The translations under genes and the position numbers were made by a program. Of a DNA stretch of 64,000 bases, positions 1-64,000 are shown one piece after another. Numbering within the stretch: the first letter of the stretch is position 1; each line of letters opens with the position of its first letter. Source of the stretch: Candidatus Tectimicrobiota bacterium (lineage in GTDB: Bacteria; JACPUC01); the NCBI GenBank assembly GCA_016192455.1, contig JACPUC010000026.1:213355-277354 (forward strand). Reading direction: 5' to 3'. Under the pieces are notes generated by a model, which saw nothing but the letters and a program-made list of their open reading frames with translations, had not been told where the DNA came from and made no database searches.

Positions 1-344
1 CTCCACGGATCATTTGGGCGATTCGACGACCTCGCGCCGCGTCCTTCTCCCTCACCTGCCCTACCACTCAAGTATACATGCCTTCCTGCTGCCTGCCAAC
101 GAGAACCCGCAACCATACCGCGGCGCGGCTCTCAAGGCCAGCCCCAAGGGGCGCTGAGAGGCGCCCCCAGCTTGGGCGAGAATGGGGTGGCGATGTACGG
201 AGGCTTCGCCCTCCTCTTCGTGCCGGGCGGTTGCCGGCCACCGCTCGCCTGGCGCCACAACGCCGCTGACCACCCCCCTTCCACGCCAGAGCAGCCCGCG
301 CCGCGCCCCCTCCCGCGCCCACCGCGAGGAAGTTCCCAGGCTGC
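1..344. other. window edge, no supported gene
   Basis: This stretch follows the 3' end of the minus-strand permease gene. All six frames give only short GC-rich translations without recognisable motifs. A minus-strand GTG near position 55 could open a reading frame running off the left edge, but 18 codons cannot be assigned. No hairpin with a T-rich tail is evident. Confidence 0.5.
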
Positions 345-1175
345 TCAGATGCGCCCGCGCGCAAATCGCGTCTCCAGCCGCGCCAGGCAAAACTTATCGA
401 CGAGATAGACCATGACGATGATGGCGACGATGGTCGCAAACATGAGCGGCGTATCGAACTCCTGGCGGGCGCGGTTCATGAGGTAACCGAGTCCGGTATC
501 GGCGCCGAAGAGCTCGGAGATGAGGGAGACCTTCCAGGCCACGCCGTACGACACCCGCAGCGAGGAGAAGATGAACGGGAAGAGCATCGGCAAGACGACC
601 TTGCGCAGCACCCGCAGACGCGCGCGGGTGAAGCTGTGGGCCATTTCGAGAATCTCCGTATCGAGCGACTTCATCCCCTCGTACATGTTGATCATGCAGA
701 ACGGCAGGAGAATGGCGGTTTCCACGAAGATGACGGAACCATCGGAGACGCCGAACCAGAGCACGGCGAGGAGCGCCCAGCCAAGGGAGGGGAAGGCATT
801 GAAGAATGGGATGACGCGATCGGCGACGAGGACATCGAACTGCTTCAGGTAGGTCGGCACGAGCGCCACAAGGCCGCCGAGGACGAGCGCGAGAAAGGTC
901 GAGATGAGGACCCGCGCCAGCGAGGCGTAGGTATGAAGTCCCCAGTTGGTGCTGAGGTCGAAGAGGAGTTTTGCGCTCAGCTTCAAGACCTTGCCGGGAG
1001 CCGGCAGGACGAACTCCGGCAAGCCTTGCGCCGCCCACCACCAGCCGATGAGGAGCAGAAGGATCACCAGCTCCGCCAGCATGCGGTTCTTGGTGACCGT
1101 GAAGCGGCGCACGCCAACCGTGCCGGCCCTGGTATCTTCCGACGGCAATGGGGCGACGCTCATACCTTCGCGCAC
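345..1175 (-). CDS. ABC transporter permease, TauC/SsuC type
   Basis: Inner-membrane permease of a nitrate/sulfonate/taurine-type ABC importer. The roughly 275-residue protein has an N-terminal membrane segment followed by about five more. An EAA-like loop (EGMKSLDTEILEMAHS) contacts the ATPase in this family. Length and layout match the BPD_transp_1 family. It starts at GTG 1175 or, equally possible, ATG 1163. It lies 93 bp downstream of the binding-protein gene on the same strand, so the two probably form one transport operon. No ATP-binding subunit gene is visible in the window. The substrate cannot be told from sequence; in this family it is often an organic acid or a pyrimidine-like compound. 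Confidence 0.85.
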   Translation of the reverse strand: MREGMSVAPLPSEDTRAGTVGVRRFTVTKNRMLAELVILLLLIGWWWAAQGLPEFVLPAPGKVLKLSAKLLFDLSTNWGLHTYASLARVLISTFLALVLGGLVALVPTYLKQFDVLVADRVIPFFNAFPSLGWALLAVLWFGVSDGSVIFVETAILLPFCMINMYEGMKSLDTEILEMAHSFTRARLRVLRKVVLPMLFPFIFSSLRVSYGVAWKVSLISELFGADTGLGYLMNRARQEFDTPLMFATIVAIIVMVYLVDKFCLARLETRFARGRI

Positions 1176-1268
1176 TCCATCTGCTGGCGCAGGGGGACAC
1201 CCAGCATGAGAGGATCACCACCGGCTGCGCAGGGCGCCGCCGCGCACGGAAGACCGGCGCACGAACCT

Positions 1269-2321
1269 CTACTTCTTCGCCCAGTAGCCGCGGAAGAGCA
1301 TGCTTTCTACCGGCGGGTAGCTGTCGATGAAACCCGCCTCCTTCGACAACCGCAGGAGCGTATCGAGGGTTTTGATGTCGATCTCCCCCAGTTCGCCGGT
1401 GATGGTGTTCCACTCCATCCAGTCGAGGAACATCTAGGCGGGGCGATCGTTCAGTTTCGCCAGCTCTTGGGCGACCTCTTGCGCATGTTCGCGGGAGTAC
1501 TTGCTCGACTCGTAGCTCAACCGCTGCTCCACTTCAATGAGCTTCGCTTTTTTCGCCAGCACGCTGTCGTACGTGATGTACACCGAGGGCATGAACTTGA
1601 CCTGAAAGAAGTCGCGGAACTCCGGCACGGTGTCCTGCAGGACCTGGTACTCACCGGAATCGAGCACCTTGCGGGCAAAACTCTGGAGCGTGAAGCCGGC
1701 ATCCACCCGGTCTTTCAGGAGCGTGGTCCCGATGGTGGTGATGGGGATCTCCTGGCAGCGGATGTCGCCTCCCTTGGAGATATTCAGCCCGTTCTTCTTC
1801 CAGAGCAGGAGCTGCATCTGCGCCACTGAGGTCGAGCCTAGGGAGAAGACGGCGACGGTCTTACCCTTGAGCTGCTCCGGCTTGGTGATTGGCGAGCCCT
1901 TCTTGGTGAACAGGATCTGCCCGCCGGTGGCGGTCAGGCCCCCCATGATGATCTTCACATCCAGGCCGCGCTGGCGCGCCCGCACGGCCCCGAGGATCGA
2001 GGTCTCGGCGATATCGAACTGGCGCGAGCCGGTGGCCTGAATGAGCGCCGAGATGTCCAGCCCCGTCAGCTTCAGGTCTACCAGGTCAGATTTCACCTTG
2101 CCGCTCGCAATGGCAGGATAGACGGCATCGTAGCCCTTGTCGAAAAAATGCGCCATGGTGATCGTCTCTTTCGCGGCCGCGCCGCCTCGTGAGCCGAGGA
2201 TCACCAGCCCCAGCAGCATGAGCACGAACCACGATCCCCTCCACGACCTCCCCCCCCCGATTGCGAATCGACCTCCATCTCCATTCAGGCGACAGAGCCT
2301 GGCGACAACGCTGCACCCCAC
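1269..2321 (-). pseudogene. NMT1/TauA-type solute-binding protein interrupted by in-frame TAG
   Basis: Periplasmic binding protein for the adjacent permease. An N-terminal hydrophobic signal segment ends near GGAAAKETI. The body has the alternating pattern of NMT1/TauA proteins (FDIAETSILGA, LKGKTVAVFSLGST). Translation stops at a TAG at 1434-1436 after 295 residues. The same frame then continues for 54 codons (from MFLDWMEWNT to LFRGYWAKK) to a TAG at 1269-1271. The extra segment resembles the usual C-terminus of the family (a helix with SKEAGFIDSYPPVE), and the joined length of about 350 residues fits. Either the gene carries a nonsense mutation, the stop is read through, or the base is a sequencing error. 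A truncated 295-residue product might still fold partly. Confidence 0.7.
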
Positions 2322-2381
2322 TCCGCAGACCCAGCTTCATCTACATGCAGACCGGGAGCGACAGAGAGGGTGACCGGAGCA

Positions 2382-2410
2382 TTGTCAAAAGGAGCAAGCC
2401 TTGCTACAGT
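2382..2410 (+). promoter_or_regulatory. sigma70-type promoter for the HyuB gene
   Basis: TTGTCA at 2382-2387 and TACAGT at 2405-2410 are separated by exactly 17 bp. This gives a predicted start near 2417, about 140 nt ahead of the HyuB start. It lies in the divergent gap between the binding-protein gene and HyuB. Confidence 0.55.
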
Positions 2411-2428
2411 ACCTCAAGTATGGGAAAA

Positions 2429-2465
2429 GTTCCAGGGGCGCGGGCGCGGCGTCCCCTGTAGGAAC
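2429..2465 (+). other. leader hairpin upstream of HyuB
   Basis: In the predicted leader, GTTCC pairs with GGAAC and, inside it, AGGGG pairs with CCCCT. Further down, GTGGGAG and CTCCCAC can form a second stem before the start codon. No known riboswitch class is recognised. Confidence 0.35.
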
Positions 2466-2558
2466 GCGGCAGGCGCGACGGCACAGCAAGTCAACCCCGG
2501 GCATGTGGGAGGCGCATCGCTTACACTCCCACGCACCCATCAGGTGAGATAGAGAGCC

Positions 2559-4253
2559 ATGAGTCCCTTCGATGCAATCACCTTGGAGCTGATGTGGAGC
2601 CGCCTCATCTCGATCGCGCAGGAGCAGGCGCGGGCGCTCGTCCAGGCATCGTTCTCCACCCTCGTGGGGGAGACCGAGGACATCGCCAGCGGCATCTACG
2701 ACGCGCAGGGAAACATCATCGCGCAGGGGGTCACCGGCACGCAAGGCATCCTCATCGGCATGGGGCGGGGGATCAAGCACATCCTCGCCCAGTTCCCCCC
2801 CGAACGCCTGCGGCCCGGCGATGTCCTCATCTGCAACGACCCCTGGCTGTTCACCGGGCACAAGTTCGACATCACCATTGCCATGCCGGTCTTTCTGGGG
2901 GGTCGCTTCGTCGGCATGACCGGCACCGTCTCGCACGCCACGGATGTCGGCGGCATCAAGTCGCCCGGCGACTCGGAGGAGGTCTACGAGGAGGGCTTGC
3001 ACATCCCCATCCTGAAGCTCTACAAGGCCGGCAAGCTGAATGAGGATGTGCACGAGATGATCCGCTCAAACGTGCGCATGGAGACCCTGGTCATGGGTGA
3101 CCTCATGGCTCAGGTGGCAGCCTGCGAGGTGGGACAGCACAAGGTGCAAGCGTTCCTGCGGGAGTACGAGCTCGACAGCCTGGAGGCTCTCTCGACGGCC
3201 ATCATGGAGCGCACCGAGGCCGCCGTGAAGGCGGCCATCCGCGCCTTCCCCGACGGGAGCTGGTCACACACCGTGCTGCTGGACGGCATGGAGGAGCCCC
3301 TGCAGGTGCGGGCGCGCCTCACGGTGCAGGGCGAGGAGATGCTGGTGGACTTCGCCGGCAGCTCGCCGCAGACGACCCGCGGCGCCATCAACGCGGTGAA
3401 GAACTTCACCGACGCCTACACCCTGCACGCTATCAAGACGCTGCTGCTGAGCGACGTGCCGAACAACGAGGGCTTCTTCCGCTCGGTGCGCATCGAGGCG
3501 CCGGCGGGCACGATTGTCAATGCCAGCTTCCCGGCGCCGGTGATGTCCCGCCAGATGATGACTTCCTTCGTCTCCTCCGCCGTCTTCGGCTGCCTGACGC
3601 AGGCGCTGCCGGGACGGGTCATCGCCGAGTCGGGGATCACGCAGATGGGTCTGATCAACGGCCATGACGCCGGCGGCCGGCCGTACGTCTACTGGCTGCT
3701 GGGATTCGGCGGCATGGGGGGACGGCCGGGGATGGACGGCCACCACGCCACGAATTTCCCAGCCAACATCGGCAATGTGCCTGTCGAAATCATTGAGGCT
3801 CTGACGCCGGTGCGGGTGGTGCGCAAGGGCCTCATTCCCGACTCCGGCGGCGCCGGCAAGTGGCGCGGCGGCTGCGACCAGGAGATCACCGTCACCGTCG
3901 CCAGCCCCTATCCGGCCACCATCAACTGCTTCTTCGAGCGCACCACGGTGGAGCCGCGCGGCTACCACGGCGGGAGGAACGGCCGCCGCGCCATCGCCCA
4001 GATCAACGGCCGGGAGGTCCACCCGAAGCGCAAGGCTCTCCTGCAACCGGGCGACGAGCTCACCTACAGCAGTTGCGGCGGCGGCGGGCTCTTCCCGGCC
4101 GAGGAGCGGGATGCGGAGGCGGTGCTGCGGGACGTTTTGGAAGGCTACGTGAGTGTGGAAGCGGCGCGCCGCGACTACAAGGTAGCCCTGGACCTGGCGA
4201 CGCTGACGGTGGACGCGGAGGAGACAGCGAAGCTGCGCCGCGATGGGATGTAG
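2559..4253 (+). CDS. hydantoinase B/oxoprolinase family protein (HyuB)
   Basis: A 564-residue protein of the HyuB family: N-methylhydantoinase B, 5-oxoprolinase B and acetone-carboxylase alpha. These ATP-dependent enzymes act on cyclic amides or ketones. Family hallmarks are the N-terminal DAITLELMWSRL block, the central CNDPWLFTGHKFDI and GTVSHATDVGG blocks, and a glycine-rich C-terminal SCGGGGLF. Length matches the family (about 550). HyuB normally works with HyuA, the ATP-binding subunit, and often the two are adjacent or fused. No HyuA gene is in this window, so the partner must lie elsewhere or this is a solitary paralogue. The start ATG is followed directly by the conserved N-terminus. 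The substrate cannot be assigned. Confidence 0.9.
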   Translation: MSPFDAITLELMWSRLISIAQEQARALVQASFSTLVGETEDIASGIYDAQGNIIAQGVTGTQGILIGMGRGIKHILAQFPPERLRPGDVLICNDPWLFTGHKFDITIAMPVFLGGRFVGMTGTVSHATDVGGIKSPGDSEEVYEEGLHIPILKLYKAGKLNEDVHEMIRSNVRMETLVMGDLMAQVAACEVGQHKVQAFLREYELDSLEALSTAIMERTEAAVKAAIRAFPDGSWSHTVLLDGMEEPLQVRARLTVQGEEMLVDFAGSSPQTTRGAINAVKNFTDAYTLHAIKTLLLSDVPNNEGFFRSVRIEAPAGTIVNASFPAPVMSRQMMTSFVSSAVFGCLTQALPGRVIAESGITQMGLINGHDAGGRPYVYWLLGFGGMGGRPGMDGHHATNFPANIGNVPVEIIEALTPVRVVRKGLIPDSGGAGKWRGGCDQEITVTVASPYPATINCFFERTTVEPRGYHGGRNGRRAIAQINGREVHPKRKALLQPGDELTYSSCGGGGLFPAEERDAEAVLRDVLEGYVSVEAARRDYKVALDLATLTVDAEETAKLRRDGM

Positions 4254-4411
4254 TCTTGCCACGCTTCAGGCAGGTCCCCATGGGCCTGCGGCCCGCCCGC
4301 GAAGCTGATGAGAATGGGGTATGCTCGGCGGTACCGTTTGCGCAACGATGTTGACCGTTCCTTGGTACGCGCCGGTCTGCCGAACGGGAGAATCGCGGAT
4401 GATCGCCGATG

Positions 4412-4439
4412 GTAGGGGCGGTTCGCGAAGCGCCCCTAC
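4412..4439. repeat. intergenic palindrome (core of dispersed repeat)
   Basis: A 28-bp near-perfect inverted repeat with arms GTAGGGGCG and CGCCCCTAC around GTTCGCGAAG. It matches the central palindrome of the longer elements at 28.7-28.9 kb and 38.7-38.9 kb. It lies between convergent genes (HyuB ending at 4253 and the FAD oxidoreductase ending at 4540) and may also act as an RNA hairpin there. Confidence 0.7.
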
Positions 4440-4539
4440 GAGATGATCCGTGTGCCTCCGTCGTGCTCACCCATCCGTTCCGGCTGGCTGTCGCGCTTCA
4501 ACTGCGGTGGCAAACTCGTGAGACGCAGCCGCAGCGTCC

Positions 4540-5964
4540 CTACCGCGCCTCCCCGCCCTCGTGGTACTCCGCATCGATATTGACCAGCCAGGGATCGTAG
4601 CGCCCCAGCCCCAGGACGTTGCGCGCCGCCAGCAGCCCGGTGGCGATGGCGTGGTCCTGATTGTTGTACTTGAACATGCCGGAACGGCCGATGGGCTGCA
4701 GGTTCGTCAGCCGGTCGAGCCAAGCTTTGATGATGGCGATGTGCTCGTGGTAGCCGAGTTCGATCACGGGGTAGGCTTGCTGGCTGCGCACGACGAAGCC
4801 TGAGAGCACGTCGCGGGGGTGAACGAAGCCCATCTGCCGCAGCTCGTCCGCGGCCACCTCGATGAGCTCCTCATCGGCGCGCTTCCAGAAATCGTCCCCC
4901 TCAAACGCGAAGTATTCCACGGTGAGGGGGCTCGTCCCTTCCCCATCGGCCATCTGCGGCGAGAAGTTGCGGTAATTGGCGACCCGCGCCATCCGCACCT
5001 CGCGGGAATGCACATAGATCCAGTTGTCGGGAAAGGGGAGGCCCCGCACTTTCAGGTGCACTCCGAGATGGCCGCGGTAGCGCAGGCGGCGACAGGCGGC
5101 CAGGACCGCCTCCGGCGGCGGCGGCTCCAGCATCTCGACCATGGCGATGAGCGGCATGCTCGACAGCACCTGCGCTGCTTCGACCTCCTCCTCCTGGCCG
5201 TCCGGTCCCTGCGCGACAACGCTGCGAATCCGCATGCCGTCGCGCCGCAACCCCACCACCCGGCGACCCAGGAGGATCGTCCCACCACGCACCTCCACCA
5301 GGTCGGCCAGCTTTTCGTAGAACATGCCGGCGCCATGGCGAGGGAAGAGGAACTCATCCACGAGGGTTTTCACGGTATGCTTCTTGGGACTGAGCAGCGC
5401 GTGCTTCAGCGCCACGCCCAGACTCAGCCCCTTGATGCGCTGCGCCGCCCAATCGGCGCCGATGCGGTCGCAGGAGATGCCCCAGACCTTTTCCGTGTAG
5501 GTTTTGAAGAAGGTCTCGTAGAGGCGCGCCCCGAAGTGGTCGATCATCCACTCCTCGAAGGTGTGCTGCGGGCGCGGCGCCAGGCGATGCCGCAGGCGCG
5601 CCCGGGCGTAGCTCAGGAACATCAACACCGCGCTCGCCGGGCCGACGCCGAAGAGCGCGTTCACCGGTGAGAGCGGGTAGTTGAAGAGCTTGTTGCGGTA
5701 ATGGATGCGGGTCAGGCGAGCGACGCGCAGCAGGTCCTCCGCCACGACCTCGACAAAGAGCTGGTGCACCTCCTCGTTCCTGGTGAAGAAGCGGTGCGGC
5801 CCGATGTCGAAGCGGCAGCCGTCATGCTGGATGGTGCGCGCCAACCCGCCCACCTGCTCGAGGCGCTCCAGCACCCGCACCGAGGCGCCGTGCCGGGTCA
5901 GTTCGTAGGCCGCGGCGAGACCGGAGGGCCCGGCTCCAAGAATGACGGCATCGGCTCCAGGCAT
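4540..5964 (-). CDS. FAD-dependent oxidoreductase, protoporphyrinogen-oxidase/UDP-galactopyranose-mutase-like
   Basis: A 474-residue flavoprotein. The N-terminus carries the dinucleotide-binding motif GAGPSGLAAAYEL followed by an acidic strand end, then GGLARTIQHDG and GPHRFFTRN. These are characteristic of FAD enzymes resembling protoporphyrinogen oxidase, UDP-galactopyranose mutase and amine oxidases. The chosen start is ATG 5964, because the conserved fold begins immediately after it. An upstream in-frame extension to 6162 is Pro/Ser/Arg-rich and unlike the family. Such proteins often sit in polysaccharide clusters, but no such genes are nearby, so the substrate is unknown. It reads away from a dispersed repeat element. 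Confidence 0.8.
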   Translation of the reverse strand: MPGADAVILGAGPSGLAAAYELTRHGASVRVLERLEQVGGLARTIQHDGCRFDIGPHRFFTRNEEVHQLFVEVVAEDLLRVARLTRIHYRNKLFNYPLSPVNALFGVGPASAVLMFLSYARARLRHRLAPRPQHTFEEWMIDHFGARLYETFFKTYTEKVWGISCDRIGADWAAQRIKGLSLGVALKHALLSPKKHTVKTLVDEFLFPRHGAGMFYEKLADLVEVRGGTILLGRRVVGLRRDGMRIRSVVAQGPDGQEEEVEAAQVLSSMPLIAMVEMLEPPPPEAVLAACRRLRYRGHLGVHLKVRGLPFPDNWIYVHSREVRMARVANYRNFSPQMADGEGTSPLTVEYFAFEGDDFWKRADEELIEVAADELRQMGFVHPRDVLSGFVVRSQQAYPVIELGYHEHIAIIKAWLDRLTNLQPIGRSGMFKYNNQDHAIATGLLAARNVLGLGRYDPWLVNIDAEYHEGGEAR

Positions 5965-6227
5965 GGGCGTCTTGCGTGCGGGGCAAAAGAAACTCTGGGC
6001 AGCTTTTTGGCCGCTGCTCGCACGATCGTTGAAGATAGAGAAATCCGGCGCGCAAGACAAGGGCGAGGGGCAGGATGTGGTGGGGAAGCGAGGCGGGGGC
6101 GAGCGGCCGGCAGAGAGAAGCCTTGCCCGCCATGGCTGGTCAGGCCGGTGGCAGGCGAGCAAGGTTCCCCTCGCCGCGCCTGGAATCGGCGAGGCAGGAT
6201 GGGGGCTTTACCCCGCCAAGTGTGCTG

Positions 6228-6405
6228 TTTCACACATTCTATCGCAAGAATTTGCGAGGGAGCCTCGCCCCCTCGCGCACCCCGACTACGCGAGCTGCCG
6301 CGCAGCTCGCGAGGATTGGGGGTGTGGGGAAGCAAAGGTCTTGCGCAAAAACTCCCCCACCACATGGCCCGAAGAAGGCGTCCGATTAAGGAGGGAATTT
6401 GTGTG
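6228..6405 (-). repeat. dispersed multi-hairpin intergenic element, copy D
   Basis: Read on the minus strand, this segment follows the same order as the copies at 28.7 and 38.7 kb. An ACAAATTCC start is followed by CTTCTTCGGGCCATG, a G-run and TTTGCTTCCCCACACCCCCA, then a central palindrome and GGGGTGCGCGAGGGGGCG with GGCTCCCTCGC. The central palindrome differs: CGCGAGCTG/CAGCTCGCG replaces GGGGCGGTTCGCGAACCGCCC. It begins about 10 bp after the SDR stop codon and fills much of the 450-bp gap before the FAD oxidoreductase. Confidence 0.65.
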
Positions 6406-6413
6406 ACGTAACA

Positions 6414-7229
6414 CTACGAAGCGAAGTGGCAGGAGACCCCGCCGTCGACGGGGAGCGCCACGCCGGTGATGAAGCGGGACTGGTCACTCACCAGGAAGAG
6501 GGCGGCCTCGCCGATGTCCTTCGGGTCGGCGAGATACCCCACGAGGATGCCGCGGAGCATGTGCTGGCGGGTTGCCTCGGGGTCGGGCGATTCATTGATG
6601 ATCCGCTCGATGCCGCGCGTCGTGGCAAAGCTCGGGCAGATGCAGTTGACGCGGATGTTCTGGGCGCTGTACTCCACCGCCAGGGCGCGCGTGAGCTGCA
6701 CCACGCCCCCCTTCGCGGCGCAGTAGGCCGCCTCGTTGGGGCGCCCGTTCAGCCCGGCCACCGAGGCGATGTTGAGGATCACCCCGCCCCCCTTCTCGAG
6801 CATGTGCGGGATGGTGTATTTCGACGTCAGGTAGATCGAGGTGAGGTTCACCGCGAGGGTGCGATCCCACAGCTCCTCGGGCAGGTCCGCCAGCTTGCCG
6901 GTGTAGCCGAAGGTGCCGCCGGCGTTGTTGACCAGGATGTCAAGCCGACCGAAGCGCGCGATGGTCTGCTTGATGACCTCCTGGACGCTCTGCGACACCG
7001 ACACATCCATCTTCACGGCGAACGCCGCGACGCCGAGCGCCTCGGCCTGCTCGACGGTGCCCGCGCCGCGCTTCGATGAGATGTCGGCGATGACGACATT
7101 CGCCCCCGCCGCCGCGAGCTTCAGGGCGATTGCTTCGCCAAGCCCCGCCCCCCCCGCGGTGATGAGGGCACTCTTGCCTACCAGCAACTTCGCCGTCTGC
7201 GTCGCGGCCTGAGCTTCAGCCTGCGTCAT
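6414..7229 (-). CDS. short-chain dehydrogenase/reductase
   Basis: A 271-residue SDR (NAD(P)-dependent alcohol/ketone oxidoreductase). Visible family motifs are TAGGAGLGEAIA for cofactor binding, LVNNAGG in the core, and a Tyr-x3-Lys catalytic pair in AAYCAAKGG preceded by a Ser in IASVAG. The C-terminus ends in the usual GVALPVDGG block. ATG 7229 is preferred over an upstream start because AAGGAG lies 8 nt before it. It ends just before repeat copy D. The downstream-encoded reductase genes on the same strand suggest a role in acyl or alicyclic metabolism, but the substrate is not determined. Confidence 0.85.
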   Translation of the reverse strand: MTQAEAQAATQTAKLLVGKSALITAGGAGLGEAIALKLAAAGANVVIADISSKRGAGTVEQAEALGVAAFAVKMDVSVSQSVQEVIKQTIARFGRLDILVNNAGGTFGYTGKLADLPEELWDRTLAVNLTSIYLTSKYTIPHMLEKGGGVILNIASVAGLNGRPNEAAYCAAKGGVVQLTRALAVEYSAQNIRVNCICPSFATTRGIERIINESPDPEATRQHMLRGILVGYLADPKDIGEAALFLVSDQSRFITGVALPVDGGVSCHFAS

Positions 7230-7329
7230 CAGCACTGCTCCTTCTCGCACCTCACCGCCGTGCGGCGCGTGGCAACGGCTGGCGGCTTATCGACCGCCAA
7301 CCCCTCGCGCACTCGCAGAGACTTCCCTC

Positions 7330-8319
7330 TTAGACACCCGCCAGGGCGCGCAGGCGGCGCTCGAAGAGGATGCGCACCATGCGTTTCCGATGACCCGGCT
7401 CGGCATTCGTCGTCTTGGTCGGGTGAGCGGCTTTCCAGAGCGCCTGACCGGCGGCGCTGATGCTCTCCGGCGTCAGCGGCTCATTCTCCAGAATGCGCGC
7501 CGCCTCGTCAACGAGGAAGGGCCGCGCCTCCAAGCCTGTCAGGGCGATGCGGGCGCTGCGGCAGTGACCGTTGGCGCCGGCGCGCACCAGCGACACGGCG
7601 ATGCCGGCAAGGGGAAAGTCGATGGTGCCGCGGCGCCGGAACTTCTCGTAGAAACCACAGGCGCCGAGCTCCGGCGGCGGCACCTGGAACGAGGTGATGA
7701 TCTCCGCCGGCTTCAGGGTAAATGGGTGCTTCCCGTCGTTCGTGTAGAGATCGGCCAGAGGAAACCGCCGGACGCCGCCCGGCCCCTCGACGGTCACCGT
7801 GGCGCCGAGGGCCAGGAGCGCCGGGGCCACGTCGCCCGAGAAGGCCGCCACGCACTCCTGCTTACCGTGCACGACGTAGCAGACCTCCCCATCCTCCTTG
7901 AAGCAGGGGCCGTAGCTCCGGCGCCAGAACTCGTCCTGGTTGTAGTAGCGGCAGCGGGTGTCGAGGCAGGCGTTGCCGCCCACCGTCCCCATGTTCTGGT
8001 GATGCCAGCTTCCGGCTTTCGAGGCCGCCTCCTGGAGCAGCGGGTAGTGCTGCGCCACCAGCGGCGAGGTCTTCAGCTCCTGCAGGGTGACGAGCGCCCC
8101 GATCCGCAGGCCGCCGGCATCGTAGGCCAGGCGGCGCAGCTCGGCCACGCGGCGCAGCCCCACGAGGTGGCGGGGGGTGAACAGGCCCTGCTTCATGGAG
8201 ACGAGGAGGTCCGTCCCTCCGGCCATCAGCTTCGCCTCGGCGGGGTTCTCCTGCAGGACGGCGCAGGCCTCCTTCACGGAGCGCACCGCATGGTACCTGA
8301 ACGTGGGCAAGAGTAGCAT
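7330..8319 (-). CDS. hcrB: 4-hydroxybenzoyl-CoA reductase-like FAD subunit with extra [4Fe-4S] loop
   Basis: A 329-residue FAD-binding subunit of the xanthine-dehydrogenase family (CoxM/HcrB). FAD motifs are MAGGTDLLV (32-40) and MGTVGGNAC (110-118). An insertion after GGNACLDTRCRYYNQ carries Cys123, Cys139, Cys147 and Cys156. This 16/8/9 spacing is the one I recall for the additional [4Fe-4S] cluster in 4-hydroxybenzoyl-CoA reductase beta subunits, and ordinary xanthine dehydrogenases lack it. In the known enzyme this cluster lets electrons flow from reduced ferredoxin to the substrate. Its ATG directly follows the TGA of the large-subunit gene, so translation is probably coupled. Length agrees with HcrB (about 324). 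Confidence 0.8.
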   Translation of the reverse strand: MLLLPTFRYHAVRSVKEACAVLQENPAEAKLMAGGTDLLVSMKQGLFTPRHLVGLRRVAELRRLAYDAGGLRIGALVTLQELKTSPLVAQHYPLLQEAASKAGSWHHQNMGTVGGNACLDTRCRYYNQDEFWRRSYGPCFKEDGEVCYVVHGKQECVAAFSGDVAPALLALGATVTVEGPGGVRRFPLADLYTNDGKHPFTLKPAEIITSFQVPPPELGACGFYEKFRRRGTIDFPLAGIAVSLVRAGANGHCRSARIALTGLEARPFLVDEAARILENEPLTPESISAAGQALWKAAHPTKTTNAEPGHRKRMVRILFERRLRALAGV

Positions 8320-10611
8320 TCAACCCCTCCTCTGGCGCTGCTTGGCCTCGAGCGCCTTTACCACGTCGGCGGGCGAGATCGGCAGCCGGGTAAACATCAC
8401 GCCGGTGGCATCGTAGACGGCATTGACGAGGGCGGAGATCACCGCCAGGCCCGCCGCCTCGGCCGCCTCCTTGGCGCCGTAGGGGCCGTCAGGATCGTTC
8501 GACTCAACGATCAGGGAGACGATCTCCGGGGTCTCCTTGATGGTCGGGATATGGTACTCCAGCAGGTTCGGGTTCAGGGCCATCCCGCCGTCCCACGTGA
8601 ACCCCTCGTGGAACACCTGGCCGATGCCGAAGAGTACCGACCCGTGCACCTGCCCGTCCACGGCGCGGGGATTGATGGCCTTGCCGCAATCCTGCGCCGC
8701 CGCCACCTTCAGGACGGTCACCTCGCCGGTTTCTGGATCAACCTCCACCTCGGCGGTCACGGCGCCATAGCTGTAGGTGCCGGTGGCCTGGCCGTACTGC
8801 TTGCCCGGCGTCAGCCAATCGCGATTGAAGTTAATTTTCGGCGTGTAGCTGCCGCGGCCGAGCACCGGGCGGCCGACGGCGTAGGCATGGCGCACCAGGG
8901 CGCCGATGCCGACGCGGCGCTGCGGCGCGCCGCGCACCCAGAGCTCGCCGTTGTAGCCCTCGATGTCCGCCACGTTCGCCTCCAGGCGCTCCGCCGCCAG
9001 CGCCAGCAACTGCTCGCGGGCGTCGAGCGCCGCGGCGCGCACGCCGTTGCCGGAGACGAAGGTGGCCGACATGCTGTAGGCGCCGGGGTCCTGCGGCGTC
9101 GTCTCGGAGTCGGCGGAGATGAGCTCGATGCTGGAGACGGGTACGCCCAGCGCCTCGGCGGCCACCTGCACCACCATCGTGTTGTTCCCCTGGCCGTTGT
9201 CCACGGCGCCGGTGAACAGCGTCAGGCTGGCATCCTCGTTGAACTTGAGGTAGGCGGAGGAGCTGGAGCGGAAGCCCATGTTGAAGCCGTTGATCATCCC
9301 CGCGCCGCCGATGCCGCGCCCGCGCAGCTTGCCGTTGGCGGACGGCTTCGGCGTCTTCCAGTTGACGGCGCCGGCGCACGCCTCGAGGGCCTCGCTGAGG
9401 CCGGAGCTGACGACGCGCGAGCCGCTCAGGGCTTCCTCCCCCGTCTTCATGGCGTTGCGCAGGCGGATGTCCAGGGGATCGATGCCAAGGTCCTTGGCGC
9501 AGAGATCGAGGAGGCAGCTCTCGGCGTAGTGAACCTGCTGGCCGCCGTGCCCCTTCATAGCGCCGCGGATGGGCCGGTTCGTGTAGATGCGGCGACCGCG
9601 CCAGCGCAGGCTCTTGCTGCGCAGGGCGATCTCGACCATCGCCAGGGGCCAGCCGATGGCGATGGGGCCGGTGCTCATGTAGGCGCCGCCGTCGGCAAGG
9701 AGATCGAGGGTCTTCGCCAGGATGGCGCCGTCCTTGGTCAGCGCCAATCCCATGGTGACCTCCATGGGGTGCTTCTGGCGCGACATCATGAGGGACTCTT
9801 CGCGGCTTAGGGTGATGCGCACCGGGCGGCCGCAGGCGATGCTCAGGCGGGCGGCGCAGTAGTCGGCCGGGAAGGTTTCGGAGCGTCCGCCGAAGGCGCC
9901 GCCGGAGAAGACCTTGTGGACGCGGATTTTCTGCGCCGGCAGGTCGAGGACGTTGGAGAGGGCGCGGCGGCGCGCGAAGGGGGAGGTGGTCGGCGCCCAG
10001 ATAAGGAGCTTGCCGCCGCTGTAGGAGGCGAGGACGCCGTAGGGCTCCATCTGCACGTGCGAGATGGCCTCGCAGAAGAAGGTCTCCGTGCGGCGGTAGT
10101 CGGCCCGGCGCCAGCACGCATCCACGTCGCCGTAAGAGGTGTTGTTCTCGGCGCCGATGTTGTTCGGTGCATGCTCGTGGAGCTGCGGCGCCCCCGGCTC
10201 CATCGCCTTCTTGAAGTCGAAGACGGCGGGCAGATCCTCGTAGTCGACGCTGATGAGCGCCAGCGCCTCCTGGGCGACGTCCTGGCTGGTGGCCGCCACC
10301 GCGGCTACTTCCTCGCCGATGTAGCGCACCTTGTCGCGCGCCAGGAGGAACTGGTCGCGGCTGTTCGTGAAGACCCCGTAGGGGATGCCGGCGTACGACT
10401 CGCCGGTGACGACGGCCCGCACGCCGCGCAGCTTCTTCGCCTTGCTCACGTCGATGCCGCGGATGCGCGCATGGGGGAAGGGGGAGCGCAGGATGGCGCC
10501 GTAGAGCATGCCGGGCGGACGATGGTCGGAATAGTAGGCAGCCGCTCCGGTCACCTTCTCGATGCCGTCCACGCTCGGGATCGGCTGGCCTACCACGTGG
10601 AGGTCGTTCAT
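8320..10611 (-). CDS. hcrA: 4-hydroxybenzoyl-CoA reductase-like molybdenum subunit
   Basis: A 763-residue molybdopterin-cytosine-dinucleotide-binding subunit of the xanthine dehydrogenase family. Blocks seen are the N-terminal IEKVTGAAAYYSDHRPPGMLYGAI-like region, GGAFGGRSE in the cofactor domain, DNGQGNNTMVVQ, and a C-terminal GPYGAKEAAEAAG segment with the presumed active-site Glu. Length is close to known HcrA (about 769). Together with the [2Fe-2S] subunit upstream and the FAD subunit downstream it forms a complete heterotrimer. The likely reaction is reductive removal of the para-hydroxyl from 4-hydroxybenzoyl-CoA to give benzoyl-CoA. That assignment is inferred from the companion subunit's extra cluster; oxidation of another aromatic or N-heterocycle remains possible. 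GAGGAG precedes the ATG. Confidence 0.8.
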   Translation of the reverse strand: MNDLHVVGQPIPSVDGIEKVTGAAAYYSDHRPPGMLYGAILRSPFPHARIRGIDVSKAKKLRGVRAVVTGESYAGIPYGVFTNSRDQFLLARDKVRYIGEEVAAVAATSQDVAQEALALISVDYEDLPAVFDFKKAMEPGAPQLHEHAPNNIGAENNTSYGDVDACWRRADYRRTETFFCEAISHVQMEPYGVLASYSGGKLLIWAPTTSPFARRRALSNVLDLPAQKIRVHKVFSGGAFGGRSETFPADYCAARLSIACGRPVRITLSREESLMMSRQKHPMEVTMGLALTKDGAILAKTLDLLADGGAYMSTGPIAIGWPLAMVEIALRSKSLRWRGRRIYTNRPIRGAMKGHGGQQVHYAESCLLDLCAKDLGIDPLDIRLRNAMKTGEEALSGSRVVSSGLSEALEACAGAVNWKTPKPSANGKLRGRGIGGAGMINGFNMGFRSSSSAYLKFNEDASLTLFTGAVDNGQGNNTMVVQVAAEALGVPVSSIELISADSETTPQDPGAYSMSATFVSGNGVRAAALDAREQLLALAAERLEANVADIEGYNGELWVRGAPQRRVGIGALVRHAYAVGRPVLGRGSYTPKINFNRDWLTPGKQYGQATGTYSYGAVTAEVEVDPETGEVTVLKVAAAQDCGKAINPRAVDGQVHGSVLFGIGQVFHEGFTWDGGMALNPNLLEYHIPTIKETPEIVSLIVESNDPDGPYGAKEAAEAAGLAVISALVNAVYDATGVMFTRLPISPADVVKALEAKQRQRRG

Positions 10612-10620
10612 GACATCTCC

Positions 10621-11115
10621 TCAAACCTGCACGGGCGCGCGCATCGCCGCGGCGGCTCTCTGCACGGCCTCGATGATGTGGACGTAGCCGGTGCAGCGAC
10701 AGAGCACTGAACCAAGGGCCGCGCGGATGTCCTCGACGCCCGCCTCGGGGCAGCGCTCGAGCAGCGCCTTCGCCGACAGGATCATGCCCGCGGTGCAGTA
10801 GCCGCACTGCATCGCCCAGGTGTCGAGGAAGGCCGTCTGCAGCGGATGGAGCTGACCGTTCTCCGCCAGCCCTTCGATGGTCTCGACCCGCCGTCCGTCG
10901 CACTCCACGGCGAGGGTGAGGCAGGAGAGCACCGGCTGGCCGTCGAGGAGGAGGGTGCAGCAACCGCAGTCGCCCTTGTTGCACCCCATCTTGGCGCCAG
11001 TGAGGTGGAGGTCCTCACGAATGACATCAAGGAGGGTGCGATGGGTGGGCGTGGTGAGGTCATGGGGTTCCCCATTCACCTCCAGCTCAATCGTCTGGTA
11101 GCAAGGTTCCGTCAT
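10621..11115 (-). CDS. hcrC: 4-hydroxybenzoyl-CoA reductase-like [2Fe-2S] subunit
   Basis: A 164-residue small subunit with two [2Fe-2S] clusters. The plant-ferredoxin type uses Cys45, Cys50, Cys53 and Cys65 (GCNKGDCGCC...SC). The helical type uses Cys104, Cys107, Cys139 and Cys141 (CGYCTAG and CRCTGY). Length fits HcrC (about 161). It is the first gene of a three-gene operon, 9 bp ahead of the molybdenum subunit. The complex would pass electrons between the FAD subunit and molybdenum in the cytoplasm. Close relatives include CO dehydrogenase and isoquinoline oxidoreductase small subunits, so this subunit alone does not fix the substrate. Confidence 0.85.
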   Translation of the reverse strand: MTEPCYQTIELEVNGEPHDLTTPTHRTLLDVIREDLHLTGAKMGCNKGDCGCCTLLLDGQPVLSCLTLAVECDGRRVETIEGLAENGQLHPLQTAFLDTWAMQCGYCTAGMILSAKALLERCPEAGVEDIRAALGSVLCRCTGYVHIIEAVQRAAAAMRAPVQV

Positions 11116-11289
11116 TACCTTGTTCCCTTCTTAGCACATGGATCAACCGGGTCCGCTCTCGCCGCGGCAACCTGGCGGGGTCCCAGCTCCGCTTCTCTGA
11201 GGTGTTCCCCTGCTTCGCCCAAGGCGCCCAGGCGCAGGCGGGCGGGGTGCGCGCCAGCGCGGTTGCACGCTGCTCCCGAGCCCTAGGGG

Positions 11290-12465
11290 CTACCCCGCCA
11301 GTAGCGCGCGAGCCACGATCAGGCGCTGGATTTCCGCCGAGCCGTCGTAGATGCGCATAATGCGCGTGTCGCGGTACATCCGCTCGACCAGGCTCGCCGC
11401 CGCGCCGTCGGCCTGGAGGCCGAGGATGCCGAAGAAGTCCACGGCGCGGTCGGCGACGCGGTTGACCACCTCCGTGCCGAAGAACTTCGCCATCGAGGCC
11501 TCCGTCGAGCAGCGCTCGCCGCGGCCCATGCGCGCCGCCGTGGTGTAGAGGAGCAGCCGCAGGGCGTAGATCTCCGTCTCATTCGCGGCCAATAGCTCCG
11601 CGAGCCTGCCGCGCCGCCCCCGCACGCCGAAACCGGCGCCGTTCCCGGCCCGCTTCCCAGCCTGGGCGGCAGCGTACTCCCGGCAGCTCTCCTGCAGGCG
11701 GCCCGCCGCCCCCAGCCCGCCGGCCGCCATGCCAAGGCGCCCCTTGTCGAGGGCACGCATGGCGACGCGGAACCCCTTGTTCACTTCGCCGATGACGTTG
11801 CGCTTCGGCACGCGGCAGTCGTGCAGGCGCAGCTCGCAGGTGGCCGCGCCGCGCAGCCCCATGAGGCGGTCGACCGGGCCGAGATCCAGACCCGGCGTCT
11901 GGCGCTCCACGAAGAACGCCGTCATGCCGCGGTTGCCGGCCGCCGGGTTCGTCTTCGCCAGGATGGTGTAGTAACTCGCGTGCGGCCCGTTCGACACCCA
12001 GATCTTTTGGCCGTTGAGCACGTAGGCATCGCCGTCGTCGACGGCCCGCGTTTGGATGGCGGCGGCATCCGAGCCGGCATTCGGCTCGGTGAGGGCGAGG
12101 GAGGCAATGGCCTCGCCGCGCGCCAGCTTCGGCAGGTAGGCGCGCTTCAGCTCCTCGGAGCCTTCGTACACCAGGCCCATGGCGCCGATGCCGCTGTTTG
12201 TTGTGATGCGCGTGCGCAGGCAGAGGTTTGTGGTGGCGATCTCTTCAAGGACGAGGATCTCCGCCACCAGCGGCAGCTCGAGGCCCCCATAGGCGGCGGG
12301 GATGCTCAATCCGAAGAGGCCCAGCTCGCGCATGCGCCGCAGGAGGTGCTCCGGGATAACCCCTTCCTCCTCGATCCGCTGTTCCAGCGGGCGCACCTCG
12401 CGGCGCACGAAGTCCCGCACCTGGTCACGCAGCGTTAACTCAGCGGCACTGAATCCAAAATGCAT
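11290..12465 (-). CDS. acyl-CoA dehydrogenase
   Basis: A 391-residue flavoprotein of the acyl-CoA dehydrogenase family. Signatures are the LALTEPNAGSDAA block and the NGQKIWVSNG block around the FAD site. The usual C-terminal catalytic segment reads RIYDGSAEIQR here instead of the common IYEGT-type. The residue aligned with the usual catalytic Glu is therefore Asp374. It would introduce a double bond into an acyl-CoA and pass electrons to ETF. Position next to the hydroxybenzoyl-CoA-reductase-like genes on the same strand (174 bp gap) suggests an alicyclic or branched acyl-CoA substrate; this is inference. The start ATG leads straight into the family's N-terminal helix. Confidence 0.85.
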   Translation of the reverse strand: MHFGFSAAELTLRDQVRDFVRREVRPLEQRIEEEGVIPEHLLRRMRELGLFGLSIPAAYGGLELPLVAEILVLEEIATTNLCLRTRITTNSGIGAMGLVYEGSEELKRAYLPKLARGEAIASLALTEPNAGSDAAAIQTRAVDDGDAYVLNGQKIWVSNGPHASYYTILAKTNPAAGNRGMTAFFVERQTPGLDLGPVDRLMGLRGAATCELRLHDCRVPKRNVIGEVNKGFRVAMRALDKGRLGMAAGGLGAAGRLQESCREYAAAQAGKRAGNGAGFGVRGRRGRLAELLAANETEIYALRLLLYTTAARMGRGERCSTEASMAKFFGTEVVNRVADRAVDFFGILGLQADGAAASLVERMYRDTRIMRIYDGSAEIQRLIVARALLAG

Positions 12466-12737
12466 CCTGGAAAGCCCGGCTGGATGAGACGACGGAGCAG
12501 CGGGGGGAATTGAGAGGCTGGCGGCGTGCGGCAGGTGGGCGATACATCGTCCTCCCCGAGGCAGTTCCCCTTCGCGAGCTGGAGCAATAGTCGTGCCGGC
12601 CTCCTTACGTCGCCGCCGCTGCGGGGAGAGGGCGTGAGCCGCCGCCCCGTGCAGGCGGTCGCCACCGAGGAACTCCGCCGCATCGCTCTCTGCCGCGTGG
12701 TTGGCCTATATGTTGCGGCTCGAAATGGCGGCTTTCA

Positions 12738-12779
12738 TTGATCCACGTCAAGTTTTCCCCTTCCAGCCGGGAGCATATT
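12738..12779 (+). promoter_or_regulatory. FNR-type class II promoter upstream of hemerythrin
   Basis: TTGATCCACGTCAA (12738-12751) is an FNR/NNR-type half-site pair. A -10-like CATATT lies at 12774-12779, exactly where the -10 falls when the box is centred at -41.5. The predicted start is near 12786, rightward toward the hemerythrin gene. The rest of the 690-bp gap (12466-13158) holds no convincing gene; short frames lack motifs. Confidence 0.6.
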
Positions 12780-12921
12780 AGCCACGCAGAGAGCTGTCAT
12801 GGCGATGGCGCTAAGCGGCAGCGTGCTGCGCTCCACCGCTTACCGCGCCACCCGGCGAGTGGCGCGCGCCGTGCGCGAGGCAAATCGCCGCGGGAGATCA
12901 AACTCCTGGAGGTGAACGGTT

Positions 12922-12959
12922 GGCAACGGCCCCGCTTCGGGCCCGTAGAAGCCGTTGCC
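12922..12959 (+). other. leader stem-loop ahead of hemerythrin
   Basis: GGCAACGGC (12922-12930) pairs perfectly with GCCGTTGCC (12951-12959), enclosing a small CCCG/CGGG stem. It lies inside the roughly 370-nt leader predicted from the FNR-type promoter. No known riboswitch class is recognised. Confidence 0.35.
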
Positions 12960-13158
12960 TCGCGTGCACCTTGAGAAGCCACCACGGTTGGGGGGAAAGG
13001 GTGGCAGGCGGGCCGGCGCGGCGGCGTTAACCGCCGGCGTCACAGCTTATCCCGCGCCTGATGGCTCCACACCCCCCTGACTACTCTCGGCCGACGGGCG
13101 CACCTGAGTGCGCAATTCGCCCCGCAATCGCCACGAAGCTAGCCAGGAGATTGAGAGG

Positions 13159-13668
13159 GTGACGAATCCACTGGACCTGCTTACAGAACAGCATCAACAC
13201 GGCTTGCGCGAGCTGGACCGCCTCGACGCCGCGCTCTCCAGAGTGCAGACGAGCGGCAACCTTGCGGCTGAGCTGGCGACGATCAGGCAGGCGGTCACGT
13301 TCCTTGATACGGAGGTGCGCCAGCATAACCAGATCGAGGAGGACCACCTCTTCCCCGTGCTTGAAGCCACCGCTCCCGGCGGCCCCATCGGGGTGATGCT
13401 GGATGAGCACCGTGAGCTGTGGGCCGCACTCGATGCGCTGCAGAACAGCCTCCGCAAACTGGCGGCGAGGAGCACCGATGAGGCGGCGCGCGATCTCCTG
13501 CTGCGCGAGGGGCTGCACATCTGCGACCTGCTGCGCAACCACATCGCCAAGGAGGAGAACATCCTCTTCCCCAGCGCCCGCGAATGCCTGACGCCGAGCC
13601 AGCTCGAGCGCATCTCCTGGGCCATGGAGGGGGAAGCCTCGGAGGAGTACAAGCGGCGCGACACGTGA
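13159..13668 (+). CDS. hemerythrin domain-containing protein
   Basis: A 169-residue HHE cation-binding protein. The His/Glu pattern of a non-haem di-iron four-helix bundle is visible: DLLTEQHQHG near the N-terminus, VRQHNQIEEDHLFP, LDEHRELW, and RNHIAKEENILFP. Such proteins bind O2, NO or iron, or help repair iron-sulfur proteins. GTG 13159 is chosen because a purine-rich GAGATTGAGAGG precedes it and the domain starts right after; an upstream start at 13108 lacks homology. It stands downstream of an FNR-type promoter and before the FNR-like regulator gene, which suits a role in oxygen or nitric oxide handling. The exact role is unknown. Confidence 0.85.
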   Translation: MTNPLDLLTEQHQHGLRELDRLDAALSRVQTSGNLAAELATIRQAVTFLDTEVRQHNQIEEDHLFPVLEATAPGGPIGVMLDEHRELWAALDALQNSLRKLAARSTDEAARDLLLREGLHICDLLRNHIAKEENILFPSARECLTPSQLERISWAMEGEASEEYKRRDT

Positions 13669-14510
13669 CTTAGCGCGTGCCGTGCTGGCGGCTCACGGCA
13701 GACGCCGGCTCTGCCTGCCTTTTCTCCCTTGGGGCGCCAAGAAAGGGGCATGGCTGCTTGCCATGAACGCGCCACGGAAAGCGCTCACCGCCAACAAGCT
13801 GGAAGGGGGAGGACCGGCTGCGGCAAGGCAGAAGAAGGGGCTGTTGCGCCTGATTTCTCTAGTATCCGATGACGTTACTGTCGCGTGTGTGGCATTTTGT
13901 CCCGATTCTATGTCTCAGACTATCTTCATTGTCCCACTGTTTGAAGGTCTCCCCCCTCCGCAGAACCAGTAAAGCTCTCCCAAGACACCTTTCTTCATCC
14001 CCAACCCAGTGGCGAGCGCATTTTCTTGACTTTTGTCATACTCTTAGGGTACTCATAAGGTGTTGTGCTACAATGAATTGGTTTTTCCAGTCCGAACTAG
14101 AGGCAGATGGGGAGGGGGAGTACGCCGCCCGGGGGGCGGAATTTGGCACTAAACATGCTCCAAGCAAGAATCAGGACTCTTCCCAGTCGGCGCCGCGGTT
14201 GCACCACACAGCCGCTGGATAGGGTTGGAGGGAGTGCCAAGAGGGATGCCCTTCTTCCATCAGGCTGCTGGAGGGGCGCGGCCGAGAAGGCGCAACGAGA
14301 GGATGGCGAAGAGAGGCGCACGCATCCGAGGCACGTGGGAGGGGGCGCCGGGCGGCGGAGCGAACGAGCTGCAAGGGTGGCACGCTCTACCGACGCGGAC
14401 ACGGAGCTGAGCGTGCGCCGCGCCAGGCCTCTCCCAGGTTCGCCTCTCCAAGCTCGCATCAACTCCGGCGTTGTTGCCGGTGGAGCTTTCGTTGGGATGA
14501 GGAGGTCGCT
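13669..14510. other. intergenic region, no gene seen
   Basis: An 842-bp gap between the hemerythrin and FNR-like genes. Short overlapping frames on both strands are compositional and carry no motif. An AT-richer patch near 14020-14095 contains TTGACT (14026) and TACAAT (14069) but not at a normal spacing from each other. It may hold the promoter of the FNR-like gene. Confidence 0.5.
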
Positions 14511-15206
14511 ATGCAACCGAATTGCGCAAGCTGTAAGTCGACCACCGACTGTCATTGGAGCTCATTGAACGACAAGCTCATCGAGGACCTGGTTCACCAG
14601 AGCAGCGTGCGCAGCTATGCCAAGAAGCAATACATCTTCCATGAATCGGATCCGGTGCATGGCTTGTACATCCTGTGCGAAGGCCTCGTGAAGCTCATCA
14701 AGACCACCGCCAACAGCCGCCAGGTCATCGTCAAGCTGGTATATCCCGGGGAACTTCTCGGGGGCCTCTTCTTCCTGAACGGCAACGACGCCTCCTTCTC
14801 CGCCCAGGCGGTGGAAGACTCCTCCATCTGCTTCACGCATCGCAGCTACATCGAGCAGGTACTGCTGCGCGACGCCAACCTCTCTCTCAACCTCCTCACC
14901 TACTTCAACGAACAACTCTGCAACAGCTTCCAGACCCTGTGCGAGTTTGCCGCCTTCGACGTGGAGCAGCGCCTCGCCGGCACCCTGCTGCGCTTTGCCG
15001 AGCACTACTCCGTGGAGACGCGGGACGGCTTGGCCTGTCATCTGCCGCTGCGGCGCGGCGAGCTGGCCGAGTTCCTCGGCACCACCGCCGAGACCACAGC
15101 GCGCACCCTCAGCAACTTGAAGCGGCAGCAGATCATCGCCCTGGAACGGCGCACCATCACCTTCCTGGATGTTGACCGCCTGCGGGCCATTGCCAAACGC
15201 TCCTGA
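14511..15206 (+). CDS. fnr: FNR-like oxygen-sensing transcriptional regulator
   Basis: A 231-residue Crp/Fnr-family regulator. The N-terminus has Cys5-x2-Cys8-x5-Cys14, the spacing of the three N-terminal [4Fe-4S] ligands of Escherichia coli FNR. Cys107 in SSICFTH aligns with the fourth ligand, FNR Cys122. A cyclic-nucleotide-like barrel follows, then a C-terminal winged helix. Its recognition helix reads AETTAR where FNR has VETISR, keeping the Glu and Arg that read TTGAT half-sites. It should bind DNA only when its cluster is intact, at low oxygen. A matching site lies 150 bp past its stop, ahead of the benzoyl-CoA-reductase operon. AGGAGG precedes the ATG. Confidence 0.85.
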   Translation: MQPNCASCKSTTDCHWSSLNDKLIEDLVHQSSVRSYAKKQYIFHESDPVHGLYILCEGLVKLIKTTANSRQVIVKLVYPGELLGGLFFLNGNDASFSAQAVEDSSICFTHRSYIEQVLLRDANLSLNLLTYFNEQLCNSFQTLCEFAAFDVEQRLAGTLLRFAEHYSVETRDGLACHLPLRRGELAEFLGTTAETTARTLSNLKRQQIIALERRTITFLDVDRLRAIAKRS

Positions 15207-15355
15207 CGCCAGTCTGCACCCCCGCTGGTTTCCAACGGGGCTCCTCTTCACGCCACCTGAAACGCGCTTCACGGGGATAAAAAAAGTGGCGAAGAGATTC
15301 GTTAGCTATGAAATTATGTGTGAGCATAAAAATTTTGCTCAAATCGTTAGATTCC

Positions 15356-15397
15356 TTGATTTTCATCAATTTTTTCCACCAACGACTGGCGCATGTT
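15356..15397 (+). promoter_or_regulatory. FNR-type class II promoter of the benzoyl-CoA-reductase-like operon
   Basis: TTGATTTTCATCAA (15356-15369) is a perfect FNR palindrome. The hexamer CATGTT at 15392-15397 sits exactly where the -10 falls for a box centred at -41.5, giving a start near 15404. The surrounding DNA is AT-rich compared with its neighbours. The rest of the 425-bp gap (15207-15631) has a short CCCCG/CGGGG stem just after the regulator stop and about 230 nt of leader, with no gene. Confidence 0.75.
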
Positions 15398-15631
15398 GTG
15401 GAACGAGAAAGCCGCCAGCCGGCGCCGAGAGCATGCTCCCGGCAGGCTGCTGGCCTCGAACTCCTGCCGCCGCAAAGCAGGCGCCGGCGGGAGAGGCCGC
15501 GGGATCAGCAGGGCCGCCGGCCAACGAGAGCGGAGGTCAAATTGCAAGCGGGCCACAGGGCGGAGCGGGTGACGAACGGCAGGCGGCTGGCGAGTCGCCG
15601 GCGGCGCTCATTCTGAGAAGGAACCCAGGCT

Positions 15632-16477
15632 GTGACGGGCGCGATCGACATCCTCTGCTACTTCTTCAGCCATGAAGCGATCCAGAAGTACTGGTACGAC
15701 TGCGAGGAGCTCTACCGCGTGGTGCTCTGGTGGCAGATGCAGGATCGCGTGCAGGGACGCTCGCTCGACGAGTTCGTCGCCCTGCTGGACGAGGCGGGGG
15801 TGGAGAAGGTGCTCATCCCGGCCACGAAGATGATGTCCTACAAGACCAAGAAGATGCTATGGGACATCAGCCCCGACGAGGTTCTCGCCGTCGTGCAGAG
15901 CAAGCCGGACCGCTTCGTCGGCATGGCGGGCTTCAACCCCTACAGCGGCATGGCCGGGGTGCAAGAAGTGGAGCATGCGGTGCGTACCCTCGGCTTCCGC
16001 GGCGTCCACCTCCACACCTATGGCTTCGGCCTCGAGCTGGACCACCGCAAGTACTACCCGCTCTACGCCAAGTGCGTCGAGCTTGGCGTTCCCGTCGTCA
16101 TGCAGGTGGGCCACTCCGCCGAGCACATGCCCAGCGCCCTGGGCCGGCCCATCCTGGTTGATACCATCGCCCTCGATTTCCCCGATCTGAACATCGTGGG
16201 GGCCCACACCGGCTGGCCGTGGACCGACGAGATGATCGCCCTCGCCTGGAAGCACGAGAACGTCTACATCGGCATCGACGCGCACCACCCCCGCTACCTC
16301 GATCCCTCCCTCCTCCGCTTCATGAAGTCGCGCGGCAGGACGAAGGTCCTGTGGGGAACGAACTACCCGGTGGTGGCGCACGCCTCGGCCAACTACATGC
16401 GCGAACACCTGGGCCTCAGCCCAGAAGTGCAAGACCTGATCCTGCGCGAGAATGCGCGCAAGCTTTTCGGGTTGTAA
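15632..16477 (+). CDS. amidohydrolase-2 (ACMSD-like) protein lacking metal ligands
   Basis: A 281-residue TIM-barrel protein of the amidohydrolase-2 group, related to ACMSD and gamma-resorcylate decarboxylases. Barrel blocks are clear: GFRGVHLHTYGFG, VVMQVGHSAEH and NIVGAHTGWPW. The N-terminal His-x-His metal site is absent; the equivalent strand reads IDILCYFF. The C-terminal catalytic Asp of the usual GTDYP block is Asn (GTNYP). It may therefore be non-catalytic or use another metal arrangement. It is the first gene of the operon behind an FNR-type promoter and is followed 55 bp later by the benzoyl-CoA-reductase-like subunits. The start is GTG, with GAAGGA upstream. Confidence 0.75.
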   Translation: MTGAIDILCYFFSHEAIQKYWYDCEELYRVVLWWQMQDRVQGRSLDEFVALLDEAGVEKVLIPATKMMSYKTKKMLWDISPDEVLAVVQSKPDRFVGMAGFNPYSGMAGVQEVEHAVRTLGFRGVHLHTYGFGLELDHRKYYPLYAKCVELGVPVVMQVGHSAEHMPSALGRPILVDTIALDFPDLNIVGAHTGWPWTDEMIALAWKHENVYIGIDAHHPRYLDPSLLRFMKSRGRTKVLWGTNYPVVAHASANYMREHLGLSPEVQDLILRENARKLFGL

Positions 16478-16532
16478 CGGTTTCGCACCGGCGGCTGCGC
16501 CCGCATGGCGCGCGGCGGAGCCGGAGGGAGGG

Positions 16533-17696
16533 GTGAGCGTGAGTCTGCAACAACACCTGCAACGCTGCCGCAAGGTGGTGTACGACATGAACTTCACCTA
16601 CGTCGACGCCTGGAGGCAGCAGCACCCCCAGGGCAAGGTGGTGGGCTGTTTCCCCGTGTACATCCCGCGCGAGGTCATCCACGCCGCCGGCATGCTCCCC
16701 GTGGGCATCTACGGCGGCGGGCTGGAGATCGAGATCGACCGCGCCGACGCGCGCGTGCAGTCCTTCATCTGCTCTATCAGCCGCAGCACCCTCGAGCTCG
16801 GCATGTCGCACTACCTGAAGAACTTCGACGCCATGTACTTCACCTCCGTGTGCGACGTGGCGCGCAACCTCTCCGGCGTCTGGGAGCGCAATTTCCCCAG
16901 CGTCCTCGTGGAGTACATCCACTTCCCGCAGAACATGGAGTCGAAGAGCTCGGTGCCGTACTACAGCGGCGAGATGCGCGGTCTGTGCCAGAACCTCGAG
17001 CGCATCGGCAACGTCACCATCACCGACGAGCAGTTGCGCCACAGCATCCAGGTCTACAACGAGAACCGGGCGCTGCATCGCCAGCTCACCACCTTCAAGC
17101 AAGAGAACCCCGGCAAGCTCGACGCCAGCGAGCTCTACCTCCTGCAGCGCGCCGGCGCCTGCCTGCCCGTTGAGGAGCACACCGCCATGTTGCGCGAGGT
17201 GCTCGACGAACTGCCGCGCCGCGAGGGCAAGCGCCGCGACCGCATCCGCGTGGTGCTGGAAGGGGCCTTCTGCGAACAACCGCCGCTCGAGCTCATCGAG
17301 ATCATCGAAGAGGCCGGTTGCGACATCGTCGCCAGCGACTTTGCGCTCGGCCTCATGTGGTTCCTCGAGGATGTGCCGGTGCAGGGCAACCCCCTGGAGA
17401 ACCTGGCGCGGAGCTACCTGACGCAGAGCGACTACAGCTCCGTGCGCCATTACGGACTGAAGCGCCGCGATTACAGCTTGGTCGAGAAGGTGCGCCGAGT
17501 GAAGGCCGACGGCGTGCTCTTCTGCATCGCCAAGTTCTGCGAACCGGCCCTCATCGACTACGTCACCCACAAGAATACCCTGGAGCGCGAGGGCATCCCC
17601 CTCGTGAACTTCGAGTTCGAGGAGAAGATGGGGGTGTTCGAGAACATCCGCATGCAAGTTGAGACCTTCGCCGAGTCCATCTTGCTGTTTGCCTAG
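16533..17696 (+). CDS. benzoyl-CoA reductase-like catalytic subunit (BcrC/BzdN type)
   Basis: A 387-residue member of the 2-hydroxyacyl-CoA dehydratase D-component/benzoyl-CoA reductase family. Landmarks are VGCFPVYIPREVIHAAGMLP near the N-terminus, QSFICSISRS, FTSVCDVARN and FCIAKFCEP, whose cysteines are candidate [4Fe-4S] ligands. Length equals BcrC (about 386). It starts at GTG 16533 or GTG 16539 behind GGAGGG. With the next gene it would form the catalytic half that reduces an aromatic acyl-CoA, or dehydrates a 2-hydroxyacyl-CoA. Two separate activator ATPase genes follow, as in class I benzoyl-CoA reductases, whereas dehydratases usually have one. Function is inferred from that set. Confidence 0.75.
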   Translation: MSVSLQQHLQRCRKVVYDMNFTYVDAWRQQHPQGKVVGCFPVYIPREVIHAAGMLPVGIYGGGLEIEIDRADARVQSFICSISRSTLELGMSHYLKNFDAMYFTSVCDVARNLSGVWERNFPSVLVEYIHFPQNMESKSSVPYYSGEMRGLCQNLERIGNVTITDEQLRHSIQVYNENRALHRQLTTFKQENPGKLDASELYLLQRAGACLPVEEHTAMLREVLDELPRREGKRRDRIRVVLEGAFCEQPPLELIEIIEEAGCDIVASDFALGLMWFLEDVPVQGNPLENLARSYLTQSDYSSVRHYGLKRRDYSLVEKVRRVKADGVLFCIAKFCEPALIDYVTHKNTLEREGIPLVNFEFEEKMGVFENIRMQVETFAESILLFA

Positions 17697-17706
17697 GGGG
17701 GAACGC

Positions 17707-18963
17707 ATGGAGCAGAAACCTACCTTAAAGTACAAGAACCTGGCGATGAACACCCAGCGCGACCTGCTCGCCACCTGGTACGGGAAGCTTGCCACGGCCG
17801 AGGAGACCAAGCTCCCCATCGCTTACATGCTGGTGCCCGGCAGCGTCAGCGAGCTGGTGCGCCTGATGGGCTTCGAGATCGTCTTCCCGGAGATCAACGC
17901 GCTGCAGTGCGGCATGAAGAAGACCGCCGGCAAGATGATCTTGAAAGCCGAAGACCTCGGCTATTCCTCCGACGTCTGCGGCTACGTGAAGAACGAGGTG
18001 GGCCTCTTCCTCACGGACCGGGAGTCTCCGACCGGGAAACTGCCGGCGCCCGACCTCCTGGTCTGCAACTACGTGGGCTGCACCACCTTCGTGAAGTGGT
18101 TCGAAGCCCTCGCCTCCTACTACGAAGTGCCGCTCTTCATGCTCGACGCCCCCTACATCCGCGGCGACGGCATCACCCTGCACCAGCGCGACTACTTCGT
18201 GCAGCAGTTGCGTGATCTGGCGGACCTCTGCGGCTCCATCTCCGGCGCCAAGTACGACGAAGACAAGCTGAAGGAGATGCTGCGCTACTCGAAGGAAGCC
18301 GAAGACTTGTGGGTGAAGATCCTGCACTCGGCGAAGCACGTCCCCACCCCCATCGACTCCTACTTCGAGGCCGTCTTCTTCATGTCGCCGGTCTTCCTCA
18401 TGCGCGGCATGCCGGAGACCGTGGAGTTCTACAAGAACGCCTGGCTCGAGGTGGAGGAGCGCATGCAGCTCGGCATCGGCCCCCTGCCCGAGGAGAAAGT
18501 GCGCGCCGTCATTGAAGGCCCGCCCGCCTGGCCGCACTTCCGGGCTTTCTGGGACCTCTTCAAGAAGTGGGGCGTGGTGAGCGTCGCCTCGACCTACTCC
18601 AAGGTCGGCGGCCTCTTCGACCTGGGATTCCGGCATGATCCCGACCATCCGCTGGAGAGCATCGCGGAGTACTGCATGGGGTGCTACACGAACATCAGCC
18701 TGCCGAAACGGGCCAAGCTCCTGAAGCAGTACCTCGAGGAGTACTCCGCCGATTGCCTCGTCATTCACTCCGTGAAGAGCTGTCGCTCCTTCTCCATGGG
18801 ACAGGCCGACATGCGGGAGTACTTCATGCACGAAGTGAATGTGCCGACTCTGCAGATCGAGTCCGACCTAGCCGATCCCCGTTACTTCCAGCGGGCTCAG
18901 CTCATGAACCGCATTGACGCGTTCTTCGAATCGCTCGAGCACCGCAGGCTGACGGCGGTGTAG
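17707..18963 (+). CDS. benzoyl-CoA reductase-like catalytic subunit (BcrB/BzdO type)
   Basis: A 418-residue second catalytic subunit of the same family. Visible blocks are [27 protein letters not shown] and [14 protein letters not shown], with cysteines placed to bind a second [4Fe-4S] cluster. Length is near that of BcrB/BzdO (about 430-450). The ATG lies 10 bp after the stop of the preceding subunit, behind GGGGGG. In class I benzoyl-CoA reductase these two subunits bind the thioester substrate and receive low-potential electrons from the ATPase pair encoded next. A 2-hydroxyacyl-CoA dehydratase is the main alternative. The enzyme should be oxygen-sensitive, consistent with FNR control. Confidence 0.75.
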
Positions 18964-19024
18964 TTCGCGCCGCGCCGCGGCAGCGCCAGTTCACGAAGGC
19001 AAGAGGTGCGAGGGGGAAGATGCC

Positions 19025-19834
19025 ATGTACGTTGCCGGTGTAGACGTAGGGTCAACGCAAACCAAGGCAGTGATCCTGGATGGAGACAAGAAGATCGTGG
19101 GGCGCGGCCTCACGCACACGGGCGCCAACGTTATCGCCGCCGCCCAGCGCGCCTTCGACGAGGCGCGCCAGGAGGCGGGCGTGCAGCAGGATGAGGTGAC
19201 CTATACCATCGGCACGGGGTATGGGCGCTACAAGGTCCCCTTCGGGGATACCCAGGTCACCGAGATAAGCTGTCACGCCAGAGGCGCCTGCTACCTCTTC
19301 CCGGCAACGCGGACCGTCCTCGACATCGGCGGGCAGGACACCAAGGGCATCCGCACCAACGAGCTGGGAGAGGTGGTGGATTTCGTCATGAACGACAAGT
19401 GCGCGGCGGGCACCGGGCGCTTCCTGGCCGCCGCGGCCGAGGTCATGGGGTTGACGCTTGACCAGCTTGGCGAAACCTCGCTCCGCTCGCAGAAGGCCCT
19501 GCGCATCACCAACGTCTGCACGGTCTTCGTGGAGACCGAGATCATGGCGCAGCTCGCCCGCGGCCGCTCCGTGGAAGACATCCTGCACGGCGTGCACAAC
19601 TCCATCTCCGGTCGCAGCGTCAGCCTGTTGCGCCGCGTCGGTCTCGAGCCGGAGATCACCATGACCGGCGGCGTGGCGCGCAACGTCGGCATGGTCTCGG
19701 CGCTGGAGGAGCGCATGCAGCTCAAAATCAACGTCAGCGCGGACTCCCACTACGTCGGCGCCCTGGGAGCCAGTATCTTCGCCTGGGAGCGCGAGTTCGC
19801 GCACGTCGCCGCCGGCGAGCGGAAAGGGGAGTAG
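19025..19834 (+). CDS. BadF/BadG/BcrA-type activator ATPase 1
   Basis: A 269-residue member of the ASKHA-fold activator ATPases that hydrolyse ATP to drive electrons into benzoyl-CoA reductase or 2-hydroxyacyl-CoA dehydratase. It begins [12 protein letters not shown], the phosphate-binding loop. It continues with [10 protein letters not shown] (100-109), then [10 protein letters not shown] with Cys126 and [10 protein letters not shown] with Cys165. The two cysteines are the subunit-bridging [4Fe-4S] ligands in this family. The MTGGVARN adenosine-binding block follows. It has all standard catalytic motifs. It lies 61 bp after the catalytic subunits and 2 bp before a second, different activator, suggesting a heterodimer. 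Both being about 270 residues resembles BzdP/BzdQ more than BcrA/BcrD. Confidence 0.85.
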
Positions 19835-19836
19835 CG

Positions 19837-20643
19837 ATGGCCTTCACCGCAGGCATCGATATCGGCACGCGGATGACCAAGACCCTCATCTACAATACCG
19901 ACAGCAAGGAGATCGTTGCCGCTGTCATCGATCTCACCGGGCACAACCTGGGGGCCGCGGCGCAGCGCACCTTCGACGCGGCCCTGGCGAAGGCCGGCTT
20001 GAAGGCGGCGGACATCGGCTACGTCGCCACCACCGGCTACGGCCGCTACCAGGTGGAGTTCCGCAACATCCAGATCACGGAGATTTCCTGCCACTCGAAG
20101 GGCGCCCTGAAGCTCTTCCCGAAGACGCAGAGCGTCCTCGACGTGGGAGCCCAGAACTCGCGCGCCATGCGCGTGGCGCCGAATGGCCGGGTGACGAGCT
20201 TCCGCATGAACGAGAAGTGCGCCAGCGGCGCCGGGCGGTTCATCGAGCGCGTCGCCGGCGCGCTCGAGATTGAACTCGACCAGTTCGGCCCCATGTCGCT
20301 GAAAGCCGCCAACCCGCAGGAGATCAGCAGCGTCTGCGCCGTGCTCGCCGAGTCGGAGGTGATCAACCACGTCACGGAAGGGCAGGAGATCGAGGATATC
20401 CTCATGGGCGCCAACAACGCGGTGAGCGACCGCATCGTAGCGCTGCTGCGGCAGGTCAAGGTGGAGCCGGAGGTGACCCTCACCGGCGGCGTGGCGAAGA
20501 ATGCGGGCATGGTGAAGGCGCTCGAGAACCGCCTCGAGCTGTCCCTGAATGTCTCTGAGCTCTCGGAGTACGCGGGTGCTCTGGGAGCCTGTGTCTTCGC
20601 CAGCGAACGTCTGGCCAAGATGGGACAACGGGTGGCGGCCTGA
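19837..20643 (+). CDS. BadF/BadG/BcrA-type activator ATPase 2
   Basis: A 268-residue paralogue of the preceding activator. It keeps GIDIGTRMTK, EKCASGAGRF (Cys128), SVCAVLAESE (Cys167) and LTGGVAKN. The block that reads DIGGQDTK in the first subunit is DVGAQNSR here, so the conserved Gly, Asp and Lys of that ATP-site loop are changed. The two cysteines could still bridge a cluster with the partner. A functionally unequal ATPase heterodimer is therefore likely. The ATG follows the previous stop by 2 bp, so translation is probably coupled. A strong hairpin after the gene may end or stabilise this part of the message. Confidence 0.85.
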   Translation: MAFTAGIDIGTRMTKTLIYNTDSKEIVAAVIDLTGHNLGAAAQRTFDAALAKAGLKAADIGYVATTGYGRYQVEFRNIQITEISCHSKGALKLFPKTQSVLDVGAQNSRAMRVAPNGRVTSFRMNEKCASGAGRFIERVAGALEIELDQFGPMSLKAANPQEISSVCAVLAESEVINHVTEGQEIEDILMGANNAVSDRIVALLRQVKVEPEVTLTGGVAKNAGMVKALENRLELSLNVSELSEYAGALGACVFASERLAKMGQRVAA

Positions 20644-20772
20644 GGTGGCGATGCCGCTCGCCTCTAGCCGCTGGCTGTCACCCGTTGGCAGCCGGGGAAG
20701 GCGGCGCGGCACGGCGGCGGATGAAGGCGGTTCGGAGCCCGGGCGGGGCGCACCAGCCCCTCCCTGGGTGCC

Positions 20773-20806
20773 GCGAGCGCCGGTCCGGCGACCGGACGGC
20801 GCTCGC
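20773..20806 (+). terminator. strong intergenic hairpin, possible mRNA processing or stabilising site
   Basis: GCGAGCGCC plus GTCCGG pair with CCGGAC plus GGCGCTCGC, giving 15 bp with one bulged G and a CGA loop. There is no T-run, so it is not a classic intrinsic terminator. It lies in the 221-bp gap between the second activator and the next amidohydrolase. Confidence 0.4.
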
Positions 20807-20864
20807 GCCCTACGGCCTTGGGCGCAACGCCGATACTGCCGCCGGGCCAGCGGAGAATGGCGCC

Positions 20865-21794
20865 ATGAAGACGCCCGTCATCGACGTCCACCTGCACGCC
20901 TCGTCGATCTCCGGCTGGGGACGGCAGTGGCCCTTCGTGGAGTCATTTGCCGCCACCAGCGGCTTCTACGAGACCGTCGACGCCAACGGGGTCATGAAAC
21001 CGGAGCTGGTGGAGGCCCTGCTGCGGCGCTGCGGCATTGATTACGCCCTCCTCCTGCCGGAGCTCAGCCCCCTCACCACGTACTACGTCGAGAATGAGTG
21101 GGTCTTCGAGTTCTGCAAGCACAGCACGCGGTTCCTGCCCTGCGCCAACATCAACCCGCACCTCGAGCACGACCTGGGGGGCCTGGTGCGCCGCTACATC
21201 GCCGAGCATGGTCTGCGGGCCATCAAGCTGGCGCCCACCTACCAGCATTTCTACCCGAACGACTCCCGCCTCTACCCGCTTTACGCCGTGGCCGAGGAGT
21301 GCGGCCTGCCGGTCCACATCCACACCGGCACCTCGATCTTCCGGCAGGCCAAGATCAAGTACGGCTATCCCCTCCTCCTCGACGACATCGCCGTGGACTT
21401 CCCGCGCCTGAAGCTCGTGGCCGTGCACAGCGGCCGACGCTTCTGGTACGATGAGGCGTTCTTCCTTGGCGAGCAGCACGAGAACGTCTACCTGGAGATC
21501 GCCGGCCTGCCGCCCAAGAAGCTGCCGGAGTACTTCCCCAAGTTCAAAACGCTGACCCACAAGTTCATCTTCGGCTCCGACTGGCCGGCGATGCCGAGCC
21601 TCGAGGGGAACATCGCCCAGGTGCGGGCCCTGCCGATCCCACCGGAGGATCAGGACGCTATCCTCGGCGGCACGGCGGCGCGCCTGCTCGGCATCGGCAC
21701 GGAAACCTTCACCGACCAGGACGAGAGGCCGCGCCGGCAGTCCCACGGGGAGTCCGCGGTAGGCGGGCGCAGCGCAGGAACCACCTCATCCTGA
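20865..21794 (+). CDS. amidohydrolase family 2 metal-dependent hydrolase
   Basis: A 309-residue TIM-barrel protein with an intact metal site: VIDVHLHAS (His-x-His) at the N-terminus, GLPVHIHTG, LKLVAVHSG, and FGSDWP carrying the catalytic Asp. It belongs to the ACMSD/gamma-resorcylate-decarboxylase group, whose members hydrolyse or decarboxylate cyclic and aromatic acids. ATG 20865 is chosen because the metal-binding strand begins 5 residues later; an upstream extension is low-complexity. The C-terminal 25 residues (after LLGIG) are extra and polar. It follows the activator ATPases on the same strand and may process a product of the reductase or a precursor. The substrate is unknown. Confidence 0.8.
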   Translation: MKTPVIDVHLHASSISGWGRQWPFVESFAATSGFYETVDANGVMKPELVEALLRRCGIDYALLLPELSPLTTYYVENEWVFEFCKHSTRFLPCANINPHLEHDLGGLVRRYIAEHGLRAIKLAPTYQHFYPNDSRLYPLYAVAEECGLPVHIHTGTSIFRQAKIKYGYPLLLDDIAVDFPRLKLVAVHSGRRFWYDEAFFLGEQHENVYLEIAGLPPKKLPEYFPKFKTLTHKFIFGSDWPAMPSLEGNIAQVRALPIPPEDQDAILGGTAARLLGIGTETFTDQDERPRRQSHGESAVGGRSAGTTSS

Positions 21795-21951
21795 AGGCAG
21801 GCCGAGGCTCTTCCCATCTCCGGGCATGTCGCCGCGAAACGCAGGGTGCGACGGCAGGGCGGCGTCGGGCGTCGGCGCGCCGGCGGCGTGGCTCGATGCC
21901 GGCGCAGCTCCTTCCCCTCCACGGCAGGTAACCACGAGAAGGAAGCAACCT

Positions 21952-22704
21952 ATGGACGTCGCTGACAAGGTCTCGATCATCACCGCGGCAGCCTCCGGGA
22001 TCGGCAAGGCGACGGCAAGGCGCTTCGCCGAGCTTGGCGCTCGTGTCATCCTGGTGGACATTAACGAGGGCGCCTTGACGGCGGCGGCCAAGGAGCTCGC
22101 CGAGGCCGGCTATGCGGCGCAGCCCGAGGCGTGCGACATCACCAACCAGGAGGCGGTGCAGGCGCTGGTCCGCCGCGTGCTCGAACAGCGCCAGCGCATC
22201 GACGTGCTGGTGAACGCGGTCGGCTGGGGGAATATCGAACCGTTCCTGGACGGCACCCTGGCGTACTGGCAGAAGCTCATCCAGCTCAACCTGATGGGCA
22301 CTCTCATCATGTCGCACGCCGTGCTGCCGAGCATGCTGGCGCGGCAGAGCGGCAGCATCGTCAACCTCGCCTCCGATGCCGGGCGCGTCGGCAGCCTGGG
22401 CGAAACGGTCTATGCCGCCGCCAAGGGAGGGGTGATCGCCTTCACGAAATCCCTGGCGCGCGAGGTCTCCCGCCACGGCGTCCTGGTGAACTGCATCTCC
22501 CCCGGCCCCACGGACACCCCGCTGCTGCGCGAGCATGCCGGCACCGGCAGTGTCATCGAGAAGATGGTGAAGGCCATCCCCATGCGCCGCATCGCCCAGC
22601 CGGAGGAGCTGGCCAACGCCATCGTCTTCATGGCCTCGCGGGAGAATACGTACATCACCGGGCAAGTGCTGAGCGTCAGCGGCGGCCTCACGATGTCCGG
22701 CTAA
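21952..22704 (+). CDS. badH: SDR dehydrogenase resembling 2-hydroxycyclohexanecarboxyl-CoA dehydrogenase
   Basis: A 250-residue short-chain dehydrogenase. Cofactor motif TAAASGIGKA is near the N-terminus, the catalytic Ser is in NLASDAGRVG, and Tyr-x3-Lys is in VYAAAKGG. The C-terminus reads YITGQVLSVSGGLTMSG. From memory, the HAVLPSM, SDAGRVGS, SPGPTDTPLL and GQVLSVSGGLTM blocks closely resemble BadH of Rhodopseudomonas palustris. BadH oxidises 2-hydroxycyclohexane-1-carboxyl-CoA to the 2-keto thioester after benzoyl-CoA reduction. ATG 21952 is used; AGAAGGAAG lies upstream. Placement after the reductase and activator genes supports an alicyclic acyl-CoA substrate. No ring-opening hydrolase (BadI-like) is in the window. 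Confidence 0.75.
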   Translation: MDVADKVSIITAAASGIGKATARRFAELGARVILVDINEGALTAAAKELAEAGYAAQPEACDITNQEAVQALVRRVLEQRQRIDVLVNAVGWGNIEPFLDGTLAYWQKLIQLNLMGTLIMSHAVLPSMLARQSGSIVNLASDAGRVGSLGETVYAAAKGGVIAFTKSLAREVSRHGVLVNCISPGPTDTPLLREHAGTGSVIEKMVKAIPMRRIAQPEELANAIVFMASRENTYITGQVLSVSGGLTMSG

Positions 22705-22797
22705 CGCCGTCCCGGCCTGCCGCCGCGGGCATGCCGGCGCCGGCGCTCCGCCCGCAGCGCTCCCCCATCCGCTGCCGTTGACGTGGGGACTGGAACG

Positions 22798-23370
22798 ATG
22801 CAGAAGCTCCCCGAAGGCTACCTGCAGCATGATCACCAGGCGATCATGCGGATGCTCACGCAGGTTGAAGGGGCATTGCAGCAGTTGGCCGCGACGGGCA
22901 CGCTGCCGAACGCCTCGCTGCACGCCCTGGTGCGCAGGCTCGATGACGAGGTTGAGCGCCATTTCATGAAAGAGGAACTGGTGCTGGGGCCCGTGTTGAG
23001 CCAGGTGGAGCCGGACGAGCGCGCGGCGCTGAGCGAGATCCTGCAGGACCACGAACGCCTGCGGCAAGAGATGGGCGCCTTCCGGGCCGCGGTGGAGCTG
23101 CACGAGGAGGGACACCTGCGCCCGAAGTCGACGGCGCAGTCGAAACTCATCCTGCGCGGCCTCGACCTGGTGCGCAGCCTCGTGCAGCATATGCAGCGCG
23201 AGGAGAGCAGCTCCTTCCTCGATGCCGAGCGCCAGCTCAGCAGCGAACAGCGCCTGGCGGTGGCGCAGCAGCTCCGCGAGGCCGCCGTCTGGGAAGACCT
23301 CGCCGCGCCCCCGGAGCTGAACGCCCCTCCGCACGGCGGCAGTTCAGGGTCGTCCCACGAGGCGCCTTGA
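22798..23370 (+). CDS. hemerythrin domain-containing protein
   Basis: A 190-residue HHE protein (195 if GTG 22783 is used). Di-iron ligands are visible in YLQHDHQAIM, EVERHFMKEEL, LQDHERLRQ and SLVQHMQREES. It is the second hemerythrin of the region and follows the BadH-like gene on the same strand. The C-terminal 25 residues are Pro/Gly/Ser-rich and probably disordered. It may scavenge oxygen or NO, or supply iron to protect the oxygen-sensitive reductase encoded upstream; that is inference. A bidirectional terminator lies 75 bp downstream. Confidence 0.8.
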   Translation: MQKLPEGYLQHDHQAIMRMLTQVEGALQQLAATGTLPNASLHALVRRLDDEVERHFMKEELVLGPVLSQVEPDERAALSEILQDHERLRQEMGAFRAAVELHEEGHLRPKSTAQSKLILRGLDLVRSLVQHMQREESSSFLDAERQLSSEQRLAVAQQLREAAVWEDLAAPPELNAPPHGGSSGSSHEAP

Positions 23371-23444
23371 GGGCGGTCGCGTCTCGGGCTCCCCAGCTTT
23401 CACGAAGCGCTTGCGGGGGCGCTTCCCGGTTCAGGAGTGAAAAA

Positions 23445-23468
23445 GGCCGGTCTCATCGGAGACCGGCC
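23445..23468. terminator. bidirectional intrinsic terminator
   Basis: GGCCGGTCTC and GAGACCGGCC form a perfect 10-bp stem around ATCG. On the minus strand it is followed by TTTTTCAC, ending the Cys-repeat gene. On the plus strand TCTCTACTTCT follows, so it can also end the operon that finishes with the hemerythrin. Confidence 0.8.
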
Positions 23469-23530
23469 TCTCTACTTCTGGATGGTACTCGAGCGTGGGC
23501 CCTACCCGAGCGAGCAGAGCCGCTCCCTCA

Positions 23531-23884
23531 CTACTTCTTCGGCGCGCACGGTTGGGCTGCGTCGGTCTTCTTCGGCGCGCACGGCTGGGCCGCATCCGTC
23601 TTCTTCGCCGCACACGGCTGAGCGGCATCCGTCGTCTTCGGCGCGCACGGTTGAGCGGCTTCCTTCTTCGGCGCGCACGGTTGGGCCGGGGCCGTCGCTT
23701 GGGCCACGACGATGGAGTTGCCGTCCACCGGCGTCATCGGAGTTTCAACCGGAGCACTCGCCACTTCCAATTTCGCGCTGCTGAAGTGGCTGCAGCCACC
23801 CAGGTCGCCCGCCACCGCCGGACCCGCCAGCAGAAGCCCCACCCCCATGACCATGACCAACATTGCGAAACAGCGTCCTTTCAT
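23531..23884 (-). CDS. small exported protein with Cys-containing tandem repeats
   Basis: A 117-residue protein of unrecognised function. ATG 23884 follows GAGGATGAGAGA and opens a typical Sec signal peptide (hydrophobic core, AVA-GD cleavage near residue 25). The mature part has a short segment with Cys31 and His33. The C-terminal half is five copies of an 11-residue unit, AAQPCAPKKTD, with cysteines at 70, 80, 91, 102 and 113. The repeats are also visible as a tandem DNA repeat in 23531-23690. The regular Cys and Lys spacing suggests a metal-binding, disulfide-linked or polymer-binding periplasmic protein. A good terminator follows it. Confidence 0.7.
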   Translation of the reverse strand: MKGRCFAMLVMVMGVGLLLAGPAVAGDLGGCSHFSSAKLEVASAPVETPMTPVDGNSIVVAQATAPAQPCAPKKEAAQPCAPKTTDAAQPCAAKKTDAAQPCAPKKTDAAQPCAPKK

Positions 23885-24618
23885 TCTCTCATCCTCCTCT
23901 TCCTTCGATTCGCGTTGCACGGGACCTCGCCCCCACTTGGGAACCTCTTCCCAGGCTGGCGAGCTACACGACTGCTCCGGTCAAGCGTCTTGACCACACC
24001 CAGGAAGTACCGCTTTAACATCACCTCCTCCGGAAGTTATTCCAGTTTCTCCATTTTTTGGCTCAAAACATCAATTGAGCCCAATCACAGTAGCTAGCGC
24101 ACGCGGAAGCACGACGTCACGCACGGGATGCCGGCTTATTGGCGACCGTGGGTCAGCACCGATCTCCGCGGTGGATCACCCCAGAGAGCGCCACCCAGAG
24201 GACCGACCGGGATCGCCAAAGATTGCCAATCCTATCCACCGCGCTCTTCTGCCTTCTCGGCTCACCAACGCCGTTCGGGGCCATTCTCCTCGGCGCACGG
24301 CTGGCCCAGTTCGACGTTGCCGTGCCGCTCCGTCGCCCCCAGCTCGCCAAGTGCCGGCGGTATGCGCCCGGTGAGCTGCGGGATGCGCATAAGGATGTAA
24401 GCCTTCCACGTTGCCACAGTAAACGCAAGTAAAATTTTTCCCCCTCCGCTGGAACCCTGTCCCAAGAGCTGCGCCGCAGATCGCCCCCTTCCCTCTTCCC
24501 GCCTGCCACCACCGCCGCGCCCCGCGCCAGGACTTCCCGTCGCTTTTGCCAATCTGGCGCCGCCTCAAAACGGTTAGCGGCCGCCGGGGATGCAGCGCGG
24601 TGCGGCGCTCGCACCGGC
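23885..24618. other. intergenic region, no gene seen
   Basis: This 734-bp stretch upstream of the Cys-repeat gene and downstream of a minus-strand amidohydrolase has only motif-free short frames. An inverted repeat GGCTCAA/TTGAGCC lies at 24060-24081 beside a T-run but on the wrong side for a plus-strand terminator. It may contribute to the promoter of the Cys-repeat gene. Confidence 0.5.
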
Positions 24619-25644
24619 TCAGTTCGCGCCCACGAACGATTTCCCGTAGAAGCGCCGGGCGTTCTCCCCGAGGATGGCTCGCTTCGCAGAGTCGCTCAGC
24701 TCCTTGCGCTCGAGGATCGGCGCGGTGCAGTCAGGGTACGTCATATCCCAGTGCGGGTAATCCGAAGCGAAGAGAATCGCCTGCTCCCCCAGGTTCTCCA
24801 CCGCGAACGGCATGGTCTCCTCTTCCGGCTCGCAAGAGAAGTAGATGCGTCCCCCCTTGACGTGCTCGCTCGGCATCACCTTCAGGTTCGGGGCCTCGAC
24901 GGCGCGCTTCTCGTACTCCTCGTCCATGCGATCCATCCAGTAGGGCACCCAGCCGGCCCCCGCTTCCAGGAAGCCGAGTCGCAGGGTGGAGAAGCGATCG
25001 CAGATGCCGCTGAAGATCACCGCGGTAAGCTGCCGCATGATGGGCAGCGGATGGCCGCAGGTGTGCACACAGATGAAGGCGTCGAACATCTCCGTCCCCG
25101 GCTCATCGCCGCCGCTGGCATGGATGGCCAGGGGCACGTTCAAGCGCTCTGCCTCCTCGTAAAGCGGGTAGAACTCCGAATTGCCGAAGCTTTTGGCGTG
25201 CCCATGCGCCGGCAGCATCCCCCCCACCAGCCCATGCTTCGTGACAGCGCGGTTGAGTTCGGCCGTGGCCAGCTCGCCGTTGGGCGGCAGGAGGGCCACC
25301 GCCGAAAGCCGCCCGCCCGCCTGGGCGCAGTGATCGGCAACCCAGTCGTTGTAAGCGCGGCAGAGCGCTGTGGCAAACTCCGGCTCGCGAATCTTGCCGA
25401 TGAAGAGCCCAAGCGTCGGGTAGAGAACGGAGTGCTGGATCTTCGAGAGGTCCATATCGGCGAGCCGCTCCCGCACATCGGTGCCGGGCCTGCCCAGGGT
25501 GCCGCCCATTCTGCGGTCATACGACTCCATGGGGTAGAGCGGCGAGGAGCGCCGGCGGTAAGGCTCATCCAGGTAGCCACGATAACAGACCTCCTCCAGG
25601 TCCATCGCATGTCCATCCGCGTCAATGATCGCGAACTCTCCCAT
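24619..25644 (-). CDS. amidohydrolase family 2 protein
   Basis: A 341-residue amidohydrolase-2 protein, third of this fold in the window. It begins FAIIDADGHAMDLEE, the DxDGH variant of the N-terminal metal site. It continues with PLAIHASGGDEPG, then FICVHTCGHPLPIMRQL, FLEAGAGWVPYWMDRMDEEY, and a final LFASDYPHWD carrying the catalytic Asp. This layout is common in proteins annotated as predicted TIM-barrel hydrolases or decarboxylases of aromatic acids. The ATG lies behind GGAGAG. It is transcribed away from moeA with a 229-bp divergent gap. The substrate cannot be assigned. Confidence 0.8.
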   Translation of the reverse strand: MGEFAIIDADGHAMDLEEVCYRGYLDEPYRRRSSPLYPMESYDRRMGGTLGRPGTDVRERLADMDLSKIQHSVLYPTLGLFIGKIREPEFATALCRAYNDWVADHCAQAGGRLSAVALLPPNGELATAELNRAVTKHGLVGGMLPAHGHAKSFGNSEFYPLYEEAERLNVPLAIHASGGDEPGTEMFDAFICVHTCGHPLPIMRQLTAVIFSGICDRFSTLRLGFLEAGAGWVPYWMDRMDEEYEKRAVEAPNLKVMPSEHVKGGRIYFSCEPEEETMPFAVENLGEQAILFASDYPHWDMTYPDCTAPILERKELSDSAKRAILGENARRFYGKSFVGAN

Positions 25645-25873
25645 ACCGCGCTCTCCTCCCTCATCTCATCCTTGCTCGCCTTGCCGTTGGCGCCGAACTC
25701 TCCTATCGTAACCGGCGGCGGGCACGGCGCCCGCGCTTCTGGTCGATCCCCACCGCCTTGGGCGCTCCCCCCTCTCGCGCGCCTGGAGTCTCTCCCGCCA
25801 CGGGAGCGCGCCTGACATAGTGTACTCTTTGGCGAGGAATTCTCAACTATTTCCTTTTCTCATAGGTGGTAAC

Positions 25874-27133
25874 GTGGATATTCAGGCTCTCCTGCGGACC
25901 GCACCCAGCGTCGATGAGGCGAGGCGGATTCTGCTCGAGGCGATAACACCGCTCGCCGAGGAGACGATGCCGGCGAGGCAGGCGCTCGGCCGCTGCGTCC
26001 GCCGCTCGGTCCCAGCCCGCCTGAACCTGCCGGGATGGGCGAAATCGGGGATGGACGGCTACGCCCTGCGCGCCGCCGACAGCGCCGGCGCTTCGGCGGC
26101 GACGCCGCGCCGCCTCCCCATCGCCGGCACCGTCACCGCCGGCGGCGCGGCGATCGCCACCGTGCCCCCCGGGAGCTGCGCCCGCGTGATGACCGGCGGA
26201 CTCCTCCCCGATGATCTCGACTGCGTCGTGCCGCTGGAAGACGCGCGCCGCGACGGGGAAAACCTGGTCCTCGAGCGGCCGCTGTCGCCGGGGACCTACG
26301 TGCGCGCCGCCGGCAGCGAGGTCGGCGCCGGCAGCGTGTTAGCGCCGGCCTGCCATGAGTTGACGGCGGAGCGCCTCGAGCTGCTCAGCTCGCAGGGCAT
26401 CCTGGAGGTTGTGGTGGGAACGCGGCCGCGAGTGGCGATCTTCTCCACCGGCGATGAGCTTATCGACCCCGACGCGCCAGGCGCGCCCTCTGCGCTGCCG
26501 CGCGGTTCCATCTACTGCTCGAACAACCACTACTTCGGGGCGCTGGCGGAGTCGGCAGGGGGACTGCCGTGGCTCCTCGGCACGGCGGTCGATGAGCGCG
26601 CCGTCATCGCCGCCAGGCTCGGGGAGGCCATGAGCGCCGAGGTCGTGCTCATCACCGGCGGCACGGGACTTGGCGATAAGGACCTGGCGGCGCCGGTCAT
26701 GAAGGAGTGCGGCCTCGACCTCCTCTTCAAAAACGTGCGCATGCGGCCCGGCACCTTCATTGCCGTGGGACGGCGCGGCGCCACGCTCGTCTTCTCGCTC
26801 TCCGGCTACGCGAACGCCGCGGCCATCACCTACGAGCTGCTGGTGCGACCGGCGCTGCGCGCCCTGCAGGGCTTCGCTCCCCAGCCGGCGGTGGAGCTCG
26901 AGGCCGTCCTCGACTGCGACCTGCGCGCCCGCCCGGGACTCCCCACCTACCTGCGGGGCGTCCTAAGCTGGCGGCCCGGCGGTTGGCACGCCGACCGTTG
27001 GAAATCCGGCCACCCCGGCGCCGCCCCCCTCGTCAACGCCCTCATCGTCATGCCGCCCGAGCGTACCCAGATGCGCGCCGGTGAGAAGGTCACCGCTATC
27101 CTGACGCATCCGGAGCGCGCGGTCTTCCAGTGA
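25874..27133 (+). CDS. moeA: molybdopterin molybdotransferase MoeA
   Basis: A 419-residue MoeA, which inserts molybdate into adenylylated molybdopterin to make molybdenum cofactor. Motifs are AKSGMDGYALR in the N-terminal half, RVMTGGLLPDDLDCVVP, FSTGDEL, and LITGGTGLGDKD in the molybdopterin-binding domain. The usual LPGNPVS loop reads LSGYANAA, a divergent form. GTG 25874 is used because AGGTGGT lies just upstream and VDIQALLR matches the family start; an ATG-type upstream start adds a hydrophobic tail that does not fit. The gene serves the several molybdoenzymes in this window. It may be a specialised paralogue. Confidence 0.85.
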   Translation: MDIQALLRTAPSVDEARRILLEAITPLAEETMPARQALGRCVRRSVPARLNLPGWAKSGMDGYALRAADSAGASAATPRRLPIAGTVTAGGAAIATVPPGSCARVMTGGLLPDDLDCVVPLEDARRDGENLVLERPLSPGTYVRAAGSEVGAGSVLAPACHELTAERLELLSSQGILEVVVGTRPRVAIFSTGDELIDPDAPGAPSALPRGSIYCSNNHYFGALAESAGGLPWLLGTAVDERAVIAARLGEAMSAEVVLITGGTGLGDKDLAAPVMKECGLDLLFKNVRMRPGTFIAVGRRGATLVFSLSGYANAAAITYELLVRPALRALQGFAPQPAVELEAVLDCDLRARPGLPTYLRGVLSWRPGGWHADRWKSGHPGAAPLVNALIVMPPERTQMRAGEKVTAILTHPERAVFQ

Positions 27134-27180
27134 TGGGCGTGACAAGCAGTCAGCGGGCAAGGTAGGGGCAAACCTGGAAA

Positions 27181-27300
27181 GAAGGCTTTTTGCGGGAGCC
27201 CCTTGCTCTCCCCCACCTGCCTATCGCCCCAGCCTGCTTGCGCGCTGCGCAGGCAAGTGGGGCAGGCAGGCACCCCCATTTGCTGCGAGCCGCGTGGCAA
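27181..27300. repeat. palindrome-rich intergenic segment, possible degenerate copy of dispersed element
   Basis: Between convergent moeA and the M20 peptidase. GCTTTTTGCGGGAG and CCCCTTGCTCTCCCCCAC recall the first third of copies B-D. A GCCTGC/GCAGGC stem follows and can extend into a longer CCCCCACCTGCCT structure. It probably also ends transcription from both sides. Confidence 0.4.
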
Positions 27301-27359
27301 TTCGCGTAAGGGAGGGGGAGGAGGAAGCGACCTCAGCCTGCGTCCCCCCTCGTCCTGCC

Positions 27360-28643
27360 TCACTCCTGGTCTTGCAGGAAGGCGTGGGCGAAGATGAGGG
27401 CGTCCCGCTCCAGGTACTCGAGGCGGCAGTACTCGTTCGGCTGGTGGCCGCTGTTGTCGCTCTGGCAGTAGACGACGGCGGGGTAGCCAGCCTGGCGCAA
27501 GTAAGTCGCCACCGTGCCGACGCCCATGCCGATGCGTCTCGGCTCGCGCGCCGCCACCTCGCGCACCGCCTGCCGCACCGCCTGGTAGGCCGGCGCCTGT
27601 TCGTCGACCGCGGGCACGGAGGGGCGCGCCTGCACGAGGTTGATGTCGATCTCGACCGCCGCGCGCGCCGCCACGGCCGCGGCGATCTCACGCATGGCCG
27701 CGAGCACGGCGTCCAGGTCGTAGACCGGCAGGACGCGGCAGTCGAGGTAGAAGACGTCCGTGCCTGGAATCATGTTGATGTTGCCGATGTTGGCGTCGTG
27801 GCGGGTGGGCTCGAAGGTGCTCCGCGGCGGCTCGAAGAGGGGGTCGCTGGCCGGAAACCTGGCGTAGAGGTCATCGAGCGCCAGCACCAGCCGGGCAGCG
27901 GCGCGATGGCTGTTGCTGCCGAGGTGCGGCAGGCTGCTGTGGCATTGCGCACCGCGGACGGTGCAGCGCACCTGCAAGATCGCCTTCTCGGCCACCTCGA
28001 TGCTGAAACCGGCGCCGCAGCCGGTGTCGGGGGCGATGACGAGGTCGCCCGGTGAGAAGAAGGCGCCGCGGCCCAGGACGTGGCTGATGCCGAACTGGTT
28101 CCCCGTCTCTTCGTCGGCGACGAAGGCGATGCCGACCGTGCGCCGCGGTGGCAGACCAAGAGCGCCTAAAGCTCGCAAGGCAAAGACAGAGGCCACGATC
28201 CCCTGGTGGTTGTCTTCCGCGCCGCGGCCGATGAGGCGGTCGCCGTCGGTGCGCAGCTCGTAGGGGTCCGCCTCCCAGAGCGACAGATCGCCCGGCGGCA
28301 CGACATCGAGGTGCGACACCACCCAGGTGGCCGGGGGGCGGGCAGCGGAGGAGGAGGAAACCGCCCCGGAGCGCCCCGCCGCCGCGCGCCCCGACAGCCG
28401 CGCGGCGACGTTCGGCCGCTGCCCGGCGGGCACGCTCGCGTCAGGGGCGTGCGCCGTCTCGATGTCGCCGAGCCCGGCCTGCCGCAGGTAGTCGACGAGA
28501 AGCCGCGCCTTTTCCCATTCCCCCTCGCCGCCGTTGCGGGGCCCGATGGCGGGCACGGCGGTGAGCAGGCGCATGAGCTCGATCATCTCGCCGCGCCGCG
28601 CCTGCAAGAATCGCTGCACAGCGCCCAGGCGTTGCAACCCCAT
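27360..28643 (-). CDS. M20 family metallopeptidase/deacylase
   Basis: A 427-residue protein of the M20 (ArgE/DapE/carboxypeptidase) family, which hydrolyses amide bonds of small peptides or acylated amino acids with two zinc ions. Motifs are VVSHLDVVPPGD (first metal His and Asp), GRGAEDNHQG (bridging Asp), and FVADEETGNQFG with the catalytic Glu pair. A C-terminal SGHQPNEY carries the last His ligand. The dimerisation domain lies between. A Ser/Ala-rich insert sits before the first metal motif. The ATG is preceded by GAGGAAGG. It ends facing moeA. The physiological substrate is unknown. Confidence 0.85.
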   Translation of the reverse strand: MGLQRLGAVQRFLQARRGEMIELMRLLTAVPAIGPRNGGEGEWEKARLLVDYLRQAGLGDIETAHAPDASVPAGQRPNVAARLSGRAAAGRSGAVSSSSAARPPATWVVSHLDVVPPGDLSLWEADPYELRTDGDRLIGRGAEDNHQGIVASVFALRALGALGLPPRRTVGIAFVADEETGNQFGISHVLGRGAFFSPGDLVIAPDTGCGAGFSIEVAEKAILQVRCTVRGAQCHSSLPHLGSNSHRAAARLVLALDDLYARFPASDPLFEPPRSTFEPTRHDANIGNINMIPGTDVFYLDCRVLPVYDLDAVLAAMREIAAAVAARAAVEIDINLVQARPSVPAVDEQAPAYQAVRQAVREVAAREPRRIGMGVGTVATYLRQAGYPAVVYCQSDNSGHQPNEYCRLEYLERDALIFAHAFLQDQE

Positions 28644-28700
28644 ACGCCCTTCCTCACGCCGCCTCAGACGCTAGCCCCGCCAGGGCGACCGGTGGCGCTC

Positions 28701-28890
28701 ACAAGTTTCATCCTAAAATCGACGTCTTCTTCGATCCATGCGAGGGGGAAAATTTGGTGTGGGAGACCCTTGCTCCCCCACACCCCCATTCCCCGCGAGC
28801 GGTAGGGGCGGTTCGCGAACCGCCCTTACGATGAGGGGTGCGCGAGGGGGCGCGGCTCCCTCGCAACTCAAGGCGATCAAACTTGAGAAG
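28701..28890 (+). repeat. dispersed multi-hairpin intergenic element, copy B
   Basis: An about 190-bp element. It starts ACAAGTTTCATCCT and contains three potential stems: GTGTGGGAG/CTCCCCCACAC, GTAGGGGCGG/CCGCCCTTAC, and GCGAGGG/CCCTCGC. It ends AAACTTGAG. Copy C at 38671-38856 matches it along the whole length with mostly substitutions, and copy D matches in inverse orientation. It lies between two minus-strand genes, abutting the stop of the molybdenum hydroxylase. Confidence 0.8.
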
Positions 28891-28897
28891 CAGCACC

Positions 28898-31330
28898 CTA
28901 CGCCGCCCCCTCCGCCTTGGCCGCCTGCATGAGATGCCAGAGGGAGTTGGGGGTGACGGGGAGCTCGTTGATTTCGATCCCCAGGGGGTGGAGGGCATCG
29001 TCCACCGCCGCCGCCAGGACGACGGGGGCCGACATGGTGCTGCTCTCGCCGCAGCCTTTCGAGCCCAGGACGGTGAACGGCGACGGCGTGACGATATGGT
29101 CGATGCTGATCGTCGGCGCTTCCACCGCCGTGGGGCAGAGGTAATCCATGAAGGTGGCGGCGAGGAACTGGCCGTCGTCGGCATACTTCAGCTCTTCGTA
29201 CATCGCTCCGCCGATGCCGTGCAGGGCGCTGCCGTAAATCTGACCTTCGACGAGGTTCGGGTTGAGGATGACGCCGCAGTCGTGCACCGAGGTGTAGTGC
29301 ACGATCTTCACCTCGGCGGTCTCGGGGTCCACCTCCACCGCCATGACATCGGTGATGAAGCTGTAGGTGTTCGATGAATTAACGCGATCAAACTCATCGG
29401 GCACCGCGGCGGTGGGGAAGTTGAAGAGGTAGGTCGCGGCCAGGCCCGGCTCCATGTCCTTCGGCAGGCTGTCCGTGCTCCAGTGCGCCAGGCCGGCGAG
29501 GTCGCGCACGGAGAGGCCGCGCTTCGGCGTCCCCTTGACGCGGACGACGCCCTCCTCCAGCTCCAGGTCGTCGCGGCTTACCTCCAGGACGTGAGCCGCG
29601 ATGCGGAACATCTTCTCCTTCACCTTGCGGGCCGCCATGGCGAAGGCGCTGGCTCCCACCGAGGCGAAGCGGCTGGAGTAGGTGCCGGTGGTGATGCTCC
29701 AGACGCGCGTGAAGGTGTCCATCTGCCCCTCGACGTGCACGTCCTCGATCGGCACGGTCAGCTCGTCGGCGACGATCTGCGCCACCGCCGTCTCGTGCCC
29801 CTGCCCTTCCGGCACGGTGTTGAGGAGGACGTGCACCTTGCCCAACGGGTCGATCTTGAGCTGGCCCGTCTCGCTCGAGCCCGATTTCGACTGGTAGCCC
29901 GCGGCGGCGCGCTCCTCCGGCGTCCAGGCGACGGTGATGTAGGCCATGTTGGTCACCGACGGATCGACCGCCGTGCTGATGCCGACGCCGAAGAGGCGCC
30001 CTTCGGCGCGCGCCTGGCGTTGGCGCCGGCGCAGCTCCTCGTAGCGGCTCACATCAAGGGCCTTGTGCAGCACCGCCTGGTAGTTGCCGATGTCGTAGAT
30101 GCCGCCGCTCGGCGTGGTGTAGGGGAACTCATCAGGGCGCACGAGGTTCTTCAGGCGCAGCTCGGCGGGGTCCAGGTTCATGGCCCTGGCCATCTTGTCG
30201 ATGGTGCGCTCGATGCCGAAGTAGAGCTGCTGGCAGCCGTAGCCGCGATTGGGGCCGGTGGGCGATTTGTTCGTGGTCATGGCGTAGCAGTCGAGCCGCA
30301 GGTTCCGGTGGCGGTAGCCGTTCGAGGAGTTGCCGGTGGTGCGGTAGAGGTTGGCCGGCTCGGGCGTGCGCAGGTAGGCCCCCTGGTTGTCGATGAACTT
30401 CGCCTTCATGCCGGTGATGGTGCCGTCGTTGGTGACCGCGATGTCCCAGTGGGCGGTGCGGTCGGCGCCGCTGCAGCTCGCCAGGAGGTGCTCGCGGCGG
30501 TCCTCGATCCACTTCACGGTCTGCCCGGTCTTCATCGCCATGATCGCCACCAGGACGATGTAGGGGTAGATGGAGACCTTGTTGCCGAAGCCGCCACCGA
30601 TGTCCTGCGGCACGATGAAGCGCAGCTTGTGCTCCTGCAGCTTCAGGGCGCGCGCCGTCACCGGGTGCATGATGAACGGCCCGTGGAAGTTCGACCAAGC
30701 GGTCAGCACGCCGCTGAGGGGGTCATGGTGGGCCACGACCGCGAACCCCTCCATCGGTGAGGAGGTATACTTCGGGTAGTAGTAGCTGCCGGAGAAGACC
30801 CGGTCGGCCTCGGCGAAGGCTTTGTCCACGTCGCCGTAGCTCAGCAGGCGGTGGTTCACCACGTTGCTGCCGACCTCCTCGTGCAGGACCGGCGCGCTCG
30901 CTTCGAGGGCTTTCACCTCGCTGACCACCGCCGGCAGCACCTCGTACTCCACCTCGATGAGGTCGAGGGCGTCCTCAGCCAGGTAGCGGTTGCTGGCGAC
31001 GATCGCCGCCACCGGCTCGCCGACGAAGCGCGCCTTGTCCGTGGCGGTGCAGTAGTACTTCAGCGGCGCGGCGACCCCCAGGCCGAAGGGTCGGGTCATC
31101 CTCAGGACGTCCTCCGGGGTAATCGCCCCCAGCACCCCCGGCGCCGCCAGCGCCCGGCTCGCGTCGACGCGCTTGATGCGGGCATGCGCGTGGGGGCTGC
31201 GCAGAATAGCCAGGTGCCGCACGTTCGGCAGCGGCAGGTCATCGACGTACTGGCCGCGGCCGGTCAGCAGGCGGGGATCCTCCAAGCGCTTCATCGGCTG
31301 GCCAACCCATTTCTTTCTGCGTTCGCTCAT
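28898..31330 (-). CDS. xanthine dehydrogenase-family molybdenum-binding subunit
   Basis: An 810-residue molybdenum hydroxylase large subunit. Blocks include KRLEDPRLLTGRGQYVDD at the N-terminus, PQDIGGGFGNK at the molybdopterin dithiolene, and GSKGCGESS with the active-site Glu near the C-terminus. The loop that is AYRCSFR in form I CO dehydrogenase reads GPNRGYGCQQLYF, so it is not a canonical CO dehydrogenase. No FAD or [2Fe-2S] subunit gene is adjacent, unlike the trimer at 7-11 kb; partners may be encoded elsewhere. The start is taken at ATG 31330 (or ATG 31333) behind GAGGGGGG. It likely oxidises an aldehyde or N-heterocycle. Confidence 0.85.
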   Translation of the reverse strand: MSERRKKWVGQPMKRLEDPRLLTGRGQYVDDLPLPNVRHLAILRSPHAHARIKRVDASRALAAPGVLGAITPEDVLRMTRPFGLGVAAPLKYYCTATDKARFVGEPVAAIVASNRYLAEDALDLIEVEYEVLPAVVSEVKALEASAPVLHEEVGSNVVNHRLLSYGDVDKAFAEADRVFSGSYYYPKYTSSPMEGFAVVAHHDPLSGVLTAWSNFHGPFIMHPVTARALKLQEHKLRFIVPQDIGGGFGNKVSIYPYIVLVAIMAMKTGQTVKWIEDRREHLLASCSGADRTAHWDIAVTNDGTITGMKAKFIDNQGAYLRTPEPANLYRTTGNSSNGYRHRNLRLDCYAMTTNKSPTGPNRGYGCQQLYFGIERTIDKMARAMNLDPAELRLKNLVRPDEFPYTTPSGGIYDIGNYQAVLHKALDVSRYEELRRRQRQARAEGRLFGVGISTAVDPSVTNMAYITVAWTPEERAAAGYQSKSGSSETGQLKIDPLGKVHVLLNTVPEGQGHETAVAQIVADELTVPIEDVHVEGQMDTFTRVWSITTGTYSSRFASVGASAFAMAARKVKEKMFRIAAHVLEVSRDDLELEEGVVRVKGTPKRGLSVRDLAGLAHWSTDSLPKDMEPGLAATYLFNFPTAAVPDEFDRVNSSNTYSFITDVMAVEVDPETAEVKIVHYTSVHDCGVILNPNLVEGQIYGSALHGIGGAMYEELKYADDGQFLAATFMDYLCPTAVEAPTISIDHIVTPSPFTVLGSKGCGESSTMSAPVVLAAAVDDALHPLGIEINELPVTPNSLWHLMQAAKAEGAA

Positions 31331-31599
31331 CATTGCCCCCCTCGTCATGCGCCTCGTCGAGATGGAGATTGAAGCATCCGTCGCCGCCCGCGCCTCCGCC
31401 GGGAACCTGGGTCGCGCGCCAGGCGCTTGCGATCCAGACCTACCTTGTCGCTGATATAGCCCGAATATATCTCATTTCACACTGCCAGTGAACCCAGGCC
31501 TCCAAGCCGGCGCTGCGTAAGCAGATGAAGCCTCCACCGCGCGCGGCCCACCCCATGAGACGCCGCCGGCACCCCGCCCGCGCCGGGGCGGCGGCTCCG

Positions 31600-31628
31600 T
31601 TGCAGGGTCGGAGCGCGGGGGCTATAAT
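31600..31628 (+). promoter_or_regulatory. near-consensus sigma70 promoter for the MBL hydrolase
   Basis: TTGCAG (31600-31605), a 17-bp spacer, and a perfect TATAAT (31623-31628). Transcription would begin near 31635 and give a leader of about 140 nt before the start codon. The remaining part of the 442-bp divergent gap has no gene. Confidence 0.65.
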
Positions 31629-31651
31629 TGATCGGGAGTAGGGCGAGGAAA

Positions 31652-31756
31652 CCTCCCGCGCACGGGAGGTCCCATGCCGCCGCGATGCTGGCGCGGCCTT
31701 CATGTGCGTTCCTTATAGATCAGCACCATATCGCCACGTTCAGCCGCAAGCGGCTG
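31652..31756 (+). other. two leader hairpins before the MBL hydrolase
   Basis: CCTCCCG/CGGGAGG (31652-31669) lies just after the predicted transcription start. CAGCCGC-AA-GCGGCTG (31741-31756), followed by ATTTGTCT, lies 19 nt before the start codon and is terminator-like. Together they could form an attenuator. No known class is recognised. Confidence 0.4.
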
Positions 31757-31775
31757 ATTTGTCTGAAAGCTCCGC

Positions 31776-32408
31776 ATGCTCATCGAGACCTTTCCCGTCG
31801 GCCCGTTCCAGTGCAACTGCACCATCCTGGCCGACGATGCGACGCGGGAAGCGATCATCATCGACCCCGGCGACGAGCCGGAGCAGATTCTCGACATCGT
31901 GCGGGTGAACAACCTCACGGTGCGCTACCTGATCCACACGCACGCGCACATGGACCACATCCTCGGCACGCGACGGGTGAAGGAGGCGACCGGCGCGGCG
32001 ATCCTCCTGCACCGGGCCGACGAGTGGCTCTACCGCAACCTGCGGATGCAGGCCTCAATGTTCGGGGTTGAGGTGAACGACCCGCCGGCCATCGACGCCT
32101 ACCTTGAGGATGGCCAGGCGGTGACCTTCGGCGCCGGCGGCGAGGCGCGCGTCATCCACACCCCGGGACACAGCCCGGGCAGCGTCTGCTTCCGCCTGCG
32201 CGACGAGCAGGAGATCCTCTTCTCCGGCGACACGCTCTTCGCCCAGGGGATCGGGCGCACCGACCTCTGGGGCGGCTCCTTCGAGACCCTCATGCGCTCC
32301 ATCCGCGATCGCCTCCTGATCCTGGATGATGAGACGCTGCTGCATCCCGGCCATGGGCCAAGCAGCACCGTGTGGCAGGAGAAGCGCCGCAACCCCTGGC
32401 TGCAGTGA
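31776..32408 (+). CDS. MBL-fold metallo-hydrolase, glyoxalase II-like
   Basis: A 210-residue metallo-beta-lactamase-fold hydrolase with a dinuclear zinc or iron site. THAHMDH (residues 55-61) holds the first ligands, HTPGHSPGSV the next, FSGDTLF the bridging Asp, and LHPGHGPSS the last His. Length and GRTDLWGGSF are typical of glyoxalase II-like thioesterases and persulfide-dioxygenase relatives. It has its own strong promoter and structured leader. The substrate may be a glutathione or CoA thioester, but is not determined. Confidence 0.85.
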   Translation: MLIETFPVGPFQCNCTILADDATREAIIIDPGDEPEQILDIVRVNNLTVRYLIHTHAHMDHILGTRRVKEATGAAILLHRADEWLYRNLRMQASMFGVEVNDPPAIDAYLEDGQAVTFGAGGEARVIHTPGHSPGSVCFRLRDEQEILFSGDTLFAQGIGRTDLWGGSFETLMRSIRDRLLILDDETLLHPGHGPSSTVWQEKRRNPWLQ

Positions 32409-32722
32409 GGCACGGCGGGATGCGCGGCGGAACAGCCGGTGGTCGGGCGGACCGCCAGCCCCGCGGCCGGGCCGCGGCTCCCTGTCGCCGGTAGCCGCGC
32501 GGCAGGCTGGCTCGTCGCGCGCGGCGCTCGTGCCCTCGTGCGGGGGGCGGGCCGTGGTCCCGTGCTGCAAACGGAATGGATCGGAGGCGCTCTCGCGCCC
32601 CACCATGTTGAAATCGAGTCGCAAGAGGCCCGTCATGACGGCCTGACGCGTTGGGCAGCGTGGCAGCGCCTGCCGTGCTCCTCGCAGTCGTTCTTGGCAT
32701 TCAGGGTGAAGGAGTGTGCCGA
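32409..32722. other. intergenic region, no gene seen
   Basis: A 314-bp GC-rich gap between the MBL hydrolase and the RidA gene. No motif-bearing frame, promoter or clear terminator is seen. AAGGAG at its right end is the RidA ribosome-binding site. Confidence 0.5.
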
Positions 32723-33124
32723 ATGAACATCACGTTCGTCAATCCAGAGAGCATGTCGCCCCCGCATGGCTTCTCCCATGCCGTGAAGACAATAGCCCAA
32801 ACGACGCTCTACATTGCCGGGCAGGTCGGCTCCGGCAAGGATGGCGTCATTCAACACCGCGGCGACCTCGTCGGCCAGTTCGAGCTCACCCTGCAAAATA
32901 TCAAGACGCTGGTGGAGGAGGCCGGCGGCAAGGTTGAGCACATCGTGAAGATGAACCTCTACACGAAGGATGTGCGCCAGTATGTCAGCAAGCTGCGAGA
33001 TCTCGGGGGGGTCTACCGCAAGTATTTCGGCAAGCACTTCCCGGCCATGACCTTGGCGGGGGTGACGGACCTCTATAACGAGGGGGCGCTGATCGAGATC
33101 GAGGCGGTGGCGGTGCTTGACTAA
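32723..33124 (+). CDS. RidA family protein (Rid/YjgF/UK114)
   Basis: A 133-residue Rid-family protein. It has the family's central GQVG and the strand-helix pattern QFELTLQNIKTLVEEAGG, then IVKMNLYTKDVRQY, FPAMTLAGVTDLYNEGALIEIEAVAVL. The final block normally contains an Arg before V/T (R105 of RidA) that binds carboxylates; here the segment reads TLAGVTDL, so the classic imine-deaminase Arg appears absent. It may act on a different substrate or be a Rid2/Rid3-like paralogue. ATG 32723 follows AAGGAG. The downstream CaiB gene is 182 bp away. Confidence 0.8.
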   Translation: MNITFVNPESMSPPHGFSHAVKTIAQTTLYIAGQVGSGKDGVIQHRGDLVGQFELTLQNIKTLVEEAGGKVEHIVKMNLYTKDVRQYVSKLRDLGGVYRKYFGKHFPAMTLAGVTDLYNEGALIEIEAVAVLD

Positions 33125-33306
33125 GGCCTAACCTTGGCGATACGGTAGGAGCGCGACGCAACGGAGCGCGAGCAAAGGTTCGAGAAGGCCGCCGTGCAGT
33201 CCGCGCGGCGGGGGAGCGACGAGGCCGGCTCCCGGGGCCGGCGCGGTTCTCTCTCCGAGGCGACGCCAGAGTCAGGCGTGTCGCCGGTCGTCATCTCGCG
33301 TGGGGT

Positions 33307-34542
33307 ATGAACATGGCAGATTCAGCGCAGGACAACAAGCCTCTCCGCGGCATCCGCGTGGTCAGCATGGAGCAACAGGTCGCCGGTCCTTACTGCACGC
33401 AGATGCTGGCCCACCAGGGAGCCGAGGTCATCAAGATCGAACGACCGGGCAGCGGCGACTCGAGCCGCGAGATGGCTCCCATCCTGAAGAACGACAAGGG
33501 CGAGGTGAACAGCGGCTACTTCATGCGCTTCAACCTCAACAAGAAGAGCATCACCCTCAACACCCGCTCGGACGAAGGCCGGGAGATTTTCAAGGGTCTG
33601 GCGCGGCAGGCGGACGTGATCGTCGAGAACTTCCGCCCCGGCATGATGCAGAAGCTGGGGATCGGCTACGACGTCCTGAGCAACCTCAACCCCCGCCTCA
33701 TTTACGCCAGCATCAGCGGCTTCGGCACGCTCGACCAGTACAAGGGACCCTACAGCGACCGTCCCGCCTATGACATCGTCTCGCAGGCGATGGGCGGGCT
33801 GATGCACGTCTGCGGGCAGGCCGGCGGTCCCCCCACCTGGCTTGGCATCGCCCTGGGCGACATCTACTCCGGCGTCATGGCCGCCTACGGCATCACCCTG
33901 GCGCTCATCCACCGCCAGCATACCGGCGAGGGGCAGTACCTCGACATCTCCATGTACGACAACATGGCCTCGCTTGCCGAGCGCTACCTCGTGGCCTACT
34001 CGCTCACCGACCAGGTGATGTCGCGCGGCAAGGAGAAATTCATCGCCCCCTGGGGACCGTTCCAGGTGAAGGACGGTTACGTGGCCCTCATCGTCGCCAC
34101 CGAGAGCGACTGGGCGAAGTTCTGCACCGCCATCGGCCACGACGAGCTGATCGGGCACGAGAAGACCAAGTCCGGCCCGGCGCGCGCCGCGAACATGGAG
34201 AGCTTCATCGGCCCCATCATCAGCGAGTGGTTCATGCAGCATACGAAGCAGGAGGTCACCGAGATACTCCTGCGGGACGGCATGCCGGTCGGCCCGGTGC
34301 AGGACCCCAGGGAGGTCTTTGAGTGCCCGCACATCAAGGCCCGCGACCTCATCGTGGAGACGAACGACCCCATCGTTGGTCCCGTGAAGCTCATCGGCTC
34401 GCCGCTGAAGCTGTCGAAATCGCCGGAGCAGCTCACCGAGCCGGTGCCCAGTCTCGGCCAGCACACCGATGAGGTGCTCCGCACTCTCCTCGGCTACTCC
34501 GCCGAACAGATTGCCAAGGCCCGCCAGGCCGGCGTGGTGTAA
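33307..34542 (+). CDS. CaiB/BaiF (class III) CoA-transferase
   Basis: A 411-residue class III CoA-transferase, which moves CoA between carboxylic acids with an aspartyl-CoA thioester intermediate. Blocks are GIRVVSMEQQVAGPYCTQMLA at the N-terminus, VIVENFRPGMMQKLGIGYD, and PAYDIVSQAMGGLM, whose Asp is the likely nucleophile. DGMPVGPVQDPREV is C-terminal. It starts the plus-strand group CaiB-thiolase-mutase and likely activates an organic acid for that route. Anaerobic aromatic pathways use relatives (for example BbsEF for benzylsuccinate), but the acid is not identifiable here. A start at ATG 33313 is also possible. Confidence 0.88.
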   Translation: MNMADSAQDNKPLRGIRVVSMEQQVAGPYCTQMLAHQGAEVIKIERPGSGDSSREMAPILKNDKGEVNSGYFMRFNLNKKSITLNTRSDEGREIFKGLARQADVIVENFRPGMMQKLGIGYDVLSNLNPRLIYASISGFGTLDQYKGPYSDRPAYDIVSQAMGGLMHVCGQAGGPPTWLGIALGDIYSGVMAAYGITLALIHRQHTGEGQYLDISMYDNMASLAERYLVAYSLTDQVMSRGKEKFIAPWGPFQVKDGYVALIVATESDWAKFCTAIGHDELIGHEKTKSGPARAANMESFIGPIISEWFMQHTKQEVTEILLRDGMPVGPVQDPREVFECPHIKARDLIVETNDPIVGPVKLIGSPLKLSKSPEQLTEPVPSLGQHTDEVLRTLLGYSAEQIAKARQAGVV

Positions 34543-34598
34543 CTGTCGTGGAGGAGTTGAAGAGCCGTTCCACGGCGGCGCCTGAAGGAGATGATCCC

Positions 34599-35795
34599 AT
34601 GGAAGACCTTGTGATTGTGAGCGCAGTGCGCACCCCCTTCGCTGCCTTCGGCGGCACGCTGAAAGACTTCTCGCTGCCGACCCTGGGGAGCATCGTGATC
34701 GCCGAGGCGTTGGCCCGCGCCAAGGTGCAGCCCGAGGAGGTGGACGAGATCGCCATGGGGGTCAACCTGCCCGGCTCCGATCGCTCCATCGCCCGGCAGG
34801 CCATGCTGAAGGCCGGCATCCCGGAAGAGCGCGTCGCCTACACCGTGGACCGCGCCTGCTGCTCCTCGCTGGTCGCCATCACCCTGGCCTCGCGCGGCGT
34901 GCGTTCCGGCGATGCCGCCATCGCCGTGGCCGGCGGCACCGAGAACATGAGCAAGGTGCCCTACTTCGTCCACGACGCCCGCTGGGGTCATCGCCTGGGC
35001 GACATCGTGCTGAAGGACCAACTCGTCATAAGCTGCCCGCACACCGGCGTGCCGCGGGCCGTGCAGGCGGGCGAGGAGGCGGTGAAGTTCGGCGTCAGCC
35101 GTGAGGAACAGGACGAGTGGGCCTTCAACAGCCAGGAGCGCTACTTCGCCGCCGACGCCGCCGGCAAGTTCGCCGATGAGCTGGTGCCGGTGAAGGTGAA
35201 GCAGCGCAAGGGACCCGCCATCCCCTTCGAGAAGGACGAGTCGCCGCGCCGCACCACCCTCGAGAAGCTGGCCCAGCTTCAGACCATCTACGGCAGCCCC
35301 ACGGTCACCGCCGGCAACGCCCCCGGCCTCAACACCGGCGCCTCGGCCTTGGTACTTATGTCGCGCCGTCTGGCGGAGAAGCGGGGGATTCAGCCCCTCG
35401 CCATCCTGCACACCACCGCCATGGTCTCCGGGCATCCCCACAGCCTGGCGTCGATCCCCGCCGTGGCGGCCAAGAAGGCGTTGGACCGGGTCGGCAAGCG
35501 CATCGAGGAGATGGACGTCATCGAGATCAACGAGGCCTTCGCCGCCATGCCGCTGGTCTCTACCCTGGTGCTCGCCGGCAACGACGTGAAGAAAGCGCAG
35601 GCGCTGCGGGCACGCACCAACGTGAACGGCGGCGCCATCGCCCTCGGCCACCCCACCGGAGCGACCGCCGCCCGCCTGGTCATGACCACGGCCTACGAGC
35701 TGCGTCGGCGCGGCGGCGGCTGGGGTGTGGCGACCCTCTGCGGCGGCATCGGCGAAGGCGAGGCGGCCGTCGTGGAGGTGCCACCCTCCTGGTAG
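34599..35795 (+). CDS. thiolase (acetyl-CoA acetyltransferase family)
   Basis: A 398-residue thiolase. It condenses or cleaves acyl-CoA with two cysteines and a histidine. The acyl-accepting Cys is in VDRACCSSL, the His in GGAIALGHPTGA, and the C-terminal Cys in TLCGGIGEG. VINEAFAA-type residues appear as VIEINEAFAAMP. The usual GHPxGxSGA is GHPTGATAA, a mild variant. ATG 34599 follows AAGGAG at normal spacing, whereas upstream codons have no homology. It lies 56 bp after CaiB and 84 bp before the mutase, consistent with one acyl-CoA operon in beta-oxidation or ketoacyl-CoA cleavage. Confidence 0.88.
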   Translation: MEDLVIVSAVRTPFAAFGGTLKDFSLPTLGSIVIAEALARAKVQPEEVDEIAMGVNLPGSDRSIARQAMLKAGIPEERVAYTVDRACCSSLVAITLASRGVRSGDAAIAVAGGTENMSKVPYFVHDARWGHRLGDIVLKDQLVISCPHTGVPRAVQAGEEAVKFGVSREEQDEWAFNSQERYFAADAAGKFADELVPVKVKQRKGPAIPFEKDESPRRTTLEKLAQLQTIYGSPTVTAGNAPGLNTGASALVLMSRRLAEKRGIQPLAILHTTAMVSGHPHSLASIPAVAAKKALDRVGKRIEEMDVIEINEAFAAMPLVSTLVLAGNDVKKAQALRARTNVNGGAIALGHPTGATAARLVMTTAYELRRRGGGWGVATLCGGIGEGEAAVVEVPPSW

Positions 35796-35879
35796 CACTA
35801 CCAGGAGGGGCGGCGAAGGGGACGCAGCCCCCCGTGCGCCGCGCATCGCCGCCGCCTCTCACTGATCAGGAACCACGCC

Positions 35880-37565
35880 ATGTCCGAACAACCCGCCAAC
35901 GATGCGCAGCTTCGCGCCCATGCCGAAGCCTGGCGCAAGGCAACCCTGGAACCGGAGCGCGCCAAAAAGGGCGAGCGGCGGCCGCAGTTCACGACGCGCT
36001 CCGGCATCCCCGTGGAGCCTCTCTACACGCCGCTGCACCTTGACGGGTTTGACTACGAACGGCAGCTTGGTTTCCCCGGCGAGTACCCGTACACGCGCGG
36101 CGTCGATCCCAACATGTACCGTTCGCAGCTCTGGACCATGGGGCAGTATGCCGGCTTCGGCTCCGCCGAGGACTCGAACCGCCGCTTCAAGCTCCTCGTC
36201 GAGAAGGGCGGCACCGGTTTCTCCATCGCCCTCGACCTGCCGGTGCAGACCGGGCGCGACTCCGACGACCCGCGGGCCATGGGCGAGGTCGGCAAGGTCG
36301 GCGTGGCCCTCAACTCCCGCAAGGACATGGAGGCGCTGCTCGACGGCGTGCCCCTGAGCAAGGTGCGGCAAATCCGCACCACGGCCAACTCCGTCGGCAA
36401 CATCCTCCTGGCCTACTTCTGTTGCGCCGCCGAGGCCCAGGGGATCGCCCCCACCAGCTTCAACGTGCTGCTGCAGAATGATCCCCTGAAGGAGTACATC
36501 GGGCGCGGCACCTTCATCTACCCGCCGCGCGCCGCCATCCGCGTCACGGCGGACGTCATGGCCTACTGCGCCGAGCACCTGCCGAACTGGACCTCGGTGA
36601 ACGTCTCCGGCTACCACATCCAGGAGTCCGGCGCCACCGCGCCGCAGGAGATCGCCTTCACCTTCTGCCACGCCAAGGAGTACATCGACGCCACCCTGCA
36701 GCGCGGGGTCGCCATCGACGCCTTCGCGCCGAGCATCTGGGTCTTCTTCTCGGCGCAGATGGACCTCTTCGAGGAGGTGGCAAAGTTCCGCGCCGCGCGC
36801 CGCATCTGGGCCCGCATGATGAAGGAGCACTACGGCGCCCGGAACCCGCGGTCGATGGCCCTGCGCTTCCTCACCTTCACCGCCGGCAGCGCCCTCACCG
36901 CCCAGCAGCCGATGAACAACATCATCCGCGTCACCATCCAGGCCCTGGCCGGGGCGCTGGCGGGCACGCAGACGCTGCACGCCTGCTCCTTCGACGAAGC
37001 CCTCGCCCTGCCCTCGGAGCAGGCGGTGACGATGTCCCTGCGGACGCAGCAGATTCTGGCCGAGGAGACCGGGGTGACGAACACCGTCGATCCCCTGGGC
37101 GGCTCCTACTACGTCGAGTCCCTGACGAACCGCCTCGAAGAGGAGGCCCTCGCCATCATGGAGAAGATCGCCTCCCTGGGCGGCGCCGTCGAGGCCATCG
37201 AGAAGGGCTACGTGCAGCAGGAGCTCGGCAACGCGGCCTGGCAGCAGCAGCGCGCCATCGACCGCAAGGAGCAGATCGTCGTCGGCGTCAATCAGTACGT
37301 GGTGCCGGAGCAACTCGAGATCGGCCTCTTCAACCAGGACCCGAAGGTCTACGAGCGCGAGTGCGAGAAGCTGCGCAGGCTGCGCGTCGAGCGCGACGCC
37401 GACCGGGTGCGCAGGTCGCTCGACCGGTTGCGCAAGGATGCGGAGGGGACGGCGAACATCGTGCCGGCGACGCTCGATGCCATCAGGAACTGCGCCACGG
37501 TCGGCGAGGTCTGCGGCATCCTGCGCGAGGTCTTCGGCGAGTGGCGCGACCCGGGGATCATCTGA
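35880..37565 (+). CDS. methylmalonyl-CoA mutase-family large subunit without B12 domain
   Basis: A 561-residue catalytic TIM-barrel subunit of coenzyme-B12-dependent acyl-CoA mutases, lacking the C-terminal cobalamin domain, so a separate small subunit is needed; none is in the window. Tyr90 (WTMGQYAGF) and Arg209 (GRGTFIYPP) correspond to Tyr89 and Arg207 of Propionibacterium methylmalonyl-CoA mutase, which hold the substrate carboxylate. This favours a dicarboxylic acyl-CoA over isobutyryl- or 2-hydroxyisobutyryl-CoA. The CoA-binding arginines of the usual RPWTIRQ are changed (SQLWTMGQ). The SGYHIQESG His is kept. It probably links the pathway to succinyl-CoA. Confidence 0.88.
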   Translation: MSEQPANDAQLRAHAEAWRKATLEPERAKKGERRPQFTTRSGIPVEPLYTPLHLDGFDYERQLGFPGEYPYTRGVDPNMYRSQLWTMGQYAGFGSAEDSNRRFKLLVEKGGTGFSIALDLPVQTGRDSDDPRAMGEVGKVGVALNSRKDMEALLDGVPLSKVRQIRTTANSVGNILLAYFCCAAEAQGIAPTSFNVLLQNDPLKEYIGRGTFIYPPRAAIRVTADVMAYCAEHLPNWTSVNVSGYHIQESGATAPQEIAFTFCHAKEYIDATLQRGVAIDAFAPSIWVFFSAQMDLFEEVAKFRAARRIWARMMKEHYGARNPRSMALRFLTFTAGSALTAQQPMNNIIRVTIQALAGALAGTQTLHACSFDEALALPSEQAVTMSLRTQQILAEETGVTNTVDPLGGSYYVESLTNRLEEEALAIMEKIASLGGAVEAIEKGYVQQELGNAAWQQQRAIDRKEQIVVGVNQYVVPEQLEIGLFNQDPKVYERECEKLRRLRVERDADRVRRSLDRLRKDAEGTANIVPATLDAIRNCATVGEVCGILREVFGEWRDPGII

Positions 37566-37616
37566 GGCATCTCCTGACAAAGCCTGCGGGCGCCAGGCAT
37601 CCGTCTGGAGCAGCAC

Positions 37617-37645
37617 GACAAGGCCGGCCAGTCGCCGGCCTTGTC
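37617..37645 (+). terminator. 12-bp hairpin after the mutase gene
   Basis: GACAAGGCCGGC and GCCGGCCTTGTC pair perfectly around CAGTC, followed by GTCTCGG. The T-run is weak, so termination may be partial. It separates the mutase from the dehydrogenase gene, whose start is 23 bp downstream. Confidence 0.6.
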
Positions 37646-37667
37646 GTCTCGGCACGGGAGATCGCGC

Positions 37668-38642
37668 ATGACGGAGCCGACCATCGCCGTCATCCAGTCG
37701 CGCTTCGCCTCCACCGACGTCGAGGCGGAGGTCTGGGTCGAGCTGCGGCCGCGCATCGTGACCACCGCGGCTTGGTCCAGCGAGGCGATCCTCGACGCCG
37801 CCGCCGAGGCCGACGCCGTCCTGGCGGGGGCGCGGCCGCAATTCACCGCGGCGGTGCTGCGGCGGCTGCCGCGCTGCAAGGGACTGGTCTTCAACGGGGT
37901 GGGCTACAACAATATCGACATGGCGGCGGCGACCGCCCAGGGCATCGCGGTGTGCAACGTGCCCGACTACTGCGTCGAGGAGGTGGCCACGCACACCATC
38001 CTCATGCTCCTGGTGCTGGCGCGCAAGCTTCCCGCCGCCCTCGAACAAGTCCGCACTGGCCAATGGAACGCGCGCGCCCTGGCGCCCATCCCACCGCTCG
38101 ACGAGCAGATCCTCGGCATCATCGGCTTCGGCCGCATCGGCCAGGCGGTCGCCGTGAAGGCGCAAGCCTTCGGGCTGACGCTGTGGGTGCACGACCCGTA
38201 CGCAGAGTTCGCCCACATCCGCCAGTACGGCGCCCTACCGGTGAGCCTCGAGGACCTCGCCTCGCACGCCGATTTCATCAGCCTGCACAGCCCCCTCACC
38301 GCCGAGACCCGCCACCTCGTCAACGCCGCCCTGCTGCGGCGCATGAAGCCGAGCGCAGCGATCATCAACACCTCGCGCGGCTCCCTCATCGACGAGGCAG
38401 CCCTCCTCGAGGCGCTGAACCGCGGCGCCCTGCGCGCGGCCGCCCTCGACGTCCTGGACACGGAGCCGCCGGCGCCGGATCACCCCCTCCTCCATCATCC
38501 CCAGGTGCTCGTCACCCCCCATGCCGGCTGGTACTCCGATGCCGCCGAGCCGCGCGTGCGCCGCCTCTCCGCCGAGGAGGTCCGCCGCATCCTCACCGGC
38601 CAGCGCCCCCGCTGCCTGCTCAATCCCGAGGTTCTCGCGTGA
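37668..38642 (+). CDS. D-2-hydroxyacid dehydrogenase family protein
   Basis: A 324-residue NAD-dependent D-isomer-specific 2-hydroxyacid dehydrogenase (phosphoglycerate dehydrogenase/CtBP group). The Rossmann motif is GIIGFGRIGQAVA. The substrate Arg is in NTSRGSLIDEAALL, the Glu in LDVLDTEPP, and the catalytic His in VTPHAGWYS. GVGYNNIDMAAA marks the substrate domain. ATG 37668 is used, behind CACGGGAG. It could interconvert a 2-keto and a D-2-hydroxy acid. It follows a hairpin, so it may be transcribed less than, or separately from, the upstream genes. Repeat copy C lies directly downstream. Confidence 0.85.
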   Translation: MTEPTIAVIQSRFASTDVEAEVWVELRPRIVTTAAWSSEAILDAAAEADAVLAGARPQFTAAVLRRLPRCKGLVFNGVGYNNIDMAAATAQGIAVCNVPDYCVEEVATHTILMLLVLARKLPAALEQVRTGQWNARALAPIPPLDEQILGIIGFGRIGQAVAVKAQAFGLTLWVHDPYAEFAHIRQYGALPVSLEDLASHADFISLHSPLTAETRHLVNAALLRRMKPSAAIINTSRGSLIDEAALLEALNRGALRAAALDVLDTEPPAPDHPLLHHPQVLVTPHAGWYSDAAEPRVRRLSAEEVRRILTGQRPRCLLNPEVLA

Positions 38643-38670
38643 TTCCACCCTTCCTTCCTTGCGTTACGAC

Positions 38671-38856
38671 CCACAAGTTCCATCCTCGATTCGACGCTTT
38701 CTCCGCGCCATTTGAGGGGGGAAATTTCTTCTGGGGCACCCTTGCTCCCCGACACCCCCATCTCGTAGGGGCGGTTCGCTAACCGCCCTTACAACGCGGG
38801 GTGCGCGAGGGGGCGCGGCTCCCTCGCCAAGCTATGCGGTAAAACTTGAGAGACAA
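38671..38856 (+). repeat. dispersed multi-hairpin intergenic element, copy C
   Basis: It parallels copy B from ACAAGTTCCATCCT to AAACTTGAG, with the same three potential stems. These include GTAGGGGCGG-TTCGCTAA-CCGCCCTTAC and the downstream GGGTGCGCGAGGGGGCGCGG. It lacks nine bases present in B before the central palindrome. It lies between two plus-strand genes, 29 bp after one stop codon. Confidence 0.8.
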
Positions 38857-38910
38857 CACAGTAGCACCCGCCTGTCCGAGCCCTTAGATTTTTGGTAGGA
38901 AGAGAGAGGC

Positions 38911-39882
38911 GTGACGGCAAGCTCGCCGCCTTACGGGAGCAACCCGATGTGGTTCGCGCAGCCCCTCAATCGCGGTCTGACGTGGCTCGTGCCGCGCCTG
39001 CCCGATGCGCTGGTGCGCCGGGTGGCCGCTCCGTACCTGGCCGGGGAGAGCCGCGTCGACGCCCTGGACCTGCTGAAGAGCCTGGCGGCGCGCGGCATTC
39101 GGGGCGCCCTCAACTACCTCGGCGAAGAGGTGGAGAATCCGGAGCAAGCCGAGGCGGCGCTCAACGAGTATCTCCAAGTGCTGGATGCCGTCGCCTCGCT
39201 CGGCGCCGATGCTTACGCCTCGATGAAACCGTCGCAGCTCGGCCTGCGTCCCCGTGGCGTGGGGATGGAGGGCTGCATCGAGCGTTGCCTGCACCTGGCG
39301 CGGCGCGCGGCGCGGGATGGGCTCTTTCTGCGCCTCGAGATGGAGGACGCCACCTACACCGACGCCACCCTCGAACTCTGGCGGCGCGTGCATTGCGAGT
39401 ACGCCAACGTCGGGCTGGTGCTGCAGGCGCGCCTCTTCCGCAGCGCGGCGGATGCCGCCACCCTGATGACGGCCGCCGCGGCGGTGCGGCTGTGCAAGGG
39501 CATCTACATCGAGCCGCGGGACATTGCCTACACCAGGGATGCCGACATCCGCGCCAGCTACCTCCGTCTCGCCGAGCGGCTCATGGAGGGGAATGGTTTC
39601 CTCGCCTTCGCCACCCACGACGACTGGCTTGTCGAGCGACTCCTCGAACGGCTTACGGAGCGCGCTTTCCCAGCCGAGCGCTACGAGTTCCAGCTCCTCC
39701 TCGGGGTGCGCCCCCACCTGATCGGTGAACTGCTGCGGCGCGGCCAGCCGCTGCGCCTCTACCTGCCGTACGGCCCGTGGTCCCAGGCGCGGGCTTACGC
39801 CCAGCGACGCATGCGCAAGAATCCCGCCCTTGCCTACCACCTGCTGAAGAACACACTCCTCTCAGGGGGTGCCCGCGCCTAG
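38911..39882 (+). CDS. proline dehydrogenase
   Basis: A 323-residue FAD-dependent proline dehydrogenase of the monofunctional PutA/PRODH type, oxidising proline to pyrroline-5-carboxylate. Barrel signatures are SMKPSQLGL, FLRLEMEDATYTD, VRLCKGIYIEP, FATHDDWL and the C-terminal YLPYGPWSQARAYAQRRMRKN. The YxPYG and RRxxxN segments bind the substrate carboxylate. The GTG start at 38911 has AGGAAGAGAGAGG just upstream. No pyrroline-5-carboxylate dehydrogenase is adjacent. Sequence after it (39883-40144) shows no gene. Confidence 0.9.
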   Translation: MTASSPPYGSNPMWFAQPLNRGLTWLVPRLPDALVRRVAAPYLAGESRVDALDLLKSLAARGIRGALNYLGEEVENPEQAEAALNEYLQVLDAVASLGADAYASMKPSQLGLRPRGVGMEGCIERCLHLARRAARDGLFLRLEMEDATYTDATLELWRRVHCEYANVGLVLQARLFRSAADAATLMTAAAAVRLCKGIYIEPRDIAYTRDADIRASYLRLAERLMEGNGFLAFATHDDWLVERLLERLTERAFPAERYEFQLLLGVRPHLIGELLRRGQPLRLYLPYGPWSQARAYAQRRMRKNPALAYHLLKNTLLSGGARA

Positions 39883-40144
39883 CCCTCCTGGCCGCGACAT
39901 TGCCCCTGGCGAAGGCGGCCGGTGGCGGACGCAACCATGGAAGAGGCGCCTGGCGACACCCTACGGCGCTCCTCCAGCCGCCGTAAGGAGTTTCGGACCA
40001 GGGCGCCCTCGGGTGGTTGGGTTCTCGGCGGAGAGACTAGGTAGCCGTTGCAAGTCGCAGCCTGGTGTGCCATACTTCCGCGCAACCTACCCGACCTCTT
40101 CACTCGCGATACGCTAACGTCGTTCGTTGCAGAGGAGTTTCAGC

Positions 40145-40804
40145 ATGTCCGAGCGCTACGACATCACCATGTATATTTGCTACGTCTGACCCTACGCCGC
40201 CCGGGCCACGGAGTGGCTCTATCGGCTGCAAGAGAAGTGGGGCGAGAACCTCAACGTCACCTACAAGTCGTTCGTCCTGGAGCAGGCCAACTCGCGCCGC
40301 GAGCCGGAGTGGAAGGTCTGGCTCGACCGCTACTTCCCGAGCCGCGACCTGCCCCCCCTGGAGGCCGCGAAGTGCGCCGCCATGCAGGGCGAGGAGGCGT
40401 TCCGGGCCTATAACATCCGCCTCTTCCGCGCCTGCCATCAGGAGAAGCTGGAGATCACCAACCAGCTCGTGCTCTACGAACTGGCGAAAGAGGTCGGGCT
40501 GGACGCCGCGTGCTTCTCCGCCGACCTGCGCAGCAAGCGGGCGCGCGAGCTGGTGGCCCAGGAGCACGAGGAGGCGGTGGCGCGCTACGGCCTCTTCGGC
40601 GTGCCGACGATCATCTTCGAGGAGCGCGAGGCGGTCTTCGTCAAGCTCGAGCCGGGCGACTGGGAGGGGACGGACGACGAGGCGCTCTTCCGGGACATCG
40701 CAAAGATGGCCACGCGCTACCCGAAGCTCCTGGAGCTGAAGAAGCCGGACTCCGAAGTGCTGGCCAGGAAGTCCGCCGAGAAGTACGCCAAGCGCCAGGC
40801 GTAA
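40145..40804 (+). CDS. selenocysteine-containing DsbA/FrnE-like thiol oxidoreductase (in-frame TGA)
   Basis: A 219-residue thioredoxin-fold protein of the DsbA-like group. ATG 40145 follows AGAGGAG. Translation gives MSERYDITMYICYV, then TGA at codon 15 (40187-40189), then PYAARATEWLYRL onward in frame to the TAA at 40804. In this family, as I recall it, the same place reads as a conserved catalytic Cys before Pro-Tyr. The TGA thus replaces a redox Cys, and Cys12 at -3 creates a Cys-x-x-Sec motif. A SECIS-like hairpin follows the TGA. The cis-Pro block FGVPTIIFE is present. Standard annotation would start at Met80 and lose the active site. It needs the Sec machinery, not seen in this window. 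Confidence 0.8.
40197..40225 (+). promoter_or_regulatory. bacterial SECIS-like hairpin
   Basis: GGGCCAC (40203-40209) pairs with GTGGCTC (40213-40219) around a GGA loop. An outer CCG/CGG pair (40197-40199 with 40223-40225) closes a 3x3 internal loop. The loop begins 20 nt after the TGA, and its first two bases are G, as expected for bacterial SelB-binding elements. Confidence 0.7.
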
Positions 40805-41115
40805 CGTCGTTGCCGCCCAGCCTCCGCCGGCGCCCTTCTGGCACAACGTCTCCCTGCGACGCCTACCAGCCGCCTCGCCGCCGCGAGCGGCTGGTAGGCT
40901 GTGTGCGCCTTCCGCCGAGCGCAACCGACTGTTACGCCCCATCGCTCCCGCCCACTTCCCATCACCTGTTTCCAGCGAAGTCTCCCTCCACGACTCCAAA
41001 CACCGTGGGAGTTCGAGCCGCTCCTTCGGCGCCAGAAATTCCTTGTAAGCTATTAACATTCAAGGAGATATTAGAGTACATGGTTGTGGGAGTTTGTGCG
41101 GAAGTCCTGCGGCAA
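40805..41115. other. intergenic region left of parS, no gene seen
   Basis: Together with 41132-41457 this forms a 650-bp gap between the selenoprotein gene and arsC. A minus-strand frame across 41071-41421 starts plausibly (MEPQNPDLKELV) but then becomes Arg/Thr-rich and runs through the parS palindrome. It is not supported as a gene. Confidence 0.5.
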
Positions 41116-41131
41116 TGTTCCACGTGGAACA
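41116..41131. promoter_or_regulatory. parS: parS centromere-like site
   Basis: TGTTCCACGTGGAACA is a perfect 16-bp palindrome. It matches the ParB-binding parS consensus (TGTTNCACGTGNAACA), including the form known from pseudomonads. It lies in a 650-bp non-coding gap. Chromosomal parS sites usually cluster near the replication origin. No parA, parB or dnaA gene is in the window, and no second copy was seen. Confidence 0.75.
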
Positions 41132-41457
41132 TCGGTTTGAGTTGTGCTGATCATCTGCCTCGCTGCCACCAGTTTGAGTACGCCTCCGAGGCTGGAACGG
41201 AGTACAACCTCCTGTTGTTCAGTCCGTGGTTTCCGGCATCCGCATCCTCCAACGTCGTGCCAAACCGTTGCTGCGTACCGCCAGGGCATCCCGCCTGTCT
41301 CCGTCCTCAACATCTTCACCAGCCCGCCTGAGGCTGTTACAACCAAGATCACCGTGTCCAACGCATAGCCTTCGGCCTTGGTGATCACGAGTTCTTTAAG
41401 GTCCGGATTCTGGGGTTCCATGAGGCGAAGGACGCCTGAAGGGGATGAGCCCTTTTC

Positions 41458-41868
41458 TCACAGCCGCGCGAGTAATGTCTCCACCTTGTCCCGGATCATA
41501 TCTCGGATGCTGCGGAAGTCCTTGAATGCCATCTCTTTCGGATCAGGAATGTGCCATTCTTCCCGGATTTTTGCTGGTACGAACGGGCAGGCGTCCCCGC
41601 AACCCATGGAGATGACGGCATCGTACTCGTTCATCGGAATCTCGGCGAGGGACTTGGAGCTATGGATGGAAAGGTCGTAACCGACCTCGTTCATGGCTTC
41701 GATGGCTTTCTGGTTGAGGCGCCCGGAAGGCCGTGCTCCAGCGCTCCAGGCCTCGATCCGTGCACCGCCGAGCATCCGAGCGAAGGCTTCAGCCATCTGA
41801 CTCCGGTTGGAGTTCTCGATGCAGACGAAGAGGACGCGCTTGCGACCGCGGGAGTCGTTGGGCTGCAT
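41458..41868 (-). CDS. arsC: arsenate reductase, low-molecular-weight phosphatase type
   Basis: A 136-residue ArsC of the thioredoxin-coupled phosphatase-like class, reducing arsenate to arsenite. The P-loop is VCIENSNRSQMAE with nucleophile Cys16, Arg22 and Ser23. The resolving cysteines are Cys90 and Cys94 in SMGCGDACP. These correspond to the Cys10/82/89 triad of the plasmid pI258 enzyme. DPKEM carries the general acid Asp. It is the third gene of an arsR-acr3-arsC operon, 20 bp after the transporter gene. Length is normal. Confidence 0.92.
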   Translation of the reverse strand: MQPNDSRGRKRVLFVCIENSNRSQMAEAFARMLGGARIEAWSAGARPSGRLNQKAIEAMNEVGYDLSIHSSKSLAEIPMNEYDAVISMGCGDACPFVPAKIREEWHIPDPKEMAFKDFRSIRDMIRDKVETLLARL

Positions 41869-41888
41869 CGTTCTTCCTCAACGACGTA

Positions 41889-43007
41889 TCAAGCGGGGGT
41901 CGAAACGGTGAAGAACATGCGCTGGAACCGGAGCGCCACGTTCACCAGGCTGATGAGCACGGGCACCTCCACCAATGGACCGACGACCGCCGCGAAGGCG
42001 GCGCCCGAGTTGATGCCGAAGACAGCGACCGCCACGGCGATGGCCAGCTCGAAGTTGTTGCTGGCCGCGGTGAACGACAAGGCGGTCGTCTTCGCGTAGT
42101 CCGCTCCGATCTTCCTGCCCATCCAGAAGGAGACCAGAAACATCAGCACGAAGTAGAACAGCAATGGCACGGCAATCCGCACGACATCCAGCGGAATCCC
42201 CACGATCAGCTCGCCTTTCAGGCTGAACATCACCAGGATTGTAAAAAGGAGCGCGGCCAGCGTAATCGGGCTGATCTTCGGGATGAACGACCTCTCGTAC
42301 CAGGTCTTGCCCTTCACCTTCAGCAGCACAAAGCGCGTGATCATGCCGGCAAGGAAGGGAATGCCGAGGTAAATGAAGACGCTCTCCGCGATCTGGCCCA
42401 TGCTCACCTTGACGATGCTCCCGCTCAGGCCGAAGAGTGGAGGGAGGACCGTGATGAAGACGTACGCGTAGGCGCTGTAGAAGAGTACTTGGAAGACACT
42501 GTTGAACGCTACTAGGCCGGCGGCGTACTCGGTGTCCCCCTCGGCCAGTTCGTTCCACACGATGACCATTGCGATGCAGCGCGCCAGGCCGATCATGATC
42601 AGCCCGACCATGTACGCCGGGTAACCCCTCAGGAAGAAGATCGCCAGGAAGAACATCAGCATCGGCCCGACGATCCAGTTCAGCACCAGTGAGACCCCAA
42701 GGACCTTCCAGTTGCGGAATACGTCCCTGAGTTCCTCGTATTTCACCTTCGCAAGCGGTGGGTACATCATGAGGATCAGTCCGACGGCGATCGGGATGTT
42801 CGTCGTGCCGACTTGGAACCGGTTGATGAATGCATCGACGCTAGGGAGAGCGTAGCCGGCGCCGACCCCCACCGCCATGCCCAGAAAAATCCACAGGGTC
42901 AGGTATCGGTCCAAGAAAGGGAGATTCGCGGCAACGCCATGGGACGACTGGCGTATGGCGCCGTCCATGACAGACCGATTCGGTGTGGTGGTCTGAGCAT
43001 CGCTCAT
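41889..43007 (-). CDS. acr3: arsenite efflux transporter ACR3
   Basis: A 372-residue ACR3-family arsenite permease with ten predicted membrane segments. The signature Cys is in [19 protein letters not shown], which contains the conserved thiolate that binds arsenite. [17 protein letters not shown] is the other conserved segment. It exports arsenite produced by ArsC. ATG 43007 overlaps the arsR stop (ATGA) and has AGGAGACATCACG upstream. A long upstream frame extension is the shadow of arsR and is not used. The N-terminal 30 residues before the first helix are soluble. Confidence 0.92.
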
Positions 43008-43375
43008 CGTGATGTCTCCTCGCAACCAGGCGGGCAGCATCCACCCGTCATGCGCAGCCTCTTCGCCCGGGCCTGGTCTCCCTCGAGCTCGGGCGCCTCC
43101 TGGAAACAACTGCCCAGACAGTCGAGCAGCTTCGCGTGGAAGCTGGTGCGAGCCTCCGTCAGCGAATAGAAGCACCAGCGGCCGTCCTTGCGGACCTCCA
43201 CCAGACCGGCTTCCCGCAGATAGCGCAGATGGCGAGAGGCCGTCGGCTGGGGAACTTGCAGCACCTCGACAAGATCCCCCACGCACATCTCGTCCTCGCG
43301 CAGCAGCAGGAGGATGCGCAGACGGATCGGGTCGGTGAACGCCCGGAACATGCGGTTAACGGCCGCGGTTCTCAT
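43004..43375 (-). CDS. arsR: ArsR family metalloregulator
   Basis: A roughly 123-residue winged-helix repressor of the ArsR/SmtB family. The DNA-binding helix is in [35 protein letters not shown] is the conserved N-terminal helix. The usual ELCVCDL metal motif reads EMCVGDL, so one Cys is missing. The C-terminus is Cys-rich instead (DCLGSCF and GGCCPPGC), suggesting arsenite is bound there as in other atypical ArsR types. It starts at ATG 43375 (GTG 43381 is possible). An inverted repeat overlaps the start and probably serves as operator. The stop overlaps the acr3 start. Confidence 0.9.
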
Positions 43376-43399
43376 ATTCACTTATCCGAATATATGTGA
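43372..43399. promoter_or_regulatory. putative ArsR operator
   Basis: TCATATTC (43372-43379) and GAATATATGTGA (43388-43399) form an imperfect AT-rich inverted repeat overlapping the arsR start. This is the usual site for ArsR autorepression. Confidence 0.5.
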
Positions 43400-44491
43400 G
43401 GCGTGGATATCTGTCAAGGTGTCGGCTGCCGCGGGGGCACTGCAAAAGCAATGTCGTGGACTGGCCTTCGGGCACAGAACGTCCGAGACGATGGCCTGGC
43501 GTTGCGCGCGGCGTACTCGCGGCCCACCACGTCGCGCACCTTCACTTCCAGGGCCTTCCCGGCCAGTGCTGAATGGCGAGCCGCGCCAGCGAGCTCATCG
43601 GGTCTCCCCGGGGCGCCCGTGTCCGGCAGCGTCCGCTTCGTTCCCCTTGTTTGCTTTGATGATGGTTCCCTGGGCCTGGAGTAAGCCTCCTTTTTCCCCA
43701 AGGTGTCCAGCCGAAGCATACTTTATCGGGCCGAGGCTCAGCCCCCCTTGCTTGATCAATAAGTTTTAGACTTTCTCGATCATATATAGTATGCGTTATT
43801 CTTATGCTAGATATTGATATCTATCAAGTTTTTTCATTTTCACCGTCATTACATTAGCATCGAGTTCCTGGGAAGGGCGCAGGGTCGCCTACCTACATGG
43901 GTCTCCGGGCTCCGATGTTCGACTGCCTCAGCCAATGAAGCTAAGAATCTAGCCAGGCGTTGAAGCAGACTCCGCAGTGCTTAGGAGAAAGGCTGAAGAG
44001 AGAGTCCATCTCTACCGCTCTTCCGGGCGGTTTGTTCGCGGTGTCAAGCATGGCGAGGCGTCACGCTCCTGCTAGCCGCAGTGCTTTTCCTCTTTCCTTG
44101 ATAGCACAACATCCTGCTATCATCGCCTGCCACGTCACTGTAGTCCGTTCTCTCCACTTGGCAAGATCACCATTCAAGTGCGCCTCCACGATCCCATCGC
44201 AAACCCCGGTTAAAGCTAAGTCTGAACGCCCCAAATATCCTTTTAGTTTCTCATGCCTTAACTTCAAAGCACAAATTTATGAACGCCGCCTAAATTATTC
44301 ACATTTCAGTGAACCATACGCACCATCCTTAGATACTTTCTCCAGCAACTCTTCCTATTCATTCCGCCGCACCATGATGTGTCAAAAAGCCGATGTTCAA
44401 TATGTCAGCAGTGCCCTGTTACTCCATTGTGGTAAACTTCTCACCTGCCAATCGTTGCGTTTCCAGCGTGGTGTCAAAAAGGAGATCTCCT
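43400..44491. other. 1.1-kb AT-richer region with no supported gene
   Basis: The right half is visibly less GC-rich than the rest of the window. Short frames on both strands, including one overlapping the start of the iron-sulfur subunit, carry no motif and look compositional. It contains a strong FNR-type promoter at 43814 and then about 630 nt of leader before the TtrB-like start. It may include eroded mobile DNA. Confidence 0.5.
43814..43855 (+). promoter_or_regulatory. FNR-type class II promoter of the TtrBCA-like operon
   Basis: TTGATATCTATCAA (43814-43827) is a perfect FNR palindrome. TACATT lies at 43850-43855, the exact -10 position for a box centred at -41.5. The predicted start is near 43862 with transcription rightward. 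DNA around it is strongly AT-rich. Confidence 0.75.
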
Positions 44492-45259
44492 ATGCATGAT
44501 ACGACTCGCACGCGAAAGAAGATGGACCGCCGAACCTTCCTCAAGCGTTCACTAGCTTCGGGAGTGGCTGCGGCAACGGCGGCAGCAGCAGCCCCTAGCA
44601 ACGCTGCGGAGCCGAAGGCCCACCCGAGCAAACAGCTCGGCATGGTGATCGACCTGAAGAAGTGTATTGGGTGTAATGCTTGCACGATCTCCTGCAAGAG
44701 CGAGAACCATACCCCGCCGGGGGTGGTCTACAACGTGGTGCTTGAAGAAGAAGTGGGAGAATACCCCTATGTGTCGCGGCGATTCCTGCCGCGGCCCTGC
44801 ATGCATTGCAAGAATCCCTCCTGCACGAAAGTGTGCCCGGTTGGGGCCACCTATAAACGAGAGGAGGATGGCATCGTCGTTATTGACTATGATCGTTGCA
44901 TCGGCTGCCGCTACTGCATTGCAGCCTGTCCTTACGACGCGCGGTACTTCGACTTCGGTGAAGAATATAATGCCACCCCTACGGCGTTCGACCAATCCCT
45001 TTCCCCCGAATATGGCGAGTTGCGCAAGCGGCGCAAAGGGCGTTCCCCCATCGGCAATACCCGCAAGTGCACCCTCTGTCTCCACCGGATTAAGAAAGGG
45101 CTACAACCGGCCTGCGTCGATACCTGCCTCGGTCGTGCGCGTTACTTCGGCGATGTGGCGGATAAACAAGGGCCGTTGTGGCAGATGATCTCGAGACGCA
45201 GTCACATGCGCCTGCGCGAGGACTTGGGCAACGAACCATCTGTTTACTACCTACTGTAG
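44492..45259 (+). CDS. ttrB: four-cluster ferredoxin subunit of a respiratory molybdoenzyme (TtrB/PsrB/NrfC type)
   Basis: A 255-residue iron-sulfur subunit. The N-terminus has a twin-arginine signal (DRRTFLKRS, Arg13-Arg14) and an Ala-rich segment, so it is exported folded. Four [4Fe-4S] motifs follow: CIGCNACTISCK, CMHCKNPSCTKVC, CIGCRYCIAACPYD and CTLCLHR with CVDTC. It relays electrons between the NrfD-like membrane subunit and the catalytic subunit. It is the first gene of a B-C-A operon, the order seen in tetrathionate reductase ttrBCA and selenate reductase srdBCA. ATG 44492 follows AAGGAG. Confidence 0.88.
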   Translation: MHDTTRTRKKMDRRTFLKRSLASGVAAATAAAAAPSNAAEPKAHPSKQLGMVIDLKKCIGCNACTISCKSENHTPPGVVYNVVLEEEVGEYPYVSRRFLPRPCMHCKNPSCTKVCPVGATYKREEDGIVVIDYDRCIGCRYCIAACPYDARYFDFGEEYNATPTAFDQSLSPEYGELRKRRKGRSPIGNTRKCTLCLHRIKKGLQPACVDTCLGRARYFGDVADKQGPLWQMISRRSHMRLREDLGNEPSVYYLL

Positions 45260-45276
45260 ACCGGGAGGTATTGGCG

Positions 45277-46560
45277 ATGGATCAAGGAATCTTGCTGCAG
45301 AACAGGACCCTGTTTCGCGGCATGCTCGGGATGATTCTCGTTGCCCTGGTGATCGGTAGCATAGGCATGGTCATCCGATTCAGTGAAGGACTCAGGGTCA
45401 CCAATCTCGGCAGCATCATTCCGTGGGGCCTGTGGGTAGGCTTCTACATTTATTTCATTGGGTTGAGCGCCGGCTCGTTCTTGCTCTCGACGCTCGTCTA
45501 CGTGTTCCGCCTCGAAAAGTATGAGCCATTGGGACGGCTGGCGTTGTTCCAGGCTCTTATCTGCCTGGTGATCGGGCTGCTTTTCGTCTTCATCGACCTG
45601 GGGCATCCCTGGCGATTTTATATGGTGTACATCTCCCAGAACTGGCATTCCGTGCTTGAATGGGAAATCCACTTCTACCTGCTCTATATCGTCTTGCTTG
45701 CCGCTGAGCTTCACCTGGTGATGCGGGAGGATTTTCGCCTCCTTGCCGAGCGCAAGCGGGGCGTCAGGCGGTTTGTATATCGCCTCTTGTCGCTCTGGGC
45801 GGATGCGCCAACTCCCCGCATCAGGGAACGTGCCGCCACCGTACTGAAGGTATGCGGAATCATTGGCATCCCCACCGCCATCGCCGTGCACGGCGGCACC
45901 GGCGCCATCTTCGCGGTCGTCAAGGCCCGACCGTACTGGTACTCCTCTCTCTTCCCCGTCATCTTCCTGGTGTCGGCGTTGGTCTCCGGGGGCGGGCTCA
46001 TGCTCTTCTTGCGGGCTTTCTTCTTTAGCAACGAGACGCCGGAGGAGCGCGACATGCTTGCCGGACTTGGAAAGATGACAGGCGGCCTGCTGGCGCTGGA
46101 CCTCTTACTTCTGTCAATCGAGACGCTGGTCGGGTTCTACGGCGACATTCCAGAACACGTCGCAACCCTGCGGATGATCATGTTCAATGGACGGTATGCC
46201 TGGGCCTTTTGGATTCTTCAAGTAGCCATCGGAACCATTCTTCCCCTCATTATCTTTCTTTCCGGACGAGCTTCCCGATCGGTGGCGGCTCTGGGATTCG
46301 CTGGATTGAGCATTGTCGTGGGCATCGTGTCGGTGCGCATGAACATCGTCATCCCCGCGCTTGCCTTGGCCATCTTGCCGGGACTGACGGAGGCGTACCA
46401 CAACATCCGGCTCGATGCAGTCTACGCCCCGAGCCTCGTTGAATGGCTTACCACCATCTTCGCCTTGGGTCTGTTCGCCTTGCTTCTCGTTGCCGGACTG
46501 CGGCTCCTGCCCCTCGGCAAGAATCGTTTTTGGCAACGGGCAACCCTCGCGGAGGAGTAA
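45277..46560 (+). CDS. ttrC: NrfD/PsrC-family quinol-oxidising membrane subunit
   Basis: A 427-residue integral membrane protein with about ten hydrophobic segments. Family features are IPWGLWVGFYIYFIGLSAGS in the first helices and a DLGHPWRF segment. NrfD/PsrC/TtrC proteins take electrons from menaquinol and hand them to the iron-sulfur subunit. It starts 17 bp after the iron-sulfur subunit gene behind GGGAGG and ends 2 bp before the catalytic subunit start. The complex should face the periplasm and support anaerobic respiration. Confidence 0.88.
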   Translation: MDQGILLQNRTLFRGMLGMILVALVIGSIGMVIRFSEGLRVTNLGSIIPWGLWVGFYIYFIGLSAGSFLLSTLVYVFRLEKYEPLGRLALFQALICLVIGLLFVFIDLGHPWRFYMVYISQNWHSVLEWEIHFYLLYIVLLAAELHLVMREDFRLLAERKRGVRRFVYRLLSLWADAPTPRIRERAATVLKVCGIIGIPTAIAVHGGTGAIFAVVKARPYWYSSLFPVIFLVSALVSGGGLMLFLRAFFFSNETPEERDMLAGLGKMTGGLLALDLLLLSIETLVGFYGDIPEHVATLRMIMFNGRYAWAFWILQVAIGTILPLIIFLSGRASRSVAALGFAGLSIVVGIVSVRMNIVIPALALAILPGLTEAYHNIRLDAVYAPSLVEWLTTIFALGLFALLLVAGLRLLPLGKNRFWQRATLAEE

Positions 46561-46562
46561 CC

Positions 46563-49500
46563 ATGGATAGAAAGCGCCGCAACTTCCTCAGGACAACCGC
46601 CCTTGTGGGTTCAGCCGTGGCCGTGGGCGCCAAGGTGCAGCAAGTGATGACGCGTCTGGCGTACGCTGCGCATGAACAAACAATGGGAGAGTCCACGTTC
46701 GACTACGCCCAGCAGCATGCCGAAAACCGCATCTACAGCACCTGCTTGCAGTGTCACACCGCCTGCCAGATCGCCGCCAAGATCGTCGATGAGGTATGCG
46801 TGAAGCTTGATGGGAGCCCCTACAGTCCCCAGAATCTACTCCCTCACATTGCTTACGAAACCTCTCTTCAAGAAGCGGCAAAGATTGATGGCAAGCTCTG
46901 CCCGAAAGGACAGGCCGGAATCGAGACGCTCTACGATCCTTACCGCATCAGAAAAGTGTTGAAGCGGGATGGTCCGCGTGGCTCGAACCGCTGGAAGACC
47001 ATTTCGTTCGAGGATGCCATCCGCGAGATCGTGGAAGGCGGCAAGCTCTTCGCGCACCTGAACGAGCAGCAGGAGGTGGAAGGCCTGCGCTCCATCTTCG
47101 CTCTTCGCGATGCCTCGCAGGCAGCGGCGCTGGCTGCTGATATTCAGCGCCTCCGCTCAAGAACCATCAGCCTGGCCGAGTTTCGCTCCAAGCATCGTGA
47201 CGCTGCCGAGGTGCTGATCGATCCCAATCATCCAGACCTGGGCCCGAAGAACAACCAGTTCGTGTTTCTGGCGGGGCGCATCGAGCATGGTCGCAAGGAG
47301 TTCATGAATTGGTTCACGCGAACTTCCTTTGGCTCCGTGAACACAATTGAACACACCTCCATCTGCGAGCAGAGCCACCATATCGCCTACGGCCAGGTCA
47401 CCGCGCAGCCGCAGGGCAAAACATGGAAGCCCGGCCTCACCCATTTGAAACCCGACGCCGCCAACGCTGAATACATCCTCTTCTTCGGCACCGGCGCCTT
47501 CGAGGCGAACTTCGGCCCCACGCCAATGGCCGAGAAGATCACCCAGGGCATGGTCGACAGGAATCTGAAGATCGATGTCGTCGACCCGCGGCTCTCCAAG
47601 ACAGCCGGCAAAGCCAGCTCCTGGATCCCCATCAAGCCAGGCACCGACGGCATGCTGGCCCTGGCCATGGCAAGCTGGATCATCTCCCAGGAGCGCTTCG
47701 ACCGCCGCTACCTCGAGAATGCCAATGTGGCTGCGGCCCTGGCAGATGGCGAACCCACCTGGACGAGCGCGACTTACCTGGTGAAGCTGGAGAACGACCG
47801 ACCAAGCCGCTTTGTTCGTGCCAGCGAGCTGGCTCTCGGGAAGGAGGACGAGTTCGTTGTTCTCAGCGCTGGCAAACCAACGGCGGTTCGCCCGAACGAC
47901 ACAAAGACCCCGATCCATGGCGACCTCTTTGCCAGCTACGGCAGAGATGGCCTTCAGGCGAAAACCTCCTTTGCCCTGTTCGCCGAACTGGCCCAAAAGA
48001 CCAGCCTGGAAACGTACGCGAACCGTTGCGGCGTTGCCAAGGACGAGATCGTTCGCCTGGCTCGCGAGTTCACCAGCCATGGCAAGCGCGCCGTGGCGGA
48101 GTTTTACCGCGGTGCCGTTAAGCACACCGACGGCTACTACCAGGCGCAGGCGATCATCTCCCTCAACCTCTTGCTGGGAAACGCGGACTGGAAGGGCGGG
48201 CTAAGCAAGGGAGGCGGCCACTGGCACGAATTCGGCGGCAAACCGGGGAACCTTTTTGATTTCAAGAAACTCAATGCCGGCGCCCTGAAGACGTTTGGCA
48301 TGCCCATCTCGCGCGAGGCTTGGGCCTACGAGGAGACGACGCTTTTCGGCGGCAAGGGGTACCCGGCGCGGCGTCCCTTCTATCCCTATAGCAACAATAT
48401 CTACCAAGAAGTGATCCCGTCGGGGGCCGAGGGCTACCCTTACCAAGCCAAAGTTCTCCTCCTGCACAAGGGCACGCCGGCCTTGTCGACTCCAGCAGGA
48501 CACAAGTTTATCGACCTGCTGCGCGATACCACGAAGATACCGCTGTTCATCTCCTGCGACATCGTGCTCGGAGAGACGACGATGTACGCGGACTACGTGT
48601 TTCCCGACCTCACGTATCTGGAGCGCTGGGGAACGCCGCACGTTACCCCTGATGTGCAGACGAAAGCAAGCAAGGTGCGTCAACCAGTCGTCGAACCTCT
48701 TACCGAATCCGTGACCATTGATGGTGAGGAAATGCCGATCTGCATGGAAGCCCTGCTTATCGCCTTGGGCAAGAGGCTCGGTCTTTCAGGGTTCGGTCGG
48801 GATGCTTTCGGCGCTGGAGAGCACTTCAATCGGCCCGAAGATTTCTATTTGAAAGCCGTTGCCAACATCGCCCATGGTGACAAACCAGGCGAGGCGGTTC
48901 CGGAGGCGAGCGATGAGGAACTCGCGCTCTTTCAGAAAGCTCGTCGTCATCTCCCCAAGTCCGTCTTTGACGAGGCACAATGGCGCAGGGCGGTTGCCGG
49001 CGATGAAGCCCGCTGGCGGCGCACCGTCTATGTGCTGAACCGCGGGGGACGCTTTGAGGCTGCCGACAAGGCGTATACCGGGGATCGCCTAACCCATCGC
49101 TACGGAGAGATGTTCAACTTCTTCTGCGAAGAGGTGGCTTTGGGTCACAACAGCATAAGTGGAAAGCTCTTCGAAGGCTTTCCGCATCCAGAACCACCGC
49201 AGGATGCCGCAGGCAAACCTGTGAAGCAGTCGGGACACCGGTTTACCTTGCTTACCTACAAGACGATCCACCACGGGCAGTCCCGCACCGCACCGCCAGA
49301 CTACTGGCTCGCAGACCTGTTGCCGGAAAACCATGTGCTGATGAACGCCGCCGATGCGCGGAAGCTAGCCTTGAAGGCAGGGGACATTGTACGCCTCGTC
49401 TCGCAGTCAAACCGCGATGGCATGTTTGATGTCGGGGATGGCAGACGACTGGCAGTGCAGGGGAAAATTCGCCCCATTCAAGGGCTGCGCCCAGGAACAA

Positions 49501-49715
49501 TCTCCGTATCCTGGCACTTTGGGCACTGGGCATACGGCTCTCAGGATGTAGTCATCGATGGCATCACAATCAAGGGTGACTCGCGCCGGAACACTGGCCT
49601 TACTACCAATCCGGTGCTCCTGACGGACCCGCTCATCAAGAACGTGTGTCTGACAGACCCAATAGGCGGCAGCGCTTCCTTCTTCGACACCAAGGTCAAT
49701 CTCGTCAAAGTGTAA
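46563..49715 (+). CDS. ttrA: TtrA/SrdA-type catalytic molybdopterin oxidoreductase
   Basis: A 1050-residue DMSO-reductase-family catalytic subunit. A twin-arginine signal (KRRNFLRTT) begins the protein. The N-terminal [4Fe-4S] motif has Cys61, Cys64, Cys68 and Cys113. Cys268 in HTSICEQS is the likely molybdenum ligand. Length and the CLQCHTAC/GSPYSP pattern fit tetrathionate-reductase-like TtrA better than arsenate reductase ArrA (about 850). The substrate could be tetrathionate, selenate, arsenate or another oxyanion or sulfur compound. The neighbouring ars operon makes arsenic compounds possible but does not prove it. The ATG is behind GGAGGAG. Confidence 0.85.
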   Translation: MDRKRRNFLRTTALVGSAVAVGAKVQQVMTRLAYAAHEQTMGESTFDYAQQHAENRIYSTCLQCHTACQIAAKIVDEVCVKLDGSPYSPQNLLPHIAYETSLQEAAKIDGKLCPKGQAGIETLYDPYRIRKVLKRDGPRGSNRWKTISFEDAIREIVEGGKLFAHLNEQQEVEGLRSIFALRDASQAAALAADIQRLRSRTISLAEFRSKHRDAAEVLIDPNHPDLGPKNNQFVFLAGRIEHGRKEFMNWFTRTSFGSVNTIEHTSICEQSHHIAYGQVTAQPQGKTWKPGLTHLKPDAANAEYILFFGTGAFEANFGPTPMAEKITQGMVDRNLKIDVVDPRLSKTAGKASSWIPIKPGTDGMLALAMASWIISQERFDRRYLENANVAAALADGEPTWTSATYLVKLENDRPSRFVRASELALGKEDEFVVLSAGKPTAVRPNDTKTPIHGDLFASYGRDGLQAKTSFALFAELAQKTSLETYANRCGVAKDEIVRLAREFTSHGKRAVAEFYRGAVKHTDGYYQAQAIISLNLLLGNADWKGGLSKGGGHWHEFGGKPGNLFDFKKLNAGALKTFGMPISREAWAYEETTLFGGKGYPARRPFYPYSNNIYQEVIPSGAEGYPYQAKVLLLHKGTPALSTPAGHKFIDLLRDTTKIPLFISCDIVLGETTMYADYVFPDLTYLERWGTPHVTPDVQTKASKVRQPVVEPLTESVTIDGEEMPICMEALLIALGKRLGLSGFGRDAFGAGEHFNRPEDFYLKAVANIAHGDKPGEAVPEASDEELALFQKARRHLPKSVFDEAQWRRAVAGDEARWRRTVYVLNRGGRFEAADKAYTGDRLTHRYGEMFNFFCEEVALGHNSISGKLFEGFPHPEPPQDAAGKPVKQSGHRFTLLTYKTIHHGQSRTAPPDYWLADLLPENHVLMNAADARKLALKAGDIVRLVSQSNRDGMFDVGDGRRLAVQGKIRPIQGLRPGTISVSWHFGHWAYGSQDVVIDGITIKGDSRRNTGLTTNPVLLTDPLIKNVCLTDPIGGSASFFDTKVNLVKV

Positions 49716-49764
49716 CTCGATTCCCAGATATTTTTCGCGTCGCTGGTGAACCTTACACTGGAGG

Positions 49765-49789
49765 TGTACTGACCCCGATTTCTTGGACA
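49765..49789. mobile_element. possible IS3-family terminal remnant
   Basis: TGTACTGACCCCGATTTC followed by TTGGACA resembles the terminal inverted repeats of several IS3-family elements as I recall them. No transposase or matching opposite end is found nearby, so at most a solo end remains. It lies 50 bp after the TtrA-like stop, near the right edge of the less GC-rich segment. The rest of 49716-50161 holds a terminator and no gene. Confidence 0.35.
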
Positions 49790-50072
49790 CTCAGATCAGC
49801 TCGTTTTGGGTCGGCTCCTCTTCCCTATCTTGGTCAGCTACAGTTGTGGCTTTGTGCCAAACCTTGAGTCATCACCGAATACAATAACATATCATTAACC
49901 ACGGGACGAGCTGGCGGCACGTCATCGAGCCGGCAGCAACCCCGCGGGGAGGCGTGTCTCGTCCGTGCGGCCTCGGTACCGATGTTCCCCCAGCGTTGTT
50001 AGACGAGCAATCATGCCGCTGGTCCCCCTGGTGCTCCCCCGTAGCAGGTTCCAGACTGGGCGCTCCCTGCCG

Positions 50073-50112
50073 GAAAACACCCCAGCCGCTCCGCACCTGG
50101 GAGCGGCTGGGG
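50073..50112 (-). terminator. intrinsic terminator of the minus-strand molybdoenzyme gene
   Basis: CCCCAGCCGCTCC (50080-50092) pairs with GGAGCGGCTGGGG (50100-50112), a 13-bp stem. On the minus strand it is followed by TGTTTTCC. It lies 50 bp after the stop codon at 50162. Confidence 0.75.
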
Positions 50113-50161
50113 GTAGGTGATGCGCCGGCGAGGGGCGCTGGATCCCCTGGTGTCACTCGAC

Positions 50162-52369
50162 TTACGCCGGCAGCTTCTCGACGTTGCCCAGCAGTGCCTT
50201 GTAGGACGGGAAGCCGCTGAGGGGGTCGCGGTTCTCCATGTCGGTGAGCTCGTTGACGTTGGCCTCCCGCCAGGCCTTGGGGCCGAGCGGGCCGCCGCCG
50301 CCCATGTTGGCGTCGATGACGCCTGGGCGGATGTCGTCGGTGACCTGGGCCGTGAAGACGACCTTCTTGCGGCGCGGGCTGGTAACGTAGACCCGGTCGC
50401 CGGTCTTGATGCCGCGAGCCTGGGCGTCCTTGCTGTTGATGACCACGCAGGGATCGGGGCGCCGATTCACCAGCCCGGGGATGTTGTGGTGCTGGCTGCG
50501 GAAATCCTCGTTCATGTGCGAGCCGCTGATGAGGACGAGGGGATACTCCTTGGCCAGCGCGGGGTTCGCCAGCGGCCCCTCGGTCGGCTCGGTGTAGACG
50601 GGCAAGGGGTCGATGCCGTGCTGGCGGAAGAGCCGCGAGGAGAACTCGAACTTGCCCGAAGGGGTGCGGAACCCCGGCTTGCCGTCCTTGCGCAGCTCGC
50701 CCGTCTCATACTTGCGGTAGCGCTGCTCCGGCACCGGCAGCGAGACGCCGGTCGCAGAGGCGCGCACCTCCTCGAGGGACACCGTGCTCTCCGAGAAGGC
50801 GTACCGCAGCATCTCCTCCTCGGTCTGCGGCACGAGGTGGCCGAAGCCGAGGCGGTCGGCGATGGCGGCGTAGATAAGGTAATCGTTGCGGGCCTCGCCG
50901 ATCGGTTCGACGATGCGCTCGCGCACTTGCACGTGCTGGGCCACCGTGGCGCGGTAGGGGTAGCGCTGGTAGGAGAGGATCTCGTACATCGTCGTCGCCG
51001 GCAGCACAACGTCGGCATACTTGGCGTCCTCGGTCATGAAGCGATCGATGACCCCCAGGAAGTCGAGCGCCGCCAGGCTGCGACGCCACACGTCGGGGTT
51101 GGGGAAGGAGGTGATGAGCGAGGCGCCGCCGACGAGGAGGCCGCGCACCGGGTAGGGATCGTTGTGCAGGATGGCGCGGGGCATCTCCATGAAGTGGGCG
51201 GCGCGGGTGAAGCGGCAGAAGAGCGGGAAGCGGTCGGCGCCGATGGGCGGCACGTCCTCCGGCGGATCGAAGCGCAGGAAGCGCGTCGTCGGCTGCCCAT
51301 GCATGCTGTAGACCATGCCGCCGGGGACGTCAATCTGACCCAGGAGCGCCCACAGACACATCGCCGAGCGGATGTTCTGCACGCCGCTGTTGGTGTATTC
51401 GAGGCCCGTGTAGGAGACCAGCGAGGCGGCGCGGGCACGGCCCAGGTCGCGCGCCAGGGCGCGGATCGTCGCCGCCGGGATGTCGCAGATGGCCTCGGCG
51501 CGTTCCGGACGGAACTGCCGCGCGTAGTCGCGCAGCTCCGCGAAGCCTTCCGTCCAGTTCTCCACGAAGTCGTGATCGTAGAGGTCCTCCTCGATGAGCA
51601 CCTGCATGAGGCTGAGGGCCAGGGCGCCGTCGCTGCCGGGCCGCACCGGAATCCACTGGTCCTCTTGCCTGGCGATCTCCGCCCGGCGCGGGTCGATGAG
51701 CACCACCTTGGCGCCGCGCTGCCGCGCCGCCTCGATCTTGCGCCGCAGGTCGGGCGGCGAGTCGGTGACCGGATTGGCCCCCCAGATGATGATGAGGTCG
51801 GAGCGCTGCACATCGGGGAACCAGGCCATCCAGGGCAGGCCGGTGGTGGCGTAAGGGGCCATGACGCGCAGGGACATGGCGCAGAGCGAGCTGACGCCGC
51901 CGGCGTTCGGCGAACCGAGCAGCGCCAGCAAGCCGATCGACGATGAGGTGAGGGTGCCGGTGGGGGAGAAGAAGTCGCCGATGGAGTGCTCGAAGTTGCC
52001 CCGCCCCCCGTAGGCCGCCAGGGCCCTGCCGCCGTGCTTCTGAGCCACCTGCTTCAGCCCGGCCGCGACGCGATCGAGGGCTTCATCCCAACTGAGGCGC
52101 TCGAGCTTCCCCTCGCCCCGCGCTCCCACGCGCACCATGGGGTAGCGCAGGCGATCCGGAGAGTAGACGATCTCCTTCGAGTACTCGCCGCGCAGGCAGA
52201 CGATCCCCTTCGGGTGGTCTTTCAGCGGCGCGATGGAGTCGATCTTGCCGTCGACCAGTTGAATCTCCACTCCGCAGCCCTCGGCGCAGATGCCGCACAG
52301 GCCGATCTTCGTCTCTCGGCGCGTCGCCTGCGATTCCGACGTTGCTGTAGCTTCGAGTATTCCCGCCAT
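50162..52369 (-). CDS. DMSO-reductase-family molybdopterin oxidoreductase, substrate unknown
   Basis: A 735-residue molybdoenzyme. The N-terminal [4Fe-4S] motif uses Cys25, Cys28, Cys32 and Cys58 (CGICAEGC and GIVCLRGE). The likely molybdenum ligand Cys is in SSLCAMS. Further blocks are IIWGANPVTDSPPD, VLIDPRRAEIARQED, WIPVRPGSDGALALSLM and the C-terminal MGGGGPLGPKAW cap. No signal peptide is seen, so it is probably cytoplasmic. It stands alone without electron-transfer subunits. Length is near acetylene hydratase, formate dehydrogenase H and thiosulfate reductase, but none is clearly indicated. ATG 52369 is chosen because GAGAGGAG precedes it. Confidence 0.85.
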   Translation of the reverse strand: MAGILEATATSESQATRRETKIGLCGICAEGCGVEIQLVDGKIDSIAPLKDHPKGIVCLRGEYSKEIVYSPDRLRYPMVRVGARGEGKLERLSWDEALDRVAAGLKQVAQKHGGRALAAYGGRGNFEHSIGDFFSPTGTLTSSSIGLLALLGSPNAGGVSSLCAMSLRVMAPYATTGLPWMAWFPDVQRSDLIIIWGANPVTDSPPDLRRKIEAARQRGAKVVLIDPRRAEIARQEDQWIPVRPGSDGALALSLMQVLIEEDLYDHDFVENWTEGFAELRDYARQFRPERAEAICDIPAATIRALARDLGRARAASLVSYTGLEYTNSGVQNIRSAMCLWALLGQIDVPGGMVYSMHGQPTTRFLRFDPPEDVPPIGADRFPLFCRFTRAAHFMEMPRAILHNDPYPVRGLLVGGASLITSFPNPDVWRRSLAALDFLGVIDRFMTEDAKYADVVLPATTMYEILSYQRYPYRATVAQHVQVRERIVEPIGEARNDYLIYAAIADRLGFGHLVPQTEEEMLRYAFSESTVSLEEVRASATGVSLPVPEQRYRKYETGELRKDGKPGFRTPSGKFEFSSRLFRQHGIDPLPVYTEPTEGPLANPALAKEYPLVLISGSHMNEDFRSQHHNIPGLVNRRPDPCVVINSKDAQARGIKTGDRVYVTSPRRKKVVFTAQVTDDIRPGVIDANMGGGGPLGPKAWREANVNELTDMENRDPLSGFPSYKALLGNVEKLPA

Positions 52370-53141
52370 ACGCACTCCTCTCGGAGATAACGAACAAGCT
52401 CCCGGCCTCGCGCAGGTGTGTCAGACGCTCTCCGCCCGGAGCCCACCCGCCGCCACCGATGAAAACGTCACACAATCGCCCGGAATAAGCGCTTCCGGCC
52501 TGGCGAAGAAATCGCCCTCTGGGAGGAGGCTGCGGCGGAGAAAAAACATCTCCTGACTCGTGGGAATCGCCCCGCGCGCCAGAGGATGTGAGTTTTTAGG
52601 ATGACATGAAGCTCGCCGCGGCGCAAGCCCAACTTCCCGGCCACTGCTGAGGTCCACCCACCTGACGAGGGAAAGAGGCGGCGGCGCTCCCCTGGCATCT
52701 CGCCTCGCCTGCTGCCGCCTCTCCCGTGCCGAGGCGGGCCCCTCCCCGGGCAGCCGCATTGCGCCGCTTTCTGGAGAGCGCCCAGTTCCTTGAAGGAGTG
52801 ATCCGAGTCCTGCTCATCAGGGACTCCCTGCCGCGAGGGATCTCTGCCTCCCATCTCTCGACTTCCAGGCGTGACCGCGAAGGCGCGCGGTTTCGCAGCT
52901 CGCGGCGGAACGCGCCGGAAGGAGCGCACCCCTCGCCCGCCAGGTGCGGATTTGCAAGCCGAGCGATGGTTCGCCCGTAGGCTCAAACCGCGCGTCGCGA
53001 GCAGGGGCCGCGCGGGGCACGCCACCGGCCCGCGCCCCGCCGGGGCTGTAACGGAGCGCAGTCAACGGCGGCGGAGGTAGCCGCTGCTCACCCTCCCGCA
53101 TTCTGTCCAGCCCATGGGCAAGCATGGGCGCTAATTTTTCC
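52370..53141. other. intergenic region, no gene seen
   Basis: A GC-rich gap of about 770 bp between the divergent molybdoenzyme and Rrf2 regulator genes. Short frames lack motifs. The Rrf2 promoter lies at its right end; promoter elements for the minus-strand gene were not identified. Confidence 0.5.
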
Positions 53142-53196
53142 TTGACAGATTTTCCAGCCCACCCTAAAGTACCTTTGATCAGTAGATTAAAAAGGT
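53142..53196 (+). promoter_or_regulatory. promoter and candidate Rrf2 operator of the nos region
   Basis: TTGACA (53142-53147), a 17-bp spacer and TAAAGT (53165-53170) form a strong sigma70 promoter. Overlapping the start point, ACCTTT (53171-53176) and AAAGGT (53191-53196) form an inverted repeat. It is a plausible autoregulatory site for the regulator encoded 13 bp downstream. Confidence 0.65.
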
Positions 53197-53208
53197 CCTT
53201 TACATCTA

Positions 53209-53661
53209 ATGAAACTGAACCGCGAAAGCGAGTACGGCATCCGGGCGCTCATCTTCCTGGCTAGGCAGGGGCGGGAGAGGGTGCTGATGGCCAGTACGGT
53301 CGCCCAGGAGCAGGATCTCCCGCAGGGGTTCCTGGCGAAGATTTTCCAGAAACTCACTCGCCATGGCGTGCTGCGATCCTACCGCGGCAAGCAGCGCGGC
53401 TATGCCTTGGCCAGGCCGCCAGAGGAGATTGCTCTGAAGGAGGTCGTGGAAGCCATTGAAGGGCCGGACCTCATGGACCGCTGCATCTTCTGGAGCAACC
53501 GCTGCCCTACCTCCACGCCCTGTCTGCTGCACGAGTGGTACAAGGAGATCAAGCCCCAGTTCGACCAGATGTTGAGCCAGACCACCCTGGCTGCGGTGGT
53601 GCAGCAAGAGGCGTCCCTCTCAGCTCTGCGTCCTGCGATCGAGCCCAAGCAGGCGGGCTGA
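53209..53661 (+). CDS. Rrf2 family iron-sulfur transcriptional regulator
   Basis: A 150-residue Rrf2-family winged-helix regulator. It begins MKLNRESEYGIRALIFLA and contains LPQGFLAKIFQKLTRHGVL, the recognition region. Cys92, Cys99 and Cys105 form C-x6-C-x5-C, close to the cluster ligands of NsrR, IscR and RirA. Related proteins sense nitric oxide, iron or redox state. It directly precedes the nosZ cluster (279 bp), so control of nitrous oxide respiration in response to NO or cluster status is likely but inferred. A candidate operator overlaps its own promoter. Confidence 0.85.
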   Translation: MKLNRESEYGIRALIFLARQGRERVLMASTVAQEQDLPQGFLAKIFQKLTRHGVLRSYRGKQRGYALARPPEEIALKEVVEAIEGPDLMDRCIFWSNRCPTSTPCLLHEWYKEIKPQFDQMLSQTTLAAVVQQEASLSALRPAIEPKQAG

Positions 53662-53940
53662 GGCCCACCCAGGTCGACGCCGGGCCGGCTTGGGGGGCGG
53701 CTCGTCGCCTGTCCTGGTCTCCTTGCCCTCGAACGGCGCGATGCCGCACCCCAGCAAGCAACGAGCCTGGACGTGTATTGCGGTGGAGCTCCCCGCCTGA
53801 CGTTCCAGGAGACGATGCATGACGCCGAGGACAAGGAAAAAGGCCCCATTCGGCCGCCTCTCGCGGTGAAGGGGGGTGAGATCGGCGTTCACCTCGACGG
53901 GCAAACGTTTTGGAGCGCTTTCTTGGAGGAGGACAGCTCT

Positions 53941-55296
53941 ATGAGTGGGAGAAAATTGGTCCATCTCGTGAGCCTCATTGTCATCGCCGTTCTCTTCGTT
54001 CCCGGCTGGAGCGCCGGCGTGGCCGAAGCGCAGGAGCGCCGGCTCGTCTATCGCCCCTACGATGTCGGCGAGGTAGATCACGGCAGCCCCGCGCCGGCGA
54101 CGCCCGCCGCCATTCAAGCAGGCCAACGGCTCTACGGGACGAACTGCTCTCGCTGCCACGGCGTGGAAGGCAAGGGGGACGGCCCCACGGCCTACCTCAT
54201 GAACCCCAAGCCACGGAACTTCGCCCAAAGACTCTACAAGCTTCACTCCACCCCAAGTGGTCAGCTTCCCACCGACGCCGACCTCTACCGGACGATCACG
54301 CTGGGGATGCCGGGGTCGGGCATGCCTCCCTGGAAGGGCAAGCTCAGCCAAGAGGAACGCTGGCAGCTCGTGCACTACATCAAAACCCTCTACCCGAAAT
54401 GGGCAGAGGAGGTGAAACGGGAACCGCTGACCCCGATCGGCATCCCCAAGCCGATGCCGACCTCGGCGGCAAGCATCCAGAAGGGGAAAGAGTTCTACGC
54501 CTCGCTGGAGTGCGCGAAGTGTCATGGAAAAACCGGCAAGGGCGACGGCCCCAGCGCGAATGAGCTGAAGGACGACTGGGGGGACAAGATCCTCCCCACT
54601 GACCTGACCAAACCATGGTTCTTCCGCGCTGGGTCAAAGCCTGAGGATATCTACCGCGTCCTGGTGGCCGGGGTGCCAGGCAGCCCCATGCCATCCTGGG
54701 CAGACCTGCTGCCGCAAAACTCGGACCTCTGGCACGTGGCCAACTACGTCCTGTCGCTGGCGGAAGGGCAGCCGCCTACGCCGGTGCTGATCGAGACGTT
54801 GAAAGGACCCACCTTGGGCGTGAAGGCGTTCGAGTCGGCGGCGAAGACCGGCTCGGCGGCCGGCAAACCCGAGGTGGTCTTCGATGTAGTCGCCAGCGGC
54901 TGGGAGATGTGGATCATGAAGGACGGCGCCTACCTGCCGCGCGTCAACGGCCTTGCCCAGGCCGGCCACGAGATGCAGGTGAAAAAGGGGCAGGTGGTGC
55001 AGATCAACTTCTGGCCGACGGAGAACGGCCTGGGCGCTCCCTATGGCCATGGCTTCTCCATCGAGGGCTACGATGACCGGCTCTTCGGCCTGCAGACCGC
55101 GGCAGGCCCGGGGGGCGGCTCGGGGGCCGCCTACCTCGAGCGTCCCCTAGCCTACCGCTTCATCGCCGACCGGGATGGAGAATTTCCTTTCTACTGCTCC
55201 GTGCAGTGCGATCCAGGTCAGAGCGACGAGATCAAGAAGCTGACCGGCTTGTGGGGCCACGTTTACATGGGCGGCACCTTCCTGGTGAAGCAGTAG
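53941..55296 (+). CDS. dihaem cytochrome c fused to a CuA-like cupredoxin domain
   Basis: A 451-residue exported protein. A Sec signal peptide (to about AEAQ, residue 31) is followed by two monohaem cytochrome c domains: CSRCH (Cys69, Cys72, His73) and CAKCH (Cys191, Cys194, His195), with axial Met candidates in GMPGSGMPP and GVPGSPMPS. The C-terminal cupredoxin has a His in PYGHGFS, Cys419-SVQ-Cys423, then His440 and Met443. This is a CuA-like set, but the second Cys and the His are 16 residues apart instead of 3. It probably feeds electrons to the adjacent NosZ. ATG 53941 follows GGAGGAGGA. Confidence 0.8.
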   Translation: MSGRKLVHLVSLIVIAVLFVPGWSAGVAEAQERRLVYRPYDVGEVDHGSPAPATPAAIQAGQRLYGTNCSRCHGVEGKGDGPTAYLMNPKPRNFAQRLYKLHSTPSGQLPTDADLYRTITLGMPGSGMPPWKGKLSQEERWQLVHYIKTLYPKWAEEVKREPLTPIGIPKPMPTSAASIQKGKEFYASLECAKCHGKTGKGDGPSANELKDDWGDKILPTDLTKPWFFRAGSKPEDIYRVLVAGVPGSPMPSWADLLPQNSDLWHVANYVLSLAEGQPPTPVLIETLKGPTLGVKAFESAAKTGSAAGKPEVVFDVVASGWEMWIMKDGAYLPRVNGLAQAGHEMQVKKGQVVQINFWPTENGLGAPYGHGFSIEGYDDRLFGLQTAAGPGGGSGAAYLERPLAYRFIADRDGEFPFYCSVQCDPGQSDEIKKLTGLWGHVYMGGTFLVKQ

Positions 55297-55384
55297 CGCT
55301 CCCGAGGCTTGCAGCGCGGCACACCACGTGTCGTTCTCCGGTGAGGGAAGGACCTTGTTCCCTGACTCAAAGGGGGGAGGCAAG

Positions 55385-57253
55385 ATGAGAGGGTATGTGA
55401 GATTCTTGCTTGCTGGGCTGATCCTGGGGATCGCGATCCCCCTTCTCATGGGCGCCGCAAAAGACGAGAACCCGGCGGAGGTGATCTACCACGGCCCCTT
55501 CGAGCGCGACGCCTACTACATGTTCTCGAGTAGCGGCCAGTCCGGGGGAGTATTCGTCATCGGCATCCCCTCGGGGAGGCTGTTCATGGACCTTCCCGTC
55601 TTCGAGCCCCGGCAGGCCTATGGGTACGCGGGCATCGGCACGCCGGAGCGGGAGATGCTGGAGAAGACCGGCGGCCTCTGGGGAGACACCCACCATCCCC
55701 GCTTAAGCCACACCGGCTGGAAACCCGACGGCAAGTGGCTCTACATCAATGACAAAGCCAGCACGCGGGTGGCGAAGATCGACCTGCGGACCTTCCGCAC
55801 GGTCCTCATCAAGAAGGCCCCGAACACGCAGGTCTGGCACGGCATCGCCCTGGTGCCCGACCGAAACGGCACCACCAAGTACGTCTGCGCCAATGGCGAG
55901 TTCGAGGCCCCGATTCCACCACGCCCGGGGCTGCCGGGCGGCTACTCGGAAAAGCTGATCCCGCCGATCGGTGCCAAGGTTCCCGACGACTGGAAGAGCC
56001 CCGTCACCTGTCTGGACGCCGAGACGCTCGATCCGGTCTTCCAGGTGATCAGCGGCTACGGCAACTTCGATATCATGGATAACTCCCCCTCCGGCCGCTG
56101 GCTTCTCTCCAACATGTACAACACCGAGAAGGGCGCGAATATCGACGAGATGATCAAGGCCCCCGAGGACGTGACGCAGTTCCTCGATGTGTGGAAAGCC
56201 GAGGAGGAGCTGAAAGCGGGGAGGTTCACCCTGGTCAACGGGGTGAAAGTACTGGATGCGCGCCAAAGCCCGGGGCTGATCTACCTTCTCCCCACCCCCA
56301 GGAACCCGCACGGGATCCACTGCCAACGCCTGGATACCCGCGTGCATGGCGAGAAGTCCCTGGGCAAGGATACAGTCTGCATCTCCGGCGGCAAGCTGGT
56401 GCCGCGGGTCTACATCTACGATGTCTCGGGAGACCGCCCGAAGCTGGTGAGCACCCCCTGGGTCGGCCTGGGTCCCCTGCACGTGCAGTACGACGGGCGG
56501 GGGAACTTCTACGTGTCGCTCTTCGTCGACAGCCAGATCGGCGCCTATAACATCGAGAAAGCGATCAAGTTCCCCAACGATCCGGACAAGTACACCGTCG
56601 ACAAGATCGACATCCATTACAACGTCGGTCACCTGAGCACGGTGATGAACTACTCGACCCCGAAGGGGGATTGGCTCATCTCGCAGAACAAAATGACCAA
56701 GGGCCTTCCCGGCTTCCTTCCCACGGGTCCTCTGGAGCCGGAAGTTCAGGAGCTGATCGATATCCGCAAGATCACCGCCGACGGCAAGGGAAAGATGCGG
56801 CTCATCTACCAGTTCCCGACGCCGCCCGAGCCGCACGAGTCCGACTTCGTGGAAGCGGAGAAGCTGGCGCCGTTGGTCTGGACGAAGTACAAGAAGCCAT
56901 ATAATGAAGCGATCAAGTTCGTCGGCCCGGGCGAGTCGCGGGTGGTGCGCAGCGGGCCGAAGAACGTCGATGTCTACCTGACCGCGGTGCGCAGCCGTTA
57001 CGGACTGGACGAGGTGCGGGTGAAGCAGGGGGATACGGTCACCCTCTACCTCTCAAATATCGAACGTCTCCGGGACGTCACCCATGGGTTTGCGCTGCAG
57101 GAGTATGGCGTCCATTTCGCCATCGACCCGGGCGACACGCAGAAGTTCACCTTCGTGGCGGATAAACCCGGGGTGTACTGGTTCTTCTGCACCTGGTTCT
57201 GCAGCGCTCTGCACATGGAGATGCGGGCCAAGCTGATCGTGGATCCAGCCTAG
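55385..57253 (+). CDS. nosZ: nitrous oxide reductase NosZ, Sec-dependent type
   Basis: A 622-residue periplasmic N2O reductase, converting N2O to N2. The N-terminus is a plain hydrophobic Sec signal without twin arginines, typical of clade II (atypical) NosZ. The seven-bladed propeller carries CuZ-site histidines in blocks such as GDTHHPRLSH, VWHGIALVPD, GPLHVQYDGRG, NVGHLSTV and PEPHESDF. The C-terminal CuA domain has His567, Cys602, Cys606, His610 and Met613 (CTWFCSALHMEM). ATG 55385 follows GGGGGGAGG. It lies 88 bp after the cytochrome-cupredoxin gene. Accessory genes nosDFY and nosL are not in the window. Confidence 0.93.
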   Translation: MRGYVRFLLAGLILGIAIPLLMGAAKDENPAEVIYHGPFERDAYYMFSSSGQSGGVFVIGIPSGRLFMDLPVFEPRQAYGYAGIGTPEREMLEKTGGLWGDTHHPRLSHTGWKPDGKWLYINDKASTRVAKIDLRTFRTVLIKKAPNTQVWHGIALVPDRNGTTKYVCANGEFEAPIPPRPGLPGGYSEKLIPPIGAKVPDDWKSPVTCLDAETLDPVFQVISGYGNFDIMDNSPSGRWLLSNMYNTEKGANIDEMIKAPEDVTQFLDVWKAEEELKAGRFTLVNGVKVLDARQSPGLIYLLPTPRNPHGIHCQRLDTRVHGEKSLGKDTVCISGGKLVPRVYIYDVSGDRPKLVSTPWVGLGPLHVQYDGRGNFYVSLFVDSQIGAYNIEKAIKFPNDPDKYTVDKIDIHYNVGHLSTVMNYSTPKGDWLISQNKMTKGLPGFLPTGPLEPEVQELIDIRKITADGKGKMRLIYQFPTPPEPHESDFVEAEKLAPLVWTKYKKPYNEAIKFVGPGESRVVRSGPKNVDVYLTAVRSRYGLDEVRVKQGDTVTLYLSNIERLRDVTHGFALQEYGVHFAIDPGDTQKFTFVADKPGVYWFFCTWFCSALHMEMRAKLIVDPA

Positions 57254-57315
57254 GGTCCGCGCCACGATCGAGGGCGGAGGGGAGGAGGCCGCCTCTCCTC
57301 CGCAGGGGAGAAACG

Positions 57316-57714
57316 GTGCGGCGCCTGGTGCTTCTTGGGATCGTGGTGATCGCCGTCGGTGGGCTTGCGGGTACCGCGCTGCTGCTTTTCCGCTCGGGCT
57401 CGCCGGCGGGGCCGCAATGTCCGTTGTCGTTCTCTGAGTTCGCGGTGGCCTCGAAGGCGGGGAAAATCCGCGTCAGTGGCCAGGCGGGGTACGCCAATGG
57501 CGCTCCCTTCGCCAAGGGCCCGGTGCTGCTCAATCTGACCTTCGTGATGCCGGGATGCGGCGCCCTCCCCTTGACGGCAACGACGGAAGGGGATGGACGC
57601 TTCCTCGTTGATGCCTCGCCGACCGATGCCGCCTGCGCGCAGCAGGGCGGCACGGTCACCGCCAGTACGCGCGCCGGCTGTTCCATCGAGGGCATGACGC
57701 AGGGAGAGTGGTAG
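57316..57714 (+). CDS. small exported/membrane-anchored protein in the nos cluster
   Basis: A 132-residue protein of unknown function. The N-terminus is a hydrophobic anchor or signal (LVLLGIVVIAVGGLAGTALLL). The exported part has four Cys residues, in PQCPLSF, MPGCGALP, DAACAQQ and RAGCSIEG, and a beta-rich pattern. GTG 57316 lies behind GGGGAGAAA. It is 62 bp after nosZ and 1 bp before the next gene, so it is clearly co-transcribed. A role in NosZ copper-site assembly or electron transfer is possible; no family is recognised. Confidence 0.7.
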   Translation: MRRLVLLGIVVIAVGGLAGTALLLFRSGSPAGPQCPLSFSEFAVASKAGKIRVSGQAGYANGAPFAKGPVLLNLTFVMPGCGALPLTATTEGDGRFLVDASPTDAACAQQGGTVTASTRAGCSIEGMTQGEW

Positions 57715-57715
57715 G

Positions 57716-58312
57716 ATGAGAACGCCCGTTCGGATGGCGAATCTCTTGTGCCTCGGGGCGGCCCTGCTGATCGGCGCTTCCTTCCTCACGCCGCTCTGGT
57801 CGCTGACGGCACAGGCCGTTCAGTACAAGATGGACTTCCCGCAAGGGCTGAAAGTCTACCTCTACCTCTGGAAGATCGCCGGCGAGATGTATGAGCTCAA
57901 CCTCATGAACAAGTGGATTGGGGCCCATTTCCCGGAGCGCGCCCTTGAGATGATCCTCTTCCCAATCCTCTTTGGGGGGGTGGCCCTTGCCTGCGTCGCC
58001 TGCCTCTTTCTCAGCCGCTGGAAGAAGCGCGCCTTGATGGCGGCGCTCCTCGGCCTGCTCCTGCTTACCCTTGTCGGGCTGGTCAGCCTGCAGGGCCGGC
58101 TCTATGCATTCGGGCATGTGCGGGACGCCAACCCGCCGATCGTGGTTCCTGATTTCACCGTCCCCATCCTGGGAACGATGCAGCTCTGGAACTGGACCAT
58201 CAGCACCGCCTTCGGCGTTGGCGCCTACATCCTGGCCCTCGCCGCCCTCCTGCTCGCGCTGGCTTACGTGGTCACCGCCAGGGAGGCGCGGAACGAGCGG
58301 ACGTGGTCATGA
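57716..58312 (+). CDS. NosZ-associated integral membrane protein
   Basis: A 198-residue protein with four predicted membrane helices. Between helices 1 and 2 it has FPQGLKVYLYLWKIAGEM, then ELNLMNKWIGAH. This resembles membrane proteins that accompany clade II nosZ genes (the YPxGL and LNxxIG patterns), recalled from that gene neighbourhood rather than demonstrated. It may be a NosB-like or copper-handling component. The start is 1 bp after the previous stop, and its TGA overlaps the ATG of the DsbD-like gene. Confidence 0.7.
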   Translation: MRTPVRMANLLCLGAALLIGASFLTPLWSLTAQAVQYKMDFPQGLKVYLYLWKIAGEMYELNLMNKWIGAHFPERALEMILFPILFGGVALACVACLFLSRWKKRALMAALLGLLLLTLVGLVSLQGRLYAFGHVRDANPPIVVPDFTVPILGTMQLWNWTISTAFGVGAYILALAALLLALAYVVTAREARNERTWS

Positions 58313-59721
58313 AGAAACCCGTCATCATCCTCGGCCTCGTCATCCTCCTCGCCGCTCTCTTCGTGACCGTGGGCCTCTACTTCATTCCCAAGCTGAAAGT
58401 GAAAGCGGAGCTGGCGGGGGGGCTGGGGGAGTTCCTGAAATCCGATGCGGACAAGGTGCGCCGGGCCAGCGACATCTACATCGACATCACCTTCGCCAGC
58501 GACGCATTCCTGAAGCGCGTGCGCCTGCAAGAGTACATCGGCAAGTACCGCTACGGGCAGCCGTTCCTCGTCTCCCTGAACACCCATGCGGGTAATCTCG
58601 AGGGCATTGTCAGCCTGGAGGGGAAGATTTTCCTGCTCGACGATCATGGCAACCGCTATCCCCACCTGGGGAGCCCCATCATGACGTCCCTGCACCACAA
58701 CACGTATCTGCTGATCTTCCCCAACGTCGATCACCAGGGGAAGCCCCTCTTCAGCGCCGACCGGAAACACTTCAGCATCAAGGTGAGCGGCATCCCCCCC
58801 ATCGAGCAGCGCGAGTTCACCTGGCGGCTCCCGCTGCAGACCGCCATCCCCGCCGCCACACCCTGGGAGGCCTGGACGCGGCATCTCATGCTGGCCCTGG
58901 CCCTCATCGGCGCCCTCACCATCACGCTCTCCCCCTGCGCCCTGAACGTCAGCGCCTTCTATAGCGCCGTCCTCGCCACCACCCTGGGACGCCCGGACAT
59001 GGCGGCGATCTCCGACCGGCAGGTGAAGCGTGAACTGCTGCGCATCCTCATCCCCTTCGCTCTCGGCTTTGTCATCCTGTTTTCCGCCGGCGGCGCCCTC
59101 ATCGGCCTCACCGGAAGTGTCCTGCGCAACCCACTCGAGCAGCTTGGCAGCTTCTGGTCGTATATCCGGGTGGGCGCCGGGCTCCTCATGTTCTACCTCG
59201 GTTTGAAGCTCATTCTCTTGGCCCTCGCCAAGAGAGGCGCCGGACGGCTGGCCATGGCAATGGGGCGGCTATGGCGCCGCGGCCTCGCGAAGGCCTTCAG
59301 CCTGATTTCCGGAGAGAGGTTACCGGCCGAGCCGCAATCCTTCCGCGACACCCCCTTTACGCCCCTCTCCTCCCTTCTCATGGGCGTCGCCCTCTCCACG
59401 GAGTGCGCCATCTGTCTCGGCACGGGCATCTTCTTCCCCTTGGCGGTCTATGCCGGAACAACCTCCTGGTACTGGGGCATGGCGGTCCTCGGCGCCTTCT
59501 CCGTGGCCCTCGTCATCCCGATGCTCCTCGTCGCCATGGGCGTGCGTGATCTGCGGCTGACCCTGCCGAAGAAGCTCACAATCATCCGCACGCTCAACAT
59601 TGCCGCCGGGCTGATCATCGGTTTTGTGGGCATCGAGTTGATTCGGGACGCTGATCCGCACCGCTTTACCAATCTCATCCTCAACGTCGTCTTCGGTGGA
59701 AGCGCCTGGCTATACCGTTAG
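58309..59721 (+). CDS. DsbD/CcdA-like transmembrane thiol transporter
   Basis: A 470-residue membrane protein. An N-terminal helix and a periplasmic domain of about 160 residues are followed by a CcdA-like core. The first redox Cys is in ITLSPCALNV, the classic SPC motif. A second cysteine pair occurs in STECAICLGTG. Such proteins pass reducing power from cytoplasmic thioredoxin to periplasmic thiols, which Sco proteins and CuA sites need. ATG 58309 overlaps the previous stop. Placement with nosZ and two sco genes points to copper-centre maturation in place of the usual NosL route; this is inference. Confidence 0.78.
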   Translation: MKKPVIILGLVILLAALFVTVGLYFIPKLKVKAELAGGLGEFLKSDADKVRRASDIYIDITFASDAFLKRVRLQEYIGKYRYGQPFLVSLNTHAGNLEGIVSLEGKIFLLDDHGNRYPHLGSPIMTSLHHNTYLLIFPNVDHQGKPLFSADRKHFSIKVSGIPPIEQREFTWRLPLQTAIPAATPWEAWTRHLMLALALIGALTITLSPCALNVSAFYSAVLATTLGRPDMAAISDRQVKRELLRILIPFALGFVILFSAGGALIGLTGSVLRNPLEQLGSFWSYIRVGAGLLMFYLGLKLILLALAKRGAGRLAMAMGRLWRRGLAKAFSLISGERLPAEPQSFRDTPFTPLSSLLMGVALSTECAICLGTGIFFPLAVYAGTTSWYWGMAVLGAFSVALVIPMLLVAMGVRDLRLTLPKKLTIIRTLNIAAGLIIGFVGIELIRDADPHRFTNLILNVVFGGSAWLYR

Positions 59722-59745
59722 CGATCACCTGGGCAGGAAGGCGCC

Positions 59746-60174
59746 ATGCGCGAAGCCTACAGTGTTGGAGCCAAGGCTACCCAGGTCCAGGAGACCCTCA
59801 CGGGGTATCGACTGAGCCTGGTGGCGACGCTGGCGTGTCTGGCCCTGGCCCTTCTGGCTATGGTGGATTTCCGCCGCGGCTTCCTGTTTACCGGCGCGAC
59901 AGATTTCGGCCGCTACGTCCTCAGCACGCCCTCCTTCCGGTTCAGTCCATGGCACCTCCTGATGCTCGGCATCGGCCTGGCGGGGTTTGTGAGCTCTCTT
60001 CGCAGGCTTCAACGCTGCGAGGCGGAGCTGCGTGGAGAGAAACTGGAGGGGGTGACGCGCTGGCTGGCGGCGGGCCTCTTCGGCTTGCTGGTCGTGGACC
60101 TGTTTACCTACCGCGGGGTGCCGACGGTGCGCGCCGCGTTGGCGGGGATCGCCGCCGGCGCGCTGTTCCTGTAG
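59746..60174 (+). CDS. membrane protein of unknown function in the nos cluster
   Basis: A 142-residue protein with three or four hydrophobic segments, starting after a short soluble N-terminus (MREAYSVGAKATQVQ). ATG 59746 follows GGAAGG and lies 24 bp after the DsbD-like gene. No family is recognised. The segment FRFSPWHLLMLGIGLAGF between helices contains no obvious metal site except single His and Cys residues. It is probably co-transcribed with the neighbouring genes. Confidence 0.65.
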   Translation: MREAYSVGAKATQVQETLTGYRLSLVATLACLALALLAMVDFRRGFLFTGATDFGRYVLSTPSFRFSPWHLLMLGIGLAGFVSSLRRLQRCEAELRGEKLEGVTRWLAAGLFGLLVVDLFTYRGVPTVRAALAGIAAGALFL

Positions 60175-60269
60175 TCCGCCGCTCGCCGGGCTTCCTCTTC
60201 AACCGTGAGGTGGATCTTCGCACCTCCTCGCGGAGAACTCCCCGACCTAGAACCAGAGGATCGCGAGCC

Positions 60270-60848
60270 GTGTATCAGGTCGTGCTGATCTTCCACATTG
60301 TCAACGTCGTCCTGATGGCCGCGCCCTACTACAACCTCGTCGTCGTGAGCGAGCGGAGCAAATTTGGCCCGGCGCACGTGCAGGTGGACCGCTACTTCGA
60401 GCAGATCGTCAGGGGTATCCTCTTCCGCTGCTACTTCATCCAGTGGAGTGTCCTCCTGCTGGGACTTCTCCTCGTCGGCCTGCACAACAACTGGAGCTTC
60501 CAGTCGCTGCTCACGCAGTGGCAACTGCTGATCAAAGAAGCAGCCTGGGTGGCGATCATGGTGGTGCATAACCTCGTCTACTTTGGCATCCAGCCGCGCA
60601 TCGAGGCGCTGTTGCGGGGGCTCCAGGGAGAATCTATCCCGCCCGAGATCACCAGCCGTGTCACAACCCTGCGAATCCGCAGGAAACAGGGGGCCGCCGC
60701 CTGCTTTTTCTTCGTGCTGGTGGCGGTGATCATGGGGGTCCAGATCAGCCGGCCGCTTGGCCCCGGAACCACGGTGGCGCTCACCCTCCTCGCCCTCCTC
60801 TTCGCCTGGCGGGCGTATCGCAGCGGTGTGCAGTATGGCTGGGTCTAG
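60270..60848 (+). CDS. membrane protein of unknown function, four to five helices
   Basis: A 192-residue membrane protein. It starts at GTG 60270 with the hydrophobic YQVVLIFHIVNVVLMAAPYYN. Conserved-looking His residues in the first and later helices (FHIVN, LHNNWS, VVHNLVYFG) resemble haem- or copper-handling membrane proteins of the CopD/CtaG kind, but no match is certain. Its end overlaps the start of the first sco gene by 14 bp, showing translational coupling. A longer upstream frame is the shadow of the preceding gene. Confidence 0.65.
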   Translation: MYQVVLIFHIVNVVLMAAPYYNLVVVSERSKFGPAHVQVDRYFEQIVRGILFRCYFIQWSVLLLGLLLVGLHNNWSFQSLLTQWQLLIKEAAWVAIMVVHNLVYFGIQPRIEALLRGLQGESIPPEITSRVTTLRIRRKQGAAACFFFVLVAVIMGVQISRPLGPGTTVALTLLALLFAWRAYRSGVQYGWV

Positions 60849-61500
60849 GAAGGCGGCAGCCCTTCTCGTTCTGCTCCTCGCCGTTTCACCAAGAGCCGCA
60901 GCGGCCCACACACCGGACTGGGTCAGCCACCTCTTCGAATGGGTCCTGGGAAAGAAGGCCGCCGTCGGCGAGGCTCCTTCTGCCGGCTGGCTCGAACCCG
61001 AGCCGGCGCACGACTTCCGGCTGCTGGATCAGGAGGGCGGCGAGAAGACACTGCGGGACTATCGCGGCAGGGTGGTGGTGATGAATTTCTTCCACGCCAC
61101 CTGCGGGAACACCTGCGGCAGCATGAAAGAGCTGAGAATCCTGGCAAGGAGTCTGGGGAAGAAGATGGGCGCCGAGGTGGTCTTCCTCTCCGTGAGCCTC
61201 GATGCCGCGGAACACCCCTCCGGGGAGGCGGGAACCTTTGACCGGCAATGGCGGATGGGCCCACGATGGCAGCTCCTGCACGGTCCGTCCGCGGCCATCG
61301 AAGAGCTGGCGAAAGCGTATGGCGTATATTTCAAGAAGATCGAATCCGCCGAGGGGAAAAACGCTCGCACTGTCGAGTACAGCGACGTGATCCTCTTTCT
61401 CGATCAGCAGGGGAGGCTCCGCAAGCGGGTGCTGCCGCATCTCCTGCAGCTCAGCGGACGCGAAGATGTCGGGTGGCTGCTCCAGCAAGCTGCCCATTGA
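60835..61500 (+). CDS. SCO1/SenC family copper chaperone (CGNTC type)
   Basis: A 221-residue exported thioredoxin-fold protein. A signal peptide (to about AAAAHT) precedes the domain. The copper or redox motif is Cys90-GNT-Cys94 in NFFHATCGNTCGS, where Sco proteins usually have C-x3-C-P. The AEVVFLSVSLD strand is typical of the family. Sco proteins deliver copper to, or reduce, CuA sites. Here both NosZ and the cytochrome-cupredoxin carry CuA-like sites. ATG 60835 overlaps the previous gene; the next sco gene starts 23 bp after its stop. Confidence 0.82.
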   Translation: MAGSRKAAALLVLLLAVSPRAAAAHTPDWVSHLFEWVLGKKAAVGEAPSAGWLEPEPAHDFRLLDQEGGEKTLRDYRGRVVVMNFFHATCGNTCGSMKELRILARSLGKKMGAEVVFLSVSLDAAEHPSGEAGTFDRQWRMGPRWQLLHGPSAAIEELAKAYGVYFKKIESAEGKNARTVEYSDVILFLDQQGRLRKRVLPHLLQLSGREDVGWLLQQAAH

Positions 61501-61523
61501 GGATACAGCGTGAGGATACCGAC

Positions 61524-62450
61524 ATGGCAATAACCAAGTGGCGTTGGTCCAGGAAGGGTGTCGCGCGGCTGGCGGGTGTGCTGGCCTTCTTCGCTGTTGG
61601 TCTGGCCGGCGGGGCCATACTCTCGCAGCGACTGGTGTTCGGCACCAACGGGGGGCCGGTCCCGAAGCTCAGCGAGGTTGCCGCCAGCCCTGAGCAGATC
61701 GACCAGCTCAACCCCTCCTCGCTCCCTCCCATCGGCATCTCCCCCGTGCCGCCCAGGGCGCAGGAGGGTCGGAGCCCGCAAGTGTCCGCCGACCCGGCGC
61801 CCACGTCGGCCGCGAACCTGCACGCCGATGGGGGGCATGCTCAGCCCGCCGACCCCGGCGGCGCAAAGGTGGACAACCTCACCACCATACCCTGGGCTGA
61901 TCCTTACCCGGCCTCCCCCTTCAGCCTAACCGACCAGGATGGCAGGCTCGTTGCGCTCAACAGCCTCCAGGGCAGGGTTGTGGTCTTGAGCTTTCTCTAC
62001 ACCCACTGCAAGACCGTCTGTCCCCTCTTGGCACGGCAGTTGACGCAGCTCCAGCATGATCTCGGCCCCTTGATGAGGAGGGACATCCTCTTCCTGTCGG
62101 TCACCATCGACCCGAAGCGCGACACCCCCGAAGTGCTGAAGCGGTACGGCGAAACGCTCGGCATTGATTTCAGGAGTTGGCGGCTTCTCACCGGCCCGGA
62201 GGAGAGGGTTCAGGAGGTTCTGCGGGCCTATCGCGTCCACGTCGAGGTGGAGAAGGAGCCGCACGGGCCCCAGCAGGGGGAGGGCTACGAGCTTGCCCAT
62301 GGCGCCCCCATCTACTTTATTGATCAGTGGGGGCGCGTGCGCAAGCGCACCGCGCCCACCATGCTGCCGCGCCTCGGTCAGCCGGCTCTCGAGTGGTTGG
62401 TGAAGCAGGGTGCGAGCGATACGACCAACGGCAAGGGGGGCCGCCACTAA
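61524..62450 (+). CDS. SCO1/SenC family copper chaperone (CKTVCP type)
   Basis: A 308-residue membrane-anchored Sco protein. One N-terminal helix (residues 15-33) is followed by a Pro/Ala-rich linker of about 90 residues and then the Sco domain. The motif is Cys162-KTV-Cys166-Pro in FLYTHCKTVCPLL, and DILFLSVTIDPKRDTPEVL is canonical. GYELAHGAPIYFID carries the expected copper-binding His. It differs from the preceding Sco in linker length and motif, suggesting a division of labour between copper delivery and disulfide reduction. It is the last gene of the nos cluster. Confidence 0.87.
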   Translation: MAITKWRWSRKGVARLAGVLAFFAVGLAGGAILSQRLVFGTNGGPVPKLSEVAASPEQIDQLNPSSLPPIGISPVPPRAQEGRSPQVSADPAPTSAANLHADGGHAQPADPGGAKVDNLTTIPWADPYPASPFSLTDQDGRLVALNSLQGRVVVLSFLYTHCKTVCPLLARQLTQLQHDLGPLMRRDILFLSVTIDPKRDTPEVLKRYGETLGIDFRSWRLLTGPEERVQEVLRAYRVHVEVEKEPHGPQQGEGYELAHGAPIYFIDQWGRVRKRTAPTMLPRLGQPALEWLVKQGASDTTNGKGGRH

Positions 62451-62544
62451 CGTAGCGTTGCAACCCCTCCTTCACGAAAAGAAAGGTCGTTCCCAATCAA
62501 AAGGCGGCGCTTGGGCGAGAAAGAGGCGCCGCAGCGCGAGAGGC

Positions 62545-62580
62545 AAAAAGAGAAAGGAGAGCACCCGGAATTCTCCTTTC
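62545..62580 (-). terminator. intrinsic terminator between convergent genes
   Basis: GAAAGGAGA (62552-62560) pairs with TCTCCTTTC (62572-62580). On the minus strand it is followed by TCTTTTTGCC, a good T-tail for the binding-protein gene that ends at 62699. It may also end transcription of the nos cluster. Confidence 0.7.
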
Positions 62581-62698
62581 CTCATTCTCCTCGTTCCCCT
62601 CTCATTGGCGGTGCGAGGGCACGGCTTCCCCACAACTCCCCCTGCCAATGCCGCCTGCAACACCCCACGTTGCCTCAGTGGACCCTCGAGACGTACAA

Positions 62699-63709
62699 CT
62701 AGAAGGCAATCTCTTTCGGCATGTGCGAGAAGACCGTATCGATGTGCTGTGCGGCTTCCGCGGGCAGCAACCCGAACTCGATGTTCTTCCGCAGGAAGAG
62801 CTTGGTGCTCTCCAGGAGCTTGGGGTTCCAGGCGCTCGGATACATGCGGGGGAGCATCTTGACCATGAGCTGCATCTGCGCCTCGGTCTTGATGCCGAGT
62901 ATCTCCTTGGCGGCGGCGAACGTCTCGGCGGGGTGCGCCCTGACAAATCCGAGGGACTCCGCGATGGTCCGCACGAGGCGCTGCGAGCGTTGCGGGTTCT
63001 CCTTCACCCAGCCCTCATCCACGCCGACGGCCACCGAGGTGAGGAACTCAGCGCCGGTCAGGTCGGTCCAAATCTCACCCAGGTTCGCCAACTCCCGGAA
63101 CTCGCCGTCCGCAATCTTGCGGATGGTATTCTGGTCGGACTGGATGACTCCCGCCAGCTCCTTCTTCAAGAGAAGCCCCTGCAGCACCTGCGGAGCCCCG
63201 AAAACCAGCTTGAAGTCATTGTCGATGTCGATGCCGCGCATCTTCAAGATGAGCTTGGCGATGTTGTAGATGCCGGTGACCTGGGAGAGGGACCCCACCC
63301 GCTGACCCTTCAGATCGGCAAAGCTCTTGGCGGGGGAATCGGCGGGCACCACCACGCTCCAGTGCGAGGTCATGAGCGGGGCGATGATGCGGATCGGGTT
63401 ATTTCGCGCATTGGCGCGCACGGCCGCGACGACCCCCAGGATGCCGGCATCCACGTTCTTCTGCACCAGCGCCTGCATGGCCCGGTCCGGGGGAAAGCTC
63501 TTCAGATCGAGATCGATGCCGTTCTTGGCGTCGAACTGCTTGCTTTTCGCGATGCTCGTCACCACGCCGACGACGCTGCCGGTGGTGGCGAAGACGACCT
63601 TCTCCGCCGCCGCTGCTGGTTGCGCCGCTCGCGCCAGGAGCAGCGCACCCATGACCGCTACGACGGCGAGCCTCCCGGTGACGCCCCCAACGCTCCTGCA
63701 GGTACCCAT
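62699..63709 (-). CDS. NMT1/TauA-type ABC solute-binding protein
   Basis: A 336-residue periplasmic binding protein. A signal peptide with core RLAVVAVMGALLLARAA ends near AAAAEK. The body has FATTGSVVGVVTSIAKSK, DAGILGVVAAVRAN and SFADLKGQRVGSLSQVTGI, the usual NMT1-like ligand-cleft blocks. ATG 63709 is chosen because AAGGGAGGGAG precedes it and the signal peptide follows; the longer upstream frame is Arg-rich. It is of the same family as the interrupted protein at 1.3-2.3 kb but clearly diverged. No permease or ATPase gene is adjacent within the window. Confidence 0.85.
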   Translation of the reverse strand: MGTCRSVGGVTGRLAVVAVMGALLLARAAQPAAAAEKVVFATTGSVVGVVTSIAKSKQFDAKNGIDLDLKSFPPDRAMQALVQKNVDAGILGVVAAVRANARNNPIRIIAPLMTSHWSVVVPADSPAKSFADLKGQRVGSLSQVTGIYNIAKLILKMRGIDIDNDFKLVFGAPQVLQGLLLKKELAGVIQSDQNTIRKIADGEFRELANLGEIWTDLTGAEFLTSVAVGVDEGWVKENPQRSQRLVRTIAESLGFVRAHPAETFAAAKEILGIKTEAQMQLMVKMLPRMYPSAWNPKLLESTKLFLRKNIEFGLLPAEAAQHIDTVFSHMPKEIAF

Positions 63710-63889
63710 GCTCCCTCCCTTGCCAGACACCCTGGTCGATACGGTCGAGGCCATTGCGCCTCTCATGCGGCGCATCCGTCCTTGCAAGGAGAACCCTCTT
63801 CGAAGCAGCCGTTGCGCTCGCGCTGCGCCAGCTCTCAGCGCCAGGTTGCCCTCGCAAGGCACGCTGCGAGATATTTGCCGGACTAGTAC

Positions 63890-64000
63890 TTAGTTGCGTA
63901 ATTCAGTTATACGCCTCGTAAGGGTGACTGGGTGGACGACCGTTTTGCGCCACTCGAAGGGGGCGGCCTCAGGATTATAGGCGGCGATGAACGCTTCGAT
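63890..64000 (-). mobile_element. IS630-family transposase, C-terminal end, cut by the window edge
   Basis: A minus-strand frame enters from the right edge and ends at TAA (63890-63892). Its 36 visible residues include IEAFIAAYNPEAAPFEWRKT followed by VHP and ITELRN. FIAAYN plus PFEWxK is the hallmark C-terminus of IS630/Tc1-mariner-type transposases as I recall them. The rest of the element lies beyond the window. Its inverted-repeat end should lie between 63710 and 63889 but was not defined. Confidence 0.7.

Follow-up and report, generated by a model that had tools for sequence, protein, structure and literature searches.

A predicted DsbA-like selenoprotein with a CxxU motif in Candidatus Tectomicrobia and related uncultured bacteria

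Described DsbA-like selenoproteins and the new locus

DsbA-like selenoproteins with a UxxC motif were reported from the Sargasso Sea (PMC1088965), both UxxC and UxxV types from GOS (PMC2398784), and further members are known from Asgard archaea (PMC11227280). The 2026 family table contains a UxxC and a DxxUP form (PMC13188914). Neither this table nor the 2022 family table holds a CxxU form of the DsbA-like fold; the unvalidated candidates of a groundwater MAG survey, to which the 2026 review refers, lie outside this comparison and may already include one. A literature search for selenoproteins in Tectomicrobia returned no match. Since CxxU is listed in none of these sources for this fold, we take the variant presented here to be new, within a group of selenoproteins that is already known.

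The gene is located at positions 40145-40804 on the plus strand of the window, the whole 64,000-nucleotide stretch of DNA that was analyzed. It starts with ATG, encodes Cys12-Tyr-Val, has a single TGA at codon 15 (40187-40189) and continues for another 204 codons to a TAA at 40802-40804, giving a predicted DsbA-like protein of 219 residues with selenocysteine (Sec) at codon 15. A Shine-Dalgarno-like AGAGGAG (40131-40137, plus strand), read from the sequence, lies just 5' of the ATG. The ribosome-binding site and the open frame through the TGA had been proposed in a first-pass annotation and were confirmed here, as was its statement that ordinary gene calling begins at Met80 and loses the active site, which corresponds to a 140-aa ORF (40382-40804, plus strand) in the standard listing. 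The read-through protein matched the PF01323 DSBA profile with 62.5 bits (E 5.9e-17; curated cut-off 25.6), and the sole match in NCBIfam was a weak one, far below the cut-off, to the Rcas_1661 selenolipoprotein family.

About 40 open frames cross a TGA in the window when both strands are considered, most of them shadow frames in this GC-rich DNA. Such a frame is therefore not unusual on its own, and the case for selenocysteine rests on comparison. The abundance of these chance frames would also fit a TGA that is a true stop codon or an error, the gene being a pseudogene or translation restarting at Met80. We regard this as highly improbable: the TGA is fixed in about 20 genomes with the protein conserved on both sides of it, Met80 is not conserved among the orthologues (alignment of 38 sequences), and the stem downstream of the TGA is under synonymous constraint. 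Chance is ruled out because the TGA is kept in all orthologues found and the third codon positions of the stem are almost fixed.

Conservation of the in-frame TGA and of the CxxU motif

The closest orthologues in a search of 192 spread genomes were 56% and 49% identical to the window protein, each with exactly one TGA. Within the two phylum-level groups concerned, the orthologue was recovered from 15 of the 18 genomes in one and from 4 of the 5 in the other, always with one TGA. All of these 19 genomes (47-56% identity), as well as one Deltaproteobacteria MAG, encode CY[V/I]-TGA-PYA, and none of them has a sense codon at the position of codon 15. The concern that resequencing might turn the TGA into TGC or TGT is thus answered by the 19 other searched genomes and the named MAGs, which show TGA at the same codon. 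According to named records, the orthologue groups represent Candidatus Tectomicrobia/Entotheonella, with some MAGs labelled as Nitrospinaceae, Proteobacteria or Deltaproteobacteria.

The motif of the window clade is, without exception, CY[VI]-U-PYA-x-RA-x-EWL, of which CY[VI]UPYA is invariant. Cys12 (TGC, 40178-40180, plus strand), which is replaced by Asp in relatives, is invariant in the clade, so the CxxU motif is real and the Cys12-Tyr-Val-Sec15 arrangement of the first-pass annotation stands. About 18 members of the sister group, which is composed of Chloroflexota, Thermomicrobiota and one Nitrospinota MAG, have the motif D[YF]x-U-P[YFW]V, and eight Chloroflexota/Thermomicrobiota homologues in the same group have D[YF]x-C-P[YF][VAT] with TGC codons; TGA and TGC alternate at this one column. 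A tree built from 51 sequences placed all CxxU members on a single branch (support 97/91), and Sec and Cys were mixed in the sister group. As judged from the alignment, the pairing of predicted Sec with Cys at the codon-15 column is the defining mark of a selenoprotein family. A Cys aligned to codon 15, which had been suggested as a check, was thus found in the eight TGC homologues and also in Cys24 of the Deinococcus radiodurans protein DR2335. We also considered that UGA might be recoded as Trp or some other amino acid and rejected this, since homologues have Cys at this position and the genome has a complete Sec system.

The Cys at +3 of a CPYC site is absent; the window protein has Ala18 and the entire clade has UPYA in place of the CxxC or UxxC pair of canonical DsbA and FrnE proteins. 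The window protein resembles form 1/DsbA 1-2 (UxxC) in its match to PF01323 and in the N-terminal catalytic position of its Sec, but has Ala at +3, where the resolving Cys is located in those proteins, and Cys at -3. It shares with form 2 (DxxUP; PMC13188914) and 'DsbA 3' (UxxV; PMC2398784) the PF01323 match, the Sec before Pro and the lack of a Cys at +3. The Pro at +1 of the DxxUP motif is present, whereas the Asp at -3 and the Val at +3 of these forms are replaced by Cys and Ala in the whole clade, which is thereby set apart by motif. The Chloroflexota and Nitrospinota relatives (DYxUP[YFW]V) carry exactly the form 2/'DsbA 3' motifs, a match that is one of motif only. In SelW/Rdx-type selenoproteins, U takes the second position of a CxxC motif. 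Likened by motif only, the window protein shares with them a CxxU beside the turn between strand and helix of a thioredoxin fold, and differs from them in that its U is the first position of the site, with a Cys added upstream.

Other DsbA-like genes with an in-frame TGA were also observed. A UxxC paralogue (L018:1258-1881, plus strand) is located on the window's own contig (G000:C31, about 97.4-98.0 kb), ~156 kb away; it has the motif DYL-U-PWC and its active site is lost under ordinary calling. Close UPWC relatives of this gene, also with TGA, are present in Tectomicrobia/Entotheonella genomes, and the UPWC group is more distant from the window clade. A candidate selenoprotein with a signal-like N-terminus and the motif DYQ-U-PFC is encoded in another genome (G084; L042:1243-1821, plus strand). 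A search of plasmids for relatives of the window protein recovered only distant Deinococcus DsbA family proteins.

The downstream hairpin and the selenocysteine machinery

In the published model of bacterial SECIS elements, a stem of 4-16 bp carries a loop of 3-9 nt that is located 16-37 nt after the UGA, with a G in the first two nucleotides of the loop and frequently G or U coming next (PMC13188914). The predicted hairpin in the window gene (40203-40219, plus strand) agrees with this model: the arms GGGCCAC (40203-40209) and GTGGCTC (40213-40219) form a 7-bp stem with a GGA loop (40210-40212), the distance from TGA to loop is 20 nt, and the hairpin begins about 13-14 nt past the TGA and ends ~30 nt past it. 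A search against Rfam gave no SECIS match, as is expected from the diversity of bacterial SECIS elements.

The folding energy of the hairpin did not differ significantly from that of shuffled sequences (z -0.17), nor was covariation in the stem significant, with one compensated double change that was matched in 160 of 500 shuffles. Because paired changes were too few to score, a test for synonymous constraint was used in their place. Stem pairing and the loop G were kept in 20 of 20 distinct CxxU sequences, which share ancestry and are not 20 independent trials, as compared to 4-17% of synonymous resamplings per gene. The pairing-bearing stem codons tested at their third positions were those for R, A, E and L. 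The third-base entropies of the A, E and L codons were 0, 0.29 and 0.29 bits, which places them among the least variable wobble positions of the gene (mean 1.06 bits for 35 other invariant residues), and the codons for P, Y and A that separate the TGA from the stem vary at the third base. The RNA evidence is thus synonymous constraint over the stem, rather than folding energy. Of the SECIS-like stem at the right distance that the first-pass annotation had described, the geometry was borne out and the stem proved to be constrained, but neither folding energy nor covariation gave a significant signal.

The window genome (4.46 Mb in 31 contigs, 88% complete) is apparently the sole member of its own phylum-level group among the genomes searched. 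The sel genes that the first-pass annotation had suggested looking for are all present in it above the curated cut-offs, namely tRNA-Sec with a TCA anticodon (75.5 bits), selB (366 bits), selA (596 bits), which adjoins selB, and selD (389 bits). Most of 14 control genomes fall below these cut-offs. Since the sel genes and the DsbA-like gene lie on different contigs of one assembly, the link between them rests on correct binning; independent support comes from related genomes with both the gene and tRNA-Sec. In the two phylum-level groups (18 and 5 genomes), tRNA-Sec scored above the cut-off in 19 of 19 genomes that carry the orthologue, and two genomes without tRNA-Sec, with a completeness of only 67% and 70%, were also without the orthologue. 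SelA was above the cut-off in 19 of 24 genomes checked and was partial or missing in some of the incomplete ones. The selD gene of the window genome (L020:1501-2424) has an in-frame TGA of its own at the usual catalytic position (VKVAG-U-AAKLG).

In every test run, comparative genomics supports the prediction that UGA codon 15 is decoded as Sec. Conservation of the TGA, the neighboring Cys and the RNA hairpin in about 20 related uncultured bacteria argues for a real selenoprotein subfamily.

Predicted fold, proposed mechanism and gene neighborhood

An AlphaFold2 model built on 38 sequences (pLDDT 95) has a strand at residues 5-11, followed by Cys12-Tyr-Val-Sec15 and a helix at residues 16-35. 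The model and its structure matches display the DsbA fold with the inserted helical domain, in agreement with the PF01323 profile match. The best solved match was DR2335 (PDB 7DK9/7DKA; Z 23.7, rmsd 2.4 over 195 residues), of which the C24S mutant has also been solved, followed by Rv2466c (Z 18), GST-kappa (17) and FrnE (17). In this model, the fold is that of the DsbA/FrnE/GST-kappa group and is nearest to the single-Cys protein DR2335, not to periplasmic DsbA, which refines the earlier designation as DsbA-like. An active site at residues 11-15, directly after the start, does not fit with a signal peptide.

In a review of Deinococcus, DR_2335 appears as a protein with one conserved Cys for which no function has been reported (PMC8945050). 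It is 23% identical to the window protein and shares the CPYA core (DFLCPYA), with Cys24 aligned to codon 15, in line with the proposal that the TGA replaces the catalytic Cys that precedes Pro-Tyr in this family. It differs in having Cys24 and an Asp at -3 where the window protein has Sec15 and Cys12. FrnE from D. radiodurans and Rv2466c from M. tuberculosis, reductases described as cytosolic, similarly have the DsbA fold with the active site after strand 1; unlike the window protein they have a CPWC-type two-Cys site and no Sec. The loop G-V-P-T (residues 152-155; 40598-40609, plus strand), in which P154 and T155 are invariant and G152 nearly so (38 sequences), is expected to face Sec15 and is presumably the cis-Pro loop that is typical of thioredoxin folds.

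GST-kappa and HCCA isomerase belong to the same fold group (Z 16-17), and some relatives have Ser-Pro at the aligned position (e.g., L030, FDFLSPYV). The protein could be an enzyme of this type, a class marked by a catalytic Ser and glutathione binding, in which Sec replaces the Ser, rather than a disulfide oxidoreductase. We consider this unlikely: the structure matches are better for DR2335 and Rv2466c and equally good for FrnE, and a column in which Sec and Cys alternate is characteristic of redox sites.

The explanation that we consider probable as a whole is a thiol/selenol oxidoreductase of the cytosol with a single DsbA-fold domain, for which UGA codon 15 would be translated as Sec by the SelA, SelB, SelD and tRNA-Sec of the genome, guided by the downstream hairpin. 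By alignment and model, Sec15 directly precedes helix 1 and occupies the position that the nucleophilic Cys has in DsbA, FrnE and DR2335, from where it may attack a disulfide or another oxidized substrate. Its invariance and its position at the end of strand 1 make Cys12 the most likely resolving residue: it would close the selenenyl intermediate into a Cys12-Sec15 selenenylsulfide, which a cellular reductant would reopen. The Thr residue that contacts the catalytic Cys in peroxiredoxins sits at -3, which by analogy makes a contact between Cys12 and Sec15 plausible. The enzyme would most likely have a reductive role, acting on disulfides, mixed disulfides or a small oxidized substrate in the cytosol. 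We also lean towards the view that the clade is a separate subfamily with a rebuilt redox pair, in which the Cys at +3 has been lost and a Cys at -3 forms the selenenylsulfide with Sec in a CxxU site.

A tentative alternative is that the protein is a genuine selenoprotein in which Sec15 acts alone with an external low-molecular-weight thiol, Cys12 serving to tune the selenol or to bind a ligand or metal. Such a one-Cys mechanism is expected for the nearest solved relative, DR2335, which has one active-site Cys and an Asp at -3, and for the UxxV sister clade, whose motif lacks a second Cys; Cys12, on the other hand, is invariant in all CxxU sequences and marks the whole clade.

A comparison of gene neighborhoods among the orthologues identified no shared operon or conserved neighbors between genera. 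An arsenic-type cluster at 41458-43381 on the minus strand of the window, with genes for an arsC-like arsenate reductase, an ACR3-like transporter and an ArsR-like regulator, is located downstream of the selenoprotein gene and convergent with it, and is not conserved beside its orthologues. Since no operon is shared between genera, the arsenic genes were not counted as functional evidence. Further along the window (44393-49715, plus strand), an Fe-S subunit and a membrane anchor are encoded together with a large molybdopterin oxidoreductase-like protein that has a twin-arginine-like leader; this gene set is probably a respiratory reductase.

Standard annotation would truncate the genes of the CxxU subfamily in Tectomicrobia and Entotheonella, and the selenoproteome of these uncultured lineages would thus be undercounted. 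The gene is also a clean case of a protein-coding SECIS element under measurable synonymous constraint. With UxxC, a lone U (UxxV), a lone C (DR2335) and CxxU, a natural series is available within one fold, so that the effect of the position of the resolving Cys on selenol chemistry becomes testable.
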